A stretch of DNA of 64,000 nucleotides from Candidatus Heimdallarchaeota archaeon (lineage in GTDB: Archaea > Asgardarchaeota > Heimdallarchaeia > JABLTI01): contig JAHLVW010000059.1 in NCBI GenBank assembly GCA_019058275.1, positions 1 through 64,000 of the forward strand, in the 5' to 3' direction. Shown here piece by piece: positions 1 through 64,000 of this stretch. Position 1 is the stretch's first letter, and each line of letters starts with the position of its first letter. Position numbers and translations under genes: made by a program. Below the pieces are notes generated by a model. The model did no database searches. It was not told the origin of the DNA and saw only the letters and a program-made list of their open reading frames with translations.

Positions 1-1085
1 CATGAAATGTTAATTATATGTACAATATTTGGAATATTCATTCCCAATTCTAGCAAAGATGTTGCAAATAAAAACCTGATAGTGCCATTATAAATTCCTT
101 TTAGTATGCTTGTTTTTTCTTTGTTGTTTAATTGACTGTTAATGCAAGCAAATGGTGAATGTATTTTTAGAATTTCATCTGGAATATTTGTTTTTTTCTT
201 TAGCAATTCATTGCATTTTGCAACCAACTCACCTACCTTTCGAATATCATCAACAAAGATAACACAAACTCCTTTTACCTTACGCAAGTAGGGATCTATT
301 TTTTCTAAAAGTAGATCTTCTATTGATTCTGGCTGTAGGAGCATTACCCTTACGGAACCTCTTGTAGCATTTCCTGTAATAATTTGGGCAGAAGGAAGAA
401 ATTTATCACGAAAAGTCTCGACTTCTTTTACAGTAGCAGAAGCTAGAATAACTCTTAGCTTAGGATTAATTCTTTTAAAGATAGCAATTATTTCACGAAC
501 ATGAGCAAGATACCCACCTGAACCTGCATGAATTTCATCAACAACAAAAGCACCAGCATTTAACAACCAATCTAAAAAATCATTATTGCTTTCTTTAAAG
601 AAACGATAAAATAGTTTGTCAATCGTTGCTAGAATAATATTAGGTTTGCTCTTTTCTATGAATTCAATTTCCTTTCGTTTTAAATCACCATTGTATCTGC
701 TGTAGGTAATTTTTTTTCCTGTTGCTTCATGAATTTTATTGCAATATTTGGCAATTCGTTTTTCTTGGTCCTCTGCTAATTGCTTAGTTGGATAGATAAT
801 AATAGCACAGTTAATCTTACCATTAATGACCTCCTCCAAAATCGGGAATAAAAATGCTTCAGATTTACCTGAACCTGTTCCGACTGCAAGGAAGCAATCA
901 TTTCCTTTAAGTACAGTTCCAATGGCTTCTAATTGATAAGAGTAAAGCTTATTTGGAAATATTTCTTGAATACTTTTGCCAATTTCCTTTAATCCTACTT
1001 CATCACTACCTATATAATAATCTGATACATAACACTTCGATGGTGGTAAATCAAAAACTGATTTCACGAGTGCTCCATTAGACAT
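1..1085 (-). CDS. SF2 DEAD/DEAH-box helicase, 3' part cut by window edge
   Basis: This gene runs off the left edge; about 361 N-terminal residues are visible. Translation of the minus strand shows a Q-motif-like YSYQLEAI, Walker A GTGSGKSE, motif II DEIHAGSGG, motif III SAT, and a motif V region LFATSLLELGMNIP. The DEIH box followed by a glycine-rich stretch recalls YprA/MrfA- and DISARM DrmA-type helicases, but that subfamily assignment is an inference. The ATG start at 1083-1085 lies 4 bases past the end of the upstream winged-helix gene, so the two are almost certainly co-transcribed. It is the only protein in the six-gene cluster with intact ATPase motifs, which makes it the likely motor. 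Confidence 0.85.
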   Translation of the reverse strand, partial: MSNGALVKSVFDLPPSKCYVSDYYIGSDEVGLKEIGKSIQEIFPNKLYSYQLEAIGTVLKGNDCFLAVGTGSGKSEAFLFPILEEVINGKINCAIIIYPTKQLAEDQEKRIAKYCNKIHEATGKKITYSRYNGDLKRKEIEFIEKSKPNIILATIDKLFYRFFKESNNDFLDWLLNAGAFVVDEIHAGSGGYLAHVREIIAIFKRINPKLRVILASATVKEVETFRDKFLPSAQIITGNATRGSVRVMLLQPESIEDLLLEKIDPYLRKVKGVCVIFVDDIRKVGELVAKCNELLKKKTNIPDEILKIHSPFACINSQLNNKEKTSILKGIYNGTIRFLFATSLLELGMNIPNIVHIINIS

Positions 1086-1088
1086 TTC

Positions 1089-1640
1089 TTATCCCACCAC
1101 TATTCTTGCTCCAACAATGTATTCCCAAATTGAATTAAGCTTGCCCTTCAGATATAGCTCGAATTTCTCATCAAAATCCATTGGTGAATACTTCTCAACA
1201 ATTTCATCAATTACTGATTCAATCATTTCAAATTGCTCATTCACTTCAATAAATTCCAATTGACCAAGCAATTCCTTGATTTCTTTCTGAAGGAGCTCTT
1301 CTTGTTTCTTTATCTCAGAATTTCTCAGAAAATTGTCTGCTATTTCATCAAGCTTCTTATAATCAAATAGCAACTCAGAAGGAAATTCTTTTCCTTTAAT
1401 CAAACAATTATATAGCTTGTTTAGATGAGCCAAAGATTCTTCTTTTATTCCATATCTATATTGATTTTTTCTTCCCAGACGCCAAATCAGCTTGTCTTTT
1501 TGCAATGCCTTGAGTGTAAGATATGTTTCACTGAGAGGTAAGTTTACCTCTATAGAGATCTCTTTTGCGCTCTTAGGATGAATTGCGCCTAACTCATTAT
1601 AATCCTTAAGTAAAAAGAGCATTACTCCAAATTTATCCAT
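1089..1640 (-). CDS. winged-helix protein with C-terminal coiled coil
   Basis: A 183-residue protein. The first 65 residues read as a MarR/TrmB-like winged helix: KSAKEISIEVNLPLSETY, then a recognition helix and a wing around WRLGRKNQYRYG. Residues about 95-150 are rich in Glu, Lys and Leu and probably form a coiled coil. Its start lies inside the end of the upstream 498-residue gene (19-base overlap), and its stop is 4 bases before the helicase start. It could be a regulator of the cluster or a DNA-binding or dimerisation subunit of a complex with the helicase. I do not recognise a specific family. Confidence 0.6.
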   Translation of the reverse strand: MDKFGVMLFLLKDYNELGAIHPKSAKEISIEVNLPLSETYLTLKALQKDKLIWRLGRKNQYRYGIKEESLAHLNKLYNCLIKGKEFPSELLFDYKKLDEIADNFLRNSEIKKQEELLQKEIKELLGQLEFIEVNEQFEMIESVIDEIVEKYSPMDFDEKFELYLKGKLNSIWEYIVGARIVVG

Positions 1641-3118
1641 GATACAGGTAGCTCCAATAATGTTTCACTATATTCTTTAGTAATTGGTGATAATTGACCG
1701 ATTTTTTTGCCATGTTTTAGAAGGTGCTTATCTTCTCTATCAGTAAATAAGAATGCAAGTTTCTCAAAATTAGCAATTTCATGGTTTACCCTTTGATCTA
1801 TATGTTTTGATCTCATCCAAACCAATGGTTGAAAGTCAAGTTTTTGGATTTCCTCTTGACAGATTTGAAAAGTACATTCACCTAAGTCATCCCTTACTTT
1901 TGCTGGCAAATATTCCCATTCTAACATTAACCGCCAAAGTTTAACCGCAAAATTATTCCCCAAGTCTGAACCTCTGATAAGCAGATGTTCCTCTTCTAAC
2001 CTATCACCAATATTCGATAACAAAAGATCAAATTCATCAATTTCTTCCCTGCAAGCATCTCTAAAAGAGGAATAATGTTTTCCTCTATGATAACATGAGC
2101 TTTCGAAAAGTTCTTCCTTCTTCTCATAAAGGATATCGCATCCAAATCTTGAAACGATATAAAGATTCTCTCCTTTGAAACCTCTTAATCGATCAACTTC
2201 ATCTCGAGTAATTTCTTCAGCTAATATTGCATCGACCAGTTTAGTGTGCCCTGCTTTCTTTAAGGAATCGCAAAGATCTAATGGCAATCCCATCCAAGAA
2301 AGGTCTGAATAATAACTGAAATGAGAAAATCCACCAACTCCTAAATAGTTAATATTTTTCTCTTCAAGAAGCTTCCACATTTCTTCCTCATAGAACTGGT
2401 ATGTTGTATTAAATAAGGCATCTGCAGATGTTCGAGCCATACTATTATAATTTCCTACCATGCGTTTTAGTTGGTAGAGTCTGTCAGAAATACGATGGCT
2501 TATTTTAAAATTAAATGGTTCTATCAGCTTGTTAGTAAATTTCCAGAGAATTTCTGCTACAAGACCTTCTGCTGAATTGCATAGCATGTTTGCATGACTA
2601 TGATAACCATAGAGATGTGCATCTCCAATTTTATCTACATACTTTTGTAACGCTCTTTGTTCAGGTATCATTCCTTGCAAGGTAAAAATTATACTAAGAT
2701 CACTTTTTATTGCTGATTTTAAGTAAAGATTGTTGAATCCATTGCTTAATCTTATTGCATCAACATAAATTGCTCTCCTGGGTTCTATTCTTTCGACATT
2801 AAACCAACTGCTTAAGTGAGTTTTTCGTTCATAATAACAACCATGGTCAAGTAATCTTTGTTTTATCTCTTCTTGAATACCTGCATAATCATAGATGAAT
2901 TTAATATCTTCTAGTTTATATCTAATATCTCCAATAAAGAGATCATCATTGATTATTCTTACATCATATCCTTGATATATTGTTATGCCTAAATTAGTTC
3001 TTGCTTTTTCTATCTCTTCAACTCCCAAGCCTGTTAACTGATATATCTGGTCATAAAGTATATGACTGCTATCTTTTATGCATTTTACATATTGTTTTTT
3101 GGTATTTTTTTTATTCAT
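1622..3118 (-). CDS. unrecognised 498-residue protein of the helicase cluster
   Basis: I recognise no family. The protein has no signal peptide or membrane segment and is rich in aromatic and charged residues. An N-terminal part contains an Asp/Arg-rich segment (residues about 110-125, with RAIYVDAIRLS). A histidine cluster GYHSHAN near 172 and a YHRGKH patch near 347 could bind metal, but no catalytic motif stands out. It overlaps the downstream winged-helix gene by 19 bases and follows the zinc-finger gene by 26 bases, so it belongs to the same transcript. A role as sensor or effector in the cluster is a guess from context. Confidence 0.7.
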   Translation of the reverse strand: MNKKNTKKQYVKCIKDSSHILYDQIYQLTGLGVEEIEKARTNLGITIYQGYDVRIINDDLFIGDIRYKLEDIKFIYDYAGIQEEIKQRLLDHGCYYERKTHLSSWFNVERIEPRRAIYVDAIRLSNGFNNLYLKSAIKSDLSIIFTLQGMIPEQRALQKYVDKIGDAHLYGYHSHANMLCNSAEGLVAEILWKFTNKLIEPFNFKISHRISDRLYQLKRMVGNYNSMARTSADALFNTTYQFYEEEMWKLLEEKNINYLGVGGFSHFSYYSDLSWMGLPLDLCDSLKKAGHTKLVDAILAEEITRDEVDRLRGFKGENLYIVSRFGCDILYEKKEELFESSCYHRGKHYSSFRDACREEIDEFDLLLSNIGDRLEEEHLLIRGSDLGNNFAVKLWRLMLEWEYLPAKVRDDLGECTFQICQEEIQKLDFQPLVWMRSKHIDQRVNHEIANFEKLAFLFTDREDKHLLKHGKKIGQLSPITKEYSETLLELPVSWINLE

Positions 3119-3144
3119 TTTTATCTCTCAACTAGTTAATTTAA

Positions 3145-3600
3145 TCAATTTCTCTCCTGTACTAGCTTAAATGCTGAGCCGCATCTTGAGCAACGTGTTT
3201 GAATTGATCCTTGCTGAGGAAACGCAGCATTGCCTAATGCCTTTAGTGGGACCTTTTCTTTACGTTCACTGCAGAATGGGCAAAAATGTGTGAATTCTTC
3301 CTCCCCGTCTGCTGAATAACCATCAAATCTTTTAGGCACTATTTTATTGAATTCATCAATGGTGAAATGGATCTCTAAAATATCTGCCTTTAGAAATGCC
3401 TCGCAAGCAACAGTATTTTTTCTAAGAATCGAGGTTGAAATATAGCCCATTTTGTCTTTTGGAACCTTTCGCTCTGCAGTATCTCTCACTTCTCGCCAAA
3501 AATTGCAGCAGTTTTTATTGAAATGGGTAGCAGTTGCCACATTTCTCAAAGAAATGCTTTGGGATTTCTTTTGTTGAATAGTATGTAACGCTTCTCCCAA
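3145..3600 (-). CDS. zinc-finger protein, possibly the displaced C-terminus of the preceding gene
   Basis: The C-terminal half carries two CxxC pairs, CPFC and CSRC (residues about 108-138), as expected for a zinc ribbon. The N-terminal 28 residues are read out of frame across the 3' end of the preceding gene and look unnatural. From about base 3530 the reading becomes protein-like: NKNCCNFWREVRD. The upstream gene ends with CGNCYPF just before, so deleting one base near 3519-3527 would join the two into one protein with a contiguous Cys-rich segment. It may therefore be a separate gene with a later start (a GTG follows, and ATG at residue 51) or the tail of a frameshifted gene. Confidence 0.5.
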   Translation of the reverse strand: MGEALHTIQQKKSQSISLRNVATATHFNKNCCNFWREVRDTAERKVPKDKMGYISTSILRKNTVACEAFLKADILEIHFTIDEFNKIVPKRFDGYSADGEEEFTHFCPFCSERKEKVPLKALGNAAFPQQGSIQTRCSRCGSAFKLVQERN

Positions 3601-5218
3601 TTGGTGGTTTTACTGTAATAGTGTTTAGTGATAATGAACTGTTTTTTTCAAGATTATCCAATGCTAGTTCAACATCTGAATTCAGTAATGAGAGGTTGAG
3701 AGCAATTTGTGTTCTAGTTAATGGTTGTGTTGCATATTCTAGTTCTTCCTTTATTGCTTGCTCGATAGCTAATCTATCTTTCTTTCCAACTAATGGTTCA
3801 TCTAATATTTCGAGATTTTGAACTATTGCTTTGCTAATGAGAGTGAAGTTCTTTTTAGCTCCTGGTGACATTTGGTCTTGAAAACTTACTAATAATCTAT
3901 AAACTTTAAAAACGGAATAGCTATCTTGTGTTCGTGAAAGAATTTTAGCAATTGTTTCTTCTTCATCATTCTTTTTTGTTTTTAGTCTTCCAAGCAGTAT
4001 TTGTAGATCATTGTAAGCTAATCTTCCATCAGTAAAATTATGAAATATTTCTGAAATAATGTTCCAATCTATAATATCATTTTGTGTTCTGTTTTTGATA
4101 TCTAATAATACGCCAATTGGATCTTCTTGTATTTCTTTGAAATATGTCGATGCTATAAGGAATTTCTTGCCAAATGTGGTAAGAGTATATTTTCCTGAAT
4201 TTCCATTGGCTCTCAAAACTAAAGCGAATTTTCCTAGACTTTGTTGGCACAATTCAAATAAACATTCAGAGGAATATGTTGATTTAAATAATTCCTCAAA
4301 TAAAATTTCTTGAAGAAATTCTGGATTGGTTCTTGACTCGTGAGTATTTTGAAGCAAACGATAGTTAGCTGAATTTTGTATTCGTTTCGTTAATTGTTTT
4401 TTAGTAGGATGACCTGAATAAAGTCTTAGTAACATAGAATATGGGAGAACATATCGCAGATTTTCTTTAATAGAATGTCTATCCATATAAGAACTAAAAT
4501 CAAGCTCATGATCTCCCGTAATTTTAGCTGTTGTTGTTACCTTTAGCATGCTCTTCTGTTCATCTAAAGAAACTATTCCAGGAGAGATATAATGCATTCT
4601 AATGTTTAAGTTATTCATTCTTCTCTTAAAAAACAATATCCCATCTATATCAAAAGTTGTGAAACTCTCTGTAGCTCTTCTTAGAGATCTGTTTTCACCA
4701 AAAGGATCAACAAAAATATACGCATTGGTAAGTGGTAAAGTAACTCTGTTCTTTAATTCTACTACGGAACTTTTCCGATAGAGTAAATTTCGAAGAAGGT
4801 TATCATAGCTTGTAATTATTATACAGTCATTAGCTGAAGGATAACTGTTTCCTTTGAATTTTGAAAAAGTGGAAGCAACACGAATAGCATATTTATCTAT
4901 TGGAGGAGAAATAGTTTCATTTGTTAAGTCATCACTGGAAAAGTTATTCTTTTGATGTGGATTGAGTATGTTGTATATTTTTCTTGCTTCAGCAGAAGTT
5001 CGAACCACAATTAATGATGAAGTATTGACAAAACGAGCATTCAGAAGAGCTAAAGTAACAGCAATTTGCAATTGCTCATCTAGATCTGGTGTTGCAAAAA
5101 GCAAGTCTTCTCTGCAATTAACAGCTTTTCGAATACTTTCTTTGTCAATGTTTGAAGGAAATGGAAAATCTCGCAGAACTGTAGTAATAGCTTTAGGTAG
5201 AGCATTTATGAATCCCAA
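3515..5218 (-). CDS. helicase-like protein lacking Walker motifs, C-terminal winged helix
   Basis: About 567 residues. The order of motifs resembles an SF2 helicase of the Hel308/Ski2 kind. LLFATPDLDEQLQIA sits where Walker A would be, IVVRTSAEAR where motif Ia would be, CIIITSYDNLLR fits motif Ib, and YIFVDPFGE replaces the DExH box. The P-loop lysine and the DE pair are absent, so ATPase activity is unlikely. The last 100 residues look like a winged helix (TRTQIALNLSLLNSDVELAL). I chose TTG at 5218 because AAGGGGGAT lies just upstream and the preceding gene stops there; an earlier start at 5251 is possible. The helicase resemblance is inference from motif spacing. Confidence 0.65.
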   Translation of the reverse strand: MGFINALPKAITTVLRDFPFPSNIDKESIRKAVNCREDLLFATPDLDEQLQIAVTLALLNARFVNTSSLIVVRTSAEARKIYNILNPHQKNNFSSDDLTNETISPPIDKYAIRVASTFSKFKGNSYPSANDCIIITSYDNLLRNLLYRKSSVVELKNRVTLPLTNAYIFVDPFGENRSLRRATESFTTFDIDGILFFKRRMNNLNIRMHYISPGIVSLDEQKSMLKVTTTAKITGDHELDFSSYMDRHSIKENLRYVLPYSMLLRLYSGHPTKKQLTKRIQNSANYRLLQNTHESRTNPEFLQEILFEELFKSTYSSECLFELCQQSLGKFALVLRANGNSGKYTLTTFGKKFLIASTYFKEIQEDPIGVLLDIKNRTQNDIIDWNIISEIFHNFTDGRLAYNDLQILLGRLKTKKNDEEETIAKILSRTQDSYSVFKVYRLLVSFQDQMSPGAKKNFTLISKAIVQNLEILDEPLVGKKDRLAIEQAIKEELEYATQPLTRTQIALNLSLLNSDVELALDNLEKNSSLSLNTITVKPPIGRSVTYYSTKEIPKHFFEKCGNCYPFQ

Positions 5219-5219
5219 G

Positions 5220-5852
5220 TTAATCCCCCTTATTATCTTGTAGAAAATCATTTAGTGTAGGAATTTTAGTTACGCTTGTTCCTTCGCTGAATACTCTAAT
5301 TATGGACTTAAAAGAGTCTTTGATTTCATCTTTTGAAGAGTCTGATAAATCAAAGTTATCAGTTAATTCATTCAGCAAATCTTCTCGAAGGTCTGATAAA
5401 TAATCGTCCTTTGACTTTAAACAATCTAAAATTGACTGAAGATGCTCTTTAACATCTTGTAACTTCTCAATTCTTGTGGAATCTACCTTATGTTTTTGAG
5501 TTAAAGAAACTTCATGATGAGGTTGGAATAAACTCATTATAAACCTGAATAATGGATTATTGACTTTAACTCGATAAGATTGAGTATTTGATCGTGGAAG
5601 CTTTATTAAAATGCCAAATTCTATAAAAGATAAAACTAAACGATCTATTGTTCTAGAAGATAAGGATAATTTTTCATCGAATTTGAAAGTGTTTAATGAA
5701 GGATAATAATATCTACCATGTTTTATAGCGCTGTTAAATAAGTATTTGCAGAAAATTTTCACCAAGTTTGTAATTTTAACCCTTACACTTGGCAATTCCT
5801 TGTAAATGTCCTTTTCTTGAGCTATTGATGATTCCGAAGACATTATTCTCAT
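5220..5852 (-). CDS. winged-helix-like protein, first gene of the cluster
   Basis: A 210-residue protein with a helix-turn-helix-like stretch at residues about 58-85 (FDEKLSLSSRTIDRLVLSF followed by a short wing). The C-terminal half is acidic and helical (EKLQDVKEHLQSILDCL). It is the promoter-proximal gene of the six-gene minus-strand cluster and its stop TAA directly precedes the TTG start of the helicase-like gene, suggesting translational coupling. It may be the autoregulator of the cluster. An ATG also occurs at residue 4 (5843). I do not recognise the family. Confidence 0.6.
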   Translation of the reverse strand: MRIMSSESSIAQEKDIYKELPSVRVKITNLVKIFCKYLFNSAIKHGRYYYPSLNTFKFDEKLSLSSRTIDRLVLSFIEFGILIKLPRSNTQSYRVKVNNPLFRFIMSLFQPHHEVSLTQKHKVDSTRIEKLQDVKEHLQSILDCLKSKDDYLSDLREDLLNELTDNFDLSDSSKDEIKDSFKSIIRVFSEGTSVTKIPTLNDFLQDNKGD

Positions 5853-5918
5853 ACTCTTTCTATCAAGTTTTGTTTAAAAAGCGCTAAATTCGTCAGAAAA
5901 CAGAAAGAAAAATGAATT

Positions 5919-6059
5919 ATGAGGATTAAAATCATCAAAAACCAGAAACAAGATTATGAAGAATATGAAGCATTCGCCAATAGACAAAAAGGCTCAAAAA
6001 ATCAGTCAAAAAAGAAGGCAGGAGAAGGCTTCTTTTTATATAGCGGAAGGTTACTTTAA
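5919..6059 (+). CDS. short Lys-rich open frame, doubtful
   Basis: ATG to TAA, 46 residues, beginning MRIKIIKNQKQDYEEYEAF and strongly basic in the middle (SKKKAGEG). Its composition is more protein-like than random AT-rich sequence, with DYEEYEAFANRQ reading as an amphipathic helix. No ribosome binding site is evident and I recognise no family. It may be the decayed end of a mobile-element gene or chance. Confidence 0.2.
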   Translation: MRIKIIKNQKQDYEEYEAFANRQKGSKNQSKKKAGEGFFLYSGRLL

Positions 6060-6165
6060 GTCCCTTTAGAATTAACAAAATGATGTAATTTTGTATTTTT
6101 TACTGTTTTTTTGTTTTTTTTCTGTAGAGGTACTCACAAACAATTTATCTTCTTTGTTTCTCTCT

Positions 6166-6240
6166 GAAGCTCGTGTCGAAGACGACTGTAAAAGGAGGTC
6201 TCCACGAAGTGGAGGAAATAGGTCGCACGAGGGGAGCGTT
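6166..6240 (+). ncRNA. candidate structured RNA or element end, GC-rich
   Basis: A closing stem CTCGTG (6170-6175) pairs with CACGAG (6226-6231). Inside it are a perfect 6-bp hairpin CTCCAC-GAA-GTGGAG (6200-6214) and a small GTC-GAA-GAC hairpin (6175-6183) that competes with the end of the closing stem. GC content is far above the flanks. The strand is uncertain because the stems are symmetric. It could be an RNA gene, an omegaRNA-like remnant, or a transposon end. No known family was recognised. Confidence 0.35.
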
Positions 6241-6356
6241 CAGTGACTGAGAAGGATGGAATAGGAAATAGTTACACTTTCAGATTTTGAGGGTAATTCT
6301 AAAGTCTTCTTTCTGCTCAACATTTCGGAATTGCTCTTCAAATCTCTAAATTATTT

Positions 6357-7970
6357 CTATTCTTTTTTAATTCGAAAGAATGTTGTTATATATTGATAGA
6401 GAACTGAATTTTGTAGTTGGTTATTTGTTACTTTCACACCAAAATAGTCACTAAGTGTTTTGTGTAAGTCAGTCTTTTTTTCAGCCGGTTGTTTAATAAG
6501 TAGATACCTTCTTCTTATTGCTAAGTTTTTTACTAGATTCAACAATTTCTCATTTGGTTGCAAATCTAATCGTGCCATAGCTTTTCGAGAACGAAAATAC
6601 TCTAATTTATTTTCAACTAGAAACTGCATTAATTGTTCAGAGGTATTTAGTAATTTTGGTAAGAGTTTTACTAGAAGAGGAAGGGGAAAACTATTACGTC
6701 TTTCATAAGCTGCTAAATGTCCTTTAGGTATAGTTAGAAAGTCTGCGAGCTCTTGTTGAGTCCACGACCAAATCTTCCGGACTGTTCTCATGAATTCTGT
6801 ACAATTATTAACATTTAGATTAGGGATGAGTGCAAAATTAAAATAAGATTCACCATTTAGCGTAATGATGGTTTCAAGATTGATATTATCAATTCGGTAC
6901 TTGTTTGGATCTTCAATTAAATGAAGCCTTTTTTTAGAAAGATATCGATGATATTCCTTTCGTTTTAGGGGGTGTCTTGGGTGCAAAAACTTGCTTAGAA
7001 GATCTTTAGAAGTTGCTTTAATATCTAATGAATAACTAGTGCCAAATTCAGTATTGATAGTTCGAGTGGAATATTTTATGTTATAGTTAGTGAGGACTTT
7101 TACAAATTCCTTAACAAAAAACTTAGAAGAAGAGCAGAAATTAACGTTGTTCTTATAACTGCCATCTGCATCTAAAACACCACTCCAAAACTCCCATCGC
7201 AGTTTTTCATCTGAAACAAAAATGAGAGGTTCTCGTAATGCATGGTATTTTTTACCGGTAATAGGTTGATCAGTTAAGAAATTGACCAATCGTACAAGCC
7301 ATTTATTGTTTAAGTGAAGCAACCAGACATTTTTCTCTCCAGTAATTGATCCCTCAAGACTAAAAAGAGACATTGCTAGTGCTTGTAGCATGAGTATATG
7401 TTCTTGTGAGAAATCAACCAATTCAATATTATGATAATTGAGATGACCATCACCAATAACAATTCCGAGGAAATAAGCTAAATCATCTATCAGTTTTGTA
7501 GGCATGCGAAATTGTTCTCCACGAGCAGATTGGAAAGGAACATGATCTTGGCTGAGGAAATCTTGCCAGAAATCACACAACCGGAAAAGAGGAAAAGGTA
7601 ATCGTTGTTGATTCTCTGTATAATCAATGATTTTTTGCTGCCATTTCTTGATAGAGTAATCAATAGCTGTATCTTGGAAATAATAATGGCATCTCTCAGC
7701 TACCTTCAGTGACTGTTTGCGTAAATTGAGCGCTAAATTAGATGGAAGAGAAATATAAGGCAACCGCTGAAGCTGTCGCTTTCCTGCAAGAAAGTCGTGC
7801 TTGCGAACCATAATGGTATAAAGGTTAAGGATGTTTGGTTTAAGGAATATCTTTGATTGTTTGTGCTGTTCTATTAGTTTGTTTGCTGTCAGCCAATCAT
7901 TTTCCTTTGTTGGATTTGAATCTATAAGCAATGGATCCTTTGACCAGTGGAGATGAGTGGTAATTTTCAT
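6357..7970 (-). CDS. free-standing LAGLIDADG endonuclease with XRE-type HTH
   Basis: 537 residues. Two LAGLIDADG motifs are visible: LAYFLGIVIGDG (164-175) and FWSGVLDADG (261-270), each with the acidic residue that binds the catalytic metal. A Cro/C1-type helix-turn-helix follows (about 400-430: TQQELADFLTIPKGHLAAYERR). The C-terminal region is basic. ATG at 7968-7970 has AGGAGG three bases upstream, a strong site. No intein splice blocks (no C-terminal HN) and no rRNA or tRNA flank it, so this is not an intein or an rRNA-intron enzyme at its host site. It lies head-to-head with the broken TnpB gene, with which it may share a mobile element. The nuclease fold is confident; target and host element are unknown. 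Confidence 0.85.
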   Translation of the reverse strand: MKITTHLHWSKDPLLIDSNPTKENDWLTANKLIEQHKQSKIFLKPNILNLYTIMVRKHDFLAGKRQLQRLPYISLPSNLALNLRKQSLKVAERCHYYFQDTAIDYSIKKWQQKIIDYTENQQRLPFPLFRLCDFWQDFLSQDHVPFQSARGEQFRMPTKLIDDLAYFLGIVIGDGHLNYHNIELVDFSQEHILMLQALAMSLFSLEGSITGEKNVWLLHLNNKWLVRLVNFLTDQPITGKKYHALREPLIFVSDEKLRWEFWSGVLDADGSYKNNVNFCSSSKFFVKEFVKVLTNYNIKYSTRTINTEFGTSYSLDIKATSKDLLSKFLHPRHPLKRKEYHRYLSKKRLHLIEDPNKYRIDNINLETIITLNGESYFNFALIPNLNVNNCTEFMRTVRKIWSWTQQELADFLTIPKGHLAAYERRNSFPLPLLVKLLPKLLNTSEQLMQFLVENKLEYFRSRKAMARLDLQPNEKLLNLVKNLAIRRRYLLIKQPAEKKTDLHKTLSDYFGVKVTNNQLQNSVLYQYITTFFRIKKE

Positions 7971-8157
7971 GTCCTCCTAGGAATTAGTTAGGGATTTCAA
8001 TTCTTAAATACCTCTTTGTACAACCATTGAAATAGCTAATTGTTTAACTATTTTTTTAAATTAAAAATTATTTTTTCTAGTATATAATTAATACTTTCGG
8101 TATACTCCTTAGAAAATAGCTATATATCTAGCTGTATATATATTTTGTTGAAGAAAA

Positions 8158-9772
8158 ATGCCCCGAAAAGAGAACCTACTCATCAAAAGCTACCAATTCA
8201 AGTTGCCAAAAGACGAACGTTTGGTTGGTTTCCAAGAACTCACAATAACAGCAGCGAAAAAACTACTCGAAAAACTCTGGTCAAAAGAATGGCTCTTGAA
8301 ACTTGGAACGGGTGACCTCAAAGCCTACAAGATCATCAACGAAGTACAAGTAGAACTAGAAGGCATTTACTTCCCATCTAGAGTTTGAAGGGGAATAGCA
8401 GAATGGGCAGGACGAATAATTAGAGGGCAATACAAACGTTTCTGTTGCTTTAAAGACTGCCTTGAAATAATCAATTGGTTGGGTGAAACATCGAGTAAAG
8501 CAAAATTAGTAGCTGCAGTAATGAAACATTGCCGAGAGACAATAAAAACAAAGAAAGGCAAAAGGACCTATGCACGATACAAGAAAATCATGGTGGAGCA
8601 AACAATAACGATGATTACTAAATGGCTGAAGCAATTGCCTAATATCTTTGAGCTGTTCGCTTACACTGATTTCGTGAAACCAAAAATAAAACGATTCGCT
8701 TTTCCTTTTGGACCAGATGAGGGGAACGCAATACAATACTTCTCTAACAAGGAAAAAGTCCACATTAAAATGAAGCTACCAACTTGTACAAAGCCAAGAA
8801 GCAGAAAAGACTGGGAGTGGATAGAGCAAGAACTAACTACCCCAACAAAAATACGAGCAAAAATAGAGCTAGCTTTATCACTGCAACCTAAAAATCCGAC
8901 CCTGAGAAATCAAAAGCTCAAAGGAGGACTAACCCATTTCTTCCTCCAGTTTCCATGGGAATACCCAAAAACAAGAAAAAAAGAAGAGAATGGTCAAGTA
9001 TTAGCAGTTGACCTTGGCCTGAAAAAAGTCGCGACAATAGTTATATTCGAGAACGGCAAACAAATCTCACATCCGATCACAATCAAGCTCAAAGGCTCGC
9101 AGTATCGCCACGTCGAACGGATTTATAATCAAATCGTTGGTATTCAAAAGCAGCTTGCAAAAGAAAAGAAAGGTAAGCAAACAAAGAGGAGTAAGAATAA
9201 AAGAAGAGGAAAGAAGAAGGCTCTACCAAAAGAGAAATCGTCTGGGAGAGGAATTAGCACATAATTCGACAAGTATCTTGATACTGTTAGCTCTCGAGTG
9301 GTCTTGCTCGAAAATAGTCATAGAAGATCTTCGCTCGTTCAAACCACCAAGAGGTAGGAGAAGCTGGTCAAGAAGACTCTCACAATGGCTGAGAGGAAGA
9401 ATAGCATTCCTTCTAGAATACAAGTGCAAAGAAGCAGGACTAACGCTTTTAAAAGTCTGCCCATGGAATACTTCAAGTCATTGCCCACGCTGCACAGCAA
9501 AGGGAGTGAAAGTTAAGGGACCAAACAATTTGGTCGCTGATAAGAAAGGTCGCTGGTTCCACTGCCCAGAATGCGGTTTTACAGCAGATCGCGACTATAT
9601 CGCAGCTGTGAATATTTACCGAGCAAGCTTTATCGATTATAAAAAAATTAAATGTCTCAAAGACACCAGTCCCGTGCCCTATATGGACCCGGGAACCCTC
9701 TGCTCAACTGTTCCTAGCGGGGGACTAGAGATGAACCATAACGGACTCGTTATGGTAACTGGGAATAGATAA
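8158..9772 (+). pseudogene. tnpB: broken TnpB RNA-guided nuclease of an IS200/IS605-type element
   Basis: Three pieces make one TnpB. Frame one runs from ATG 8158 to an in-frame TGA at 8386-8388, then continues in the same frame (RGIAEWAGRIIRGQYKRF) to 9264. A +1 shift around 9195-9225 moves to the frame that ends at 9772. The RuvC catalytic acids survive: VLAVDLGLKK (motif I), KIVIEDLRSF (II) and DRDYIAAVNI (III), with zinc-finger pairs CPRC and CPEC between II and III. Two independent lesions mean it is very probably inactive unless the breaks are sequencing errors. No TnpA transposase is nearby, so the element would be non-autonomous. AT-rich repeats TAGCTATATA/TAGCTGTATATA at 8117-8141 may mark the left end or promoter. 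Confidence 0.9.
9668..9772 (+). ncRNA. candidate omegaRNA overlapping the tnpB 3' end
   Basis: The 3' end of tnpB is unusually GC-rich and foldable. AGTCCC (9668-9673) pairs with GGGACT (9721-9726), enclosing GGAAC (9692-9696) paired with GTTCC (9710-9714). A perfect 8-bp hairpin CCATAACG-GACT-CGTTATGG lies at 9736-9755, close to the tnpB stop. TnpB guide RNAs are known to derive from the 3' end of tnpB and the element's right end, so position and structure both fit. The guide would be the sequence downstream of about 9770. Confidence 0.5.
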
Positions 9773-9888
9773 ATATTTCAATGATTTTGTCCATAAAAGA
9801 AGGAACGGTTCGCTCTAACCTTAAGCTTTACAGAGATAATGGATTCTCCATTCTATGATGTAAAATGAGTCAAGGGCGAACCTACAAT

Positions 9889-10599
9889 TTACACAAGTTC
9901 TTTTGCTTTTGAGATATTCATATCTATGATATCTTTTGCATTTGGATTGATCTCAAATCCAACATATTTTCTATTTAATTTAATGCATGCAACAGCGGTT
10001 GTGCCATTCCCCATAAAGGGATCGAGAACTAAATCATTTTCTTTACTTGAGTACTTTAGAAGTTTTTCAACTAATTCGTTTGGTAATTTAGTGGAGTTTT
10101 TCTTTTCACCTGGAAGGTATTCACGCTTGATTTCCCAAACATCTTCCGGATAATGATCAACCTTATTGAAGAAATATTTCTTTGGATTTTTCACTAAAAA
10201 CAAGATATGATAGTGACTCGTAACAAATTTCCTTTTTGTAAAAACACCAAATTGGTACTTCCATATGATATGATTTTGTGTTGTAAAACCAGCTTCATCT
10301 ATAGCAATCAAAATATCCTTCAAATTTGTCCAACCTGAGATAATGTAAGCACTACCTGTTTCTTTCAGTACAGGATAAATTGCTTTTATCCATCCTTTAG
10401 AGAATTCAAAGTAATCCTCTCGAGTTATTTCACTATAGCCCTTTACAACAAACTCACTTTTTCTGTTGTACTGGCTACCTTTACCATCAAAACTTATACC
10501 AAAAGGAGGATCAGCAATAATGAGGTCTATGGAATTCTCATCTATTCTTTTGGAGATATTTTCTATACAGTCCTCATAATAGATAACATCGAATACCAT
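9889..10599 (-). CDS. orphan DNA (N4/N6) methyltransferase, beta class
   Basis: Catalytic motif IV ADPPFG lies near the N-terminus (residues about 30-35) and the AdoMet-binding motif I DPFMGNGTT near the C-terminus (about 192-200). This order defines beta-class amino methyltransferases that modify adenine N6 or cytosine N4. TRD-like sequence lies between. I chose ATG at 10599, preceded by AGGTTTGAAG, over TTG at 10608. At about 237 residues it is short but complete. No restriction endonuclease or specificity subunit is adjacent, so it is an orphan enzyme or protection against an unseen element. It neighbours the mobile region. Confidence 0.9.
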   Translation of the reverse strand: MVFDVIYYEDCIENISKRIDENSIDLIIADPPFGISFDGKGSQYNRKSEFVVKGYSEITREDYFEFSKGWIKAIYPVLKETGSAYIISGWTNLKDILIAIDEAGFTTQNHIIWKYQFGVFTKRKFVTSHYHILFLVKNPKKYFFNKVDHYPEDVWEIKREYLPGEKKNSTKLPNELVEKLLKYSSKENDLVLDPFMGNGTTAVACIKLNRKYVGFEINPNAKDIIDMNISKAKELV

Positions 10600-10890
10600 A
10601 AGCTTCAAACCTAGTAAGATTGGATAGTTTTTCTTAAAATGGTTAATATTAAGGTGAGTACATAATACTTTCGATTATCTCTCTACTTGTAACTATTATT
10701 TTTGTTTAGAGAAGTTCTTCTCTTAATTGTCAGGTAAATATCAAATTAAAGATAAGACTTTAGTTAAGTCTATCAACAAACAGCTTAACTTCATGATAAA
10801 TTTGATTTATATAACATAACCTAAAATCATGAATTAAGTGTCATGATTTAAATCACCTTGTTTAGAACCAAAAAACTTGTCGAGGATTAT

Positions 10891-13800
10891 ATGGTTTTGA
10901 CAACTGAGGAAATACAAGAACATATCATTATCAAGGGTGCTAGACAACATAATCTTAAGAATGTCAACCTAGATATACCAAGGAATAAACTTGTGGTCTT
11001 AACAGGTGTATCTGGTTCTGGAAAATCTTCACTAGCGTTTGATACTATTTTTGCAGAAGGACAAAGAAGGTATATTGAATCTTTATCAGCATATGCTAGA
11101 CAATTTATGGCTCAAATGAGTAAACCAGATATTGATTCTATTGAAGGTTTATCACCAGCAGTTTCTATAAGTCAGAAAACAACCAGCTATAATCCGAGAA
11201 GTACAGTCGGAACTGTAACAGAAATTTATGATTTTATGAGAGTGTTATTTGCCAGAATAGGTATTCCTCATTGTCCTAAATGTAACATTGAGATTAAGGC
11301 TCAAACTGTAACTAATATAGTTCAACAAGTTTTGAAAGATTATTCAGGTATGGAAATCATGGTTTTATCACCCATTGTAAGAGATCGAAAAGGTGAATAC
11401 CGTAAAGAGCTCAAAGGGTTGCTTGAATCGGGTTACTCTCGAGCAAGAATCGATTTTGAAATAAAACGCTTAGATGAGATGAAAAGTGAAGAAATGGTTC
11501 TTTCACGATATTTCCGCCATACAATAGAGGCTGTTATTGATAGAATTAGTGTTGATGTAGAAGAAGAAGATCGAATCGCTGAATCAATTGAAACCGCAGT
11601 GACTCTTTCAGATGGATTAGTTATAATAACAACCTTAGAAGCTTCTCAGATAAAGAGACGTCTTACACAAGAGAAGAAGAAAACTGATGATAAAAATGAA
11701 GAGGAGTTAGAGGGAAAAATACTTGAAGAACAAATTGGTGAAATGTTATTCTCTATTCATTTAGCATGTCCTAAATGTGGACTAAGTTTTCCAAAATTAG
11801 AACCAAGAAACTTCTCGTTTAACTCAATACATGGTGCTTGTCCTGATTGTAAAGGACTTGGAACAACTATTGAAGTTGATCCAGAAATTCTAGTTGTAAG
11901 CAAGGAATTATCATTAGCTAATGGAGCGTTAGCAGATTATGATCCTAATACGAAACGATTTAGACTAGCAAATATGAGAATCAATAGGATTAAAGCTATA
12001 GCTGAGAAACTAGAATTTTCAATTGATACTCCTCTTAAAGAACTAACAGATCAACAATGGAATGATTTCTTTTATGGTCCGAAGAAACCAATAATGGTTA
12101 ATTATGAGTTCTCATGGTCGGATAAACGAGGGGGGAGAGGGAAAGGAACTGCAAAGCTAAAATTCTCAGGTTTAGGACCAATAATAATGAATCGTTTTAG
12201 GCGTACAAGCTCGCAATATATTCGAGATTTTATTCAGGAATTTAGCTCCCCTGTGAAATGTTCCAAATGTAATGGTTCAGGTTTAAAGGTTGAAAGTCGA
12301 TCAGTAGTTTTCAAAGGAAAAACTATTGCAGATTTAGCTGGTATGTCAATTACTGATTGCATAGATTTTGTAAATTCAATAAAGCTGTTTAAGAATGAGA
12401 AAAAGATTGCTGAAAATTTACTCAAAGAAATAACAATGAGACTAGAATTTCTCATCAATGTAGGATTACCTTATTTAACTTTAAGCAGAAGAGCAAACTC
12501 CTTATCAGGTGGCGAAAGTCAAAGAATAAGATTAGGGACACAAATTGGATCCAGTCTTGAAAACGTACTATATATTTTAGATGAACCAAGTATTGGATTA
12601 CACAACCGAGATAACTTGAAGCTCATAAAAACCCTTGAGAGCTTGAGAGATAAGGGAAATACTGTACTTGTTTCAGAGCATGATATTGATACAATGCTAG
12701 CTGCAGATTGGTTAATTGATATAGGACCAAAAGCAGGTAACTTTGGTGGAGAAATATTAACTGAAGGACCTCCAGAAATAATCGCTAAGCATAAGAAATC
12801 CATTACAGGGAAATATCTTTCAGGTAAAGCTAAAATTAAAACTCCAAGGAAAAGGAGAATTGGTAATGGCAAGATACTGAAAGTTTTAGGTGCTGCTGAA
12901 AACAACTTGAAAGCTATTGATGTGGAGTTTCCATTAGGACTTTTCATATGTGTTACAGGAGTAAGTGGTTCCGGTAAAAGCTCACTTGTTAGCGATGTAA
13001 TGTGGAAGACCCTTGCCAGAACCCTAAATAGAGCAAAAACTAAGCCTGGAAAACATGTGGGGATGGAAGGCACAGAGCATCTTGATAAGGTAATTGAAAT
13101 AGATCAATCACCAATAGGTTACACTCCAAGATCAGTTCCTGCGACATACACTAAAGTGTTAGATCATATAAGAGATTTTTATTCTGCATTACCCATATCC
13201 AAGGCAAGAGGGTTCAAGAAAGGTAGATTCTCTTTCAATACAAAATTAGGCAGATGTTCTGCTTGTAATGGTTTAGGATATAATAGAATAGAGATGCAAT
13301 TTTTACCTAATATCGAAGTTGAGTGTGAAATTTGTTTAGGGAAAAGATATAGTGCGGAAACTCTTGAGATTAAATATCACGATAAGAGCATTCACCAAGT
13401 ATTGGATATGACTGTTAATAATGCACTCGAATTCTTTAAGGATCATCCAAAAATCTCTACCATCCTAAAAACTATGCAAGAAGTTGGTCTAGGATATATT
13501 AAATTGGGGCAGTCCTCAACTACTTTATCAGGTGGTGAGGCACAACGAATTAAGATTTCTCGAGAGTTAAGTAAGAAAGCCACAGGAAAGACACTTTACA
13601 TTCTTGAAGAACCAACCGTAGGTTTACATTCATATGATGTGAATAATTTATTGGCTGTTCTGAATCGATTAGTAGATGCAGGAAATACAGTTGTTGTTGT
13701 TGAGCATAATTTAGATGTAATAAAGTGTGCAGATTGGATCATTGATCTTGGACCTGAGGGAGGAGAAGCAGGAGGGCAAGTAATAGCAACTGGCACACCA

Positions 13801-16779
13801 GAGAATTTAGTAAAGAATGATAACTCATACACGGGTATTGCTTTAAGAAAAGCCCTTACAGACAAATTAATTGTTGACCCAAGCACCATATCTTCGCGTG
13901 AAAAATCATTTGATAGTGTAAAGTCAAGAAACTCTATTAGTATAACTGGGGCAAGAAAGAACAACCTGAAAAATATCAATCTAAGTATACCTAAAAATAA
14001 GCTAATAGTTATAACAGGAATAAGTGGATCTGGTAAATCCTCACTAGCTCTTGATACCCTCTTTGCTGAAGGACAAAGAAGATTTATTGAATCATTATCA
14101 ACTTATGCTAGACAATTTCTAGGTACAATGGATACTACAAGTGTTGACAAGATTGAAGGATTGTCTCCAGCAATTGCTATAGGCCAGAAATCTGCAGGTA
14201 GAAACCCAAGATCAACTGTAGGTACAGTTACTGAAATTAATGATTATTTGAGATTATTATTTGCAACTGTTGGAATCGCTTATTGTCCAATTTGCAACAA
14301 GGACATAAGTCCTTTGACTTTACAAGAAATGGTAAAAAGAACTCTAAGCCTAGGTGAAGGAACTCGAATTAAGATTATTGCTCCATTGGTAAAGGAATCC
14401 CAAGGAAATTTCAAACCACTAATTAAGGAACTGATTAAGGAAGGTTTTACCCGAGTAATAATTGACAATAAGGATGAAGTTCTATTAGAAGAAATAACAT
14501 TTACAGGTAAAGGAAAAGCTGTTCTAGTTAAAGATAAACTAAATACAATAGAACTTGTTGTAGATCGTTTAGTGGTTGATAAAGATGATATTGGTCAATT
14601 ATATGATTCAATTGAGATTGCTTTGCATAAAGGTGAGGGAGTAGTTAGAATAAGTGCAAATGGAGATACTTTGTCCTTCAGTACAAGAAGAAAGTGTTTT
14701 GACTGTGGAGTAGAATTACCTGAAAAATTCACTCCAAAGATGTTTTCATTTAACACTCATGTAGGAGCATGTGACAAATGTTCAGGGTTAGGAGTGATCA
14801 AGTCAATAGATCCAAAATTATTCATAGCAGATACTAGCAAATCCATCAGGCAAGGAGCTATTGGACCAATTACTAAGAACAAAGTTGAAAGCAATTGGAT
14901 GGTATCATTGATTAAAAGTTTGGGAGATGCTTTTGGATTTACACTAGATACACCAATAAAGGACTTAACTGAGGAACAATATCAAATTCTATTTTACGGT
15001 TCAGATAAGAAATTCAAGCAAGTAAGAGATGTTAAGAGAAGAAATTATGCTTATACCTATGAGAGAGAAAGAGAGTTTCGAGGATTAATACCCATTTATG
15101 AAGGATGGTTATCTAAAACAACATCCTATTGGTGGCTTAATTGGATGGAAAAATTCGTCCGAGTTCAAGAATGTTCTAGTTGCCATGGTACAAGGTTAAA
15201 GCCAGAGTTACTAGCAATTCGTGTAGGTGGCTTAAACATTGATGAAATGACAAAGTGCTCTATCGCTGAAGCTTACAATTTCTTCGGTAATCTATCTTTT
15301 GGAGGAGCGGATCAGATTATAGCTGAAGGATTAATTGAGGAAGTACTAGATAGACTCAAGTTTCTTATTGATGTTGGACTTGATTATCTCACATTGAATA
15401 GGGAAGCTCGTACTCTCGCTGGTGGAGAAGCCCAAAGAATTAGATTAGCAAATCAGATTGGGAATAAACTCGTTGGTGTGTTATATGTTTTGGATGAACC
15501 AAGTATAGGATTACATCCAAGAGATAATCAAAGATTGATTAATACTCTAACTGAGTTGCGAGATTTAGGAAACTCTGTTATTGTAATTGAACATGACGAA
15601 GCAACAATTAGAAGTGCAGACCATATAATAGATTTAGGACCAGGTGCTGGAGTAAATGGAGGAAACATTGTTGCTCAAGGTACAATAGAAGAAATTATGG
15701 GAAGTACAAATTCAATAACTGGAAAATATCTTAGTGGAAAGGAAAACATACCAATTCCTAAGAAAAGAAGAAAAGGTCAAGAATTTTTAACTATAAAAGG
15801 AGTTAGACAAAATAACCTTAGAAGTATAACAGCAAAATTCCCACTTGGTGTCTTTAATTGTGTTACTGGTGTAAGTGGTTCTGGTAAAAGTTCACTGGTA
15901 ATAGAAACATTGTATCGTGCTTTAGCAAAAACCTATCATAGATCAAAAGCAGAAGTAGGAAAATATGATTCAATAGATGGTTTGGAAAGTCTTGACAAAG
16001 TTATTATGATTAATCAGAATCCAATTGGTCGAACACCAAGATCTAATCCAGCGACCTATACTGGTTTGTTTGATCATATAAGAGACCTATTTGCTAAACT
16101 ACCTGAAGCAAAGATGAGGGGGTTCACAAATTCACGCTTTTCATATAATAGCTCTCGAGGGAGATGCCAAATTTGTCATGGCCGTGGAACAAAAGAGATA
16201 GAGATGCTGTTCTTAAGCAATGTTGAGATTATTTGTGAAGAATGTTATGGAAGAAGATACAATCGAGAAACACTTCGAGTGAAATTTAAAGGGAAAAGCA
16301 TTGCAGATGTTCTAGAGATGACAATTGAGGATGCAATGCCATTCTTTGAAAACCAACCAAAGATTCTCAAGATTTTAGAAGTGATGGATGAAGTAGGACT
16401 TGGATATTTACAACTCGGACAATCAGCAACGACATTATCAGGAGGAGAGGCTCAAAGAGTTAAGTTAGCCTCTGAGTTATGCCGACCTCAAACAAAGAAA
16501 ACTTTGTATATTTTAGATGAACCAACTGTAGGTTTATCAGCATATGATGTCCACAAATTATTGAACATTTTGAATAAATTAGTCAATGTTGGTAACACAG
16601 TAATAATTATTGAACACAACCTTGATGTAGTGAAAAGTGCAGATTGGATCATTGATCTTGGACCTGAGGGAGGAGACAAGGGTGGACAAGTTGTTGCTAC
16701 TGGAACACCTGAACAGATAAAAAGTAATGCAAAATCAATAACAGGGCAATATCTAAATGATTATTTGCAACTAAAATAG
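10891..16779 (+). CDS. uvrA: tandem double-length UvrA excinuclease ATPase
   Basis: A 1962-residue protein made of two complete UvrA copies in one chain; normal UvrA is about 950 residues and works as a dimer. Copy 1 (about 1-1015) and copy 2 (about 1018-1962) each have two ABC modules with GxSGSGKSS P-loops (near 40, 690, 1043, 1660), UvrA zinc-finger pairs (for example CPKC, CSKC, CSAC/CEIC) and signature motifs. Odd residues: the second Walker B of copy 1 reads LEEP (905-908) instead of LDEP, and the first signature of copy 2 reads LAGGE (1509-1513) instead of LSGGE. ATG at 10891 follows GAGG; an upstream TTG at 10858 is less likely. It acts in nucleotide excision repair damage recognition with UvrB and UvrC, which are not in this window. 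The gene is of bacterial origin in archaea. Confidence 0.95.
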
Positions 16780-16883
16780 AACCTAATTTTGGATTAGTTT
16801 CAATTATCTCTCGAGTTTAGTTATTTATATAGAAAATCCCAAAGTGTAAGTACAGATGAAATACCTTCGCGGTTTATTGCTGA

Positions 16884-17129
16884 GGGATTAAAATAAATCA
16901 AATTGAATCTAAAAAAGAAAAGAAACAAATTAAGGTAATCAATACGGAAGAAGAATACTCCTTTATATCAGATTCAGAGGAAGTTAGGTGCCCTCAATGC
17001 GGAAGCGATAAAGTTTTTGGTATGAGTCGCGTCGTCGGTTATTTTAGTGTTATTGAAAATTGGAATAGTTCTAAAAAAGCCGAGTTAAAAAGAAGACAAA
17101 AAGGTAATTACTGGCACAACGAGGATTAA
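16884..17129 (+). pseudogene. 3' remnant of anaerobic ribonucleoside-triphosphate reductase gene
   Basis: An 81-codon open frame without any start codon, directly after a TGA. Its end reads CPQCGSDKVFGMSRVVGYF, then SVIENWNSSKKAELKRRQ. This matches the C-terminal zinc and glycyl-radical region of NrdD proteins (CPxCG ... SRV.GY ... NWN.GK..E.K.R). The rest of nrdD is missing between uvrA and here. It overlaps the stop of the convergent amidohydrolase by a few bases. It is most likely the scar of a deleted nrdD. Confidence 0.65.
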
Positions 17130-18751
17130 ACTCGTCGCAATATTTTACCAGGTAAAATACCTTTGTGCTTACCTTGTTCTATAACAAGCTCACCATTTAC
17201 TATGACATATTCTATACCTTCTGGTAATTGAACTGGATCAGTAAACGTTCCTTTATCGATTACTCTATTTGGATCGAAAATGACAATATCTGCACACATA
17301 CCCGTTTTGAGAAGGCCTCGGTCAGTTAAACCTAATCTTTGAGCTGGGAACGAGGTCATTTTACGTATTGCTGTTTCTAATGGCATTATTTTTTTCTCTC
17401 TTACATATCGACCTAGAATACGCGGAAATGTACCAAAATAACGTGGATGAGGTTTACCATAACTTAATGGCCCAGTAAGAGGGATTGCTGCACCATCACA
17501 CCCAAATATTGTATATCTACCGTTCATTATTCTTTCAATATCTTCTTCGTCCATACTTTCAACTGTCATCCCACCTTTTGCTTCCTCATCTATCAGTATT
17601 TCACAAAGAACTTCAAACGCATCATCTTCACCTTTATCTTGAGCAATTTCTGCTATTGATTTACCCATATATTTAGACCATTTTTCGGTTTCTAACGAAG
17701 AGATGTAAACACATTCCCATCCAATGTTCTTTACAAAACTCTCAAAATTAATTCCTTCATAGAGATCTTTCTTGATTTTTTCCTTAATCTTTGGATCTTT
17801 TAGTCGTTCAATTAATTTCTCCGGACCGCCTTCATGAGTCCAAGGAGGGAGAAGAGTGATTAACGAAGTGGCACCTCGATTATAGGGATATTGATCACAA
17901 GTTATACTTATTCCCCGTTCATTTGTTTCTTCTATAAGCTGAAGCGTTTCTTTGCTTAATCCCCAGCTCGCTTTCCCGGAAACCTTGTGATGGGCAATTT
18001 GTCCTCCTTTGCAACCCGATTTTTCAACGATATCAATTACCTCTTGAATAGCTTCTAGAACTAATTCTCCTTCATTCCTTATGTGACTGAAATATAATCC
18101 ATCATATTTAGCAACTTCTTTTGTTATCTCGAGAACTTCATTAGTTTCAGCATAAGCTTGTGGTGTGTATATCAAACCAGTAGAAATTCCAAAAGCTCCT
18201 GCTTCCATAGCATTACGAATATAGCTTTTCATTTGCTGTAATTCTTCTTTTGTAGGAGGACGGTTTTCATAACCCATTGCTGCCAACCTTACCATTCCAA
18301 AACCTATGAAATGTGCTACATTAGAAGAACAGCTCATTTTTTCCACTTCATCAAGATATTCACTAAATGAGGACCAAGTAACATTAAACTCTAATCCAGG
18401 AGGAGATGCCATCGAAAATTCCTTGTCAAATAACTCTTTCTTCTTAGGATTAACGGGTGCTAATGATGCTCCACACATTCCAACAACCAATGTTGTAATG
18501 CCTTGATGAATTGTAGATACAACATTAGAGTCAAAAGGAATAGTGTAATCTGCATGCGAATGGATATCAATAAACCCGGGACTAACAACCAAACCTTTTG
18601 AATCAATAATCTTAGAGGTTTCTGTTTTCTTAGCATCAATAAATCCTATAAAAAAAATCTTACCTTTTGATATCCCAATATCAGCATTAAACCAAGGATT
18701 ACCTGTACCATCAATTACTTTTCCATTTTTTATTACTAAATCAAATTCCAT
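17126..18751 (-). CDS. D-aminoacylase / N-acyl-D-amino-acid deacylase family amidohydrolase
   Basis: 541 residues, the usual length of the D-aminoacylase family. The N-terminal amidohydrolase signature GFIDIHSHADY supplies the metal-binding HxH (about 64-66). GMCGASLAP contains the cysteine typical of N-acyl-D-amino-acid deacylases, SHIRNEG and IAHHKVSG supply further histidines, and FGCDGAA the aspartate. The C-terminus returns to a beta sandwich with VIVNGELV. It hydrolyses N-acyl-D-amino acids or a related acyl-amino substrate. ATG 18751 has GAGAGG upstream. The neighbouring DinB-like gene ends 22 bases upstream on the same strand, suggesting co-transcription. The exact substrate is not visible. 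Confidence 0.9.
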   Translation of the reverse strand: MEFDLVIKNGKVIDGTGNPWFNADIGISKGKIFFIGFIDAKKTETSKIIDSKGLVVSPGFIDIHSHADYTIPFDSNVVSTIHQGITTLVVGMCGASLAPVNPKKKELFDKEFSMASPPGLEFNVTWSSFSEYLDEVEKMSCSSNVAHFIGFGMVRLAAMGYENRPPTKEELQQMKSYIRNAMEAGAFGISTGLIYTPQAYAETNEVLEITKEVAKYDGLYFSHIRNEGELVLEAIQEVIDIVEKSGCKGGQIAHHKVSGKASWGLSKETLQLIEETNERGISITCDQYPYNRGATSLITLLPPWTHEGGPEKLIERLKDPKIKEKIKKDLYEGINFESFVKNIGWECVYISSLETEKWSKYMGKSIAEIAQDKGEDDAFEVLCEILIDEEAKGGMTVESMDEEDIERIMNGRYTIFGCDGAAIPLTGPLSYGKPHPRYFGTFPRILGRYVREKKIMPLETAIRKMTSFPAQRLGLTDRGLLKTGMCADIVIFDPNRVIDKGTFTDPVQLPEGIEYVIVNGELVIEQGKHKGILPGKILRRV

Positions 18752-18773
18752 TGTTTTTTCCTCTCATTAACAA

Positions 18774-19268
18774 TTATTTTAATCCATAGTAAGTGAACAT
18801 ATTTACATTAGCTTTTGCAACCCTCAAATATGACCATAGAATACCCTTATGCAAGGCAATATGTGCCACAAGTTTCGGTAAAAAGTGAGTCCAAGAACGC
18901 GATTCTGAATCGGGTTCATAAAATGGTTTTAATGATTTCTTTTGTAGTTCTTCATCAGCCATTTTGGCAAAGTAATTTCTTAAGTAAGCGCAACTTTCAT
19001 CGAAAACTTTCAAAGCATCATCTATTGTTGGTTGGTTCAATTCAACTTCAAGTTTGTGAGTATCTTCACCAGAAGCGAATTTACCTGAATAAATATCCAC
19101 ATCTATTCTTGGAATTTGTGCTATATGGTTAACTAAATCAAGAATAGGTCTGCTGTCTTTGGTCAAACAAAAATCTGAAGGGATTTCTTTTGTTTTTTCA
19201 ATAACAACTTTTACTTCTCTAATTTCATCTTCGAAGAAATCTAATAATACATTCTTTATAGGAGTCAT
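18774..19268 (-). CDS. DinB-like four-helix-bundle protein
   Basis: 165 residues from ATG at 19268; a longer reading from 19316 adds a Lys/Asn-rich leader that I reject. The layout fits the DinB/DUF664 superfamily: a helical bundle with histidines positioned to bind a metal (LVNHIAQ in helix 2 and VAHIALHKG in the last helix). Family members act as thiol-dependent S-transferases or are of unknown function. It lies upstream of the D-aminoacylase on the same strand, but no functional link is evident. Confidence 0.7.
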   Translation of the reverse strand: MTPIKNVLLDFFEDEIREVKVVIEKTKEIPSDFCLTKDSRPILDLVNHIAQIPRIDVDIYSGKFASGEDTHKLEVELNQPTIDDALKVFDESCAYLRNYFAKMADEELQKKSLKPFYEPDSESRSWTHFLPKLVAHIALHKGILWSYLRVAKANVNMFTYYGLK

Positions 19269-19370
19269 AATGAAAAATTGTTTTTTGAGAATAAAATTAT
19301 TTCGAGTATTGTTCAATATTACAAATATTTTAAAAGTTTAAAGAATTAACTGTATGTTAAGCGAGTGCGT

Positions 19371-19682
19371 ATGATTATGTCAAATTGGGATACGTCAATT
19401 AGAAGATATACCGAAAAGGAAAAGGAAGATTATATTGAGATTTGTAATTGCTACAATCCGGAAAGAATTCTTAGATTTGATATTAACTCAAAGAAATATG
19501 TTGGTGTAAGCGGTTGCAAGAAAGAATTTCCATGTGCTAAATTACAAATCAACAAACACAAAGTTGTTGTGCATATGCGTAAAAGAAGGTTGCTAGATCC
19601 ATATTTTGCTTATAAGAAGAAAAATCCTAAGATTGAAAAAGATCCCAATGATCAAACCTTAGATAAGTTCTTTGCTAAATAG
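19371..19682 (+). CDS. small cysteine-containing conserved-looking protein
   Basis: About 103 residues, basic (many Lys and Arg). It has cysteines at CNCYN in the N-terminal third and at GCKKEFPC in the middle, a spacing that could bind zinc but is not a classic ribbon. Starts are possible at GTG 19365, ATG 19371 or ATG 19377. It stands alone, divergent from the DinB-like gene and convergent with the MobA-HD gene. I do not recognise it. Confidence 0.6.
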   Translation: MIMSNWDTSIRRYTEKEKEDYIEICNCYNPERILRFDINSKKYVGVSGCKKEFPCAKLQINKHKVVVHMRKRRLLDPYFAYKKKNPKIEKDPNDQTLDKFFAK

Positions 19683-19689
19683 TTGATTC

Positions 19690-21726
19690 TTAACTCTTTT
19701 CTACAATTAACGGTAAACAAAAATCAATGATGTATTCATGGTTGCAGTTATTGCAATTATAAATAGCTTTTGCTTTTTCACATTTTAATCCTGATTCTTT
19801 CTTAAGAGTTATAATATAATTACCATCGCAATTTTGACATTTTTCAGGTATTACTAGTGCAACCTTTTCATTGGATCCTATTTCAAACAGCTTGAAATTA
19901 AAACTGCTAATATCATAAAATTTCAATTCATTTAGTAGGTCTTCGAAATATTGCATGCCTTTTTTACTTCTAGTCTCAGCTAATTCTCTGCCGCTTTTTG
20001 TCATCATGCTTTTTGGTGCAGTTAATGTATAGGTCAATTCTCTGCTTAAGCTTCTTATTATTGCACTAATTAGATTTACTCCTCTCAAAGTTAGTTTTCT
20101 AAAGAAACTTGCAATCCCTAAAGGACCTAGTTTGTCAAGTCGATCAGCATCATGAACGATTTTACAATTTATATTACATTCCAATTTATCATTGTATAAT
20201 GCAGTAATTGTTGATTTAACAGCTTCAATTTCCTCACGAGAAAAATTTTCTCTTAGAAGAATTTTTTCAGCTTCTGTAGCAGAATGTTCTTCTTCAGCTA
20301 TTTCATCTTGATGATATTTGCCAAAAACAAATTTACCAGCATCATGCATTATCGCTGCAATTGTAGGTATAAGCGGATCTATGCCTTCCTGTATAGCTAA
20401 TTTGTAAGCAATTTTTCCTACTCGTTGGGAATGATCCCATAAGAAATTTGATGTAAATTGAGGTGAAGATTCATTGAATTCCTCCTCAGTTTTTTGTATT
20501 AATTTTTTAGCTTTTTCTAGAAATCTGGGAGCTCGTTGATCAATAAGTAAATCAAAATTATGTTTTGTATAAACCTTCTTCTCTAATTTCATACTTTGCT
20601 TTAAAGCTGATATTTTATTTGAAAATTCCTTTTGGGTTGTATGATTAACATACTTTGAAATTAGATAAGCATCTGAGAAAGAATGAAGCTCTAAAAAATT
20701 AATTCCTTTGGTATTCCAATATTTTGCTTCTTTTACAAAGACATCGATGCAATTGTTTACCAATTGAGAATGTAGTTTTTTCATTACACTATCATTTATG
20801 AGTGCTGTTGATGGAAATGATTCAATAATACCATACAGTAAAATTCCTGAATGAAAATACATGCAGGATTTTGATAATTCATCAAACAATCTCATTATTG
20901 TTTTCAAGTTTTTGGAAGATGGTGCTAAAAACAAGTTTTGTCGTACATGTTCAATTAATTTTACTAGTTCAGTTTCATTTTGTTTGCTTTCAAGAGTAAA
21001 TGATTTTGAAGAATCAAAATAACCATTAGTTAGATTTGAGTTGTTGGAATTTACTGCAGCTAAAGCTTTTCTATCATTAATGCTTGTAAACAAACTACTT
21101 GTGATTTTCTCATTTTTCTTTGAAATTACTGCAAACTTTATCTTTGAAACAGCTCTATGAAAGTCATCAGCTCTACTTCTTTTTGTATGGATTAATAATT
21201 GAGAATGAATAAGCAAATCGTGCTTATTAAAAGCAAATACAAGAGGTTCTATTTTACCTGAGGAGAAATATGGTACAACAATAGAGTTTTCCTCTAAAAA
21301 TCCAAGTAGCTCCTCTAATAATTTTGCATTTAGTAAAGGCATGTCAACAGGTGTTACTATTACCTTATTGTTTGATATATGGTCTAATGCAGAAGCGATC
21401 CCAAGAGTGGGACCTGAACAGAAGTATCTATGATTGTCTTTTCTAATCTTGATTTTTCGTTTTACTTCATCAGATAAGGTATCTATCATTTTAGTATAAA
21501 GATGGAATCTACTACTATCATTTACCATTATAATTATTTCATCACAAATTTCTTTCAATGTATTAATTGTCTTAAGAAGAAAAGGTTTACCTGTGTTATC
21601 ATTAACGAGTGCCTTATCTTGCCAAGGTTCATTCTTAACTTGGAAGCGATTACTATATCCACCAGAAAGAATTAAGCCAGTAACAGCATTTGGAGATGGT
21701 TTTTGGTGGATCATTTTGTTCATCAT
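19690..21726 (-). CDS. three-part fusion: MobA-like nucleotidyltransferase, HD phosphohydrolase, zinc ribbon
   Basis: 678 residues. Residues about 15-200 carry a MobA/MobA-like NTP-transferase fold (GLILSGGYSNRF, the signature loop, and VTPVDMPLL for the metal-binding Asp). Residues about 425-560 form an HD domain: WDHSQR, IMHDAGK, EEEHS and HDADRLDKLG supply the metal ligands. The last 80 residues have CQNC and CNNC pairs, a zinc ribbon. The middle (210-410) is helical and unassigned. Single-domain proteins are normally separate, so the fusion hints at a pathway that both transfers and hydrolyses a nucleotide-linked molecule. It stands alone between small genes. Confidence 0.85.
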   Translation of the reverse strand: MMNKMIHQKPSPNAVTGLILSGGYSNRFQVKNEPWQDKALVNDNTGKPFLLKTINTLKEICDEIIIMVNDSSRFHLYTKMIDTLSDEVKRKIKIRKDNHRYFCSGPTLGIASALDHISNNKVIVTPVDMPLLNAKLLEELLGFLEENSIVVPYFSSGKIEPLVFAFNKHDLLIHSQLLIHTKRSRADDFHRAVSKIKFAVISKKNEKITSSLFTSINDRKALAAVNSNNSNLTNGYFDSSKSFTLESKQNETELVKLIEHVRQNLFLAPSSKNLKTIMRLFDELSKSCMYFHSGILLYGIIESFPSTALINDSVMKKLHSQLVNNCIDVFVKEAKYWNTKGINFLELHSFSDAYLISKYVNHTTQKEFSNKISALKQSMKLEKKVYTKHNFDLLIDQRAPRFLEKAKKLIQKTEEEFNESSPQFTSNFLWDHSQRVGKIAYKLAIQEGIDPLIPTIAAIMHDAGKFVFGKYHQDEIAEEEHSATEAEKILLRENFSREEIEAVKSTITALYNDKLECNINCKIVHDADRLDKLGPLGIASFFRKLTLRGVNLISAIIRSLSRELTYTLTAPKSMMTKSGRELAETRSKKGMQYFEDLLNELKFYDISSFNFKLFEIGSNEKVALVIPEKCQNCDGNYIITLKKESGLKCEKAKAIYNCNNCNHEYIIDFCLPLIVEKS

Positions 21727-21801
21727 TCAATATTGAGGTACAATTACTACAAATTTTTTTTGTTAAAAATGAAGAAAAAAGAATTAAAGAAAGTATGATT
21801 T

Positions 21802-23076
21802 TTACCTTCTTCTTCTCCTCTCACTTCTTGAACGTGTTTTTGGAGGTTTCTTCTTGAGCTCATCTGAAATGCTTTTCATGTCGACTTCTTTTTCTTCTAC
21901 CGCTTCTTCTTCCTCGACATCTTCTTCATATACTTCGTCTTCAGCATAGTAAGCTTCTTCTATTTCTTTATCCACTTTCCTTCTGCTATCATCACGATCA
22001 CGCATTTTAATAATTGTTTCAGAGACTTCTACTCTTTTGGCTTCACGACCAACAGTATAGAAGATAGATCCAACAACCAATAGAATGAAGAATACTGCAA
22101 ATATTGAAATTGCAAATAAACCGAAGTTTGCTATAGGATTGTCTGCTTGGACTTCAGGTGTTTCAAGAAGTAGCCAAGCGATTATATTTTTCCATAATAA
22201 AGCATTATCATAGACTTCAAACCAAGCGAGTGCGCCATCTTCTGTGATGTTCATATCACTAAACATAATTGCTGAGCCACAAGATATCCCACGACCATTG
22301 TATTTCTCGTCAGCTAGTAGAATCGAGTGTTCAAAAACAGAGCCTTGATTTATTTCTCCATCTACATTAAGTTCATAGGTTGTTAGTGAAGTGTTTATTA
22401 CTGCTTTAGCATGAATAGTACTTCCATAGGTAGCATAAGTTAATAATTCCTTGACTGGTTCTGCACCATTATAACCTTCAATTATTTCATGATCATTTGC
22501 TAAAGTGTTATTATCAATGTAGATATAACGTTCATCGTCATATCTGTAGCTAAAATCGTTAAAGAGAACAGTATTGGAACGGAATAATTCCAAGCTACCA
22601 TAGGTACCTTCAGCTGGTTCATATTGATCTCCCATCATATTGTTGAGCTGAACAATATTGCTTGAATAATTTCTCATTTCATCTTCAAAGAAGAAAGGAT
22701 TTGCTAAGTATAATACTGAGCCACCATCTTGGTAAAACTCAACCATTGCTCTTCGTTCTGTACTGGTAAATGAGAGTTCTGTGTAGTAAAATGGAGCCAT
22801 TAAAATAACAAGATCAGCTCCTCTTAAACTAGTTAAAGTAATAGGATCATAGTTAATGTGAACTGTTGCATTAAACTCATTTTCGATTAATTCAATTGCT
22901 GATTGCATATGAGTGTGATTAAACCTTTGCTCGTGTGCAACATCAAAAATTATCAGTGGCTTACTTCCTTTAAAGCCATTGCTTTCTATAATATTGTTTG
23001 TACTTAGATTGAATTGGAACAATATTGAGAAACTCATTATAAGTATCAATAATGTGACATATTTCTTTGATTTCAT
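21802..23076 (-). CDS. membrane-anchored extracellular protein with GATase1-like (ThuA/DUF4350-type) domain
   Basis: About 424 residues. Residues 3-22 form a signal or first membrane segment. Then comes an alpha/beta domain with PLIIFDVAHEQRFNHTHMQS, GADLVILMAPF and YQDGGSVLYLANP, which resembles the ThuA/DUF4350 amidotransferase-like fold without a visible Cys nucleophile. One membrane segment near 320-345 (AISIFAVFFILLVVGSIFY) is followed by a cytoplasmic tail that is very acidic and ends in an Arg-rich stretch. I chose ATG 23076, preceded by GGTTGAT. The topology suggests a surface sensor or binding protein; function is unknown. Confidence 0.75.
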   Translation of the reverse strand: MKSKKYVTLLILIMSFSILFQFNLSTNNIIESNGFKGSKPLIIFDVAHEQRFNHTHMQSAIELIENEFNATVHINYDPITLTSLRGADLVILMAPFYYTELSFTSTERRAMVEFYQDGGSVLYLANPFFFEDEMRNYSSNIVQLNNMMGDQYEPAEGTYGSLELFRSNTVLFNDFSYRYDDERYIYIDNNTLANDHEIIEGYNGAEPVKELLTYATYGSTIHAKAVINTSLTTYELNVDGEINQGSVFEHSILLADEKYNGRGISCGSAIMFSDMNITEDGALAWFEVYDNALLWKNIIAWLLLETPEVQADNPIANFGLFAISIFAVFFILLVVGSIFYTVGREAKRVEVSETIIKMRDRDDSRRKVDKEIEEAYYAEDEVYEEDVEEEEAVEEKEVDMKSISDELKKKPPKTRSRSERRRRR

Positions 23077-23337
23077 AGCGATCAACCATAATTAATCATT
23101 AGAGTTTTACTGATGACATTTCGACATTTATTAATTATATAACTTTTTTTACTCATTGCAAATAATGTCATTACTAAAGTATAGTTCCTTTTTTCTATAA
23201 TTCTTAAAACTTTCTTGGTATCGGAAATAATAGATTTAAGAAAAATCCTTACATAAATAGGTTGTTTATTCAATATTTGAGAGGAACATAAAAATTAAAT
23301 GTTGTAATAAAATGATTTAGAGAAAAAAGTGATGATA

Positions 23338-23895
23338 ATGGCAACAGTTATTTTTGCAGTAACAGGAACTCAAGGTTCTGGTAAAACAGTTTTTACAGAA
23401 ATAGCAAAGAAACAATATAAAATCCCTACATTCCGATTAGGAGATGTTATAGTTGAAGAATGTAAAAATAGAGAGTTAGAAGTTAATGGTAGAAACATGG
23501 CAAAAATGGCTATTGTACTACGATATGAAGGCGGAGACCAAGCAATCGCAAGAAAAGCTTTACCTGCGATAAAAGATCTACTAAAAGACAAACCCAAGAT
23601 GATCCTAATTGATGGAATCAGATCTTATACTGAATTATCTTTTTTCCGTGCAGAATTGGGAGATGTAAAGCTAGTAGCAATAATATCCTCACTAAATGTC
23701 CGCAAGGAACGAGTAGAAGCAAGAAAAAGAATTGATCATGAGTCCAAGGGTGATTTTGAGGAAAGAGAACAAAGAGAGTTGGGATTTGGATTAGGTGATG
23801 TTATTACAAAAGCTGATTACTACATTCTAAATGAGAATATCTCTAAAAGACAATTCATTAGACAAATAGAAAATTTACTTGCAAAAATAAAATGA
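23338..23895 (+). CDS. UPF0200-type P-loop nucleotide kinase
   Basis: 185 residues from ATG 23338, which follows GTGATGAT. P-loop GTQGSGKT (about residues 10-17), FRLGDVIVEE, DGIRSYTELSFF and the lid-like RKRIDHESKGDF match archaeal UPF0200 adenylate-kinase-like proteins. The natural substrate is not established; some relatives are annotated as dephospho-CoA kinase-like. It is a single gene reading away from the membrane protein. Confidence 0.85.
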   Translation: MATVIFAVTGTQGSGKTVFTEIAKKQYKIPTFRLGDVIVEECKNRELEVNGRNMAKMAIVLRYEGGDQAIARKALPAIKDLLKDKPKMILIDGIRSYTELSFFRAELGDVKLVAIISSLNVRKERVEARKRIDHESKGDFEEREQRELGFGLGDVITKADYYILNENISKRQFIRQIENLLAKIK

Positions 23896-24013
23896 TTGAT
23901 TCAGATACTATTGAGCTTATGATTAATGGAAATTAAAAGAAGTGAAATTAGCTGAATAAACCTATGCATAACAAAAAGAGTTTTGCTATCCAGCATAAGT
24001 AAATAATGAGAAA

Positions 24014-24169
24014 TTACCAGCTATGTTTTCGTATTTTTGCAGTAGCACCAAAGCCACAGCTAGCACAAATGGATTTCTTCATGTTATATGAATTTTTACC
24101 ACATCTTCTACAGCGCATGTGAGTTGGTGTTCGGTTTTTCTTTCCTTTGCTGGGAGTACCTTTACCCAT
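24014..24169 (-). CDS. rpl37e: ribosomal protein eL37
   Basis: A 51-residue gene. Translation gives [20 protein letters not shown], then RRCGKNSY and [17 protein letters not shown]. The two CxxC pairs form the zinc site of eL37, and the TPS/H-rich N-terminus is typical of archaeal L37e. It is a large-subunit ribosomal protein. It follows the Lsm gene by 36 bases on the same strand, the classic archaeal lsm-rpl37e operon. Confidence 0.95.
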
Positions 24170-24205
24170 AATGTATCACCTTTTAGTGTAAGTTTCCTGT
24201 TGGTT

Positions 24206-24469
24206 TTACTTTTTATTGGCTTTAGGTGGTGGACTAATAATAATGACATTATCGCCACGTAAGATGATTGTTCCTAAAGAATTATTATCTCCATCGTCAA
24301 TAATCTCTTCAGCATCGTCTAATGTTAAATTGAGGTGTGCGTCATAATTCTTTAGCTTTCCTCTTAATTGCCTACCACCTTTCAATTTCACTAATACGAT
24401 ATCGTTGAGAGACATTGAAAGTAAATCCATTGGTCGATCTTTGTTCAATCGTTTCTCTTGTTTGCTCAT
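24206..24469 (-). CDS. Sm-like archaeal protein (Lsm/SmAP)
   Basis: 87 residues. The Sm1 motif (PMDLLSMSLNDIVLVKLKGG with RQLRGKLKNYDAHLN) and Sm2 (LGTIILRGDNVIIISP) are complete. Archaeal Lsm proteins form heptameric rings that bind U-rich RNA and take part in RNA processing. It is the first gene of the operon with eL37. A TATA-like TTTAAAAA on the minus strand near 24530 is a plausible promoter. Confidence 0.95.
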   Translation of the reverse strand: MSKQEKRLNKDRPMDLLSMSLNDIVLVKLKGGRQLRGKLKNYDAHLNLTLDDAEEIIDDGDNNSLGTIILRGDNVIIISPPPKANKK

Positions 24470-24669
24470 TTTGATTAATCTCCAAGCATATAAATATGAA
24501 ACAATCTATATTCTTTTTGCGATTCATAGCTTTTTAAATTCTTTCTTTATTATTATTGTCTGTACAAACTTAGATTGCCTTTAAAGCTTTGGGATAATTG
24601 ATAGTGAGCGAAAAAATAAAAAGTTGCTGATAGTGATTAACTAATAATGTACAAGGAGCAGTTTATTTA

Positions 24670-25155
24670 ATGGAAATTATACGTAGACATACTTTAAGAA
24701 AGAGTGATTTCAGAGAACTTAAAGAAAAACTTGGAAGAACAGTTGGTAATTCAGCTGATACTTTGTTTGTTAAAGGTGCAGAATTAATTATTACCGATCA
24801 AGGAGAACTTTATGCTGAGAACAGAATTATTTTAGCATTTAAGTTAGATAATGAAGTTTTTCCAAGTTTACGAGCTTTAAACAATGATTTAGCTAAATTA
24901 CCTACAATTACAGTTGATATGGGAGCAGTTCCATATGTAACAAATGGTGCAGATGTAATGGCTCCTGGAATAACTAAAGTAACAAATGGATTACCTAAAG
25001 GAACTATTGTAACAATTATCGATGAAAATTATGGGAAGGCATTAGCTATTGGAAGATTGTTATTTGATAGTGAGGAAATTGCTGAATCTAAAAAGGGCAA
25101 AGTAATCAAAAACTTACATTATGTTAATGACTTCATCTGGTCTTTGAAGTTGTAA
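24670..25155 (+). CDS. archaeal pre-PUA/PUA domain RNA-binding protein (MCT-1-like)
   Basis: 161 residues. A pre-PUA N-terminal region (residues 1-75) is followed by a PUA domain with VDMGAVPYVTNGADVMAPGI and GDxV-like KGTIVTIIDE (about 78-155). This is the layout of the archaeal homologues of eukaryotic MCTS1 and the eIF2D N-terminus, linked to translation. AGGAG lies 10 bases before ATG 24670. It diverges from lsm-rpl37e, consistent with a translation-related neighbourhood. Confidence 0.85.
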   Translation: MEIIRRHTLRKSDFRELKEKLGRTVGNSADTLFVKGAELIITDQGELYAENRIILAFKLDNEVFPSLRALNNDLAKLPTITVDMGAVPYVTNGADVMAPGITKVTNGLPKGTIVTIIDENYGKALAIGRLLFDSEEIAESKKGKVIKNLHYVNDFIWSLKL

Positions 25156-25187
25156 ATGAATTTTTCTAAAAAAGCTGGCTGATTAAA

Positions 25188-25967
25188 TTGGGAAATTCAA
25201 GCTACAAAATATACAATTCAAATGAAAAGCAAGGATGGTTTATCAGTAAAAATCATGATGATTACTTCTATTCAAAGTATCTTGATGCAAGGAAAGACAA
25301 TTATATTGAACCATGGAAGGATGATAAAATACATTATCACACTATTTCCCAAGAAATATTCTTAGTGCTTGAGGGAGAAGTAACTCTTTTAATCGGTAAA
25401 AAATTATTCACATTGCAAAGAAGAAATCTCTTGATTGTGAATCCAAAGGTTTCACATGCTGTATTAGATGGTAAGGGAAAAATTCAATATTATAATATGA
25501 AAATACCACAAGATGATGATAAAAGGATAGTACTTCAAGAAGGAATTCAAAGTGATAAAATCATCAATAATACTAAATATGGGAAATTAGACAGTAACGA
25601 AGGATTCTTCGCTGATTTAACATTACCTGAAAATCAAAATTGTTGGCTAATAGGTTATGGAGTAGCTAAGTATTACTCAATAGAGTTTAGTATGGCTTAT
25701 ATAAATTTCAAATCAGAATCTGATTTCAAAGAAGTTAAACATCCAAATAATTTACACTATCATTCTAGCAATGAAGAATGGTATTTTACTTTTAATGGTT
25801 CACAGGAACTAATGATTGGAAAGGAAAAGGTTGAGGTTCCAGAAGATTTCTTACTAAAAGTAGAGATGAATACTTCTCATAAAATAATAAAAAGAAAATA
25901 TCCCTTCGAAGGCATCACTTTACGAACTCCTAATATTAGAGGTGATAAAGTAAGTCTTGAAGGATAA
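25188..25967 (+). CDS. bicupin protein
   Basis: 259 residues with two cupin barrels. The first has HYHTISQEIFLVLEGEV (metal-binding His and Glu) and VSHAV. The second has LHYHSSNEEWYFTFNG and NTSHKI. The predicted start is TTG 25188; no strong ribosome site is seen, and translation could be coupled to the PUA gene that ends 32 bases upstream. Cupins of this type include dioxygenases, isomerases and sugar-binding proteins; the substrate cannot be read from the sequence. It is convergent with the FttA gene, with 5 bases between the stops. Confidence 0.75.
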   Translation: MGNSSYKIYNSNEKQGWFISKNHDDYFYSKYLDARKDNYIEPWKDDKIHYHTISQEIFLVLEGEVTLLIGKKLFTLQRRNLLIVNPKVSHAVLDGKGKIQYYNMKIPQDDDKRIVLQEGIQSDKIINNTKYGKLDSNEGFFADLTLPENQNCWLIGYGVAKYYSIEFSMAYINFKSESDFKEVKHPNNLHYHSSNEEWYFTFNGSQELMIGKEKVEVPEDFLLKVEMNTSHKIIKRKYPFEGITLRTPNIRGDKVSLEG

Positions 25968-25972
25968 TCTAT

Positions 25973-27886
25973 CTAAACTAGTCTAATCGTCTCGAGAACA
26001 TCCGGTGCTTTTGTTTCTATTTTTAGCATTTTATGTAAAGTGGATGCTAATGAAATACACTTTGATTTCTCTCCATGTATTAAGAAAAGCTTCTCTGGTC
26101 TAGGTGTGGCCTTTCTAGCATAATTTAACAATTCTTTACGATCACTGTGTCCTGAAAAACCAATGACGGTATGGACTTCCATTTCAATTTTTAGCATTCG
26201 TGCATGTCCTTTTTCCATTAAACTAATTTCATTAACGTTTTTCTGAACTTTTCTACCTAGTGAACCTTCACCTTGGTATGAAACAAAAACAATAGAGGTT
26301 TTGGGGTCGTCTGATAATTTTTCAAAATACTCAACAGATGGACCACCAGTCAACATACCACTAGTAGCCATAATTATACAAGGATCACCAAGTATTATCT
26401 GTGCTCGTTCATCTCTACTTTCAACCTTATGGAAACATTCTGCAAGGAATGGATTTTGTCCTATATGGAAGATCTTTTCTCTTAATCTTCTGCTGAGATA
26501 CTCTGGATGACAAGTTGTGACAGCAGTTGCTTCAGAAATCATACCATCAAGATAAATTGGCACTTTTGGAATAAGATCCTTAGACATTAGTGATTCTAAA
26601 ACGATCTGTAGTTCTTGTGCACGACCAACTGCTAATACTGGAATCAAAACCTTTCCACCACGATTCAGGGTTTCAACGACAATATTTCTCAATTGATTTT
26701 CTGCGTCTTTATTTGTAGGCATGACGTCTTGAGGATTACCATAAGTCGATTCCATAAAGAGTGCTTCTAATCTTGGAAACCTAGACATAGCAGAATCCAA
26801 TAGGTTAGTTTGTCTATATTTGAAATCTTGTGCTATTGCTAAGTTATAGAGACCATTACCGATATGCAAATGTACAATTCCAGATCCAAGAATGTGACCT
26901 GCATTGTGCAGTGTTAGTCTGACATCTGGTGAAATATCTGTTACTTCACCATAGCTTAAAGGTATCGTATGTAAGACCAAGGCTCTAACATCTTTAGAGC
27001 TATATGGTAGCATCTTACCTTCTTTTTTCGCTACATCTAAATAATCAATTTGTAAAAGGGTCATCAAATTACTAGTAGCTTTTGTTGTATAAACAGGACC
27101 CTCGTAACCATATTTGTATAAATAAGGCAAAAAGCCACAATGATCTAAATGAGCATGAGTAATTATTACTGCATCTAATTTCTCTATTGAAAATTCCATC
27201 ACATCGAGTCGTGGAAACATATCTTTTGTTGTATTTCTGCCAACATTTACTCCACAATCGACTAATATATTACTTTCAGGTGTTCGAATAAGAGTGGAAC
27301 TTCGACCGACCTCCCTATATCCACCAAGTGCAGTGAATCTAACCCAATCAGTTGGGAACATTTGTTTTCTATGAATTCTTCGACCAACCTTTCTTAGAAT
27401 TTTCTTGCGTTCTTCACTATTTTTGAATAATATATTCCTAACTGTTTTAATGATTCGTGACTCCAAAGGTGGAGTCCTTGAAACATTTGGTCTCCAGAAA
27501 GTTTCTGAGGTAATCTTCCTTAAAGTGGCACCATTCTTTCCGATAACCAAACCAGGTTTTACTGCTTCAATGAGTATTTCACCTATATTTGGATCAAATT
27601 GTATTTTTGAAATTTCAGCTTCATTTGGAACCAATTCTCGTACAGTAGCTTCAGCTTTTGTTTCAGGATTTCTCACACTTGGATCGGAGCGAATAACTAT
27701 TCTTTTTCGTAAATCTTTTGCTAATGTTTTAACTAAATCTCCGTTATCAACTAAAATTTGGGGATTACGTGAATAAACTGCTACTTCAGGTCCTTCAAAT
27801 TCTATTTCTGTAATATCTGCAGAAGGAGGTGTTTTTGCTAAAATCGCTGTTTTTATTTCGTTTAGTGTTTCTTGACTAATTAACAT
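25973..27886 (-). CDS. KH-domain beta-CASP ribonuclease, archaeal CPSF1 / transcription termination factor FttA
   Basis: About 637 residues. The N-terminal 180 residues carry two KH-like domains (VKPGLVIGKNGATLR has the GxxG loop). A metallo-beta-lactamase domain follows with HAHLDHCG (zinc site) and VDCGVNVG, then the beta-CASP insert and GFSGHSDRKEL near the C-terminus. This is the universal archaeal aCPSF1/FttA, which cleaves nascent RNA and terminates transcription with the help of RNA polymerase. I chose ATG 27886 over TTG 27904. It is single-copy here and convergent with the bicupin gene. Confidence 0.95.
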   Translation of the reverse strand: MLISQETLNEIKTAILAKTPPSADITEIEFEGPEVAVYSRNPQILVDNGDLVKTLAKDLRKRIVIRSDPSVRNPETKAEATVRELVPNEAEISKIQFDPNIGEILIEAVKPGLVIGKNGATLRKITSETFWRPNVSRTPPLESRIIKTVRNILFKNSEERKKILRKVGRRIHRKQMFPTDWVRFTALGGYREVGRSSTLIRTPESNILVDCGVNVGRNTTKDMFPRLDVMEFSIEKLDAVIITHAHLDHCGFLPYLYKYGYEGPVYTTKATSNLMTLLQIDYLDVAKKEGKMLPYSSKDVRALVLHTIPLSYGEVTDISPDVRLTLHNAGHILGSGIVHLHIGNGLYNLAIAQDFKYRQTNLLDSAMSRFPRLEALFMESTYGNPQDVMPTNKDAENQLRNIVVETLNRGGKVLIPVLAVGRAQELQIVLESLMSKDLIPKVPIYLDGMISEATAVTTCHPEYLSRRLREKIFHIGQNPFLAECFHKVESRDERAQIILGDPCIIMATSGMLTGGPSVEYFEKLSDDPKTSIVFVSYQGEGSLGRKVQKNVNEISLMEKGHARMLKIEMEVHTVIGFSGHSDRKELLNYARKATPRPEKLFLIHGEKSKCISLASTLHKMLKIETKAPDVLETIRLV

Positions 27887-28309
27887 TATATCAAACTCTC
27901 TCAAAATTTCTGAGTTTTTTTTATTTTATTATACAAATATGATTGGTTGATTTTTTCCTAAAATTCAAGTTTTCTTGGCAATCTTAGTTTCGAATTTGAA
28001 TTTTATTACTCGATAAGGAATAAGGAAATTCCATACAAAATCTTGGTTCCTTACCAGTCGTTGTGATGATGGCACTAATGCCAAAGAACTCCTTGTCTTA
28101 TGTTGAAATTTTTTAATATTTAAAACTATTCGTAAGGAATATTTTTTTGAAACATAAAAACCCCTTTGTTTTAATGTATCATACTTAATTTTGTAGAATT
28201 CTGTTTTTTCTAGATTGAATTTTGGCAAGTTAATACTAAATAATGAAAAAGCTATTAAAAGAAGAAAAAATTGGAGGAACAACCGAATTACACTTTTGGT
28301 GAGCTTTTG
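27887..28309. other. divergent intergenic region between FttA and formiminotransferase genes
   Basis: About 420 AT-rich bases. They should hold the promoters of both divergent genes. I see no tRNA-like or hairpin-rich structure. The 105-codon minus frame inside (27965-28282) is Lys/Phe/Ser-rich and looks like chance. A GGTGA ribosome site at 28299-28303 belongs to the downstream gene. Confidence 0.6.
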
Positions 28310-29224
28310 ATGTCAAATAAAAGAAAAATTGTAGAGTCAGTTCCTAATTATAGTGAAGGAACTGATGGGAAAGTTGTAGAAGCTATTGTTGATGAAATAC
28401 GACAAACTCCAAAAACTAGAATTGTAGATATACAATATGATTCTGATTATAACCGAGCAGTGATAACTTTCGTTGGAGAACCAGAAGCTGTTCTACAAGC
28501 CAATATTGTTGCTTCTAAAAAAGCACTTGAATTAATTGATATAACGAAGCATAAAGGACAACATCCTCGAATTGGTGCAACTGATGTCGTACCATTCATT
28601 CCAGCACAAAATGTGACAATGGAAGAATGTGATGCATTAGCGAAAAGATATGCTAAAGCAATGGCAGATCTTGGTGTTCCTATTTACCTTTATGAGGAAT
28701 CAGCTACAAAACTTGAAAGAAAAAATATTGATAATATACGTGTTGGCGATTACGAGGGATTGAGAAAGACCATAGAAACAAATCCAGATCATAAACCAGA
28801 TTTTGGACCAGCAAAATTTCATCCTAAAGGAGGAGCAACTGTTACAGGAGCAAGAATGCCATTAGTTTGTTTGAATATTAATCTTGGAACAACTAATGTT
28901 AAAATTGCTAAAAGAGTTGCTAGAAGAGTTCATCTAACCTCGGGCGGGCTGGTAAACATTAAAGCAATGGGAACTGCTATAGAAGGAAAAGATTACGTGC
29001 AAATTGGCATTAGTAATGTCAACTATAAGAAAACACCAATGTATAGGCAACTTGAACTTGTTAGAATTGAAGCAGCAAGATATGGTGTTCCAGTTGTAGG
29101 AACAGAACTAGTTGGCCCCATTCCTTTAGAATCTGCTTTGAATTCTTTGGAATATTACTTGCAACTAGTAAATCCAAAGCATTTGAAAGAAGAAAATCTA
29201 ATAGAACACTATTTTGATTTCTAA
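28310..29224 (+). CDS. glutamate formiminotransferase, single-domain form
   Basis: 304 residues from ATG 28310 with GGTGA 6 bases upstream (an earlier start at 28271 is rejected). VESVPNYSEG, HKGQHPRIGATDVVPFIP and FHPKGGATVTGARMPLV are hallmarks of the formiminotransferase part of FTCD. The cyclodeaminase domain of animal FTCD is absent. The enzyme moves the formimino group of N-formimino-L-glutamate to a pterin carrier. It converges with HutI, the enzyme that makes its precursor, 51 bases away. In an organism with methanopterin enzymes the carrier may be tetrahydromethanopterin rather than folate (inference). Confidence 0.92.
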   Translation: MSNKRKIVESVPNYSEGTDGKVVEAIVDEIRQTPKTRIVDIQYDSDYNRAVITFVGEPEAVLQANIVASKKALELIDITKHKGQHPRIGATDVVPFIPAQNVTMEECDALAKRYAKAMADLGVPIYLYEESATKLERKNIDNIRVGDYEGLRKTIETNPDHKPDFGPAKFHPKGGATVTGARMPLVCLNINLGTTNVKIAKRVARRVHLTSGGLVNIKAMGTAIEGKDYVQIGISNVNYKKTPMYRQLELVRIEAARYGVPVVGTELVGPIPLESALNSLEYYLQLVNPKHLKEENLIEHYFDF

Positions 29225-29275
29225 ATTTTTAAATTGTGAGTGATGAATATACACTCGCAAAAAGCTTTATTTTTC

Positions 29276-30571
29276 TCAGCTATTTTCAATAACAATTTTA
29301 CCATTCTTAACTACTTTTGATACCAGATTAATTCCAAATTGATAGGATAGGAAATAGTAATTTGGTACATCAAATATTACAATATCTGCTTTTTTACCAA
29401 CTTCTATACTCCCTACTTCATTTTCACGTTGTATTGCGCAAGCTGCATTAATAGTTGCTGCAGTAAGTGCTTCAGCGGGTGACATTTTCATATTGTAGCA
29501 TGATAATACTATGACCATCAACATTGATTCAGTCCAACAGTTTGGATTTAAGTCAGTCGCAATTGCAATTGGTATCCCATATTCTATCATTTTTCTTGCA
29601 GGAGCATAATCCTTTAACATTAAGCAGAAAGGTGTTCCAGGTAAGAGTGTTGCAATTACACCTGCTTTTGCCATTAATTGCAAACCAGAGTCATTAGATT
29701 GTAAAAGATGTCCAGTTTGAACAGCTTTTAATTCAGCAGCTAAAGCAGCACCATTGGTATCAACAATTTCGTCAATGTGTATTATTTTTTCAAGACCGTG
29801 ATTTTCAGCAGCTAACAAAATTCTTCTTGTTTGTTCAATTGAAAATATTCCCTTTTCACAAAATACATCACAAAATTCAGCAAGTCCTTTTTCAGAAATT
29901 TTGGGAATCATATCGGAAATAACCAAATCAACATATTCATCTGTTTTTCCTTTGAATTCTGGAGGGATTGCATGCGCTCCGAGGAATGTTGAAACAACAT
30001 CAATGGGATGAGTATCATTTAGGGTTTTTGCTGCTTCTAATGATTTAATTTCATCTTTGGTTGATAAGCCATAACCAGATTTGGCTTCTACTGTAGTTGT
30101 TCCATGGCGAAGCATTTTATCAAGGATGATTTTGCCATTGAAAACCAAATCATCTATTGATGCTTTCCTTGTCTCCCTAACAGTTTTGAGAATGCCACCA
30201 CCTGCATCTAGTATTTCTAAGTATGTTTTTCCAGCTAATTTCATTGCAAGCTCATTTTCTCTTGAACCTGCAAAAATAAGGTGAACATGCGAATCAATAA
30301 ATCCTGGTGTAACCAACTTATCGCTTGCATCAATTTTCGTTGTACTAGATGTTATTTGTACTTTCTCGAGTAAATCTTTAGTTGATCCAACAAAAGTAAT
30401 TTTGCCATCTTTAACTGCTACAGCACCATCATTAATTATTGCTAACTCTTCCATTTTCTTCCCAATTCTTGGAGCACCAAATTTTCTATCCATGGTGACC
30501 AATTCATGAGCATTCAGGATGACCAAATCAGCTGGTATTTTTTCATTATCCTTATTGGACATTGTACTCAT
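29276..30571 (-). CDS. hutI: imidazolonepropionase
   Basis: 431 residues. GFIDSHVHLIF carries the metal-binding HxH, EAKSGYGL the substrate loop, IIHIDEI and the later histidine in VQTGHLL further ligands, and IAIATDLNPN the catalytic aspartate. It hydrolyses 4-imidazolone-5-propanoate to N-formimino-L-glutamate, the third step of histidine breakdown. ATG 30571 or 30562 could be the start. It lies between its pathway partners: hutU diverges from it and the formiminotransferase converges on it. Confidence 0.95.
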   Translation of the reverse strand: MSTMSNKDNEKIPADLVILNAHELVTMDRKFGAPRIGKKMEELAIINDGAVAVKDGKITFVGSTKDLLEKVQITSSTTKIDASDKLVTPGFIDSHVHLIFAGSRENELAMKLAGKTYLEILDAGGGILKTVRETRKASIDDLVFNGKIILDKMLRHGTTTVEAKSGYGLSTKDEIKSLEAAKTLNDTHPIDVVSTFLGAHAIPPEFKGKTDEYVDLVISDMIPKISEKGLAEFCDVFCEKGIFSIEQTRRILLAAENHGLEKIIHIDEIVDTNGAALAAELKAVQTGHLLQSNDSGLQLMAKAGVIATLLPGTPFCLMLKDYAPARKMIEYGIPIAIATDLNPNCWTESMLMVIVLSCYNMKMSPAEALTAATINAACAIQRENEVGSIEVGKKADIVIFDVPNYYFLSYQFGINLVSKVVKNGKIVIENS

Positions 30572-30733
30572 TCCACATATTCTCGGTTTTCAATTGATGT
30601 AATCAACACTTAAGAAGATTGCTTTAATCAGAGAAAAAAGATTTAACAAATATTATAAAAAACTAAAATAAGCGAAAAATTGAAAGATAACCATATATCG
30701 CTTTAAGGCAGATGTTATTTGGAGATATTTGTT

Positions 30734-32554
30734 TTGACAGACCTAAAGAAGGAAATTAAAATTTATGGGCGTCCAATGTATATGGATTTGAAACCAAAGA
30801 AATCCTTAGCAGCTGATGAAAGTACAGAAATCTTACAATGTAAAAATTGGGATGCTGAAGCAGCATTAAGAATGTTATTAAATAATCTACATCCAGAGGT
30901 TGCTCGTAATTGGGAAGAGCTAATTGTATATGGTGGTTCGGGTAGGGCAGCTAGAAACTGGAAGGAATATCACAAGATAATTAGAGCATTAAAAGAGCTT
31001 GAAGCTGATGAAACACTTTGTATTCAATCAGGAAAGCCAGTTTACATTGCTCCAACACATGAGCAAGCTCCTAGAGTTATTATTGCAAACTCAAACCTAG
31101 TTGGTAATTGGGCTACACAAGATCATTTTGATGAGTTAGATCGTTTCGGTCTTATGATGTATGGACAAATGACCGCAGGAAGTTGGATCTATATTGGAAC
31201 TCAAGGCATCTTGCAAGGTACCTATGAAAGCTTTGCTGCAGCTGGAAAAATAGATTTTGGGTCTGATTCATTAGCTGGTAAAATAATACTAACTGCTGGG
31301 ATGGGAGCTATGTCTGGTGCTCAACCAATGGCAGCTACTTTGAATGATGCAGTTATTATTAATGTAGAAATAAAAGAATCTGAAATTGCTCGAAAAGTTA
31401 AGGAGAACTACTGCGACAAAATAACATCTGATCTTGATGAAGCTGTAAAATGGGCTTTTGAAGCAAAAGAAAAGAAAGAACCATTATCAATAGGTCTTGT
31501 TGGAAATGCTGCAGATACACATCCCGAACTGGTACGCCGCGGTATAATTCCAGATATAGTAACAGATCAAACATCGGCTCATGAAGTAAAGAAATATGTT
31601 CCAAGCGGTTATGAAAAGAATTTTGTTGAATTACTTGAAAGCGGGGTTGAAATTAGCGAAGCTGAATATGTTCGTGAATCATTTAAATCAATGGCATTAC
31701 ATGTCAAAGCAATGATAGATATGCAAGAAAAGGGCGCAATTGTCTTCGATTATGGTAATGCTATCAGGAATCAAGTGGAATTGGCTTTAAACATCATAAA
31801 TGGAAAAGCACCTGCAGCAGCTGGCATGACTAAAGAAGACATTAATGATATGAAACAACACTTTACAAAAATAGGTCTTGCAACTGTTAGAAATGACAAA
31901 GGTGGATATGCTTTCCCAGGTTTTGTATTAAAATATGTAAGACCGCTCTTCTGTGAAGGGAAAGGACCATTTAGATGGGCAATTTTATCAGGTAATCCAA
32001 AAGATTTGGCAGCGATAGATGATGCATTAATTTCTACATTTCCAGATGATAAACCACTAGTAAGATGGATTGATCGTGTTCGTGAAAAAGTGCCAATTTT
32101 AGGTCTACCCACAAGAATATGTTGGTTAGGTTATGGCGATCGTGCAAAATTCGGTTTGATTATTAATGATTTGATTAAGGAAGGAACTGTTACTGCACCA
32201 GTTGTCATTGGACGGGATCATTTAGACTGTGGGTCAGTAGCTTCTCCTAGCAGGGAAACTGAAGGTATGAAGGATGGAAGTGATGCTATTGCAGATTGGC
32301 CTTTAATCAACTTTGCATTGAATACAGTTAATGGAGCAAGCTGGGTTTCCTTCCATAATGGTGGTGGTGTAGGAATAGGCAATTCATTACATGCTGGAAT
32401 GGTCATTGTTGCAGATGGAACTAAAGAACGAGCAAAAAGATTGCAAAGAGTATTAACTGTTGATCCGGGAACAGGAATTGCACGTCATGTTGATGCTGGA
32501 TATGATCTTGCATTAAAAGTTGCTAAAGATAGAAAAGTTAAGATTCCCAAATAA
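30734..32554 (+). CDS. hutU: urocanate hydratase
   Basis: About 606 residues, somewhat longer than the usual 550-560. [29 protein letters not shown] (NAD-binding region), CWLGYGDR and [15 protein letters not shown] are urocanase landmarks. The bound NAD+ acts as an electrophile to hydrate urocanate. I chose TTG 30734 because GGAGAT lies 7 bases upstream; TTG 30719 is the alternative. Histidine ammonia-lyase is not in the window. The region 30572-30718 between hutU and hutI must contain both promoters; a TATA-like TATAAAAAAC lies near 30653. Confidence 0.95.
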
Positions 32555-32573
32555 AAAATATCAGGTGTAAAAT

Positions 32574-33365
32574 ATGCTTTTAGATAAATCATCATTCGAT
32601 ATTGATTGTGAGAAAATTTGCAAAAGCGTTGAAAACTTTATCCAAGATATGGTGAAGAATTCGAAAACTAAGGGGGTTGTGGTTGGTCTAAGTGGCGGTA
32701 TTGATTCTGCTGTAGTAATGGTTTTAGCAGTTAGGGCTTTAGGAAAAGAAAAAGTACTTGGATTGATTTTACCAAATGCAAGATTAGATGAGGCTTTTGA
32801 AGATGATGCCACAAAACATGCTAAGCAGCTGGGAATCGAAGTCAAAAAAATTTCTCTAGCAGATTTTGAAGATGCTTTCATAAAAAACATTGACAAAGAA
32901 GTTGCTGAAAATCGACTCGCACTAGGAAATGCTATAGCTCGATTTAGAATGATCTTGCTATATGCATACTCGAATTATTTAAACTACTTAGTAATTGGAA
33001 CTAGTAATAAAACTGAGATTAAGGTGGGTTATATCACCAAATATGGGGATGGTGGCATTGATTTTGAACCATGTGGAGATTTATACAAAACTCAGATTCG
33101 TGTTCTTGCAAAGTATTTAGATATTCCAGAAGAAATTATAACGAAAGCACCTACAGCTGGTTTATGGGAAGGACAAACAGATGAAGGTGAAATGGGAATT
33201 TCGTATGATAATTTAGATCTCATTTTACTTGCAATAGAGAAAGGATATACCAAAGATCAGATAGTCGAAGAATTACAATTAGAGAAAGCATTAATAGAGA
33301 AAGTTGAAAAGATGATCAAGAACTCTGAACACAAAAGAAAAATGCCACCAATTCTAGATCATTAA
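32574..33365 (+). CDS. nadE: ammonia-dependent NAD synthetase
   Basis: 263 residues. The pyrophosphatase P-loop GLSGGIDSAV is at about 42-51; GTSNKTEIKVGYITKYGDGG and APTAGLWEGQTDE complete the NadE core. There is no glutaminase domain, so free ammonia is the nitrogen donor, as usual in archaea. AGGTG precedes ATG 32574. It follows hutU by 19 bases and may be co-transcribed; hutU uses NAD+ as a cofactor and releases no ammonia, so a direct functional link is weak. Confidence 0.95.
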   Translation: MLLDKSSFDIDCEKICKSVENFIQDMVKNSKTKGVVVGLSGGIDSAVVMVLAVRALGKEKVLGLILPNARLDEAFEDDATKHAKQLGIEVKKISLADFEDAFIKNIDKEVAENRLALGNAIARFRMILLYAYSNYLNYLVIGTSNKTEIKVGYITKYGDGGIDFEPCGDLYKTQIRVLAKYLDIPEEIITKAPTAGLWEGQTDEGEMGISYDNLDLILLAIEKGYTKDQIVEELQLEKALIEKVEKMIKNSEHKRKMPPILDH

Positions 33366-33468
33366 TCTAGTTAATTATCAAACTTTCTGATATTATTTAA
33401 AAACATAGAATAAATGACTTTTTAGAGGAAAGTTGTACAGTTCCATGTAGATAGAAGGAAGATTAACA

Positions 33469-34185
33469 TTGGTAAAAGGAATTATCAAACCAATTGCACT
33501 TGAAGAGCTTATCTTTGGACAGATAGTAAATTTTCAGCAACCACCAACAGATCTTATACATATTTTTGGTGAAGCAGGCTCTGGTAAAACAACATTAGCA
33601 TTACAATTAGCTATTGGTTTCTGTGATAATGGAAAGAAAGTTGTCTTTATTGATACAGAAGGTAAAGTAACTGGTTCTAAAATAAAAGATCTAGCTCCCA
33701 ATAAAGATTTCTTAAGAATTAATAGTCTGCTAAAACTACATATTCTTTCTAATTTTGATGAGCAAAATTCATTGATTTGTTCTCTTGAACACTTCCTGAA
33801 GAATCAAGAACTTGGATTACTTATTATCGACACGATAACTAACTTATATCGACAGGAAGTAAATTATGGGAAAAACAAGAAAAGTAATTATGAAAAATTA
33901 GCTTTTCAAGTAGCACTTTTAAGGAAAATATCAAGTGACTGTAAATTTCCAGTAATTCTATTCAATCAAGCAACTATGTATAAGGCTGATGAAACAGATA
34001 TAATAGCTAATCTTCGTCGAGAAAAAGTAAATCCTGTAGCAAGAGCCATAATGACTTATTGGACTGATCGAGAGATTATTTTAGTTTCACATGGATGGGG
34101 TAATTATGAAGCAAGAGTCCCAAGTGAATTTAAGGGAAGAGTTAAATTTAGAATTGATACAAAAGGAATTGTTCCAGTAGAATAG
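33469..34185 (+). CDS. radB: RadB, RecA-family recombinase paralogue
   Basis: 238 residues, the usual RadB length. Walker A GEAGSGKTT (about 36-44), Walker B LGLLIIDTITNLYR, and FNQATMY with the loop and the C-terminal GRVKFRI match RadB. It lacks the N-terminal HhH domain of RadA. RadB assists RadA-mediated recombination and Holliday junction processing. A TTG start at 33469 has AGGAAGAT upstream. RadB occurs in euryarchaeal and some other lineages but is generally missing from Crenarchaeota, which helps place the organism. Confidence 0.9.
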   Translation: MVKGIIKPIALEELIFGQIVNFQQPPTDLIHIFGEAGSGKTTLALQLAIGFCDNGKKVVFIDTEGKVTGSKIKDLAPNKDFLRINSLLKLHILSNFDEQNSLICSLEHFLKNQELGLLIIDTITNLYRQEVNYGKNKKSNYEKLAFQVALLRKISSDCKFPVILFNQATMYKADETDIIANLRREKVNPVARAIMTYWTDREIILVSHGWGNYEARVPSEFKGRVKFRIDTKGIVPVE

Positions 34186-34208
34186 TAAGTAAATAGTAGT
34201 GAATTAGC

Positions 34209-35207
34209 ATGTCTAATGAAATCGAACAATCTGAAGATTTTACCGACGATCCAGAAGTTCTCGAATTACAGAAAAAACTCACAGGTATGAGTAAGGATGT
34301 AATGAAGAAAACAACTGATGGTTTACGTACTGAAATATCACAGATCTCCTCGAAAATAAGTCAGCTAAAGAAGAAGAGAGAGGAGCACAATTCACAAGCA
34401 AGACACTACCGAAGTATGAGAGATAATGTTTCTGATGAAAAGTTTACTCAAATTGAGCATTTAAGAGAAGAAGCAGATAAAGAAAAGAATCAAAGAGATG
34501 AATGTAATGAGAAAATCAGAACAAATAAACAACGAAGAGAGGATCTGAAAGAGAATATTAGAGCTGCTTGGGATAAAGTAAAGGAATTAAAAGCTAAATA
34601 CTATAAAATGAAAGATGAAGTTGGAGTGTTGCCTGAAGATATTACTAACGAAATTAGGGATCTTGAATGGAAACAACAAACAACTACTATGAGTCCCGAT
34701 GATGATGCAGAATTAACAAAGCGAATTACTGAATTATATGTAAAGGCATACACAGCTCATATGATAGGATTTTCATCTGAAGAGTTAGAACAAGCTATTG
34801 AGACAGCAAAACAATTATCAGAAGAACATGATACTGCTCATCAAAATGTAGTTCATTTTGCTGAAGAAGGACAAAAACATCACCAAAGAATGTTGAATCT
34901 CTACAAAGAGCTTGATGAAGTCCGTTCTAGTGGTGGTGGATTACATGGTAAATATCTCGAGGCTAGACAAGCAGCAGATATTGCTCATCAGAGAATAGTA
35001 GAATTATATGAGAAAATAAAGCTAAATCAACATATGATGGATATGATTGATGAGGAGCAAATAAGAAGAAGACAGGAAAAATCCTTAAAACTAAAACAGG
35101 AAAAAATTGTAGAAACTAAAAAGAAACAAGCCTCGAGTAAAAGAATGACTTTAGATGAACTTAAGCTTTTGATGGGTGAGGATGAGGAAGAAGAAGAAAT
35201 GGAATAG
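34209..35207 (+). CDS. long coiled-coil protein
   Basis: 332 residues, almost entirely helical and highly charged with heptad-like spacing (for example SQLKKKREEHNSQARHYRSM). It ends in a run of acidic residues after the conserved-looking LDELKLLMGEDEE. Similar coiled-coil proteins of unknown role are common in archaea, often near phosphoserine phosphatase or translation genes. It lies between radB (23 bases) and ABCE1 (76 bases), probably in one transcript. A structural or scaffolding role is a guess. Confidence 0.75.
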   Translation: MSNEIEQSEDFTDDPEVLELQKKLTGMSKDVMKKTTDGLRTEISQISSKISQLKKKREEHNSQARHYRSMRDNVSDEKFTQIEHLREEADKEKNQRDECNEKIRTNKQRREDLKENIRAAWDKVKELKAKYYKMKDEVGVLPEDITNEIRDLEWKQQTTTMSPDDDAELTKRITELYVKAYTAHMIGFSSEELEQAIETAKQLSEEHDTAHQNVVHFAEEGQKHHQRMLNLYKELDEVRSSGGGLHGKYLEARQAADIAHQRIVELYEKIKLNQHMMDMIDEEQIRRRQEKSLKLKQEKIVETKKKQASSKRMTLDELKLLMGEDEEEEEME

Positions 35208-35283
35208 AATTCTTATTCCAACGCAAAATTATTGAATAAAGTAATTTGGTTATGCAAAAGAATACTAGATTGTGGTAAGTGAT

Positions 35284-37137
35284 ATGACTAGAATAGCTAT
35301 CGTTGAAAGGGCAAAATGCAATAAGAAAAAATGTGCTCTTGAGTGTATAAAATTCTGTCCAGTAAATCGAACATCTGATGAACCATGTGTAGATATAGAT
35401 GAGAAAACAGGAAAAGCAAAAATCATTGAAATCTTGTGTACTGGTTGTGGTATTTGTATAAAGAAATGTCCTAGAACAGCTATTCAAATAATTAACTTGC
35501 CAGATGAACTTGAATCAGATCTTGTTCACCGTTATGGACGAAATGGGTTCAAGCTTTATCGATTGCCTAAGCCAAAACCGGGACAAGTATTAGGATTAAT
35601 TGGTCAAAATGGTGCTGGTAAATCCACTTCTTTGAAAATCTTATCTGGACAATTGAAACCAAACCTAGGAAAATGGGATGATCCACCAGATTGGTCAGAA
35701 ATTATAGATTATTTTAAGGGATCTGAACTTCAGAACTACTTTGATGCTATGCAAAATGATGAACTTCTTACTGCTGCAAAACCACAGGAAATAAGTGGAT
35801 TACCTCAAGTTACGAAAGGTATTGTTAAAGACCTAATAACAAAAGTCGATGATAAAGGAATGATAGATGAAGTAAAGCCGTTACTGAATCTCGACAAGTT
35901 CTGGGAAAGAGAGCTAAAAGTTCTTAGTGGTGGGGAATTGCAAAGGGTTGCTATAGCAGCAACAATAGTTAAAGATGCAGATGTTTACTTGTTTGACGAA
36001 CCTTCAAGTTTTCTAGATGTAAAAGAAAGAATGAATGCAGCGAAAGCAATTCGAACACTAATAGCAGATGACAAATATGTACTAAACGTAGAACATGATT
36101 TAGCTGTTTGTGATGCAATTAGTGATCAGATTAGTATGTATTACGGGTCACCTGGAGGGTATGGAATTGTTACTCATCCAAAAGGTGTTAGAGATGGAAT
36201 CAACGTCTTCTTAGAAGGTTTTATCCCTGATGAAAATATGAGATTTAGAGATTATGCTATAACTTTTAGTCGAACACCAGCTCCTACAGAAGCAAGTACA
36301 AGTCATAAGATTGCGCTAAGATATGGTAATTTTAGTAAGGATTTTAACGGTTTCAAATTCAGTGCAAAAGCAAGTAATATACATAGTGCTGAAGTTATAG
36401 GAATTATTGGACCAAATGGAATTGGGAAAACTACTTTTGCTAAAATTCTTGCAGGAGATGAAACTCCAACTACAGGCGAAGTTATACTAGACAAGGAAAT
36501 GAAGAAGAAACCTCTAAAAGAGAAGGAAGAGAAAGAGGGAATTAAAATTGGTCACAAACCTCAATATATAACGATTGATTTTAAAGGAACAGTTGAGGAA
36601 TTCTTCTATTTAATAAATAATACATTACTGAGAGATCCATGGACAAGAGCTGAAATCATACGACCATTGCAAATTGAAACCTTACTTCAAAGAAATGTAA
36701 GTGATCTAAGTGGTGGTGAACTTCAAAAAATCGCTATTGCTGGAACTCTAGCACAAGATTGTGACATGTACCTTTTAGACGAACCAAGCGCTTTTCTTGA
36801 CTCTGAAACAAGAATGGTTGTTGCTAAAGTTATACAAAAGATTGTTCGGTCAAAAACCAAGGCAGCATTTATAATCGACCATGATTTGATGTTTATTGAT
36901 TATTTAAGTGATAGTCTAATGGTTTTTGAAGGTGAACCCGGAACTAAAGGAAAGGCTAAATCTCCAGGTAGTTTAAGACGAGGTATGAATCGTTTTCTAA
37001 AAACTGTAGATATTACTTTTAGAAGAGATAAAGTAAGCGGTAGACCTAGAGTCAATAAAAAAGATTCTAGACTAGATAGAGCACAAAGAGATATTGGTGA
37101 ATTTTATTACGTGCCTACAACATTAGAAAAGGAATAA
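35284..37137 (+). CDS. ribosome recycling ATPase ABCE1 (Rli1)
   Basis: 617 residues from ATG 35284, preceded by GTGAT. The N-terminal region has the two ferredoxin-like Fe-S clusters (CNKKKCALECIKFCP and CTGCGICIKKCP). NBD1: GQNGAGKST and LSGGELQRVAIA, with FDEPSS. NBD2: GPNGIGKTT, LSGGELQKIAIA and LDEPSAFLD. ABCE1 splits ribosomes into subunits after termination and is universal in archaea and eukaryotes. Domain order and length are standard. Confidence 0.97.
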   Translation: MTRIAIVERAKCNKKKCALECIKFCPVNRTSDEPCVDIDEKTGKAKIIEILCTGCGICIKKCPRTAIQIINLPDELESDLVHRYGRNGFKLYRLPKPKPGQVLGLIGQNGAGKSTSLKILSGQLKPNLGKWDDPPDWSEIIDYFKGSELQNYFDAMQNDELLTAAKPQEISGLPQVTKGIVKDLITKVDDKGMIDEVKPLLNLDKFWERELKVLSGGELQRVAIAATIVKDADVYLFDEPSSFLDVKERMNAAKAIRTLIADDKYVLNVEHDLAVCDAISDQISMYYGSPGGYGIVTHPKGVRDGINVFLEGFIPDENMRFRDYAITFSRTPAPTEASTSHKIALRYGNFSKDFNGFKFSAKASNIHSAEVIGIIGPNGIGKTTFAKILAGDETPTTGEVILDKEMKKKPLKEKEEKEGIKIGHKPQYITIDFKGTVEEFFYLINNTLLRDPWTRAEIIRPLQIETLLQRNVSDLSGGELQKIAIAGTLAQDCDMYLLDEPSAFLDSETRMVVAKVIQKIVRSKTKAAFIIDHDLMFIDYLSDSLMVFEGEPGTKGKAKSPGSLRRGMNRFLKTVDITFRRDKVSGRPRVNKKDSRLDRAQRDIGEFYYVPTTLEKE

Positions 37138-37245
37138 GGTATGCTTCATTTCTTAGTTTACTTTATTTATTGAAAAATGAAATATTATACAAAACAGAAC
37201 AATAAGCTCAAAAAGAATTCTAAGCAATACTTATGTGGTGATATC

Positions 37246-38136
37246 ATGTTAAAATGTCTTGTAGTTGGTGGAGCAGGATTTATTGGTTCAAATCTTGTAG
37301 AAAAATTGGTTGAAAACAAACATGATGTTGTCGTTATTGATAATTTATTCTTTGGAACAAAAGACAATCTAAAAGCTGTAGAAGATAAAATACAATTTTA
37401 CCAAACCGATCTCACTAAAGCTCATAAGAATTCATTATTCCAAGATAAGAAGTTTGATTTTGTTTTTCTTATGGGAAACTACTCTTCAGCACCAATGTTT
37501 TATACGGACACTCGAGATCGAATCGATGAAACACTAAAGGATTTTCTTTACGCATTAGAATTAGCAAAGGACAATAAAGCTAAATTCATTTACGCATCAT
37601 CTTCCAGCATCCAAGGACCAAGAACATATTATTCAGGCATTAGAGAAACCTATGAAATTTTAGCTTCAATGTACTATGTAGAGACCGGATTAAATAGCAT
37701 TGGATTTAGATTTTTCAGTATTTATGGTGGAGACAAGTACCATGAAACACACAAGACAAAATATGCCAATGTGATAAGTCAGTTTTATTGGAAATTCAAA
37801 GAAGGGAAGAATTTTGAGATCTTTGGCGATGGGTCACAATCAAGAGATTTCATTCATGTACTAGATGTTGTTGAAGCAACGGTCAAAGCTATGGAATATG
37901 ATAAACCAGGTGCCTTTGTGTTTGAAGTTGGTACTGAAATTGATCATTCTTTTAATGATATATTTCAAATGCTTACAAAGGTAATGAAACTTGATTTTAA
38001 ACAGATTTATATTGAAAATCCTATCAAGAATTACGTACAAAAAACATTATCAACTGAAAGCAAAGAAACAATGAAAGAGCTAAACTGGAAACCAAAGATA
38101 AGTCTCAAAGATGGGATTTCAATGATGGTAGACTAA
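37246..38136 (+). CDS. NAD-dependent sugar-nucleotide epimerase/dehydratase (extended SDR)
   Basis: 296 residues from ATG 37246; GGTGAT sits 3 bases upstream, so the longer reading from 37177 is rejected. GGAGFIGSNLVEKL is the Rossmann dinucleotide motif, SSSSIQG carries the catalytic Ser/Thr, and the YYSGIRETYE segment is in the place of the YxxxK pair: the Tyr-x3-Lys is not exact here, which deserves checking. RFFSIYGG and FGDGSQSRDFIHV are typical of UDP-glucose epimerase relatives. It probably makes sugar nucleotides for surface glycans. It is convergent with mch, overlapping 4 bases at the stops. Confidence 0.85.
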   Translation: MLKCLVVGGAGFIGSNLVEKLVENKHDVVVIDNLFFGTKDNLKAVEDKIQFYQTDLTKAHKNSLFQDKKFDFVFLMGNYSSAPMFYTDTRDRIDETLKDFLYALELAKDNKAKFIYASSSSIQGPRTYYSGIRETYEILASMYYVETGLNSIGFRFFSIYGGDKYHETHKTKYANVISQFYWKFKEGKNFEIFGDGSQSRDFIHVLDVVEATVKAMEYDKPGAFVFEVGTEIDHSFNDIFQMLTKVMKLDFKQIYIENPIKNYVQKTLSTESKETMKELNWKPKISLKDGISMMVD

Positions 38137-39116
38137 GTTTTTAATGAGCTCTTTTTTAGCATCTCAATATTTATTTTGCCAGCTGTAAGTAATTTACCCG
38201 TTCTGAGATTATTTACTGTAAGTTTTGCAGGTGCAAAAAGAGCGGGATCTATTTTATAGAAATCACCTTTTACCTCTTTAACAACATCATAAAATAATGA
38301 ACCATAACTGGAGGAAGAAGAGGAGGCTGCTTGATTTATGAATTCGGTTAGTTCATCTTCATTCTTGTAGTCTACTTGTAGATATACATCAGCACCGTAA
38401 ATTAGCATATCATTAGTTCGACCCAACATGAGATCTGATTTTCTTGTTGAAACTGGAGCTATTGGAGCTGTTCCGCAAGCAGAAACAATAGAAGTAACGT
38501 CCATACCCAAGTCAAATAATTTGTGAATTGCAGTTTCAACAGATCTGCCAGAAACCTGTGTTGATCCTGCGACACTGGTAGTTGGTGTAATAATTATGCA
38601 TAACCCATCGAGTTTAATTTTACATTTTTCAGCAATATAGTTCATAATTGATTCAGGTGGATATTGATTTGTTTCCAAAACTATTACTGTTTCATCATGA
38701 GTTTCATGAATTTGAATTTTTTCAAAAATATGCTTAGGTTTCTTTGCTAGAATTCTTGCAGGACCACTTGCCATTGCATGGTAGTTATCCTTATTTATTG
38801 ACCAGCCAGCAAATTGAGAAGCCATTGTTGATTCTATTGGAAAATCAGTTACTACGGTAATTGTTGGGAAAACTAAATTTTCATCATAGTTTTTTAGACC
38901 GAGTGAAACCTCTGATAAACCACCCATGCATACTTGAGTGATATACTCACCAGCTAGAAATCCACCAACAGCATTTAGTCCAAGATCGAAGATGGTTGGC
39001 CCAAGATCGAGTTCATTCATAACACCTCTAAGTAATTCTTCCATCTCCAACATTTCATCGAAAAGATCTACTACAGCTTTGTTTATGTTGGTTTCTTTCT
39101 GCTTTTTATTAGACAT
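38133..39116 (-). CDS. mch: methenyl-tetrahydromethanopterin cyclohydrolase
   Basis: About 327 residues from ATG 39116 with GGGTGAT upstream. NAVGGFLAGEYITQVCMGGL, YHAMASGPARILA and SACGTAPIAPVS are family landmarks. Mch interconverts methenyl- and formyl-H4MPT in C1 metabolism of methanogens, methylotrophs and several other archaea. It follows ftr by 26 bases, forming a DUF4234-ftr-mch transcript. A Ser run near residue 270 (about six Ser) is an oddity. Confidence 0.95.
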   Translation of the reverse strand: MSNKKQKETNINKAVVDLFDEMLEMEELLRGVMNELDLGPTIFDLGLNAVGGFLAGEYITQVCMGGLSEVSLGLKNYDENLVFPTITVVTDFPIESTMASQFAGWSINKDNYHAMASGPARILAKKPKHIFEKIQIHETHDETVIVLETNQYPPESIMNYIAEKCKIKLDGLCIIITPTTSVAGSTQVSGRSVETAIHKLFDLGMDVTSIVSACGTAPIAPVSTRKSDLMLGRTNDMLIYGADVYLQVDYKNEDELTEFINQAASSSSSSYGSLFYDVVKEVKGDFYKIDPALFAPAKLTVNNLRTGKLLTAGKINIEMLKKSSLKT

Positions 39117-39142
39117 AAGTATCACCCATTTAGTATAACCAA

Positions 39143-40039
39143 TTAGTTTTTGATAAGATCTTTAAGGTTAATTTTTACACTACCCAATTCACCATTGAAA
39201 TTTGAGCTGGTAATTTGGAGCATATGTTTGTTATCTTTTAGTGTAGTAATTGCTTCACTCATAGCTTTTCTTAATTCATTCTCAGAAACAGCATTTATTA
39301 CAATTTCATAAACACACTTTGCATTTTTTGGTAATAAACTATCATCTACAATACCAACAAGTGAAGGACAGAATTGATGATTTGATGATTCATTTAAGAA
39401 TGAATATTTTGAGCCAATTTTTGATCCTGATCTACAAATACCCGATGGAAAGGAAGTAATCGCTTTTGCAGATGATTCATGAATTGCTTTTACTGCAGCT
39501 CTTGCAGCAGCTAAAGTATCCTTTTCAGATGTTCCAATAATAACAATTAAACCTCCAGCAACTCCCTTCGCAAAATTAAAGGTTTCTTCAATATGAAAAA
39601 GTCCATCCATTACAGGAATTTCCCACAAATCTCGATTGTATTTCTTAATCTTCTTTTGATGACCATCACCAAAATATGAAATCAGTTTTCCAATTAGTTC
39701 ACTTTTTGGACCTTCTTCCAGCATGTTAAATACTCGAGTAGTAGGTGCAGTCATGGCACATTGTGAAATTCGTGCAAGTATTTCATCTTTCATCTTTTTA
39801 CTTCTTCGAGTCCAGATTTGTATAAGAACACCAGGTCTCCCATCAGGCGTTTGATCAGCAAGCATTATTTTCTCTATCCCAGCTTCAGCAGAACACAATA
39901 TTATACTTGTAGCAAAACCAACTGTGCTTCTTGCAGCAGCTAAAGCAAGCTCCTCATCAATAGCAGTTATAAGTATCCTTGAATACCACATTTCAAAACA
40001 TTCTGAAAATGTATCCTTTACCTCGACCATTTCAACCAT
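39143..40039 (-). CDS. ftr: formylmethanofuran:tetrahydromethanopterin formyltransferase
   Basis: About 298 residues. VKDTFSECFEMWYSRILITA at the start and CSAEAGIE, RPGVLIQIWTR, and SFPSGICRSGSKIGSKY match Ftr. It transfers formyl between methanofuran and H4MPT. The start is at 40039 (overlapping the previous stop) or ATG 40030; the family's short N-terminus (Met, a few residues, then DTF) favours these over the 40123 start. With mch it forms the formyl branch of the H4MPT pathway. Formylmethanofuran dehydrogenase is not in this window. Confidence 0.95.
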   Translation of the reverse strand: MVEMVEVKDTFSECFEMWYSRILITAIDEELALAAARSTVGFATSIILCSAEAGIEKIMLADQTPDGRPGVLIQIWTRRSKKMKDEILARISQCAMTAPTTRVFNMLEEGPKSELIGKLISYFGDGHQKKIKKYNRDLWEIPVMDGLFHIEETFNFAKGVAGGLIVIIGTSEKDTLAAARAAVKAIHESSAKAITSFPSGICRSGSKIGSKYSFLNESSNHQFCPSLVGIVDDSLLPKNAKCVYEIVINAVSENELRKAMSEAITTLKDNKHMLQITSSNFNGELGSVKINLKDLIKN

Positions 40040-40487
40040 CTCGTTTTTTTCTTCTTTTTCTTTTTGCGTGTTTCTTATGGGCCAATATGTGATCATTAAA
40101 TGCCTTTTGCCATCGATGTTCATGAATTATAGGTAGAACTCCCAATGTACAAATACCAAAGACCAGAAAAACAACAACAGCCTCGTATGCAACAGTACAA
40201 TTTTCTTTACCACGAATATTGGATGTAGCTATATGTTCATGCAATAATTGATATTTAACGTAAATCGGATAAATAGGAAACAGGATCAAAAAAATAATCA
40301 TAGTTGGAGGATTAATCTTAGTAGGATAAGATTCTGCTTCTACTTCAAAAGCTCTTTTGAAATGCTCATCTAAATCTCTGAACAACCAAAAAAGATAGAA
40401 GAAATAGTAAATGCCAAATGTCAGTAGAGAAAAGAAAACCACTCTACCATATTTCCTTATTGAACCATAACTTTGGATATTAATCAT
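40032..40487 (-). CDS. small membrane protein of DUF4234 type
   Basis: About 151 residues from ATG 40487, with GGTAGAT upstream. The N-terminal segment SIRKYGRVVFFSLLTFGIYYF with following FWLFRDLDEHF is the DUF4234 signature. Further hydrophobic segments lie near 60-80 and 105-125, and the C-terminus is strongly basic (KKHAKRKRRKKR). The stop overlaps the ftr start region, so it is translationally linked to ftr-mch. Function unknown. Confidence 0.75.
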   Translation of the reverse strand: MINIQSYGSIRKYGRVVFFSLLTFGIYYFFYLFWLFRDLDEHFKRAFEVEAESYPTKINPPTMIIFLILFPIYPIYVKYQLLHEHIATSNIRGKENCTVAYEAVVVFLVFGICTLGVLPIIHEHRWQKAFNDHILAHKKHAKRKRRKKRDG

Positions 40488-40573
40488 AATATCTACCAAC
40501 ATTTATCGTTAACATATATAATTAAAGAAAAAAGTATGTGAATCTTTTTCCTTGATTTACTATTTTTTTAATT

Positions 40574-41308
40574 CTATTTTAGCATTTCAGTTGTTTTAAG
40601 ACTCTTCCAAGCTAATGCTTCACCATTTTTAATTCGATTGAATTCAGGGATATGTCTTAGAACTAATACTAGCATGCCTAGAAATGCATAAAGTAAGATA
40701 AATTGCCAACCCATTCCATCCATGAAATATGCATGTGGCCAGAAAGCTCCAGGTAAATTAAATCTGAAAGAGGTACTCTCTGTAAATAGATCTATCAGAT
40801 ACCAGAATGGTGTTACAAATGCTGATGCCCAACATGCTCCGATACCTGAAAATCCACTTAAACAGATTAGAATGAACATCATAATTATCCAGAAGAAGGC
40901 AGTTGGCCAATAGAAGAAAAACAGTAAACCTACGTATGTCCCCAATCCCTTTCCTCCTTGGAATTTCAAGTAAGGCATCCAACAATGACCAGCTACTGCA
41001 GCTATAGCAGTTAAAATGACGTAATACTCACCAAAAATATCTGGATCTCCAGACAAAGGTACAATGAGATACTCTACAATAGATGCTGCAAACATTCCTT
41101 TTACAATATCAACTGAGAATGTAATGGCACCCCAAGGCCATAGACCAGCAGCTCGGATGGTGTTTCTGGTGCTAACAGAACCAGATCCAAAATTTCGTGG
41201 ATCAATTCCAGCAACAGTCTTAGACACAATATATGCAGTGGGAAAGCCTCCAATAAGCAATCCAATAATAGGTGAAATAATAAATGGCCAAATATTCGCG
41301 AATGACAA
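40574..41308 (-). CDS. PlsY-like glycerol-3-phosphate acyltransferase
   Basis: 244 residues with about six membrane segments. PlsY motifs: FGSGSVSTRNTIRAAG (motif 1, normally GSGNIGxTN), and GHCWMPYLKFQGGKGLGTY (motif 2, HxxPxxxxFxGGKG). Motif 3 (normally GIxxRHxxNI) appears as LVLRHIPEFNRI. Bacterial PlsY transfers acyl from acyl-phosphate to G3P in ester-lipid synthesis, which archaea normally lack. TTG start 41308 follows AGTGAT. A second, broken copy lies at 56223-56937. Whether it acylates sn-glycerol-3-phosphate or another acceptor is unknown. Confidence 0.85.
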   Translation of the reverse strand: MSFANIWPFIISPIIGLLIGGFPTAYIVSKTVAGIDPRNFGSGSVSTRNTIRAAGLWPWGAITFSVDIVKGMFAASIVEYLIVPLSGDPDIFGEYYVILTAIAAVAGHCWMPYLKFQGGKGLGTYVGLLFFFYWPTAFFWIIMMFILICLSGFSGIGACWASAFVTPFWYLIDLFTESTSFRFNLPGAFWPHAYFMDGMGWQFILLYAFLGMLVLVLRHIPEFNRIKNGEALAWKSLKTTEMLK

Positions 41309-41402
41309 TGTGAATCACTAAAACGATTCTATAATATTATTACTTAAAAAAAATTCGCTCTTGGAGATATTAATTATAATAAAAAGTATGAAAAGACTTA
41401 GT

Positions 41403-42101
41403 TTAGACCAAAATTATTTGGTCCTTCTCTAACTGAATTAAGCCACTTCTTTCAAGCACAAGTATTCGTTCTTTCAATGTATTTTCAGATAAATTAAGAA
41501 CTAATGCCAGATCATTGATGGTTAAATCTCCACCTCGAGATGTTAGTGATTGAATGATTCGTTGATCTATTCGTTGAGGAAGAAGCTCATATGAAATCGT
41601 TCTTATTTTACGTCTAATATTGGAATATGTTGCTTCAGCAATGGATTTAGCAATATTGACCTTATTCAACTCCTTTCCGATTTTTTTCAGCAAGTCACTA
41701 TATAAAGAGATTTTTTCTTTGGAGTTTGGTGATTTTGATAGTTTATTGCATTCAGAAACTATTTTTCCTAGTTCCGGGAATTCTTTTGGTGTTTGAATCT
41801 CAATTCTCGGAACATCGAATAAACCAACATCAAACATCTCAGGAGATATTTGTACCTCCACTCGTACTGCTCGAGCAATTTGATAGTAACGTCTGGGTGC
41901 ACCTTGTCCTGCATCTTTAAAATCAGATTCCAATAATCCTGACTCTTCCAAAAGCTGTAGATGACGAAAAATCGCTTGTTGACCCAATTCAAGATTATAA
42001 GCTAACTGTGTAAGATACATAGGTTCTGATGCTAACATAGAAAGAATTTTGCGTCTAGTTTCGCTTTTCAAAGCGAGAAAAATCTTATTAGTGTCTGACA
42101 T
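41403..42101 (-). CDS. ArsR-type winged-helix regulator with C-terminal second HTH
   Basis: 232 residues. The N-terminal ArsR-like wHTH reads ALKSETRRKILSMLASEPM, YLTQLAYNLELGQQAIFRHLQ and SGLLES, with the wing at GAPRRYYQI. The C-terminal 60 residues contain a second HTH-like segment (LTINDLALVLNLSENTLKERI). It follows cdc48 by 47 bases on the same strand, after hsp20-cdc48. This recalls the hsr1-hsp20-cdc48 operon of Archaeoglobus, so it may be the heat-shock regulator that binds the palindrome at 45062-45082. That link is inference. Confidence 0.8.
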   Translation of the reverse strand: MSDTNKIFLALKSETRRKILSMLASEPMYLTQLAYNLELGQQAIFRHLQLLEESGLLESDFKDAGQGAPRRYYQIARAVRVEVQISPEMFDVGLFDVPRIEIQTPKEFPELGKIVSECNKLSKSPNSKEKISLYSDLLKKIGKELNKVNIAKSIAEATYSNIRRKIRTISYELLPQRIDQRIIQSLTSRGGDLTINDLALVLNLSENTLKERILVLERSGLIQLEKDQIILV

Positions 42102-42148
42102 AAATTATCACACATGTTTACATTCATATTTTAGGTTTTGGAGGAATT

Positions 42149-44389
42149 TTAAATGTAAGAAATTCCTCCTTCTTTGAACCTATCTGAGATTCCACGATAT
42201 TTCTTCATGTCTTCTGAAGAGCTTTTGTGGATTTTGTTTAGAGCTTCTTCAAACAAACGATGAGTTATTTTGAATTCTTTTGATTTTAATTTCTCTAATG
42301 CGCCTTCGCTTGTTTTTGCTTTACCAATGAATTCTCTTATAGCAAGCATGCCTGCTTCCTTTGTAATTGCAGCTATATCAGCTCCTGTTAAACCATCAGT
42401 CATTTTAGCTAATTCACCCAGGTTAACATTTGTAGCAAGGGGCATACTTCGTGTGTGGATATTGAATATTACCTTGCGTGCTTTTAAGTTAGGTAAATCA
42501 ATGGAAATGTATCTATCAGTTCTTCCTGGACGTAATATTGCTGGGTCGATTATATCTGGACGATTTGAAGCCATGATGACAACAACATTCTTGAGTTTGG
42601 AAAGACCATCAATTTCTGTTAGTATTTGACTAACGACACGTTCTGTAACATTACTGTCATTAGCTCCACCTCTCGTAGGTGTGATACTTTCAACTTCATC
42701 CATAAATATGATACAAGGTGATGCTTGGCGTGCCTTTCTAAACAATTCACGAATGGCTTTCTCAGATTCTCCAACCCATTTACTCATAACTTCTGGTCCT
42801 TTAATACTAATGAAATTAGCTTCACTTTCAGATGCAACTGCTTTTGCCAGTAATGTTTTACCAGTTCCTGGTGGACCGTAAATTAAAATTCCTTTAGGTG
42901 GGTCAATACCTGCTTCTTCAAAAACTTCAGGATATTTTAAAGGCCACTCTATTGCTTCTCTTAATTCCTGGATAGCAGAATCTAATCCGCCAATTTCATC
43001 CCATTTAACATCTGGACTTTCTATGAAAACCTCTCGCATAGCAGAGGGTTCTACCATTGCTAAAGCATTTTCAAAATCAGATTGATTGACTTCAATTTCT
43101 TGGAGTATTTCTGGTGGTACAGTTTCTTCTTGCCAATCAATTTTCGGTAAAATTCTTCTCAAAGAACTCATTGCTGCTTCTTTAACTAAAGTAGCAAGAT
43201 CTGCACCAACGAAGCCATGAGTCACTTTTGCCATATTTGGAAGTTCAACATCTTCTACTAGAGGCATACCTCGAGTATGAATATGTAAGATATCTAATCT
43301 TCCCTGTGAATCAGGAACTCCAATCTCAATTTCACGGTCAAATCGACCTCCTCGTCTGAGAGCTGGATCAAGTGAATTTGGTCTATTAGTAGCAGCAATA
43401 ACAACTACCTGACCTCTGCTTTCGAGTCCGTCCATAAGTGCTAATAATTGAGCTACGACTCTTCGTTCAACTTCACCTGTTACTTCAGATCTTTTGGGTG
43501 CGATGGCATCAATTTCATCAATGAAAACAATTGATGGAGCATTATCTTCAGCTTCCTTGAAAACTCCTCGTATGTTTGCTTCACTTTCGCCATAAAACTT
43601 GGACATAATTTCGGGACCACTTAAGTGAATGAAATGAGCATCAGTTTCATTGGCGACTGCTTTTGCAAGCATTGTTTTACCGGTTCCAGGTGGTCCATAA
43701 ATAAGCAACCCTTTTGGAGCTTCAACTCCAAGCTTTTCAAAAATTTCAGGATATCGTAAAGGTAATTCAATCATTTCACGAAGCTTCTGAATAACATCCT
43801 CTAAACCACCAATATCCTCATAGCTAATTTGAGCTATTTTTCCATCTTCAACAGCAACTGGAGTTGAACGTAAATCAATTTTGGTATTTGCAGATACAAC
43901 TACGGTATTAAGCTGCTTAGGACTTACTCGAGCAACTTTGAAGACAATCTGATTTCCACCAAGAATTTGAATTCTTATTTGATCGCCAACAGAAACTGGT
44001 CGACCATTTAAAATTTGTAAAAGAAACTTACTATCTAGCTCTCCTCGAATAGCTTGAGTTGGAGCAACAATAACTTTAGTGCCCATAGGAGGTTTTATCT
44101 TTTTAATTATTACAAATTCGTCTAAACGCACACCAGAATTTAATCTAATAGTGCCATCTATCCTGATTATTCCTTTTTTCTCATCTTCTGGATAACCAGG
44201 CCAAACTTTTGCAGCAGTTCTTGTTTTACCGATAATTTCAATAATATCTCCTGCAGTTAAATCAAACTGTTTCATAACAGCATGACCAATTCTAGCTAAT
44301 CCTTTCCCTACATCACGATATTGTGAGTCGGATACACGTAAACGTATAGTATTATCAACACTACTGCCTTTACTGTCAATTGTAGACAT
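42149..44389 (-). CDS. Cdc48/VCP AAA+ ATPase
   Basis: 746 residues. The N domain (about 1-190) is followed by two AAA modules. D1: GPPGTGKT near 234, [13 protein letters not shown], and the arginine finger region [12 protein letters not shown]2: GPPGTGKT near 507, with Walker B FMDEVES, and the conserved RPGRTDRYI. It extracts and unfolds proteins, feeding the proteasome. It ends in Ser-Tyr-Ile, close to but not matching the HbYX rule. It follows hsp20 by 45 bases on the same strand, a heat-shock pairing known in archaea. Confidence 0.96.
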
Positions 44390-44434
44390 TATTCTAGTTC
44401 TCCTAAATTTTAATTAAATATTTTAGAAAGGATT

Positions 44435-45019
44435 TTACTCAATTTTCACTTCAAATCCTTCTTCTATTTTAGCGGGTTCTTTTCGTTGAATGGTTAATTC
44501 TAAAATACCATTTTTGTATTTGGCAGAGGCAGTTTTAGGGTTGACTTTTACAGATAGATCCCTATCACATGAATATAGTCTACCACCACTTTTAGCATCG
44601 ATAATTATCTTTGATTCAGTAGTTTTTACATTAATATCATTCTTATCAACACCAGGGAGTTCAGCCACTACCCTAACAACTTTATCTTCTATGAAGACAT
44701 CAACCAATGGTTCTCTATCCTTGGATGTTACTGGAGCACCTTTTATTGAAGGTTTTACATTTCCAAATTCCTTAAAAACAGGTTTGCCATCAGGGCCAAC
44801 ACTAAGATTCCAACCCCAAACCATAGGACCAAATTTCTTCCGAATTGCTTCAGGATCATTTACATCCATATGTTGCATCATACGTTCAATTTCATTCATT
44901 AATTGATCCATAAATTCATTGTTAAAGAAACCACTTTCTTCAAATAAATCGAAAGGTAACCATGGAAACATTTCTTTCCATCGTTTGTACTCATCATCTT
45001 TTTTCTTTCGCCATGACAT
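44435..45019 (-). CDS. Hsp20 family small heat-shock protein
   Basis: 194 residues. The N-terminal 90 residues are charged and specific; the alpha-crystallin domain occupies about 100-190 with VRVVAELPGVDKNDINVK and the closing KYKNGILELTIQ. Small heat-shock proteins form oligomers that hold unfolding proteins. The C-terminal V-K-I resembles the I-x-I anchor. It is the first gene of the hsp20-cdc48 group; the upstream region 45020-45120 holds a perfect palindrome and a TATA-like stretch. Confidence 0.93.
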   Translation of the reverse strand: MSWRKKKDDEYKRWKEMFPWLPFDLFEESGFFNNEFMDQLMNEIERMMQHMDVNDPEAIRKKFGPMVWGWNLSVGPDGKPVFKEFGNVKPSIKGAPVTSKDREPLVDVFIEDKVVRVVAELPGVDKNDINVKTTESKIIIDAKSGGRLYSCDRDLSVKVNPKTASAKYKNGILELTIQRKEPAKIEEGFEVKIE

Positions 45020-45061
45020 TTTTTATCCTCACAAACTTTTATTTTAGTGTTTTTCTCACAA

Positions 45062-45082
45062 TTTAGTGAATTACTCACTAAA
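45062..45082. promoter_or_regulatory. candidate heat-shock operator upstream of hsp20
   Basis: TTTAGTGA-N5-TCACTAAA is a perfect 8-bp inverted repeat 43 bases before the hsp20 start. A weaker copy of the same half-sites (TTTAGTG...TCAC) lies at about 45042-45059. A minus-strand TATA-like TTTAAATA lies just upstream near 45113, which puts the palindrome around the transcription start, where archaeal heat-shock repressors such as Phr and HSR1 bind. The N5 spacer matches the known HSR1 palindrome geometry. Confidence 0.5.
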
Positions 45083-45226
45083 AAGTTAATATTAAAATGT
45101 TTATTTAAGTAATATTTAAACCTTATCATATAATAAAAAAATCAAGTCTTATTGAGAAGTTAAAAAAGATAGAAAAAAAACAAGGAAAAAGAAAAGGAAA
45201 TTTAGTTATTAGAAGACATCTAACAA

Positions 45227-46072
45227 CTAATCAATATCAACTTTTAGTCGAGCTAAAATCTCATTCATGGTTCTTTCCTTTTTATCAATACCAATTACAT
45301 TTTTCAAAATAATTGAGCGAGTAGATCGGGGGGGTGTTAGGATAAGTGTACCAGAGCGGAAAACCAAGAATTCAATTATGTCAGGATATTCTTTTACTAT
45401 AGACATATTGGTTGCTGGGTAGCGTTCTACACCACCGCCAATACCTCGATGATGTAAGAGTTCATTTCCTTCAACTACGTAATAATTGAATAAAGATCCA
45501 AGTAAGGTAAGGGCAATTATGAATAGTAACAAAGCTGCTAGACCAAAATAAACTTGTGTCGAGAAGTATATTCTCATTGGTCTTTGTTCAGCTCCGGGGT
45601 CACCGCCAGATAAGAAACCAGTGTAAGCATTAACTAAGAGTAGAATAGCAATAATTGCTATGATAAGTACAATAATGATAATTGTACGAGCACGACTGAA
45701 ATCGAATGCTATTAAGATCAAGTTTAAGGAAAAGATTACTAAGAAGATAATTCCAATTACATCCATGTAACCAGAACCACGGACAGCTTCTTCTAAAGGC
45801 ACATCTCTATATCTATTCAACAACATTTGAGTTAGACCACATACCAAAGCAGCTATGAATGAAGGGATAAACAAAATCATAGAAGAATAGGATCTAATGA
45901 CCATTCTATCTTTGTATTCCTTTTCTTCGCTATCTTCTTGTGGCGTTGCTTTTTCTATATATATAGTTTCTACTTTCTTTACTACTTGAGTAGGTTCGTC
46001 ATGACGAGCTTCAACAATTTCTCGTTGAACTTCTTCATATTCTTCTACATGTTGTTCTGTTTCTTCGTACAA
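45227..46072 (-). CDS. polytopic membrane protein with acidic N-terminus and PH-like C-terminus
   Basis: 281 residues. The first 60 residues are very acidic (EETEQHVEEYEEVQ). Four membrane segments lie at about 65-85, 103-122, 129-150 and 172-196. The last 75 residues (RGIGGGVERYPATNMS ... GTLILTPPRSTRSI) resemble a bacterial PH-like domain as in DUF304 proteins. TTG start 46072 follows GGTGAT. It stands alone, divergent from the wHTH gene. Function unknown. Confidence 0.65.
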   Translation of the reverse strand: MYEETEQHVEEYEEVQREIVEARHDEPTQVVKKVETIYIEKATPQEDSEEKEYKDRMVIRSYSSMILFIPSFIAALVCGLTQMLLNRYRDVPLEEAVRGSGYMDVIGIIFLVIFSLNLILIAFDFSRARTIIIIVLIIAIIAILLLVNAYTGFLSGGDPGAEQRPMRIYFSTQVYFGLAALLLFIIALTLLGSLFNYYVVEGNELLHHRGIGGGVERYPATNMSIVKEYPDIIEFLVFRSGTLILTPPRSTRSIILKNVIGIDKKERTMNEILARLKVDID

Positions 46073-46331
46073 AGAAAATCACCACTGAGAAAGAAAGAAC
46101 TTTCTAGTAAAAAAAGCTTCTTTAAGAGGTAATTTTGTGAGTTACGACCAAATGGATAACCATTTCTCATTCTACTGATTTTTTTTTTTCACTTTTTTCA
46201 GTATTCTGAAAAGAAATTTGCCATGCGAAATATTTAATAAGGAATAAGAGTATAGTCTCATAATTATAAGAATGGGTTCTTATAAAGTATAGGTCACTTA
46301 TCCTCAAGAAGTGAGAAAGAAGGCGAAAAAA

Positions 46332-46778
46332 ATGTTTGTAGAATTAATGACAAGTACCATAAAAGATCGAGAAATGCGAATATGGGAATCACTTGAGAGA
46401 AAGAAAGGAACAAGAGGAAGGAAAAAGAGCAAGAAAACAGTCAGAGTTCAAGAGTTAATAATGGACCTGTTATATCTAAGCAGGCGATTAATGCGATCCT
46501 CAGAAATACGTATAGCTGTTGGTAGAAGGGTAAAAGGACTAAGTAATTATTTATTTTTCTCAGCTTTAACGGATTTACAAAAACAAGGTACGATTATCAA
46601 GAAGAAGAATTTGTTAAACATGAAATATACTTTCTATGCACTATCTGAAGATGAGAGAAGTCTTAGACACAGAGATAGTATGCCACGAGAACAAATAAGT
46701 GGTATAGAGCTTAAATACATCACATCACTTTATCAATTAGAAAGAGATCTTGTTTTAACAACAAGATTTTTCTTCTGA
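46332..46778 (+). CDS. basic winged-helix-like protein
   Basis: About 148 residues, very basic. LSRRLMRSSEIRIAVGRRV, SALTDLQKQGTIIKKKNL and MKYTFYAL outline a winged helix with a wing at the end, preceded by a Lys/Arg-rich tail (KKGTRGRKKSKKT). ATG 46332 is chosen; GTG 46311 would add seven basic residues. It may bind DNA or RNA. It is divergent from the membrane protein. I do not recognise the family. Confidence 0.55.
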   Translation: MFVELMTSTIKDREMRIWESLERKKGTRGRKKSKKTVRVQELIMDLLYLSRRLMRSSEIRIAVGRRVKGLSNYLFFSALTDLQKQGTIIKKKNLLNMKYTFYALSEDERSLRHRDSMPREQISGIELKYITSLYQLERDLVLTTRFFF

Positions 46779-46938
46779 CACTTTTTCTTTTATTTTTTAA
46801 CTGTTTTTTAATTGACAGTAGGCTATAAAATCAACGTAAATTGATGTTTTAAAGGAAAGGAGAAGCTAGATTAATTACTTAGTATGTTCTATACTTTATT
46901 GGTAATTGATATTTTGTACATTACCAAGGAGATTATAG

Positions 46939-47598
46939 ATGGCACCCGATTACAAAAAGCTTTACGAAATTATTTGCGACCTTTATTCGAATACAAACCA
47001 TTTTTATTATGGACAATGGGATGAGACTTTCTATACATTGCGTGTTTTTGAGACTTGCAAGCAATTGATAAAGAAAACCTGGACGAAGATTGATGAAGAG
47101 ATAGTTTTGACAGCAGCTCTCTTTCATGATGTAGGAAAAACAAAACTTGATACTGAAAAGAAAATCAAAGAGGAATGGGATGATCACCCAACCTATGGTG
47201 CAGAAATAGCTCGTAAAATTCTTCGTGATCAAGGATTTGTTAATGATTTTGTAGAAAAGGTTGTTTATCTAGTGAAACATCATGGTGATAGACCAAATAA
47301 GTTACAAATGGTTCGTACAGAAGAGCTTAAGATACTACAAGATGCAGATTTACTTGCAGATATGGGTATTGCTAGTTTTATCAGGCCATTCCTTTATAGT
47401 GGCAAAAATAAGAGGAAAACGATAAATAGTGTCAACTATATAAAATCTGCAAGAGGAAAAGATGGAAGTATATCAAAAGAAAACCTTTACCGATTAAATC
47501 TGAAAGCATCAAAACGATTAGCTGCTAAAATGATTAAAGAATCAGACAAACTAAATAATAAAATCTTTAAACTAACGGAATCAGACCTGCTCGATTGA
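46939..47598 (+). CDS. HD-domain phosphohydrolase
   Basis: 219 residues. The HD domain has H (NHFYYGQWDETFYTLRVF region), ALFHDVGKTK (the HD pair), WDDHPTYGAEIA, VKHHGDRP and ILQDADLLADMG, the full set of metal ligands. Such enzymes hydrolyse nucleotides or phosphorylated metabolites. AGGAGAT precedes ATG 46939. It is followed 76 bases later by the DppA-like gene on the same strand. Confidence 0.88.
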   Translation: MAPDYKKLYEIICDLYSNTNHFYYGQWDETFYTLRVFETCKQLIKKTWTKIDEEIVLTAALFHDVGKTKLDTEKKIKEEWDDHPTYGAEIARKILRDQGFVNDFVEKVVYLVKHHGDRPNKLQMVRTEELKILQDADLLADMGIASFIRPFLYSGKNKRKTINSVNYIKSARGKDGSISKENLYRLNLKASKRLAAKMIKESDKLNNKIFKLTESDLLD

Positions 47599-47674
47599 TT
47601 TGAAATTAATCAATCATTCTATCACCAAAATCCTTTAAACTGCTTGACGTGTACGATTGTTTTAGGTGGTATTA

Positions 47675-48523
47675 TTGAAAGCGTTCATTTCTGTTGATTT
47701 GGAAGGGTTACCATATTTGGTAATACCAGGTCATTTAGGGTTGAAAGGGTCACTTTATAATGAAGCTCGCGAAATAGCTACAAAAATTACTATGATTATA
47801 GCTGAAGAATTGCATAGCAATGGTTTTGAGGAAATCATAATTGCAGATAGTCATGGACCAATGGTGAATTTACTAGTAGATGACCTACCTGAATATGTCG
47901 AAATAATAAGAGGGAATCCAAGACCTATAAGCATGGTTAATGGAGTAGAGGGTTGTGATGTAGCACTTTTTCTTGGCTATCATGCAAAATTTGGTACCGC
48001 AAGATCAACATTTGATCACACCTATAGTGGGAGAACAATACATTGTGTTGAGGTTAATGGAGACCCAGCAAGTGAATTTCTCCTCAATACGTATGTAGCT
48101 GGTGATCATAATGTTCCGGTTATACTTGTCGCGGGTGATGCACAATTATTGAAAGATGATGTTGCAAAATTCACTCCATGGGCGGAAGGAATTATACTTA
48201 AACAATCATTAAGTAGGCTTTCTGCAAGAAGTAAAAGTATGATTAAGATAGAAAAAGAACTTAGGGAAGGAACAAAGAGAGCGATTAAAAATTATAAAGA
48301 TAAACAAGTTAAGCCTTTAGTTGCAAAGAAGGAAGTGAAAATGGAAATAGCATTCCAAACCAGTCTTAGTGCTGATATCATTGAATTATTACCTTTTATA
48401 AAACGAATAGATGGTTTGAAAGTTGAATACCTAGCGAAAGATATGATTGAAGCCTATAACATCTTTCAAGTTCTTGTTACTGCTGCTAGCGGATTAAATG
48501 CCCTTATGCAATATTTACAATGA
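47675..48523 (+). CDS. DppA-type D-aminopeptidase (M55 family)
   Basis: About 282 residues from TTG 47675, preceded by GGTGGT; GTG 47666 is less likely. FISVDLEGLP is the N-terminal metal-binding signature (Asp and Glu), and ADSHG, YHAKFGTA, HTYSG and NGDPASEF carry further ligands. M55 peptidases are zinc D-amino-acid dipeptidases. An N-acyl-D-amino-acid deacylase is also encoded in the window (17126-18751), so D-amino-acid use is a plausible theme. Confidence 0.9.
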   Translation: MKAFISVDLEGLPYLVIPGHLGLKGSLYNEAREIATKITMIIAEELHSNGFEEIIIADSHGPMVNLLVDDLPEYVEIIRGNPRPISMVNGVEGCDVALFLGYHAKFGTARSTFDHTYSGRTIHCVEVNGDPASEFLLNTYVAGDHNVPVILVAGDAQLLKDDVAKFTPWAEGIILKQSLSRLSARSKSMIKIEKELREGTKRAIKNYKDKQVKPLVAKKEVKMEIAFQTSLSADIIELLPFIKRIDGLKVEYLAKDMIEAYNIFQVLVTAASGLNALMQYLQ

Positions 48524-48616
48524 AAATAAGAATAACTAATTCCTTTTTTCTCTTCGAAAGATTCAACTACTTAAAGTTGCAAAGGTACCAGAGTTATTTC
48601 TTGGTGGTGGAAAAAT

Positions 48617-48841
48617 ATGGTTGAACCTAAGTGTCCAGAATGTGAGAAAAGTGAATTTGAGTTTAGATATATTCTTCAAGAAGGAATGACCCAAGAATGG
48701 AAAGAACGGTTAATTCAGTATAGAGCAGACGGTAGAAATGAAAAATGGATTGAAGATGTAAAGAAACAATTTAATGAAGATAATCCTTGTGCTATTGCAT
48801 TTTGTACAAGTTGTGGTTATATTGTTGGAGTGGCAAAGTAA
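48617..48841 (+). CDS. small zinc-ribbon-like protein
   Basis: 74 residues with CPEC near the N-terminus and CTSC near the C-terminus, flanking a helical middle (EWKERLIQYRADGRNEKW). The spacing of about 55 residues is long for a single ribbon, but the pairs likely join at one zinc. GGTGGTGG lies just before ATG 48617, a strong ribosome site. Function unknown. It is convergent with the SDR gene. Confidence 0.7.
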   Translation: MVEPKCPECEKSEFEFRYILQEGMTQEWKERLIQYRADGRNEKWIEDVKKQFNEDNPCAIAFCTSCGYIVGVAK

Positions 48842-48852
48842 TTTTGTATAAC

Positions 48853-49719
48853 TTACTTTGCTTCAGTAAGTTTTTCACTCAATTCCCAAAGTTCTTCTTG
48901 TAGCTGTTTATTACTTGCAATCCTAGTGGGTTCTTTTATTTTATATCGGTAGAAGTACTTCCCGGTAACTCCATCTATTTCAGGGGAAGTTGCTAAATAT
49001 ATCGCATGTTTAGCAGCCTTTTCGGAGCTATCAGCAATGAATGACGATAATTTTGCTGTGATTTTCATCATCAAACTAGTACTACCAAGATTTGTTCTTG
49101 TATAACCTGGTGAGAAAGAGGTTACTGTAACATTTGCTTTCTTTAAACGTTCAGCTAAAGTATATGTAAACATATTAATGTACAGCTTAGATTCGGAGTA
49201 TGCTTTAAAGAGAGAATATCTCCTTTTGTCAAAATTATAGTCATCTAAATGGATTTTTCGTACTGCTGCAAATGAACCCGAACTCACATTAACAATTCGG
49301 GATGGTGAGCTTGATTTTATTATCTCTAGTAATAAATTCGTCAGAAGAAAATATCCTAAGTAATTAATTGCAAATGTGCTCTCTAAACCATTTTCAGTGA
49401 GTTGTTTCTTTGGTAACATAACTCCATGATTGTTAACTAAAACATCAAGTCGTTTGTATTTTTTCATGAATTCAGATACAAAATTCCTGATGGATTTTTG
49501 AGAAGCAAAATCACATATCATCAAATCCAAAGAATCTTTCTTGGTTTCTTCCTTAGTCTCTATCAAAGCTTTTTGCCCTTTTTCTTCATTTCTTACAACC
49601 ATAACTACATGAGCATCAAGCTCTGCTAATTGTTTAGCTGTTTCTTTACCAATACCTGAATTTGCACCTGTGACAATACAAATTTTGCCTTTCATTGATT
49701 CTGAAGTCAAATTAGTCAA
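48853..49719 (-). CDS. short-chain dehydrogenase/reductase
   Basis: 288 residues. VTGANSGIGKETA is the classical SDR cofactor motif, NNHGV corresponds to NNAG, the Ser of VNVSSGSF is catalytic, and YSESKLYI is the YxxxK pair. It resembles retinol-dehydrogenase/WW-domain oxidoreductase-type SDRs that use NADP(H). The TTG start 49719 overlaps the FTR1 stop by 8 bases; ATG 49695 is an alternative and lies right before the dehydrogenase core. Substrate unknown. Confidence 0.9.
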   Translation of the reverse strand: MTNLTSESMKGKICIVTGANSGIGKETAKQLAELDAHVVMVVRNEEKGQKALIETKEETKKDSLDLMICDFASQKSIRNFVSEFMKKYKRLDVLVNNHGVMLPKKQLTENGLESTFAINYLGYFLLTNLLLEIIKSSSPSRIVNVSSGSFAAVRKIHLDDYNFDKRRYSLFKAYSESKLYINMFTYTLAERLKKANVTVTSFSPGYTRTNLGSTSLMMKITAKLSSFIADSSEKAAKHAIYLATSPEIDGVTGKYFYRYKIKEPTRIASNKQLQEELWELSEKLTEAK

Positions 49720-50650
49720 TTTCCAATGTATTCGTACCTAACTTTGTTACTGAAGGATTTATTTTCGCAGAATTTATCTTTTCAGTATCCACTGAAATGT
49801 TTTCATCCTCTATGACGTTCGACTTTCGTTTAGGTATTTTAATAGCTATGATTACTGCGATAATGACAATCATATATACAGTATAAGCAATTAACTCAAG
49901 CCATGTAGGTTTATCTTGATAACCTATAAGTGCACGCAGAAATTGTCCAAGCTGAATCGTTTTATCATTTAGAATGGAGCTTGTATCCCAAACAACATTC
50001 TGAAGAAAGAAATCTTCAGATCCAAACCAACCAAGTTCTTGAAGTTCATGTAATCCATGTGTAAACAGGCCAGCAGCAAAAATGATTAGCACTATGCTAG
50101 TAATATTAAAGAAGTGTTTCAGGCTTATTTTTTGACCAGACCAGAAAATAGCTATAGCAAGTACAACTGAAACAGCAATACCAGTTATGCCACCCAAGAT
50201 TATAGCTCCAATATTGGTTTCAGTAGCAAAAACACCCACCATAAACAACGAGGTTTCAATACCTTCTCTTAGAACAGAAATAAATGCTAATATGATTAAA
50301 CCAAAGCGATGCTCATTGCTAATTGCTAGCTCAATTTTTTCTTCTAATTCTCCTTTAATATTCTTACTAGTTTTCATCATCCAAATAATAACCCAAGTAA
50401 GAATAATCGCAGCTATTATCATTGAAAATCCTTCAATGATTTTTTCATATTGTTCAAAGCTCCCCAAAATAAAGTAAAAAATTAACCCTAAGCTAATAGA
50501 TACAATAATTGCTGATATAGTACCAATCCAAATGTCCTTTCTTAGCTCCCTTCTTTCAACTTTCTTAACGTAACCTAATAAAATTCCAATAATCAGAGCT
50601 GCTTCAATACTTTCCCTCAGAGTTATTAAGAAAGTTGCTAGACTAAACAA
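49712..50650 (-). CDS. FTR1-family iron permease
   Basis: 312 residues with seven hydrophobic segments. The two REGxE-type motifs LRESIEAALI (11-20) and LREGIETSLF (about 128-137) form the iron-translocating path. It imports ferric or ferrous iron across the cytoplasmic membrane. TTG start 50650 has GGTG upstream. Its partners (ferroxidase, EfeO-like) are absent. The 8-base overlap with the SDR gene implies co-expression. A 17-base palindrome sits just upstream. Confidence 0.9.
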   Translation of the reverse strand: MFSLATFLITLRESIEAALIIGILLGYVKKVERRELRKDIWIGTISAIIVSISLGLIFYFILGSFEQYEKIIEGFSMIIAAIILTWVIIWMMKTSKNIKGELEEKIELAISNEHRFGLIILAFISVLREGIETSLFMVGVFATETNIGAIILGGITGIAVSVVLAIAIFWSGQKISLKHFFNITSIVLIIFAAGLFTHGLHELQELGWFGSEDFFLQNVVWDTSSILNDKTIQLGQFLRALIGYQDKPTWLELIAYTVYMIVIIAVIIAIKIPKRKSNVIEDENISVDTEKINSAKINPSVTKLGTNTLEID

Positions 50651-50659
50651 AACTAAACA

Positions 50660-50676
50660 CCTTATATAGTATAAGG
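50660..50676. promoter_or_regulatory. candidate operator in front of the FTR1 iron permease gene
   Basis: CCTTATA-TAG-TATAAGG, a perfect 7-bp inverted repeat, lies 10-26 bases before the FTR1 start. Its position just before an iron transporter suggests a site for an iron-responsive repressor such as a DtxR/MDR1-type protein. No such regulator is in the window, and the sequence is not a textbook DtxR box. Confidence 0.4.
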
Positions 50677-50817
50677 AAGTTATATCTTAAATTAACCAGC
50701 ATTTCAAAAATGTAGTTTCTTTTATTAAAAAATAAATAAACTAAAGTTAGTTGTTTTCTGAACGGACATTATTTGGCAATTTCTTCAGATAGTTGCACAT
50801 AGCTAAAACAACATGGG

Positions 50818-50997
50818 ATGTCTGCAATCATCAGAGGACTAACAAGAAATACAATCAAAGCAGTTCTAACAAGTATAAAAATAACTCCAGAATCTAAGCT
50901 TCAATATTTATCTCTCCGAGTTTACAAGCAGGATATAAGATATAGCTCTGAAAAATATATTCATAATTTTTTAATTAATTTCAAGAACAGAAAATGA
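50818..50997 (+). CDS. short basic open frame in 50651-51007, doubtful
   Basis: ATG to TGA, 59 residues, basic (MSAIIRGLTRNTIKAVLTSI at the start). It lies within a 357-base stretch that otherwise holds only the FTR1 upstream region and its palindrome. No ribosome binding site is clear and I recognise no family. It may be a decayed gene fragment or chance. Confidence 0.2.
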   Translation: MSAIIRGLTRNTIKAVLTSIKITPESKLQYLSLRVYKQDIRYSSEKYIHNFLINFKNRK

Positions 50998-51007
50998 GGT
51001 TTAGTCG

Positions 51008-51670
51008 TTAAATTTTCATAAGATTCTGGAGAAATTTTCTTCGCTCAGGAACTGGCAATGGTTCAAGCAAGATGTCTACAAAAAAACCCGCTCTTCGAAA
51101 AATAGCTAACATATTGGCTAGGGCTCGATGATAGTATTTAAAAGTATAAGGTTTCCCATTAATGGTCCATGTTTCCTCATAAAGTTCTTTTTTAAAGTAA
51201 TTTGGTCTATTATGCCACTTCCAATCTGCATGAGGATGATGGGTAGAGATAATTATTGAACCATTGTTTCTAAGAACTCGATGAAATTCATCAAACACAG
51301 GCAACCAATTACTAATATAATGCAAGACAAGTGAAGCAATGATAACATCAATGGAATCTGTTTCTACAAAATCTAGAGGTTTTGATACATCAGCAACAAA
51401 AACCTTAGCTTTAGAACCTAGACGTTTTTTCGTATATTCAATCATTTTTTCACTAATATCAATAGCTATGATCTTTGCTCTTTGGTCAACTAGCCATTCA
51501 GTTAATGCTCCACCAGCACATCCAACTTCTAAAATCGTTTTGTCTTTAACTTCAAATGTCAATGATTTAATTGCTGGACGATCGTAATATACATAGTGAA
51601 CTTGTTTTTCACTTTTGAGAATATAGGCTTCACTCATGTTGTTATATTCTTTAGCAGGATCATTTTTCAT
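51008..51670 (-). CDS. class I SAM-dependent methyltransferase
   Basis: 220 residues. ILEVGCAGGALTEWL is motif I, IIAIDISEKMIEYTKKRL motif II, SIDVIIASLVLHYISNW motif IV, and LRNNGSIIISTHHPH motif V. It is of the UbiE/COQ5 type and modifies a small molecule. ATG 51670 is the start. Substrate unknown; no pathway neighbour is evident. Confidence 0.88.
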   Translation of the reverse strand: MKNDPAKEYNNMSEAYILKSEKQVHYVYYDRPAIKSLTFEVKDKTILEVGCAGGALTEWLVDQRAKIIAIDISEKMIEYTKKRLGSKAKVFVADVSKPLDFVETDSIDVIIASLVLHYISNWLPVFDEFHRVLRNNGSIIISTHHPHADWKWHNRPNYFKKELYEETWTINGKPYTFKYYHRALANMLAIFRRAGFFVDILLEPLPVPERRKFLQNLMKI

Positions 51671-51801
51671 AAGTTATTACTATTGTAGGTTCTAAAAAGT
51701 TCTTCTGCTGTTAAGTAAAAAGAAATTCATCAACTCATTCCTTATTTTGATTAATAAGTTTATTATGTGTGAAGATAAATGAAATAATATGTGTGAGAAA
51801 A

Positions 51802-53319
51802 ATGAGTTATGTTGAGAAGTCTGTTTATAGGTATTTACGAAGAATTGTTACTTCAGGTATTAAAGCACTTTTTACTCGAAAATTCCTAATTTACACAATA
51901 TTCTTTCTAGTAGTTATACTAACATCTACAATCACAGCATTAATGAGCAATCCAGATATTAATCTAACAATTTTTGGCATTCCCCCTGAAGATATGATTA
52001 ATTATATCTTTTATTTCGAATTAGCATTCGCTTTAGCATATATTCTAGTTGGTCTATTTTTGGCAAAAACACCCACCTATTTGCATATTCTTTTTGTATT
52101 AATAATAGCTGGAGGTTTAACTACTGGATTCTATTATATTGATAATATTGTAGTGATTGCCATTGTTGGGTTTGTAATGTTTGTTTTATGGATGCTAATA
52201 ACTATAGTTTCAACATATTCATTTAGCAAGAATCTATTTGGTAGCAGAATAACTGGAAGCATTTTATTCATGGGAAAAAAGGAAGGAGAAAGTGCTCTAT
52301 TCTCAGGTATTTTAACGCCACTAATCCTTGGTTGTATCGGATTAGATGGTTACATTCTATATCAAGGAATTGTAATGCCTTCTTGGCTATACATTTCAAC
52401 AGGATCTGTTGGAATAATAATGGGAGCATTTATTATCTTAGTGATTTGGCGATTGGCAAGAAAAAATGATGTTTACTATACCATTCTTTCCTTTTTCTAC
52501 ATTTTAACGAACACTCATGCAATTCAATTAGTTATTAGATTAGTAAAAGGAGATACTAATTACATAGCATGGTTAAATATTATAATTTCAGCCTTTTTCC
52601 TTTTGAACAGCATTTCAAAGTATTATCGGAAAGTAGAGAAGCTAGATGCTGACTTTCTTCCAAGACAAAATCTGGATGAAATAGTAGAAGAGCCAACTAA
52701 AAAGAAGAAATGGAGAAGAAAGGAAAGTGAACTAATTAAAGAGGAATTCTTCATTAGTGATGTTTTTAAATTTATTTCAGATCGAGGGGTAATAATGGGA
52801 ATTCTAGGTTTTGCGTTGGCTTATCATAGCATGATACTTCAAATAGGCTTTAACAGAGAGAATATCTCAGCAATCTTTGATATGATACCTGGTGGAATAG
52901 TACAAACTGCACATAGCATATCATTACTGTTTGCAGTAATAGTAGTAATTTTCAGCATTATCCTATATTACTCCAGCAATCGATTTAGAAATTATACCTC
53001 TCCAAAGATTTTCCGGTTGAATTTTCTCCCTCCATATGAAGATGTAGAGAGATTCGTCGTAGATGCAAGATCAGGCAATATCAATTGGACAATGTTTGCA
53101 CGAGATGCAACTATAAATCTAGCAAAGAAAGGATTAAGTGCTACAACAAGAATTAGTGTTTCAGCCAAAGAGCAATCAATAGATCTAGCTAAGAAGGGTA
53201 TTGATATAGTAAAGACCAAGGCTTCTACAACTATTGAGAAAGCAAAGAAATGGGGTCAAAAATTTATAAGTAGCTCAGATGAAACACATAAGGAAGAACA
53301 TGAAGAAGATGACTTTTAA
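51802..53319 (+). CDS. polytopic membrane protein, about 10-11 segments
   Basis: About 505 residues from ATG 51802, preceded by GTGAG; an upstream in-frame GTG at 51769 is rejected. Hydrophobic segments are spread from residue 30 to 285 and again at 335-405, separated by a basic cytoplasmic loop (KKKWRRKESE). The C-terminal 90 residues form amphipathic Lys-rich helices (DLAKKGIDIVKTKASTTIEKA). I do not recognise the family. It could be a channel or scaffold. Confidence 0.65.
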   Translation: MSYVEKSVYRYLRRIVTSGIKALFTRKFLIYTIFFLVVILTSTITALMSNPDINLTIFGIPPEDMINYIFYFELAFALAYILVGLFLAKTPTYLHILFVLIIAGGLTTGFYYIDNIVVIAIVGFVMFVLWMLITIVSTYSFSKNLFGSRITGSILFMGKKEGESALFSGILTPLILGCIGLDGYILYQGIVMPSWLYISTGSVGIIMGAFIILVIWRLARKNDVYYTILSFFYILTNTHAIQLVIRLVKGDTNYIAWLNIIISAFFLLNSISKYYRKVEKLDADFLPRQNLDEIVEEPTKKKKWRRKESELIKEEFFISDVFKFISDRGVIMGILGFALAYHSMILQIGFNRENISAIFDMIPGGIVQTAHSISLLFAVIVVIFSIILYYSSNRFRNYTSPKIFRLNFLPPYEDVERFVVDARSGNINWTMFARDATINLAKKGLSATTRISVSAKEQSIDLAKKGIDIVKTKASTTIEKAKKWGQKFISSSDETHKEEHEEDDF

Positions 53320-53345
53320 TTAAAATCTTTTAGGAATCGAAAAAA

Positions 53346-54335
53346 ATGAAAGTTTTAGTTATCCGATCAAGATTAGCTGAATTGTTAGAGAAACAAGAAA
53401 ATTTGCTCCCAGATAGCATTGAATTTGTTGTACCTGAAATTGGAGATGAGAAGGAATTAGTACAGCTAGCTAAGGATGTAGAGATAATAGTTTGTACTCG
53501 AATCTCTGAAGATGTTGTTAAAGCAGCAAAGAAGCTAAAATTCATTCAAAAAACTGGAGCAGGTGTAGATGCCATACCTTTCAATGTTATTCCTGAAGAT
53601 GTTTATGTAGCAAATACATCAGGGGCTAATCCTAGACCAATGGCTGAGGGAGCAATTGGTATGATTTTTGCACTAGCAAAGAAAATAGTTTATCGTCATA
53701 ATCTCTTTCCAGAAAGAAGTGCTGAAAGAGGAGTTGAACTATATGGTAAAAAAGTAGGAATAATTGGATTAGGAGCAATTGGAGTGGAGGTTGCTAAAAA
53801 ATTACAAGCCTTTGGTATGAACATTCTTGCAATTAAAAGACAACCAGAAAAGGAGTTAAAGGAAGAATTAAAGTTAGAATACTTAGGTAGTCCTGATGAT
53901 CTAAACCACGTTTTAAGAGAATCTGATTTTGTAGTTGTAACTACACCACTTACACCAGCTACTCGAGGTATGATTGGAGCGCAAGAGCTTGGCTTGATGA
54001 AACCCACTGCTTATATTGTGAATATTGCTCGTGCAGCGATCATTCAAGAAGAACCGCTATACAATGCTTTGAAAGAAAATCAAATTGCAGGAGCAGCACT
54101 AGATGTCTGGTGGATACCACATTGGTGGGATCCAAAATGGAAACCAGAAATTGATAAACCTTCAAGATATCCCATTTGGGAATTACCGAATGTTATAGTA
54201 ACTCCTCATAATATTGGTTTCACAAAAGACTCAGCAAAATCTGGAGTATCAGTACGAATAATGGCAGAAAATATCGGTCGTATTGCTGAAGGAAAGGTAC
54301 CTATTAAACTTGTAGATAAGGAACATGAGTATTGA
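53346..54335 (+). CDS. D-isomer-specific 2-hydroxyacid dehydrogenase
   Basis: 329 residues. The Rossmann motif GKKVGIIGLGAIGVEVAKKL is at about 136-155, with NIARAAII carrying the substrate-binding Arg and TPHNIGF the catalytic His. KTGAGVDAIPF is typical of the family. It reduces 2-keto acids or oxidises D-2-hydroxy acids (for example glyoxylate or phosphoglycerate types). ATG 53346 follows the membrane protein gene by 27 bases, so they may be co-transcribed. Confidence 0.92.
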   Translation: MKVLVIRSRLAELLEKQENLLPDSIEFVVPEIGDEKELVQLAKDVEIIVCTRISEDVVKAAKKLKFIQKTGAGVDAIPFNVIPEDVYVANTSGANPRPMAEGAIGMIFALAKKIVYRHNLFPERSAERGVELYGKKVGIIGLGAIGVEVAKKLQAFGMNILAIKRQPEKELKEELKLEYLGSPDDLNHVLRESDFVVVTTPLTPATRGMIGAQELGLMKPTAYIVNIARAAIIQEEPLYNALKENQIAGAALDVWWIPHWWDPKWKPEIDKPSRYPIWELPNVIVTPHNIGFTKDSAKSGVSVRIMAENIGRIAEGKVPIKLVDKEHEY

Positions 54336-54404
54336 TGACTTTATTGGAAAGTGTTTATTTTTTTTCCCCTTTATTCAAAACAAAATGGGAAATACTTGGT
54401 TCTT

Positions 54405-54953
54405 CTACACAGAACTGACAATAGATTGACCAAGAGTAATTGCTTCATCCTTAAAATCTTCAAGTTTAGTTAAAGCACCAATCTCCAATACACCACTAGC
54501 AATTATTTTTCCCTTGTAAATCATTTTTCTATCATTGACTAGTTTCATTAATATATTTAGCATACAATTCAAAGTTTGATCGGTTTTTGATTCTGTTATT
54601 ATAGCAAAAACAACTCCTGTGTTTTCAAAAACCCCTTTTTCAGTAAGAACAACTCTGTCAAGAATTAATTTTAGAAAGGATGAAGTAAACCAATTACTGA
54701 TAGGTGTTCCAAAAACAATATTTTTAGCTTTTAAACCAGCATCTAATACAATGTTAATATCATCATTTAATATACAATTATCAGATTTCGTGCATCTAAG
54801 ACAATTAATGCATGGCCTAATGTTTAAATTGCTCAAAAGAATGTTTTCAACTTCCCCACCCATGTTTAGTACACCTTTCTCAATATAAGACAATAATGTG
54901 GTAGTGTTACCATCTATTCTAGGGCTGCCATTTAAAATTAGAACCTTAGACAT
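54405..54953 (-). CDS. flavodoxin-like NAD(P)H/FMN reductase, iron-sulfur-type Cys motif
   Basis: 182 residues. LNGSPRIDGNTTTLLSYI is the FMN phosphate loop of multimeric flavodoxin WrbA / iron-sulfur flavoprotein types. CINCLRCTKSDNC gives four cysteines with the compact spacing of iron-sulfur flavoproteins (Isf), which bind a 4Fe-4S cluster. FGTPISNWFTSSFLKLILDR is the second FMN loop. GGAGGG precedes ATG 54953. It probably carries electrons or acts in oxygen or peroxide defence. Confidence 0.85.
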   Translation of the reverse strand: MSKVLILNGSPRIDGNTTTLLSYIEKGVLNMGGEVENILLSNLNIRPCINCLRCTKSDNCILNDDINIVLDAGLKAKNIVFGTPISNWFTSSFLKLILDRVVLTEKGVFENTGVVFAIITESKTDQTLNCMLNILMKLVNDRKMIYKGKIIASGVLEIGALTKLEDFKDEAITLGQSIVSSV

Positions 54954-55034
54954 TTATTACCCTCCATTATAATATAGGTAAAACAACTATGAAAACATTC
55001 TTCAAAAAAGATAAGAAAGGAGAATTATCTTTCT

Positions 55035-56111
55035 CTATTCCTCTGATTTTTCAACGATCTTTTTTCTTGTTAGTTTTTCTTTTAATTCATCCCTTTTTGA
55101 GATTATTCCAGCCTTTATTTCATCTGATTTATCATAAAGCGAATCTTTCAGAGCTTTTGAGGTTTCGCTAATGTTTACTTTTATTCGCTCTTTTGCTTTT
55201 AATCCTTCTTCAGGAACTACTGCTTCTAGGAAATTAATTGCACTAGAATGAACGTCACAAGGGTGAGAATATTTCTCAGAATTTGGTTTAAACCCATCAG
55301 TCCTTAACCAATCTTTTGCTTTTTTATAAGCTTCATTAATTAAATAATTCGATTTCGAAAAATCATGTGGACGAACATCAATACATTCTGGTGGAGGTAC
55401 TATCACCAACTCAACTTTATTTTTGTAGATCTGGATATCAGTTGCGAGCTGTCGATTAAGGAGATAAATGAAGCTTCGAATAAGTATTTCCATAACATTT
55501 TTTGGGTCTTGATCAGCAGAAGGAACACCAATTGGAAAAATTACCACACATTCAGCACCTAATTTTACAGCTGTTGAGATTGGTGTATTATTAACTAATG
55601 CTCCATCAACCATTGCACGATCTTCCATATGTTGTGGTGGGAATACTCCGGGTATTCCAACACTTGCCATCAAAGCTTCTATCAAAAGTCCCTTATCAAA
55701 AACGACTTCTTCGCTACATTTGATGTCAGTACTAATAATATATAATGGAAGTTTTGTTTCTTCTATTCGCTCAAATGGAATCTTCTCGGTAATTAGCTTG
55801 CGTAAATTCTTAGGCGACACTAAATAATGACCAAAAGTAGAAAGACTTACAACAGGAGTGATTGGAGATGGTGTAAAAACGTTCCATACTTTGATATTAC
55901 GCCAAATCTAATCGATGACTTCTACACCTTCAAAAGTTGGATTGTAAGCATACATTGCACTAATTAAACTACCTACTAATGTTCCTAAAACTAAATCTGT
56001 TTGTATTTTTTGTTCTACTAAAGCCTTTAAAGCACCTAATTCCACTGCACCTAAACTAGCTCCTCCTGAAAAAACAAAAGCAGTCTTTGGGTTATTCGAA
56101 CGTTCTTTCAT
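55035..56111 (-). pseudogene. broken patatin-like phospholipase
   Basis: ATG 56111 starts a patatin domain with the oxyanion loop FSGGASLGAVELGAL, but the nucleophile elbow reads GTLVGS instead of GTSVGS: Ser is replaced by Leu (TTA against TCA). An in-frame TAG at 55908-55910 (after VEVID, before IWRNIKVW) then breaks the frame, which continues unshifted to 55035 and contains the catalytic Asp in MVDGALVNN. The gene lost both its nucleophile and its continuity, so it is not a working phospholipase. It is the first of three adjacent broken genes. Confidence 0.88.
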
Positions 56112-56222
56112 AAAAATTAATTTGGATTGATTATTTAATAAGATTCTTTCAAATTTTTCATTTAGTGAGATAAATTAAGAGCAGTTATATTCATATAAAC
56201 AACTCCTTTATCAAGGAAGGAA

Positions 56223-56937
56223 TCATTTCATTACATCTTTAGATGAAAATTGAGACCAAACTTTGGCTTTACCAGCTTTTATCTTTTTGAACTCAGGTAA
56301 ATATCTAAGCAGAATGATAACTAAGATTCCAAATCCATAAAGAATTGTAAAGGGTATACCAAAACCAGAATTATCCAAAAGATATGGATGAGGTATGGGC
56401 TGTATAATCTGAGAGCTAGGACCAATCAAATCAATTATGAAGAACAAGGGGGAAATGAATGAAACACCCCAAACTGATCCAAATCCTGCGTAACCGGATA
56501 GTAGGCTCAGTAGTGTTATTAGAATTGGGAAGATGAAAGGACCAAAGGGCCAATAGAAAAATAATAAAGTACCACCCATTGTAGCTAATCCTTTTCCACC
56601 TTTAAAACCTAAATAAGGCATCCAACAATGACTAGCAACAGCCAGCTAAAGCTGTTTAAACAACTAGATAATCTATGTATGGATGATCATAAAAAAGTGC
56701 AAATTCAACTATTACACAAGCAATAGCACCTTTCATAAAATCAATTGCACCATTTAATAATCCCCATGGCCAAAAACCTGCAGCTCGGATAACATTTCTA
56801 GTACTAACAGAACCCGATCCAAATTCACGTGGATCAATTTTCTTAACAGCTTTACAGATAATAAATGCAGTTGGAAAGCCACCTAAAACTATACCAATTA
56901 ATGGTGCTACAAAAAATTGCCAAACGACTGTTGCCAT
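56223..56937 (-). pseudogene. broken second PlsY-like acyltransferase
   Basis: Homologous to the intact gene at 40574-41308. The first half (from 56937) holds FGSGSVSTRNVIRAAG and reaches an in-frame TAA at 56656-56658. A frame change a few codons later, just before SHCWMPYLGFKGGKGLATM, leads into the second half (to 56223). Two lesions, one stop and one frameshift, in about 25 bases. The motif-2 histidine is kept (SHCWMP), so decay seems recent. It lies between the broken patatin and broken DegV genes. Confidence 0.88.
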
Positions 56938-56957
56938 TGATTATTCCTCGCATTACC

Positions 56958-57856
56958 TTAAAGTTGTTTTTTTGCATCTAGTAACCAATTTTTGTCAAAT
57001 GATCCAATATATCCGAAAGTTAAGGCTTTTTTACCAACAAAATTAGCAACAATTGCTCCTGTTTCTTGAATTATAATTTTCATTTTTCTAGAATTATTTT
57101 CTTCAAGATGCTTTGCTATAATTTCTGCTGCTTCAGGCCAACGACTATGTCCAATGAAAATATGATTAGCATCATCGATTAGATTATCAAGAACGTGACA
57201 ACCATATTTCTTCATTTGATTAATGATGTGTTGATCATTTGCACGAATTTTGTCTTGAATTGAAACTTGCCCATCAACAAATTAAACAATGGGTTTTATT
57301 TTGAAGAAATCCACTAGATATTTCTTTGTTTTTGGTACCCTGCCAGTTCGCACTAAATTTTCGAGTGTAAACATAATCCCTGCGTAGTTAACATGCTCTA
57401 TCCATTCTTTGATTTTTATATTTAATTCTTCAAATGAACATCCATTTTCTATTAGCAATAAAGATTCTAAAACTAAAGCAGCTAAAGCAACACCGGTTAC
57501 CTTGGAATCATAAATTCGGATATTCTTATCTGGAAAATTTTGATTAATAACAATTTGTGAGCTAGGAGCAATAGGTGAAAGATGTTTTGAGAGAAATATT
57601 CCAATTACAGAATCGGCTTCTTGTAAAGCTGTCTCAAAAATTTATGAATTAAACCAGGTGAAGGTGTTGATGTTGTTGGGAGCTCTGATTCAGCTCGGGT
57701 ATAATATTCATCTAATGATAATTCACCAGTTACACCGCAAGAAGAAAACACTTTGTCTGGAAAAATAACTTTAGTAGGAATAATAGTAAGGTTAAATTTT
57801 TCTATATATTCTTTTGGCAAATCACAAGTATCATCCGTTACGATAGCTATTGTCAT
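56958..57856 (-). pseudogene. broken DegV-family fatty-acid-binding protein
   Basis: The 5' part (57856) begins IAIVTDDTCDLPKEYIEKF, a DegV start. Around 57640 the frame shifts (LIHKF then KKPIL instead of an in-frame continuation), and the next frame encodes SVIGIFLSKHLSPIAPSSQ and VTGVALAALVLE. An in-frame TAA at about 57283-57285 (KPIV-stop-FVDGQVS) breaks it again before the C-terminal part ends at 56958. DegV proteins bind fatty acids for a kinase-dependent incorporation route in bacteria. Two lesions make this inactive. Confidence 0.85.
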
Positions 57857-58215
57857 GAGAGTAATTCTCCTAATTGTTGGAAATAATTAAAAACAATCTA
57901 AGATCGATTAGATTAATTATTTAATAATAAAAAAAGCATATAAAAATTGCTTCTATAATCATTATTTAATCTTGTACTAATAGGAATAAAAATGTGATAC
58001 TCATAACGAAAATTGATTTCGATTCAACGACCACTGAACAGATTATTATCTTACTTATTCAAAAAATACTTCTCAATTTAATATATACAAAGTTGTCTCA
58101 TAACCTAATTTTGTTAATCACAATCCAATCTGCAAATTTGGATTTATAGAATTAAATTATGAGTATATTTTCTTTATATTCTACAAATCCAGAGTTAAAT
58201 AATGATTTATTATGA
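57857..58215. other. AT-rich intergenic region between DegV remnant and surface protein gene
   Basis: About 360 bases with no open frame of interest, no hairpin-rich RNA and no clear repeat. It must contain the promoter of the downstream LVIVD protein and the former DegV promoter. I see nothing else in it. Confidence 0.5.
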
Positions 58216-59406
58216 ATGAAAATTATTGACTCATATTTGAATGAATTTAGATTTGAAAAAATACAATCTGAAACGAGGATGAGTTGCTTGAGGATTCACT
58301 TAATAAGATGCATTAAAACAGCAATTGTATTAGTATTAACAACTGTTTTTGTCACAGCTCCATTTGTTAATTGCACAGCTATAGAAAAACGAATGCTATT
58401 GAATGAGATAGGTTCTATTGATACTAATGGTGAAGCAATGAATGTTGTCTTAAATGGAGAAGTAGCTTTTGTTTTAGATACTGCAGATAATAATCCTGGT
58501 GGGTTGGTTATAATCGATGTATCAGATCCAACAAATCCAGTGAAATTAGCATCTTTCTATGATGGAGGGGAACCCAAGGAATTAGCCATAAAAGATGATT
58601 TGGTATTCGTTGCTGATAGTACAGATGGATTAGAGATTCTAAATATATCGGATTTAGAGAATCCCTATGAAATTTATCAATATCCTGTTAATCAATTTTC
58701 AAGTGATGTTGAAGTTATTGATAATTTATTATTCGCAGCTAATTGGGATTTAGGATTTGAAATCTTTAATATCACAAATCCTAACAGTCCCGTTAAAATC
58801 ACACAATATAATGATAATTCGCTTAATTGTGTTCAACTTGACATAAAAGGTGATATTGCTTGTATTAGTGATCATAGAAATGACTATACAAGTCTAAGGA
58901 TATTAAACATTTCAAACCCAAATTCACCTCAGTTATTATCAACTTTTTCACCAGCAAATGTTGATTTTTGGGATCCGAAAATATATGGGAACCATATCTA
59001 TGTAGGAAATCATCAATTAAATGCCGGTGAATTGCAAGTACTCGATATAACTGATCCTACTAGCATTATGAAAATAGGAGAATTTGATGATGGCGGTAGT
59101 ATCTATTCTATCAATTTCAATAATAGCCTAGGTTTCGTTGCTGATTATGATGATGGTGTAGAAGTACTAGATATTAAAAATCCAACAAATCCTATTGAGA
59201 TAGGTGAATATTATGACGGAGGACATGCAAAGGAGATTGTAGTAAAAGATAATTTATTATTTGTTGCTGATCGAGATGATGGTTTAGAAATATTACAAGC
59301 AGAAATCTCTACTGATGCAGTTCCAGGTTTTAAGTTTCAAATAATACTTTTCTCATTTCCTCTCATAGTTTTTCTATATGTTAAGAGAAATCGATCAAAA
59401 GAATGA
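58216..59406 (+). CDS. secreted LVIVD-repeat beta-propeller with C-terminal sorting segment
   Basis: 396 residues. A hydrophobic segment near 33-50 (AIVLVLTTVFVTAPFV) acts as a signal. LVIVD-type repeats of about 45 residues follow: VIIDVSDPTNPVKLASFYDGG, ILNISDLENPYEI, VLDITDPTSIMKIGEF and VLDIKNPTNPIEIGEYYDGG. The C-terminus is VPGF, a hydrophobic stretch, then KRNRSKE, the layout of archaeal PGF-type (archaeosortase) sorting signals. It is a surface-anchored protein that probably binds something extracellular. ATG 58279 would give a cleaner signal peptide start than ATG 58216. Confidence 0.8.
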   Translation: MKIIDSYLNEFRFEKIQSETRMSCLRIHLIRCIKTAIVLVLTTVFVTAPFVNCTAIEKRMLLNEIGSIDTNGEAMNVVLNGEVAFVLDTADNNPGGLVIIDVSDPTNPVKLASFYDGGEPKELAIKDDLVFVADSTDGLEILNISDLENPYEIYQYPVNQFSSDVEVIDNLLFAANWDLGFEIFNITNPNSPVKITQYNDNSLNCVQLDIKGDIACISDHRNDYTSLRILNISNPNSPQLLSTFSPANVDFWDPKIYGNHIYVGNHQLNAGELQVLDITDPTSIMKIGEFDDGGSIYSINFNNSLGFVADYDDGVEVLDIKNPTNPIEIGEYYDGGHAKEIVVKDNLLFVADRDDGLEILQAEISTDAVPGFKFQIILFSFPLIVFLYVKRNRSKE

Positions 59407-59410
59407 AATT

Positions 59411-61222
59411 CTAATCAGAAAACACTTCACTTATCTCAGAAATCCATTCAGCAGACTGGTGTTTGAAGTAGGTTTCATAAAGCTCAGAGTAAAGACCACC
59501 ATTGCTCATTAAATCGTCATGGTTTCCTTCTTCAACAATTTTACCCTTATCAAGAACTATTATCCTGTCAGAATTCTTAATAGTAGTTAATCGGTGAGCA
59601 ATAACTATTGAGGTTCTATTAGCAAGAAGTTTATCAAGTGCATCTTGGATTTTTGATTCTGTGTAAGCATCCACAGCTGCAGTAGCTTCATCAAGAATCA
59701 GGATTTTTGGGTCTGTTAACAATGTTCTAGCAAACGAGATCATCTGTCTTTGTCCCGCTGAAAGACCTTTTCCTCGCTCACCTAATTCTGTTTCCAAACC
59801 ATCAGGTAAAGCATCAATAAACTCTTGAGCGGAGACAATGCCAATTACTTTTTCAACTTCTTTATTTGAAGCATCTGGTTTTCCAAATCTAATATTATCA
59901 AGTACTGTTCCACTGAATAGAAAAACATCTTGACCTACTAAACCAATTTGGGATCTAAGGTCTTGTAAGTCATAGTCTCGAATATCAATATTATCAATTT
60001 TGATTGACCCACCATTTATATCGTAAAATCTCATGAGTAATGAAGCAATAGTTGTTTTTCCCGCACCAGTTTCACCTACTATAGCAATTGATTCTCCTGG
60101 TTTAATATCAAGGTTAATATTTTTCAAAACAGGTTCATTTGGTTCATACTCATGATAAACTTGATCGAAGGTGATATGTCCTGTTACTTTCTCAAAAACT
60201 GGTTTCTCTGGATTTTTCACCACTTTTTCAGCATCTATAATACTGAATATTCTCTCCATTGCAGCAAATCCACTTTGTATTGTTGATATTTGTGAAGCAA
60301 CTCTTGCAAGAGGATATAGAAACCTGTTCAATAACAGAATGAAGAAGATGATTGTTGAAGTTGAGGTTATACCTTCGAATACTAACCAACTGCCAAATAG
60401 ATTAATACCAAATATTCCTAGAACACTAATACCATCCATTACTGGCCATATACCTGAAAGTGCAAATGCTCTTTTCTTTGCATAAAGAAATGTAGTATCG
60501 TTAATTACTTCGAATTCTTCTTTGGATTTTTCTTCTCTACCGAAAGCTTTAGCTACTGATATCCCTGAAACACTTTCTTGAAATGATGCATTTACTTGAC
60601 CTATTGCTGCTCTCCATTTACCACTAGTTCTTCTAGTAAATCTCCTAAACAGAAATGCAGCTGCAAAAACAATTGGTCCCATACCTAAAGCTATGAGCGA
60701 TAGCTGCCAATTAACGTAAAACATAATCCCAAGTACTGAAAATACAATAACAAAATTCGAAATAAACTGAGCAACAACATTGATCATGTCATTTAATTCT
60801 TGCGAGTCATTTGTCAAACGTGACATTATTTCCCCAGTAGCTTGTTTATCAAAGAACCCTAAATCATGTTCTTGCAAACTCTCATATGTATCCATCTGGA
60901 TTCGTTGTATGATTTTTTGCGTGACAATTGTTACTAGAATATTCTGAACTACTTGAAGTACCCATAATATTATTGATAGTCCAACATAAGCAATAGCATA
61001 TGATGCTACAGCTATCCATTCCCCACTCTCCTCTAAAAGATTAAAAGCTCTTTCTACCATTAATGGAGGAACAATACTTATTCCAGATATCGCTAGAACA
61101 AGTAAAATGATGAACACTAATTGTAATTTGTATGCAGTCAAATATCTCCAGAAACGACCAATTAGCTCTCTATCGGAATATATCATGGTATATTCATCTT
61201 TTAGAGTCCTTGTTTCTGTCAT
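59411..61222 (-). CDS. ABC exporter half-transporter, canonical NBD
   Basis: 603 residues. Six membrane segments occupy residues 30-320. NBD: GETGAGKTT, signature LSAGQ (Gly replaced by Ala), Walker B ILILDEATAAVD with the catalytic Glu, and H-loop IAHRLTT. It is the second gene of a pair: GGAGGG before ATG 61222 overlaps the upstream gene's end, so the proteins are made together. The pair forms a heterodimeric multidrug/lipid exporter. Confidence 0.92.
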   Translation of the reverse strand: MTETRTLKDEYTMIYSDRELIGRFWRYLTAYKLQLVFIILLVLAISGISIVPPLMVERAFNLLEESGEWIAVASYAIAYVGLSIILWVLQVVQNILVTIVTQKIIQRIQMDTYESLQEHDLGFFDKQATGEIMSRLTNDSQELNDMINVVAQFISNFVIVFSVLGIMFYVNWQLSLIALGMGPIVFAAAFLFRRFTRRTSGKWRAAIGQVNASFQESVSGISVAKAFGREEKSKEEFEVINDTTFLYAKKRAFALSGIWPVMDGISVLGIFGINLFGSWLVFEGITSTSTIIFFILLLNRFLYPLARVASQISTIQSGFAAMERIFSIIDAEKVVKNPEKPVFEKVTGHITFDQVYHEYEPNEPVLKNINLDIKPGESIAIVGETGAGKTTIASLLMRFYDINGGSIKIDNIDIRDYDLQDLRSQIGLVGQDVFLFSGTVLDNIRFGKPDASNKEVEKVIGIVSAQEFIDALPDGLETELGERGKGLSAGQRQMISFARTLLTDPKILILDEATAAVDAYTESKIQDALDKLLANRTSIVIAHRLTTIKNSDRIIVLDKGKIVEEGNHDDLMSNGGLYSELYETYFKHQSAEWISEISEVFSD

Positions 61223-61223
61223 G

Positions 61224-62978
61224 TTAATTGCCCTCCATTTCTATCATCGGTGGTAGTTCTGAAAATCTCTCAAATAAACGTCTATAATCGATGTTTCTAA
61301 GAATGAGTTCAGAATGGGTACCGTTATCCATAAGTACACCATTTCGTAAAACGATAATTAGGTCAGCATTTTTGATGGTTGCTAATCTATGGGTTATGAT
61401 AAAAGTGGTTCTATTTCGCAAAACATTTGCAATAGCTGTTTGAATTTTCCTTTCTGTTTCAGCATCGATAGCACTACTTGCATCATCTAAAACCAAAATA
61501 GCTGGGTTAACTAATAATGCTCTAGCAATAGCTATTCTCTGTTTTTGTCCACCCGAAAGCGTAACGCCTCTTTCACCTACTATTGTATCATAACCATATT
61601 CAAAAAATAGGATAAAATCATGAGCTTGGGCTAACTTTGCTGCAGTCTCAATCTCTTCTTGTCTTGCATCTGGTTTACCATAAGCTATGTTATCTCGTAT
61701 CGTTTTACTAAACAGAAAAAGCTCTTGTTCGATTACTCCAATATTATCCCTTAGATTTGACAAATTCATTTCTTTAATATTTATACCATCAATATGTATT
61801 GTTCCATCGGTAGGATCATATAACCTCATTAGTAATTTAATTAACGTTGATTTTCCGGAACCTGGATTGCCAATTATAGCTACATTTGCTCCTTCAGGAA
61901 CTTCAAAATCTATCCCTTTTAACGCCATTCTTCTGCTGCTTTTTCCGTTAAATGAAAAGGATACATTTTCAAACTTAATATTACCTTTCTTCTCTACCCA
62001 ATCAATTGGTTTATCAGGATTTGGAACATATTCTTCTCTTTCTTTCATTTCATGAATTCTCTTAGCTGCAGCCATTCCTATTTGGAATTGAGTTATTGTC
62101 CAACCAAATTGCCATGTAGGCATATTCAAAGTCATCATTAGCATTACAAAAGTAACTAAATCACCAAGAGACAAGTTTCCTTGTGATACCTCGTATGCAC
62201 CCCAAAAAAAGCTAATTGCTATCAGGAAAATGGTTATTACAATAGCATAATATCTTGCACTAATTATTCCTCGACGAGTATTTATTTCTCTCAGTTTCTC
62301 AGTTTCATTATCGAATTGATTAATTTCCGATTCTTCTTTTACAAATGCTCTTACAACTCGTATTCCAGTAATACTTTCTTGCAAACGAACATTTAAGAGA
62401 CTATTTTGTTCCATTTGTGCTTTTGAGATTGGCCTTAATCTTCTATTGTAATCCCAAATTGTAATAATGTAGAAGGGAAGAGCCCCAGCTATAAGGAGGG
62501 TTAATTTAGGGCTGATCCAGATCATTAACGAAACTGAAAAGATTACAGTAAAGAAGGCTTCAAATAGAAATTTCAGTCCAGGAGCGATAAAGATATTCAT
62601 CTGTCGTGTATCATATGTGGCTCTTGCCATCATATCACCAATTTTAACACGGTCATGGAATTCTTGGCTCTTTTTTAACATATCATCATAAAATTCTTCT
62701 GTGACGTTTTTTGTCACTTTATGGGCTATTACTTCATTAGTATAACTTTGGATATAATCACCTAATGTTCTACCGATACCAGCTATGGCAATGAACAATG
62801 ATGTCATAATAATAATAGTAAATGATCTATCTGGTTTAGCTAATTCATCGAATATATTACCAATTAATAATGGTGTAAATGAAACTGTACCAATGAATAA
62901 CATGAGAAATATTAACATTCGTAGAAATAGCCACTTTTCTCTAAGAATGTGCTTAGCAAACCATTTTTTGTAACCCAT
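61224..62978 (-). CDS. ABC exporter half-transporter, degenerate catalytic site
   Basis: 584 residues. Six membrane segments, then an NBD with GNPGSGKST, an intact LSGGQ, and Walker B LVLDDASSAID, where Asp replaces the catalytic Glu; H-loop ITHRLAT is present. This substitution is the mark of the degenerate site in heterodimeric exporters such as TM287/288. Combined with LSAGQ in the partner, one composite ATP site is canonical and one is degenerate. The substrate is unknown. Confidence 0.92.
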   Translation of the reverse strand: MGYKKWFAKHILREKWLFLRMLIFLMLFIGTVSFTPLLIGNIFDELAKPDRSFTIIIMTSLFIAIAGIGRTLGDYIQSYTNEVIAHKVTKNVTEEFYDDMLKKSQEFHDRVKIGDMMARATYDTRQMNIFIAPGLKFLFEAFFTVIFSVSLMIWISPKLTLLIAGALPFYIITIWDYNRRLRPISKAQMEQNSLLNVRLQESITGIRVVRAFVKEESEINQFDNETEKLREINTRRGIISARYYAIVITIFLIAISFFWGAYEVSQGNLSLGDLVTFVMLMMTLNMPTWQFGWTITQFQIGMAAAKRIHEMKEREEYVPNPDKPIDWVEKKGNIKFENVSFSFNGKSSRRMALKGIDFEVPEGANVAIIGNPGSGKSTLIKLLMRLYDPTDGTIHIDGINIKEMNLSNLRDNIGVIEQELFLFSKTIRDNIAYGKPDARQEEIETAAKLAQAHDFILFFEYGYDTIVGERGVTLSGGQKQRIAIARALLVNPAILVLDDASSAIDAETERKIQTAIANVLRNRTTFIITHRLATIKNADLIIVLRNGVLMDNGTHSELILRNIDYRRLFERFSELPPMIEMEGN

Positions 62979-63235
62979 TTTTACAACCTTAAACTTAAGC
63001 CATCATTATTTGTAGATTTATAAAAATCCTTCAATGTCTTTTGAATGCTCAATTAGGATTGAAAAAGATTATTTATCTTTTTAATACTTTCCGTTTAAAT
63101 CGATTCTTTAAAAATTTAATAAAGAAAAGCTTAATATTCTTTCAAATAAACAGCAGATATAATTGACCACACAATTCCGATAGTATACTATTTGATTAAT
63201 TTCTAACTACATTTAGGTTTGAAGAGGTTAAATGG

Positions 63236-64000
63236 ATGTTCAAAAGTCAATTCAAAAATCTTCACGAAGCTGAACAGCTTTTGCTTGAAGGAAAAATTGA
63301 ATTGGCTTTATCGAAAGTTAAACAGCTCGAAAAAGAAAATAATCTAGCTAAAGAAGAAGAAATTGCATGTAAAATCCTAAGAAGCAATTTGCTTTTTAAA
63401 CAAGGAGATTTTAGAAATAGTCTTGATTTAGTAGAAGAATCTTTGAAAACATGTCAAGAAAATGAAGATCAACTGTTAATTATTCGTTGTCTTTTAACCA
63501 AAGTAAGAAATTACTTACAATTAAAGAAATTTGATGATTGTGATCAACTACTTGAACAAGTCGAGGAATTGCACAAGAAATATGTCCAAACAGAAAAAAA
63601 CATTGCAATTTCTAATCAACAAGAAGCCATTCTATTGAATTACAAAGGAGAAGTTTCTTAAAATAAAAGAGAGCTTGAACAGGCAATTAAGTATGCTAAT
63701 AAAAGTTTGAACCTTTTTAAAAAACAGGATGATAAATACGGTAAAGCAGAAGTCTTTACTAATATTGCTAAAATTTACAGCATAAAAGGTGAACTAGATC
63801 AAGCACTTAATTACTTCAAGAAGAGTTTAAGGCTCTGGGAACAAATTGGTAACAAGCGTAATTTCGCAAAGAATCTAATGAATATTGGGAATATTTACAC
63901 AGATAAAGGTGAGTTAGATGTAGCTCTTGACTATTTCAAACGAAGCTTTGAGATATGCAAACAAATAGATGAAAAACAAACTTTAGCAAATAGTCTCGGA
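63236..64000 (+). pseudogene. TPR-repeat protein gene interrupted by TAA, cut by window edge
   Basis: ATG 63236 has GAGGTT upstream. The first 141 residues are TPR-like helices (AEQLLLEGKIELALSKVKQL). An in-frame TAA at 63659-63661 (GEVS-stop-NKRELEQA) interrupts it, but the same frame continues open to the right edge with clear TPR units (YSIKGELDQALNYFKKSL, YTDKGELDVALDYFKRSF). It is a stop-interrupted TPR protein or a sequence error. TPR proteins act as protein-binding scaffolds. Confidence 0.75.

Follow-up and report, generated by a model that had tools for sequence, protein, structure and literature searches.

At the very start of a contig from a Candidatus Heimdallarchaeota genome (G000) lies a compact group of genes on the minus strand, and the question it raises is what kind of system these genes make up. 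The window analysed here covers 64,000 nucleotides (G000:C52:1-64000), its position 1 being contig base 1. A preliminary description had read the group as six genes resembling a defence or element-control island. We consider it probable that the cluster is instead the core of a transposon family in a Heimdallarchaeota genus, termed here ‘Cas1L elements’, with a Cas1-like protein (Cas1L) as the inferred integrase.

The minus-strand reading frames do overlap or lie a few bases apart, as first described, but they amount to five genes and not six. The operon's first gene (5220..5852, minus strand) encodes a predicted HTH protein of 210 aa whose position is conserved in type-A copies; a family search with it returned nothing above cut-off. 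It is followed by a Zn-ribbon protein gene (3145..5251, minus strand) that spans two open reading frames of 578 and 151 aa, formerly counted as separate genes. The homologue on C33 of the same genome is a single 709-aa ORF, and its tblastn alignment with the window switches frame at about 3518–3525, the site of the frameshift. The sequence plainly shows the paired cysteines of a zinc ribbon. The 578-aa part had been taken for a degenerate helicase; hhalign against the helicase family gave a probability of 0.2% and an E-value of 0.3, although the best alignment was collinear, and this reading was abandoned.

Downstream come the gene for the 498-aa Cas1L (1622..3118, minus strand), that for a winged-helix-like protein of 183 aa (1089..1640, minus strand) and that for an SF2 DEAD-box helicase (3..1085, minus strand; PF00270, 4.6e-29; PF00271, 2.3e-12). 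Weak TrmB/HTH matches were obtained for the 183-aa protein, and the two winged-helix-like proteins proposed earlier show weak matches, all of them below cut-off. The helicase belongs to SF2 as proposed but is not intact, since its C-terminal part is lost at the contig end; intact homologues are 781–799 aa long, and in one helicase relative an MrfA-type Zn-binding domain (MZB) scored above cut-off. The full operon, seen elsewhere in the same genome (C33:92925-100617 and C84:117-8031), has the order HTH protein, Zn-ribbon protein, 498-aa protein, winged-helix (wHTH) protein, helicase and metallophosphoesterase (MPE), the last of these being a calcineurin-like phosphoesterase. The same gene order recurs in many loci, which places the coherence of the cluster, as originally surmised, far beyond chance. 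Scattered genes or matches to housekeeping families, named beforehand as grounds for giving the cluster up, were not what was found.

The 498-aa protein, previously of unknown family, is as judged by sequence comparison a divergent homologue of Cas1 in which the catalytic triad is intact. Residues E184, R209, R213, N237, G263, H266 and D281 are among those invariant in nine paralogues with identity down to 17%, and E184, H266 and D281 follow one another and are spaced as in the Cas1 triad. When the family was aligned by hhalign with 13 ordinary Cas1 proteins of the same class, E-values of 4e-7 to 2e-6 and probabilities of 88–89% were obtained over most of the length, five negative control profiles each giving 1% or less. 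In these alignments the E of ‘AEG’, the H of ‘GFSH’ and the D of ‘PLDL’ fall on the E, H and D of Cas1. Bridging family members in G003:C364 and G000:C48 match PF01867 above cut-off, and residues 1028–1276 of a helicase-Cas1L fusion from another Asgard genus (G177) match Cas1 in PADLOC (E 9e-7). A single-sequence HMMER/Pfam search with the window protein gave no Cas1 match, and an hmmsearch of PDB sequences with the Cas1L profile gave no relevant match. The AlphaFold model, computed from an alignment of two sequences only, had a pLDDT of 32. Two other candidates for the family, an AHH/HNH nuclease (E 0.03) and the DNA primase large subunit (E 0.06), were rejected, each being under cut-off and matched by a single member only.

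Upstream of the operon, a minus-strand gene (6357..7970) encodes LAG, a LAGLIDADG endonuclease-like domain (PF14528, above cut-off) combined with an HTH. Both LAGLIDADG acidic motifs are intact in all eight copies compared; LAG adjoins Cas1L in most loci of the window's genus; the G177-type loci described below showed no LAG. Next to it lies a tnpB gene of the IS605 OrfB/Cas12f-like type (8158..9772, plus strand). It has a frameshift near 9158–9189 and an in-frame stop near 8388 and is probably a pseudogene, and this copy of the element has probably decayed; an intact TnpB homologue scores 70.6 bits with PF07282. The gene is followed by the element terminus ACCGTTCCTTCTTTTATGGACAAAAT (9777..9809, minus strand), which was recognised from the same terminus in five other flank contexts and from the empty sites of relatives. 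The ACC in it is presumed to be a target copy. The visible portion of the element thus extends over positions 1..9809 (no strand assigned) and ends at the TnpB-side terminus common to other elements, while its phosphoesterase-side end is missing, off the contig start.

Evidence for mobility comes from comparing loci. In blastn alignments homology broke off at one constant base on each side, beside TnpB and past the phosphoesterase gene, and the flanks were unrelated. The TnpB end is ACCGTTCCTTTTTTTATGGACAAATAGGACAT and the opposite, phosphoesterase-side end is GGGTCGCAACTGTTGCCCTAAAATATGGACAAATAGGACAT; the two have an 18-bp inverted subterminal repeat in common. Two elements are complete, with lengths of 11163 bp (G008:C17) and 11178 bp (G007:C9), i.e. 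~11.2 kb, and they encode TnpB, LAG, a Zn-ribbon-Cas1L-wHTH fusion and a helicase-MPE protein with no other sizeable gene. No complete type-A element carrying TnpB was seen. Near-identical elements (97–99%) occupy non-homologous places in G000 (C27/C101) and G003 (C286/C104). Empty sites were located with joined flanks, and the target repeat was read from the empty-site alignment, not from comparison of flanks. Uninterrupted orthologous sites were found in G003:C236 (96%), G000:C69 (94%) and G007:C99 (85%), with ACCC exactly at the junction in all three. An occupied site reads flank-ACC, then the element from GTTCC... onwards, then ACCC-flank, and this 3-bp ACC repeat is present at 3/3 sites with empty orthologues.

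The ~11.2-kb relatives have therefore inserted as units at ACCC, in three independent insertions. What the window contains of such an element is the TnpB-side part, ending at 9809; the contig edge cuts off the other end, and the second boundary is taken from the relatives. Fixed ends together with three orthologous empty sites identify a transposon and not a defence island. The link to the adjacent mobile region made in the preliminary description was correct, both parts forming one mobile element. Short MITE-like repeats with both element ends were also observed in G007 (C5:1-317, the starts of C1, C26 and C30, and others), and many G007 contigs break within such repeats.

Used as a query against the host genome, the C84 helicase matched ten places at 26–62% identity, including the window; some of these are fragments. 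Searched with alignment A2, all nine genomes of one Heimdallarchaeota genus contain Cas1L family members, 54 hits in total with 16 of them in G000, and the remaining 50 genomes of the class gave none. Across 228 genomes of the phylum it occurs, beyond the window's genus, in three other genera only, mostly inside much larger proteins. G003 was grouped in the window's genus by kinship in the genome search, and its contig C300 corresponds to JAUVZH010000027.1 (Candidatus Heimdallarchaeota archaeon CSMAG_1263; 100% identity over 13600 bp). A contig profile search with the close Cas1L alignment returned JAUVZH010000027.1 alone, i.e. the G003:C300 locus, and no relatives of the element were found in viral contigs, phages or plasmids. 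In G082 (L167-L169) we observed giant ORFs of 2090–2600 aa with a Cas1L-like domain, two of which adjoin a distant TnpB homologue.

Within the genus, the architecture varies around Cas1L. On C93, C106 and in type-B copies the Zn-ribbon and 498-aa proteins form one polypeptide, which in some includes the wHTH; in several relatives the 183-aa winged-helix-like protein is likewise joined to Cas1L, and several type-B copies have the helicase fused to the phosphoesterase. Type C/D loci encode a Zn-ribbon-Cas1L protein of ~620–700 aa and a PD-(D/E)XK Cas4-like protein, without a recognised helicase; HTH proteins and LAG are also present in L076, L077, L090, L105 and similar type C/D loci. The TnpB beside LAG is replaceable, either by p722 (NERD nuclease-like domain) with p228 (HEAT-like) or by a pair of RAMP genes, and Cas1L is retained where this module has been swapped. 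In some TnpB-less type-A elements the MPE end abuts a tRNA gene (L005:14773-14849, L080:6560-6636, L007:1-120, L073 and L086). These were identified by ARAGORN as tRNA-Pro (C33) and tRNA-Lys (G003:C145), and by eye only as tRNA-Lys-like (C84) and tRNA-Ala-like (G008:C11 and G007:C110). In one locus of the host genome, LAG and the helicase operon are separated by the gene for a 976-aa protein (L012:3101-6031, G000:C17); it looks by eye like a restriction-methylation enzyme and is possibly cargo.

RAMP-type relatives were found in another Asgard genus, outside the window (G177/G178; L162-L166, L170 and L171). Here, a helicase-Cas1L protein of ~1325–1345 aa (two ORFs in one locus) is followed by two genes of ~270 aa, the first of which encodes a RAMP protein (37.6 bits; cut-off 22.1). 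Downstream of each ~270-aa gene lies a ~140-nt repeat whose structure of 25 pairs is conserved, nine of the pairs showing double-sided changes; no Rfam family matches this RNA, and loci of the window's genus yielded no copy of it. After the internal RNA copies come ~40 nt that match the region 25–49 nt upstream of the first RAMP gene. In one group the mismatches fall on positions 3, 9, 21, 27, 33 and 39 (plus 12), in the other on 2, 8, 14, 20 and 32 (plus -3 and 24); the chance of such one-phase mismatches (6/7 and 5/7) is about 8e-4 and 1e-2, calculated by hand. Mismatches at every sixth base are known for guides held by Cas7-type proteins, and because of this pattern the RAMP pair and the ~140-nt RNA are likely to form an RNA-guided complex. 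As a lesser possibility, the internal-copy matches may be what is left of a gene fragment that was duplicated.

The terminal RNA copies bear on the choice of insertion site. The L166 element (G177), flanked by an 8-bp near-repeat, has an empty orthologous site in G178:C28, and the sequence directly after its terminal RNA matches this empty site at 31/32 positions, starting from the insertion point. For the terminal copies of L164 and L171, matches to host DNA nearby scored higher than shuffled controls; the copy of L163 was marginal and that of L162 gave no match. A guide-like match of L165 in G178 was discarded, the stretch being merely its orthologous flank. One strong case and two weaker ones thus suggest a role for the RAMP-associated RNA in selecting the site. 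In the occupied G177 allele (L166:13311-13331 region, L202) the start of the host gene matches the guide at 25/30 positions, versus 31/32 in the empty-site version, as though recoding or drift had changed the target once the element was in place. With Tn7-like CAST these relatives would share RNA-guided choice of insertion site; they differ in using a Cas1-like protein in place of TnsA/B/C, in having no CRISPR array and in possessing a dedicated ~140-nt structured RNA.

How might such an element move? Cas1L is the sole integrase candidate inside it, since the complete elements hold no other sizeable unassigned gene, and the best inference is that Cas1L is the strand-transferring integrase that would join the element ends to the target. 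The Zn-ribbon and wHTH proteins, together with the 18-bp subterminal inverted repeats, may assemble the ends, and the helicase and phosphoesterase may unwind or trim DNA. TnpB reaches the element end, so that a guide RNA would run on into the flank; with this guide it could cut the re-emptied site (GGGT, then guide), whereupon the element would be copied back. The place of the TAM relative to the guide is expected from known TnpB biology, and by analogy the GGGT before the flank in the empty site would hold that position. LAG may act as a second site-selecting nuclease or as a regulator.

Several of these features would also fit an IS200/IS605-like TnpB element moved in trans by a Y1 transposase, with the Cas1L-helicase operon as cargo, possibly defensive. 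TnpB lies at one element end as in IS605, beside a short target motif, GGGT, at the expected TAM place, and a flank-derived guide is plausible. The repeat is only 3 bp long and short elements with identical ends exist in G007; on these grounds it is possible that a host enzyme mobilises the ends in trans. However, no TnpA is present within the complete elements, neither of which has an unassigned ORF of a size suitable for a Y1 transposase. Their length of ~11 kb, their Cas1L operon and their 18-bp inverted subterminal repeats are foreign to IS605. Moreover, Cas1L and the helicase persist when p722/p228 or RAMP genes replace TnpB, and in G177 the helicase-Cas1L protein and the RAMP genes make up nearly all of a 6.4-kb unit. 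We therefore regard Cas1L-helicase cargo on an IS605-like element as unlikely.

It is much less probable still that an operon for DNA repair or defence, akin to DISARM, Lhr or MrfA, stands beside mobile genes by chance. The pairing of helicase and phosphoesterase is reminiscent of the Lhr-core/PdeM (ligase-associated) repair cluster, where an SF2 helicase is next to a small metallophosphoesterase, the MZB domain occurs in relatives, and the helicases of BREX, Druantia and Dpd give weak cross-matches. But the core sits inside a transposed unit, as the empty sites demonstrate, and occurs in many copies, a genome having as many as 16 Cas1L loci. Neither a ligase nor an exonuclease gene accompanies it, and its helicase reaches 84 bits with TIGR04121 against a cut-off of 850. 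The helicase matches are generic only: for the nine proteins of the C84 copy, PADLOC revealed no DISARM, Druantia, Dpd, BREX or Zorya signature beyond generic SF2-helicase cross-hits and weak HTH/CARF matches, in agreement with the earlier statement that no named defence system fits. Cas1L and the Cas4-like PD-(D/E)XK and RAMP proteins of sister loci might point to a CRISPR-like immune system so far unrecognised, with the cluster as its adaptation module, but this is hardly credible given that the units themselves transpose, that neither a spacer array nor Cas2 was noticed beside Cas1L among the ORFs and repeats examined and that ordinary cas1 loci exist elsewhere in the host genome (C26 and C76).

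A transposon with a putative Cas1-type integrase invites comparison with casposons, which are thought to be the source of CRISPR Cas1. Both are multicopy mobile elements of archaea in which a Cas1 homologue is the only integrase candidate, and some Cas1L relatives have a Cas4-like nuclease or adjoin tRNA genes. In contrast to casposons, Cas1L elements have no B-family DNA polymerase, duplicate 3 bp where casposases duplicate 14–15 bp, and carry a helicase, a phosphoesterase, a Zn-ribbon protein and TnpB or RAMP modules, and Cas1L itself is too divergent for single-sequence Cas1 models. Two features of casposons, PolB and the long duplication, are therefore lacking, and so is one of IS605, a TnpA within the element.

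We put at about even the chance that the window element belongs to a wider Asgard transposon superfamily that combines a Cas1-type integrase and an SF2 helicase with swappable modules, TnpB with a guide RNA or Cas7-like RAMP proteins with the ~140-nt RNA, which would choose or defend the site. If this is true, a single type of mobile element would unite parts of both CRISPR modules, with Cas1L accompanied by helicases, Cas4-like nucleases and, together with candidate guide RNAs, TnpB or RAMP proteins. Cas1 and the class 1 (RAMP) effectors would both have a natural source in such elements. For class 1 effector complexes, the origin has been called murky (PMC6452270). The elements would also offer a new route to insert ~11 kb of DNA at defined sites. 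The archaea that carry Cas1L elements are close to the eukaryote lineage. The open-access literature yielded casposons and the aloposons of Heimdallarchaeum but no Asgard element joining Cas1L, a helicase and TnpB or RAMP modules. Aloposons are likewise mobile elements of Heimdallarchaeia; they are defined by giant genes encoding 3000–6000 aa at tRNA sites, and their description mentions neither Cas1 nor TnpB (PMC8813620).

Outside the element, the window continues with a gene for an N6/N4 DNA methyltransferase (9889–10608; PF01555, 8.8e-45), which begins 80 bp beyond the element end, and with a 1973-aa ORF (10858–16779) that looks like two UvrA proteins joined head to tail.

Follow-up and report, generated by a model that had tools for sequence, protein, structure and literature searches.

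A divergent PlsY paralog and a candidate PlsX-free fatty-acid-kinase route in a genus of Heimdallarchaeia

We analyzed 64,000 nucleotides of Candidatus Heimdallarchaeota archaeon (assembly GCA_019058275.1, contig JAHLVW010000059.1, positions 1 to 64,000), a stretch called here the window. It encodes an intact but divergent PlsY-family protein, PlsY1, and another contig of the same genome carries a fatty-acid-kinase (Fak) operon with a canonical PlsY. With modest confidence, we favor the reading that this genus possesses a PlsX-free Fak-PlsY system and that PlsY1 is a paralog with a changed acceptor pocket. The host order, JABLTI01 in GTDB, is the former Gerdarchaeota and lies inside Heimdallarchaeia (PMC9723677).

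PlsY1 and its acceptor pocket

A sequence-only reading had proposed a bacterial-type PlsY acyltransferase in this archaeon, and membership of the family is borne out by both profile and predicted structure. The open reading frame of PlsY1 is intact and matches PF02660 at 5.9e-32 (111.4 bits, against a gathering score of 24.1). Its AlphaFold model (pLDDT 76.7) matches the PlsY crystal structures 5xj5-5xj8 and no others (E<=4e-5, probability 1.0, TM 0.65-0.71 by target). With TIGR00023, the PlsY equivalog model, PlsY1 scores 96 bits, under the cutoff of 137.2. The gene is under purifying selection (dN/dS 0.06-0.24). Residues are numbered as in Aquifex aeolicus PlsY (aaPlsY, PDB 5xj5), and their roles are taken from PMC5700162.

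40574..41308, minus strand: PlsY1, predicted divergent PlsY-family membrane acyltransferase, 244 aa (PF02660, structure, tree, dN/dS)
41162..41188, minus strand: PlsY1 motif 1, GSGSVSTRN; clamp Ser retained, T41 of aaPlsY replaced by Arg (alignment to 5xj5)
40946..40987, minus strand: PlsY1 motif 2, from His108 through GGKG; keeps the clamp Lys and the residues of the acyl-phosphate hole (GGKG loop, H92 equivalent) (alignment)
40619..40657, minus strand: PlsY1 motif 3, RHIPEFNRIKNGE; H177 equivalent retained, clamp N180 replaced by Glu (alignment)

Alignment to 5xj5 showed that the acyl-phosphate site is complete in PlsY1. The G3P phosphate clamp, formed by S35, R45, K104, and N180, is not: PlsY1 keeps the Ser, Arg, and Lys but has Glu in place of N180. 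Of the motifs reported earlier from the letters alone, GGKG and both motif histidines (equivalents of H92 and H177) are present; the conserved Asn of motif 3 is missing. Relative to aaPlsY, PlsY1 carries the substitutions N180E, T41R, and N37S, the first two of which are fixed throughout the PlsY1 clade (8 genomes). Across the aligned PlsY copies, acyl-donor residues are nearly invariant and acceptor residues are variable. In aaPlsY, the N180D mutation costs more than 95% of activity (PMC5700162). Because of N180E and T41R, the acceptor of PlsY1 is probably not plain G3P, and a standard G3P acyltransferase activity appears doubtful.

Locus, descent, and the PlsY paralogs

The gene order Hsp20-Cdc48-ArsR-PlsY1-DUF4234-Ftr-Mch is common to 8 genomes (our own and 7 congeners), as far as the contigs extend, and the locus contains no Fak gene. 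The neighbors conserved around PlsY1, assigned by profile match and synteny, are as follows.

38133..39125, minus strand: Mch, methenyl-H4MPT cyclohydrolase
39143..40123, minus strand: Ftr, formylmethanofuran:H4MPT formyltransferase (archaeal C1 pathway)
40032..40502, minus strand: DUF4234 membrane protein, downstream of PlsY1
41403..42101, minus strand: ArsR-type regulator with two HTH
42149..44389, minus strand: Cdc48 family AAA ATPase

In a tree of 95 rows, from which a misframed Azospirillum row was omitted, PlsY1 of the 8 genomes forms one clade (100/98) whose sister is the PlsY2 orthologs, followed by a type represented on contig C115. These three group with second copies of families f2-f4 (96/94). 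The canonical operon PlsYs are separate from the PlsY1-type copies, and the bacterial rows are placed with weak support (72/89). A profile and motif scan of 84,980 species returned 20 loci of the PlsY1 type, all in Heimdallarchaeota/Asgard MAGs. The tree, the conserved gene order, and the dN/dS values together indicate old vertical inheritance with lineage-specific duplication. "Repeated acquisition or duplication" had been suggested beforehand; duplication stands, whereas repeated acquisition from bacteria is unsupported by the tree, where the non-canonical copies of the genus lie among Asgard paralogs, and by the scan, where the PlsY1 type is confined to the lineage.

The same reading had described PlsY1 as one of two copies, the second being broken. 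Profile search of the contigs instead gave 12 PlsY loci in this genome, listed as 13 matches since the pieces of the decayed copy are reported separately; the copy on contig C34 has an internal stop as well. PlsY matches range from 4 to 13 per genome in the genus, and at least one was found in 88 of the 228 genomes of the phylum. The decay of the second copy in the window, PlsY2, was confirmed, and its flanking DegV and patatin genes are broken too. This region is a decayed DegV-PlsY-patatin cluster:

56223..56937, minus strand: PlsY2, decayed by stops and a frameshift; intact orthologs in four congeners
56958..57856, minus strand: DegV/FakB gene, decayed into three open pieces; an intact DegV adjoins the orthologous PlsY in congener G057
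55035..56111, minus strand: patatin-like phospholipase, decayed, broken by a stop

Stop-codon recoding is an unlikely explanation for the broken copies: TAA and TAG both interrupt them, frames shift, and Pyl and Sec recoding have reportedly been lost in Heimdallarchaeia (PMC9723677).

Other paralogs replace K104 by Q, R, or N and lack H177 or N180. On contig C109 of our genome (L075), a divergent PlsY with GGN in motif 2 is flanked by a 3-beta-HSD/epimerase-family gene and a choline-kinase/APH-type kinase gene. Family f19 has PlsY-family proteins of about 400 aa with an unannotated C-terminal half (L139, L140, L141, L142, L143, L146, L147), which stand in tandem in some genomes, mostly have GGQ for GGK, and occur in genomes without FakA. 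Elsewhere in the window, on the plus strand, a 1973-aa ORF (10858-16779) reads as two complete UvrA proteins in tandem fusion, and a TnpB-like transposase gene spread over two overlapping frames (8479-9772) is apparently a decayed insertion element. On the minus strand, the ORF at 19690-21726 resembles a fusion of a MobA-type nucleotidyltransferase with an HD domain.

The Fak operon and the lipid genes around it

Our genome and 5 congeners share a fakA-fakB-plsY operon with a canonical PlsY downstream. In our genome this PlsY lies on contig C69, passes TIGR00023 (155.7 bits, cutoff 137.2), and keeps the phosphate clamp in the alignment. FakA of the genus (313-330 aa) comprises a Dak2 domain and a middle domain and carries DGDTG as well as the catalytic Cys and His-x-His; it aligns to 7w7h at 1.4e-57, homology stops at the middle domain, and the C-terminal FakB-binding domain is lacking. 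FakA_NL has been reported to be active (PMC9136124). In 3 of 9 PlsY-bearing congeners FakA was undetected, and among Asgard genomes it is confined to this class (42 of 228). The operon FakB matches the FakB1 model at E 1.5e-38, under that model's cutoff, exceeds the cutoff of TIGR00762 (266.9 bits), and also matches FakB structures. The FakB of our own operon (C69, L070:8620-9490) is broken by a single in-frame stop and is intact in the near-identical G060.

FakB/DegV matches number 24 in our genome, fragments counted, and the conserved FakB Arg motif is present in 18 of the 20 full-length proteins checked. Of 59 loci, counted manually, 20 have a DegV gene no more than about 1.3 kb away from PlsY, against 1.0 expected. 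DegV was found in 48 of 49 class genomes with PlsY versus 1 of 10 without it.

FakA, FakB/DegV, and the canonical PlsY are further genes for a bacterial-type ester-lipid route, of the sort the initial proposal set out to look for. The partners it named, PlsX, PlsC, and GpsA, were undetected in the genus, and Fak is the likely acyl-phosphate source instead. Profile searches found neither PlsX nor GpsA in any of 59 class genomes. PlsC was found in none of the 9 genomes of the genus and in none of families f1-f3, versus 25 of 26 genomes in f4-f7. It was undetected in 33 of the 36 genomes with at least 2 PlsY versus 1 of the 23 with fewer, an inverse pattern that may be the product of very few evolutionary events.

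G1PDH, the archaeal hallmark lipid enzyme, catalyzes the entry step to archaeal G1P ether lipids. Of the 50 class members outside the genus, 48 have strong matches to it, while all 9 genomes of the genus gave weak matches alone, so that it counts as undetected there. Three of these weak Fe-ADH matches were tested as G1PDH candidates and rejected, as they fit alcohol-dehydrogenase models far better. Neither PF01884 nor a class-specific profile picked up GGGPS in any genome of the genus. This absence is not decisive, because related G1PDH-bearing families, such as f3, also mostly lack a detectable GGGPS. One f3 genome (G012 C45, L064) has a standard-type GGGP synthase (188 bits) that its relatives lack, through contamination or recent transfer; family f5 has very divergent GGGP synthases (L187, L188, L189), far under curated cutoffs, that keep YLEAGSG and GGGI. 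CarS (CDP-archaeol synthase) is retained in 9 of 9 genomes of the genus, our own copy scoring 163.3 against an equivalog cutoff of 148. The mixed membrane suggested at the outset is conjectural: G1PDH, its expected archaeal entry enzyme, is undetected in the genus, while CarS is retained. An FGGY kinase in G057 passes the XylB cutoff and not that of GlpK, and could be either a glycerol or a xylulose kinase. Scanning 1.56 Mb of G057 (~38%) with motifs of CDP-alcohol transferases, PlsC, and UbiA enzymes gave nothing convincing.

Proposed mechanism, alternatives, and known systems

From gene content, operon, motifs, phylogeny, synteny, and selection, we infer enzymatic activity, fatty-acid substrate, acceptor, and lipid product as follows. 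FakB (DegV) proteins would bind fatty acids, FakA would phosphorylate the bound fatty acids to acyl-phosphates, and membrane PlsY enzymes would use these to acylate their acceptors. Given the Fak operon, the 24 FakB/DegV matches, and the undetected PlsX, Fak acting on fatty acids is the probable source of the acyl-phosphate. The canonical C69 PlsY would probably make lysophosphatidate from glycerol phosphate, of either stereoisomer if it resembles the bacterial enzyme, which accepts both G3P and G1P (PMC13400652). PlsY1 probably uses acyl-phosphate to acylate a different acceptor, for which a lyso-phospholipid is the most plausible candidate, and would thereby replace the missing PlsC; a lyso-lipid acceptor is suggested by the inverse PlsC/PlsY pattern, behind which stand few lineages. 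Against the Fak-PlsY reading we count the equivalog score of PlsY1, its Fak-free locus, a FakA that lacks the C-terminal domain and went undetected in 3 congeners, the possibly very few events behind the PlsC/PlsY pattern, and the Loki-type relatives in FakA-free genomes.

PlsY1 might simply be an ordinary G3P (or G1P) acyltransferase that duplicates the role of the canonical copy. The retained clamp Ser, Arg, and Lys, the H177 equivalent, and the complete acyl-phosphate site would fit such an enzyme, as does the use of both glycerol phosphates by bacterial PlsY. We nevertheless consider it unlikely, as the whole 8-genome clade carries N180E and T41R, the change N180D nearly kills aaPlsY, PlsY1 falls short of TIGR00023, and a canonical copy is already at hand. 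We regard it as similarly improbable that PlsY1 acylates a non-phospholipid acceptor (a sugar phosphate, a polyprenyl phosphate, or a protein) and that the expansion serves acylated surface or secondary compounds. The altered clamp residues of other paralogs and the neighbors of the C109 copy point that way, but PlsY1 itself retains the phosphate-clamp Lys, Arg, and Ser and sits among housekeeping genes. Bacterial contigs in an archaeal bin could be suspected, as our bin is listed with 6.8% contamination. For PlsY1 this is ruled out by synteny and taxon restriction: archaeal core genes flank it in 8 genomes, and its type is confined to the lineage in the scan. PlsY also occurs in the single-contig class member G008, and we give contamination a negligible probability.

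Asgard PlsY has so far been an orphan, found without PlsX and with its route of fatty-acid activation unreported. On the Fak-PlsY reading, the fatty-acid-kinase operon would be the missing acyl donor source, in Heimdallarchaeia, the class of archaea regarded as nearest to eukaryotes. Ester lipids in the genus are plausible because G1PDH is undetectable there. Both points are open to tests on purified proteins that need no culture of the archaeon, so that bacterial-style lipids in such archaea are now directly testable. A bolder version, which we hold to be quite improbable, is that the genus has lost the standard G1P entry and builds its membrane glycerolipids partly or wholly from fatty acids via Fak and PlsY, divergent PlsY paralogs performing the PlsC-type second acylation from acyl-phosphate. 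If true, this archaeon would stand partly or wholly across the lipid divide.

That Asgard archaea have PlsY is already known: Coleman 2019 (PMC6431249) and Manoharan 2019 (PMC6737245) described homologs of PlsY and PlsC from Loki-, Thor-, and Heimdallarchaeota. Those were scattered PlsY and PlsC genes without an acyl-phosphate source, whereas here a Fak operon accompanies a dozen PlsY loci; Loki-type PlsY is also longer (~400 aa, against 244 aa for PlsY1) and occurs in FakA-free genomes. No PlsX was found in archaea, and archaeal PlsY and PlsC were judged unlikely to make membranes (Coleman 2019, PMC6431249). The literature searched, which covered few subscription journals, gave for Fak in Asgard archaea only one paper using Bacillus Fak as a tool. 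In that literature we found no mention of the Fak operon, of the expanded FakB and PlsY families, of the altered acceptor pocket, or of the missing G1PDH.

With the Firmicute Fak system, in which FakA and FakB feed PlsY, the archaeal genes share the catalytic N and L domains of FakA with Cys/His, a FakB family with the Arg motif, and linkage to PlsY; they differ in their archaeal host, the missing C-terminal domain of FakA, the 24 FakB/DegV matches in one genome, and a genus without detected PlsX and PlsC. PlsY1 shares with bacterial PlsY (Aquifex aeolicus, 5xj5; TIGR00023) the fold, the layout of motifs 1-3, the acyl-phosphate hole, the clamp Ser, Arg, and Lys, and the H177 equivalent. It differs in N180E, T41R, and N37S, in its length (244 versus ~200 aa), in its score under the equivalog cutoff, and in having no PlsX partner.
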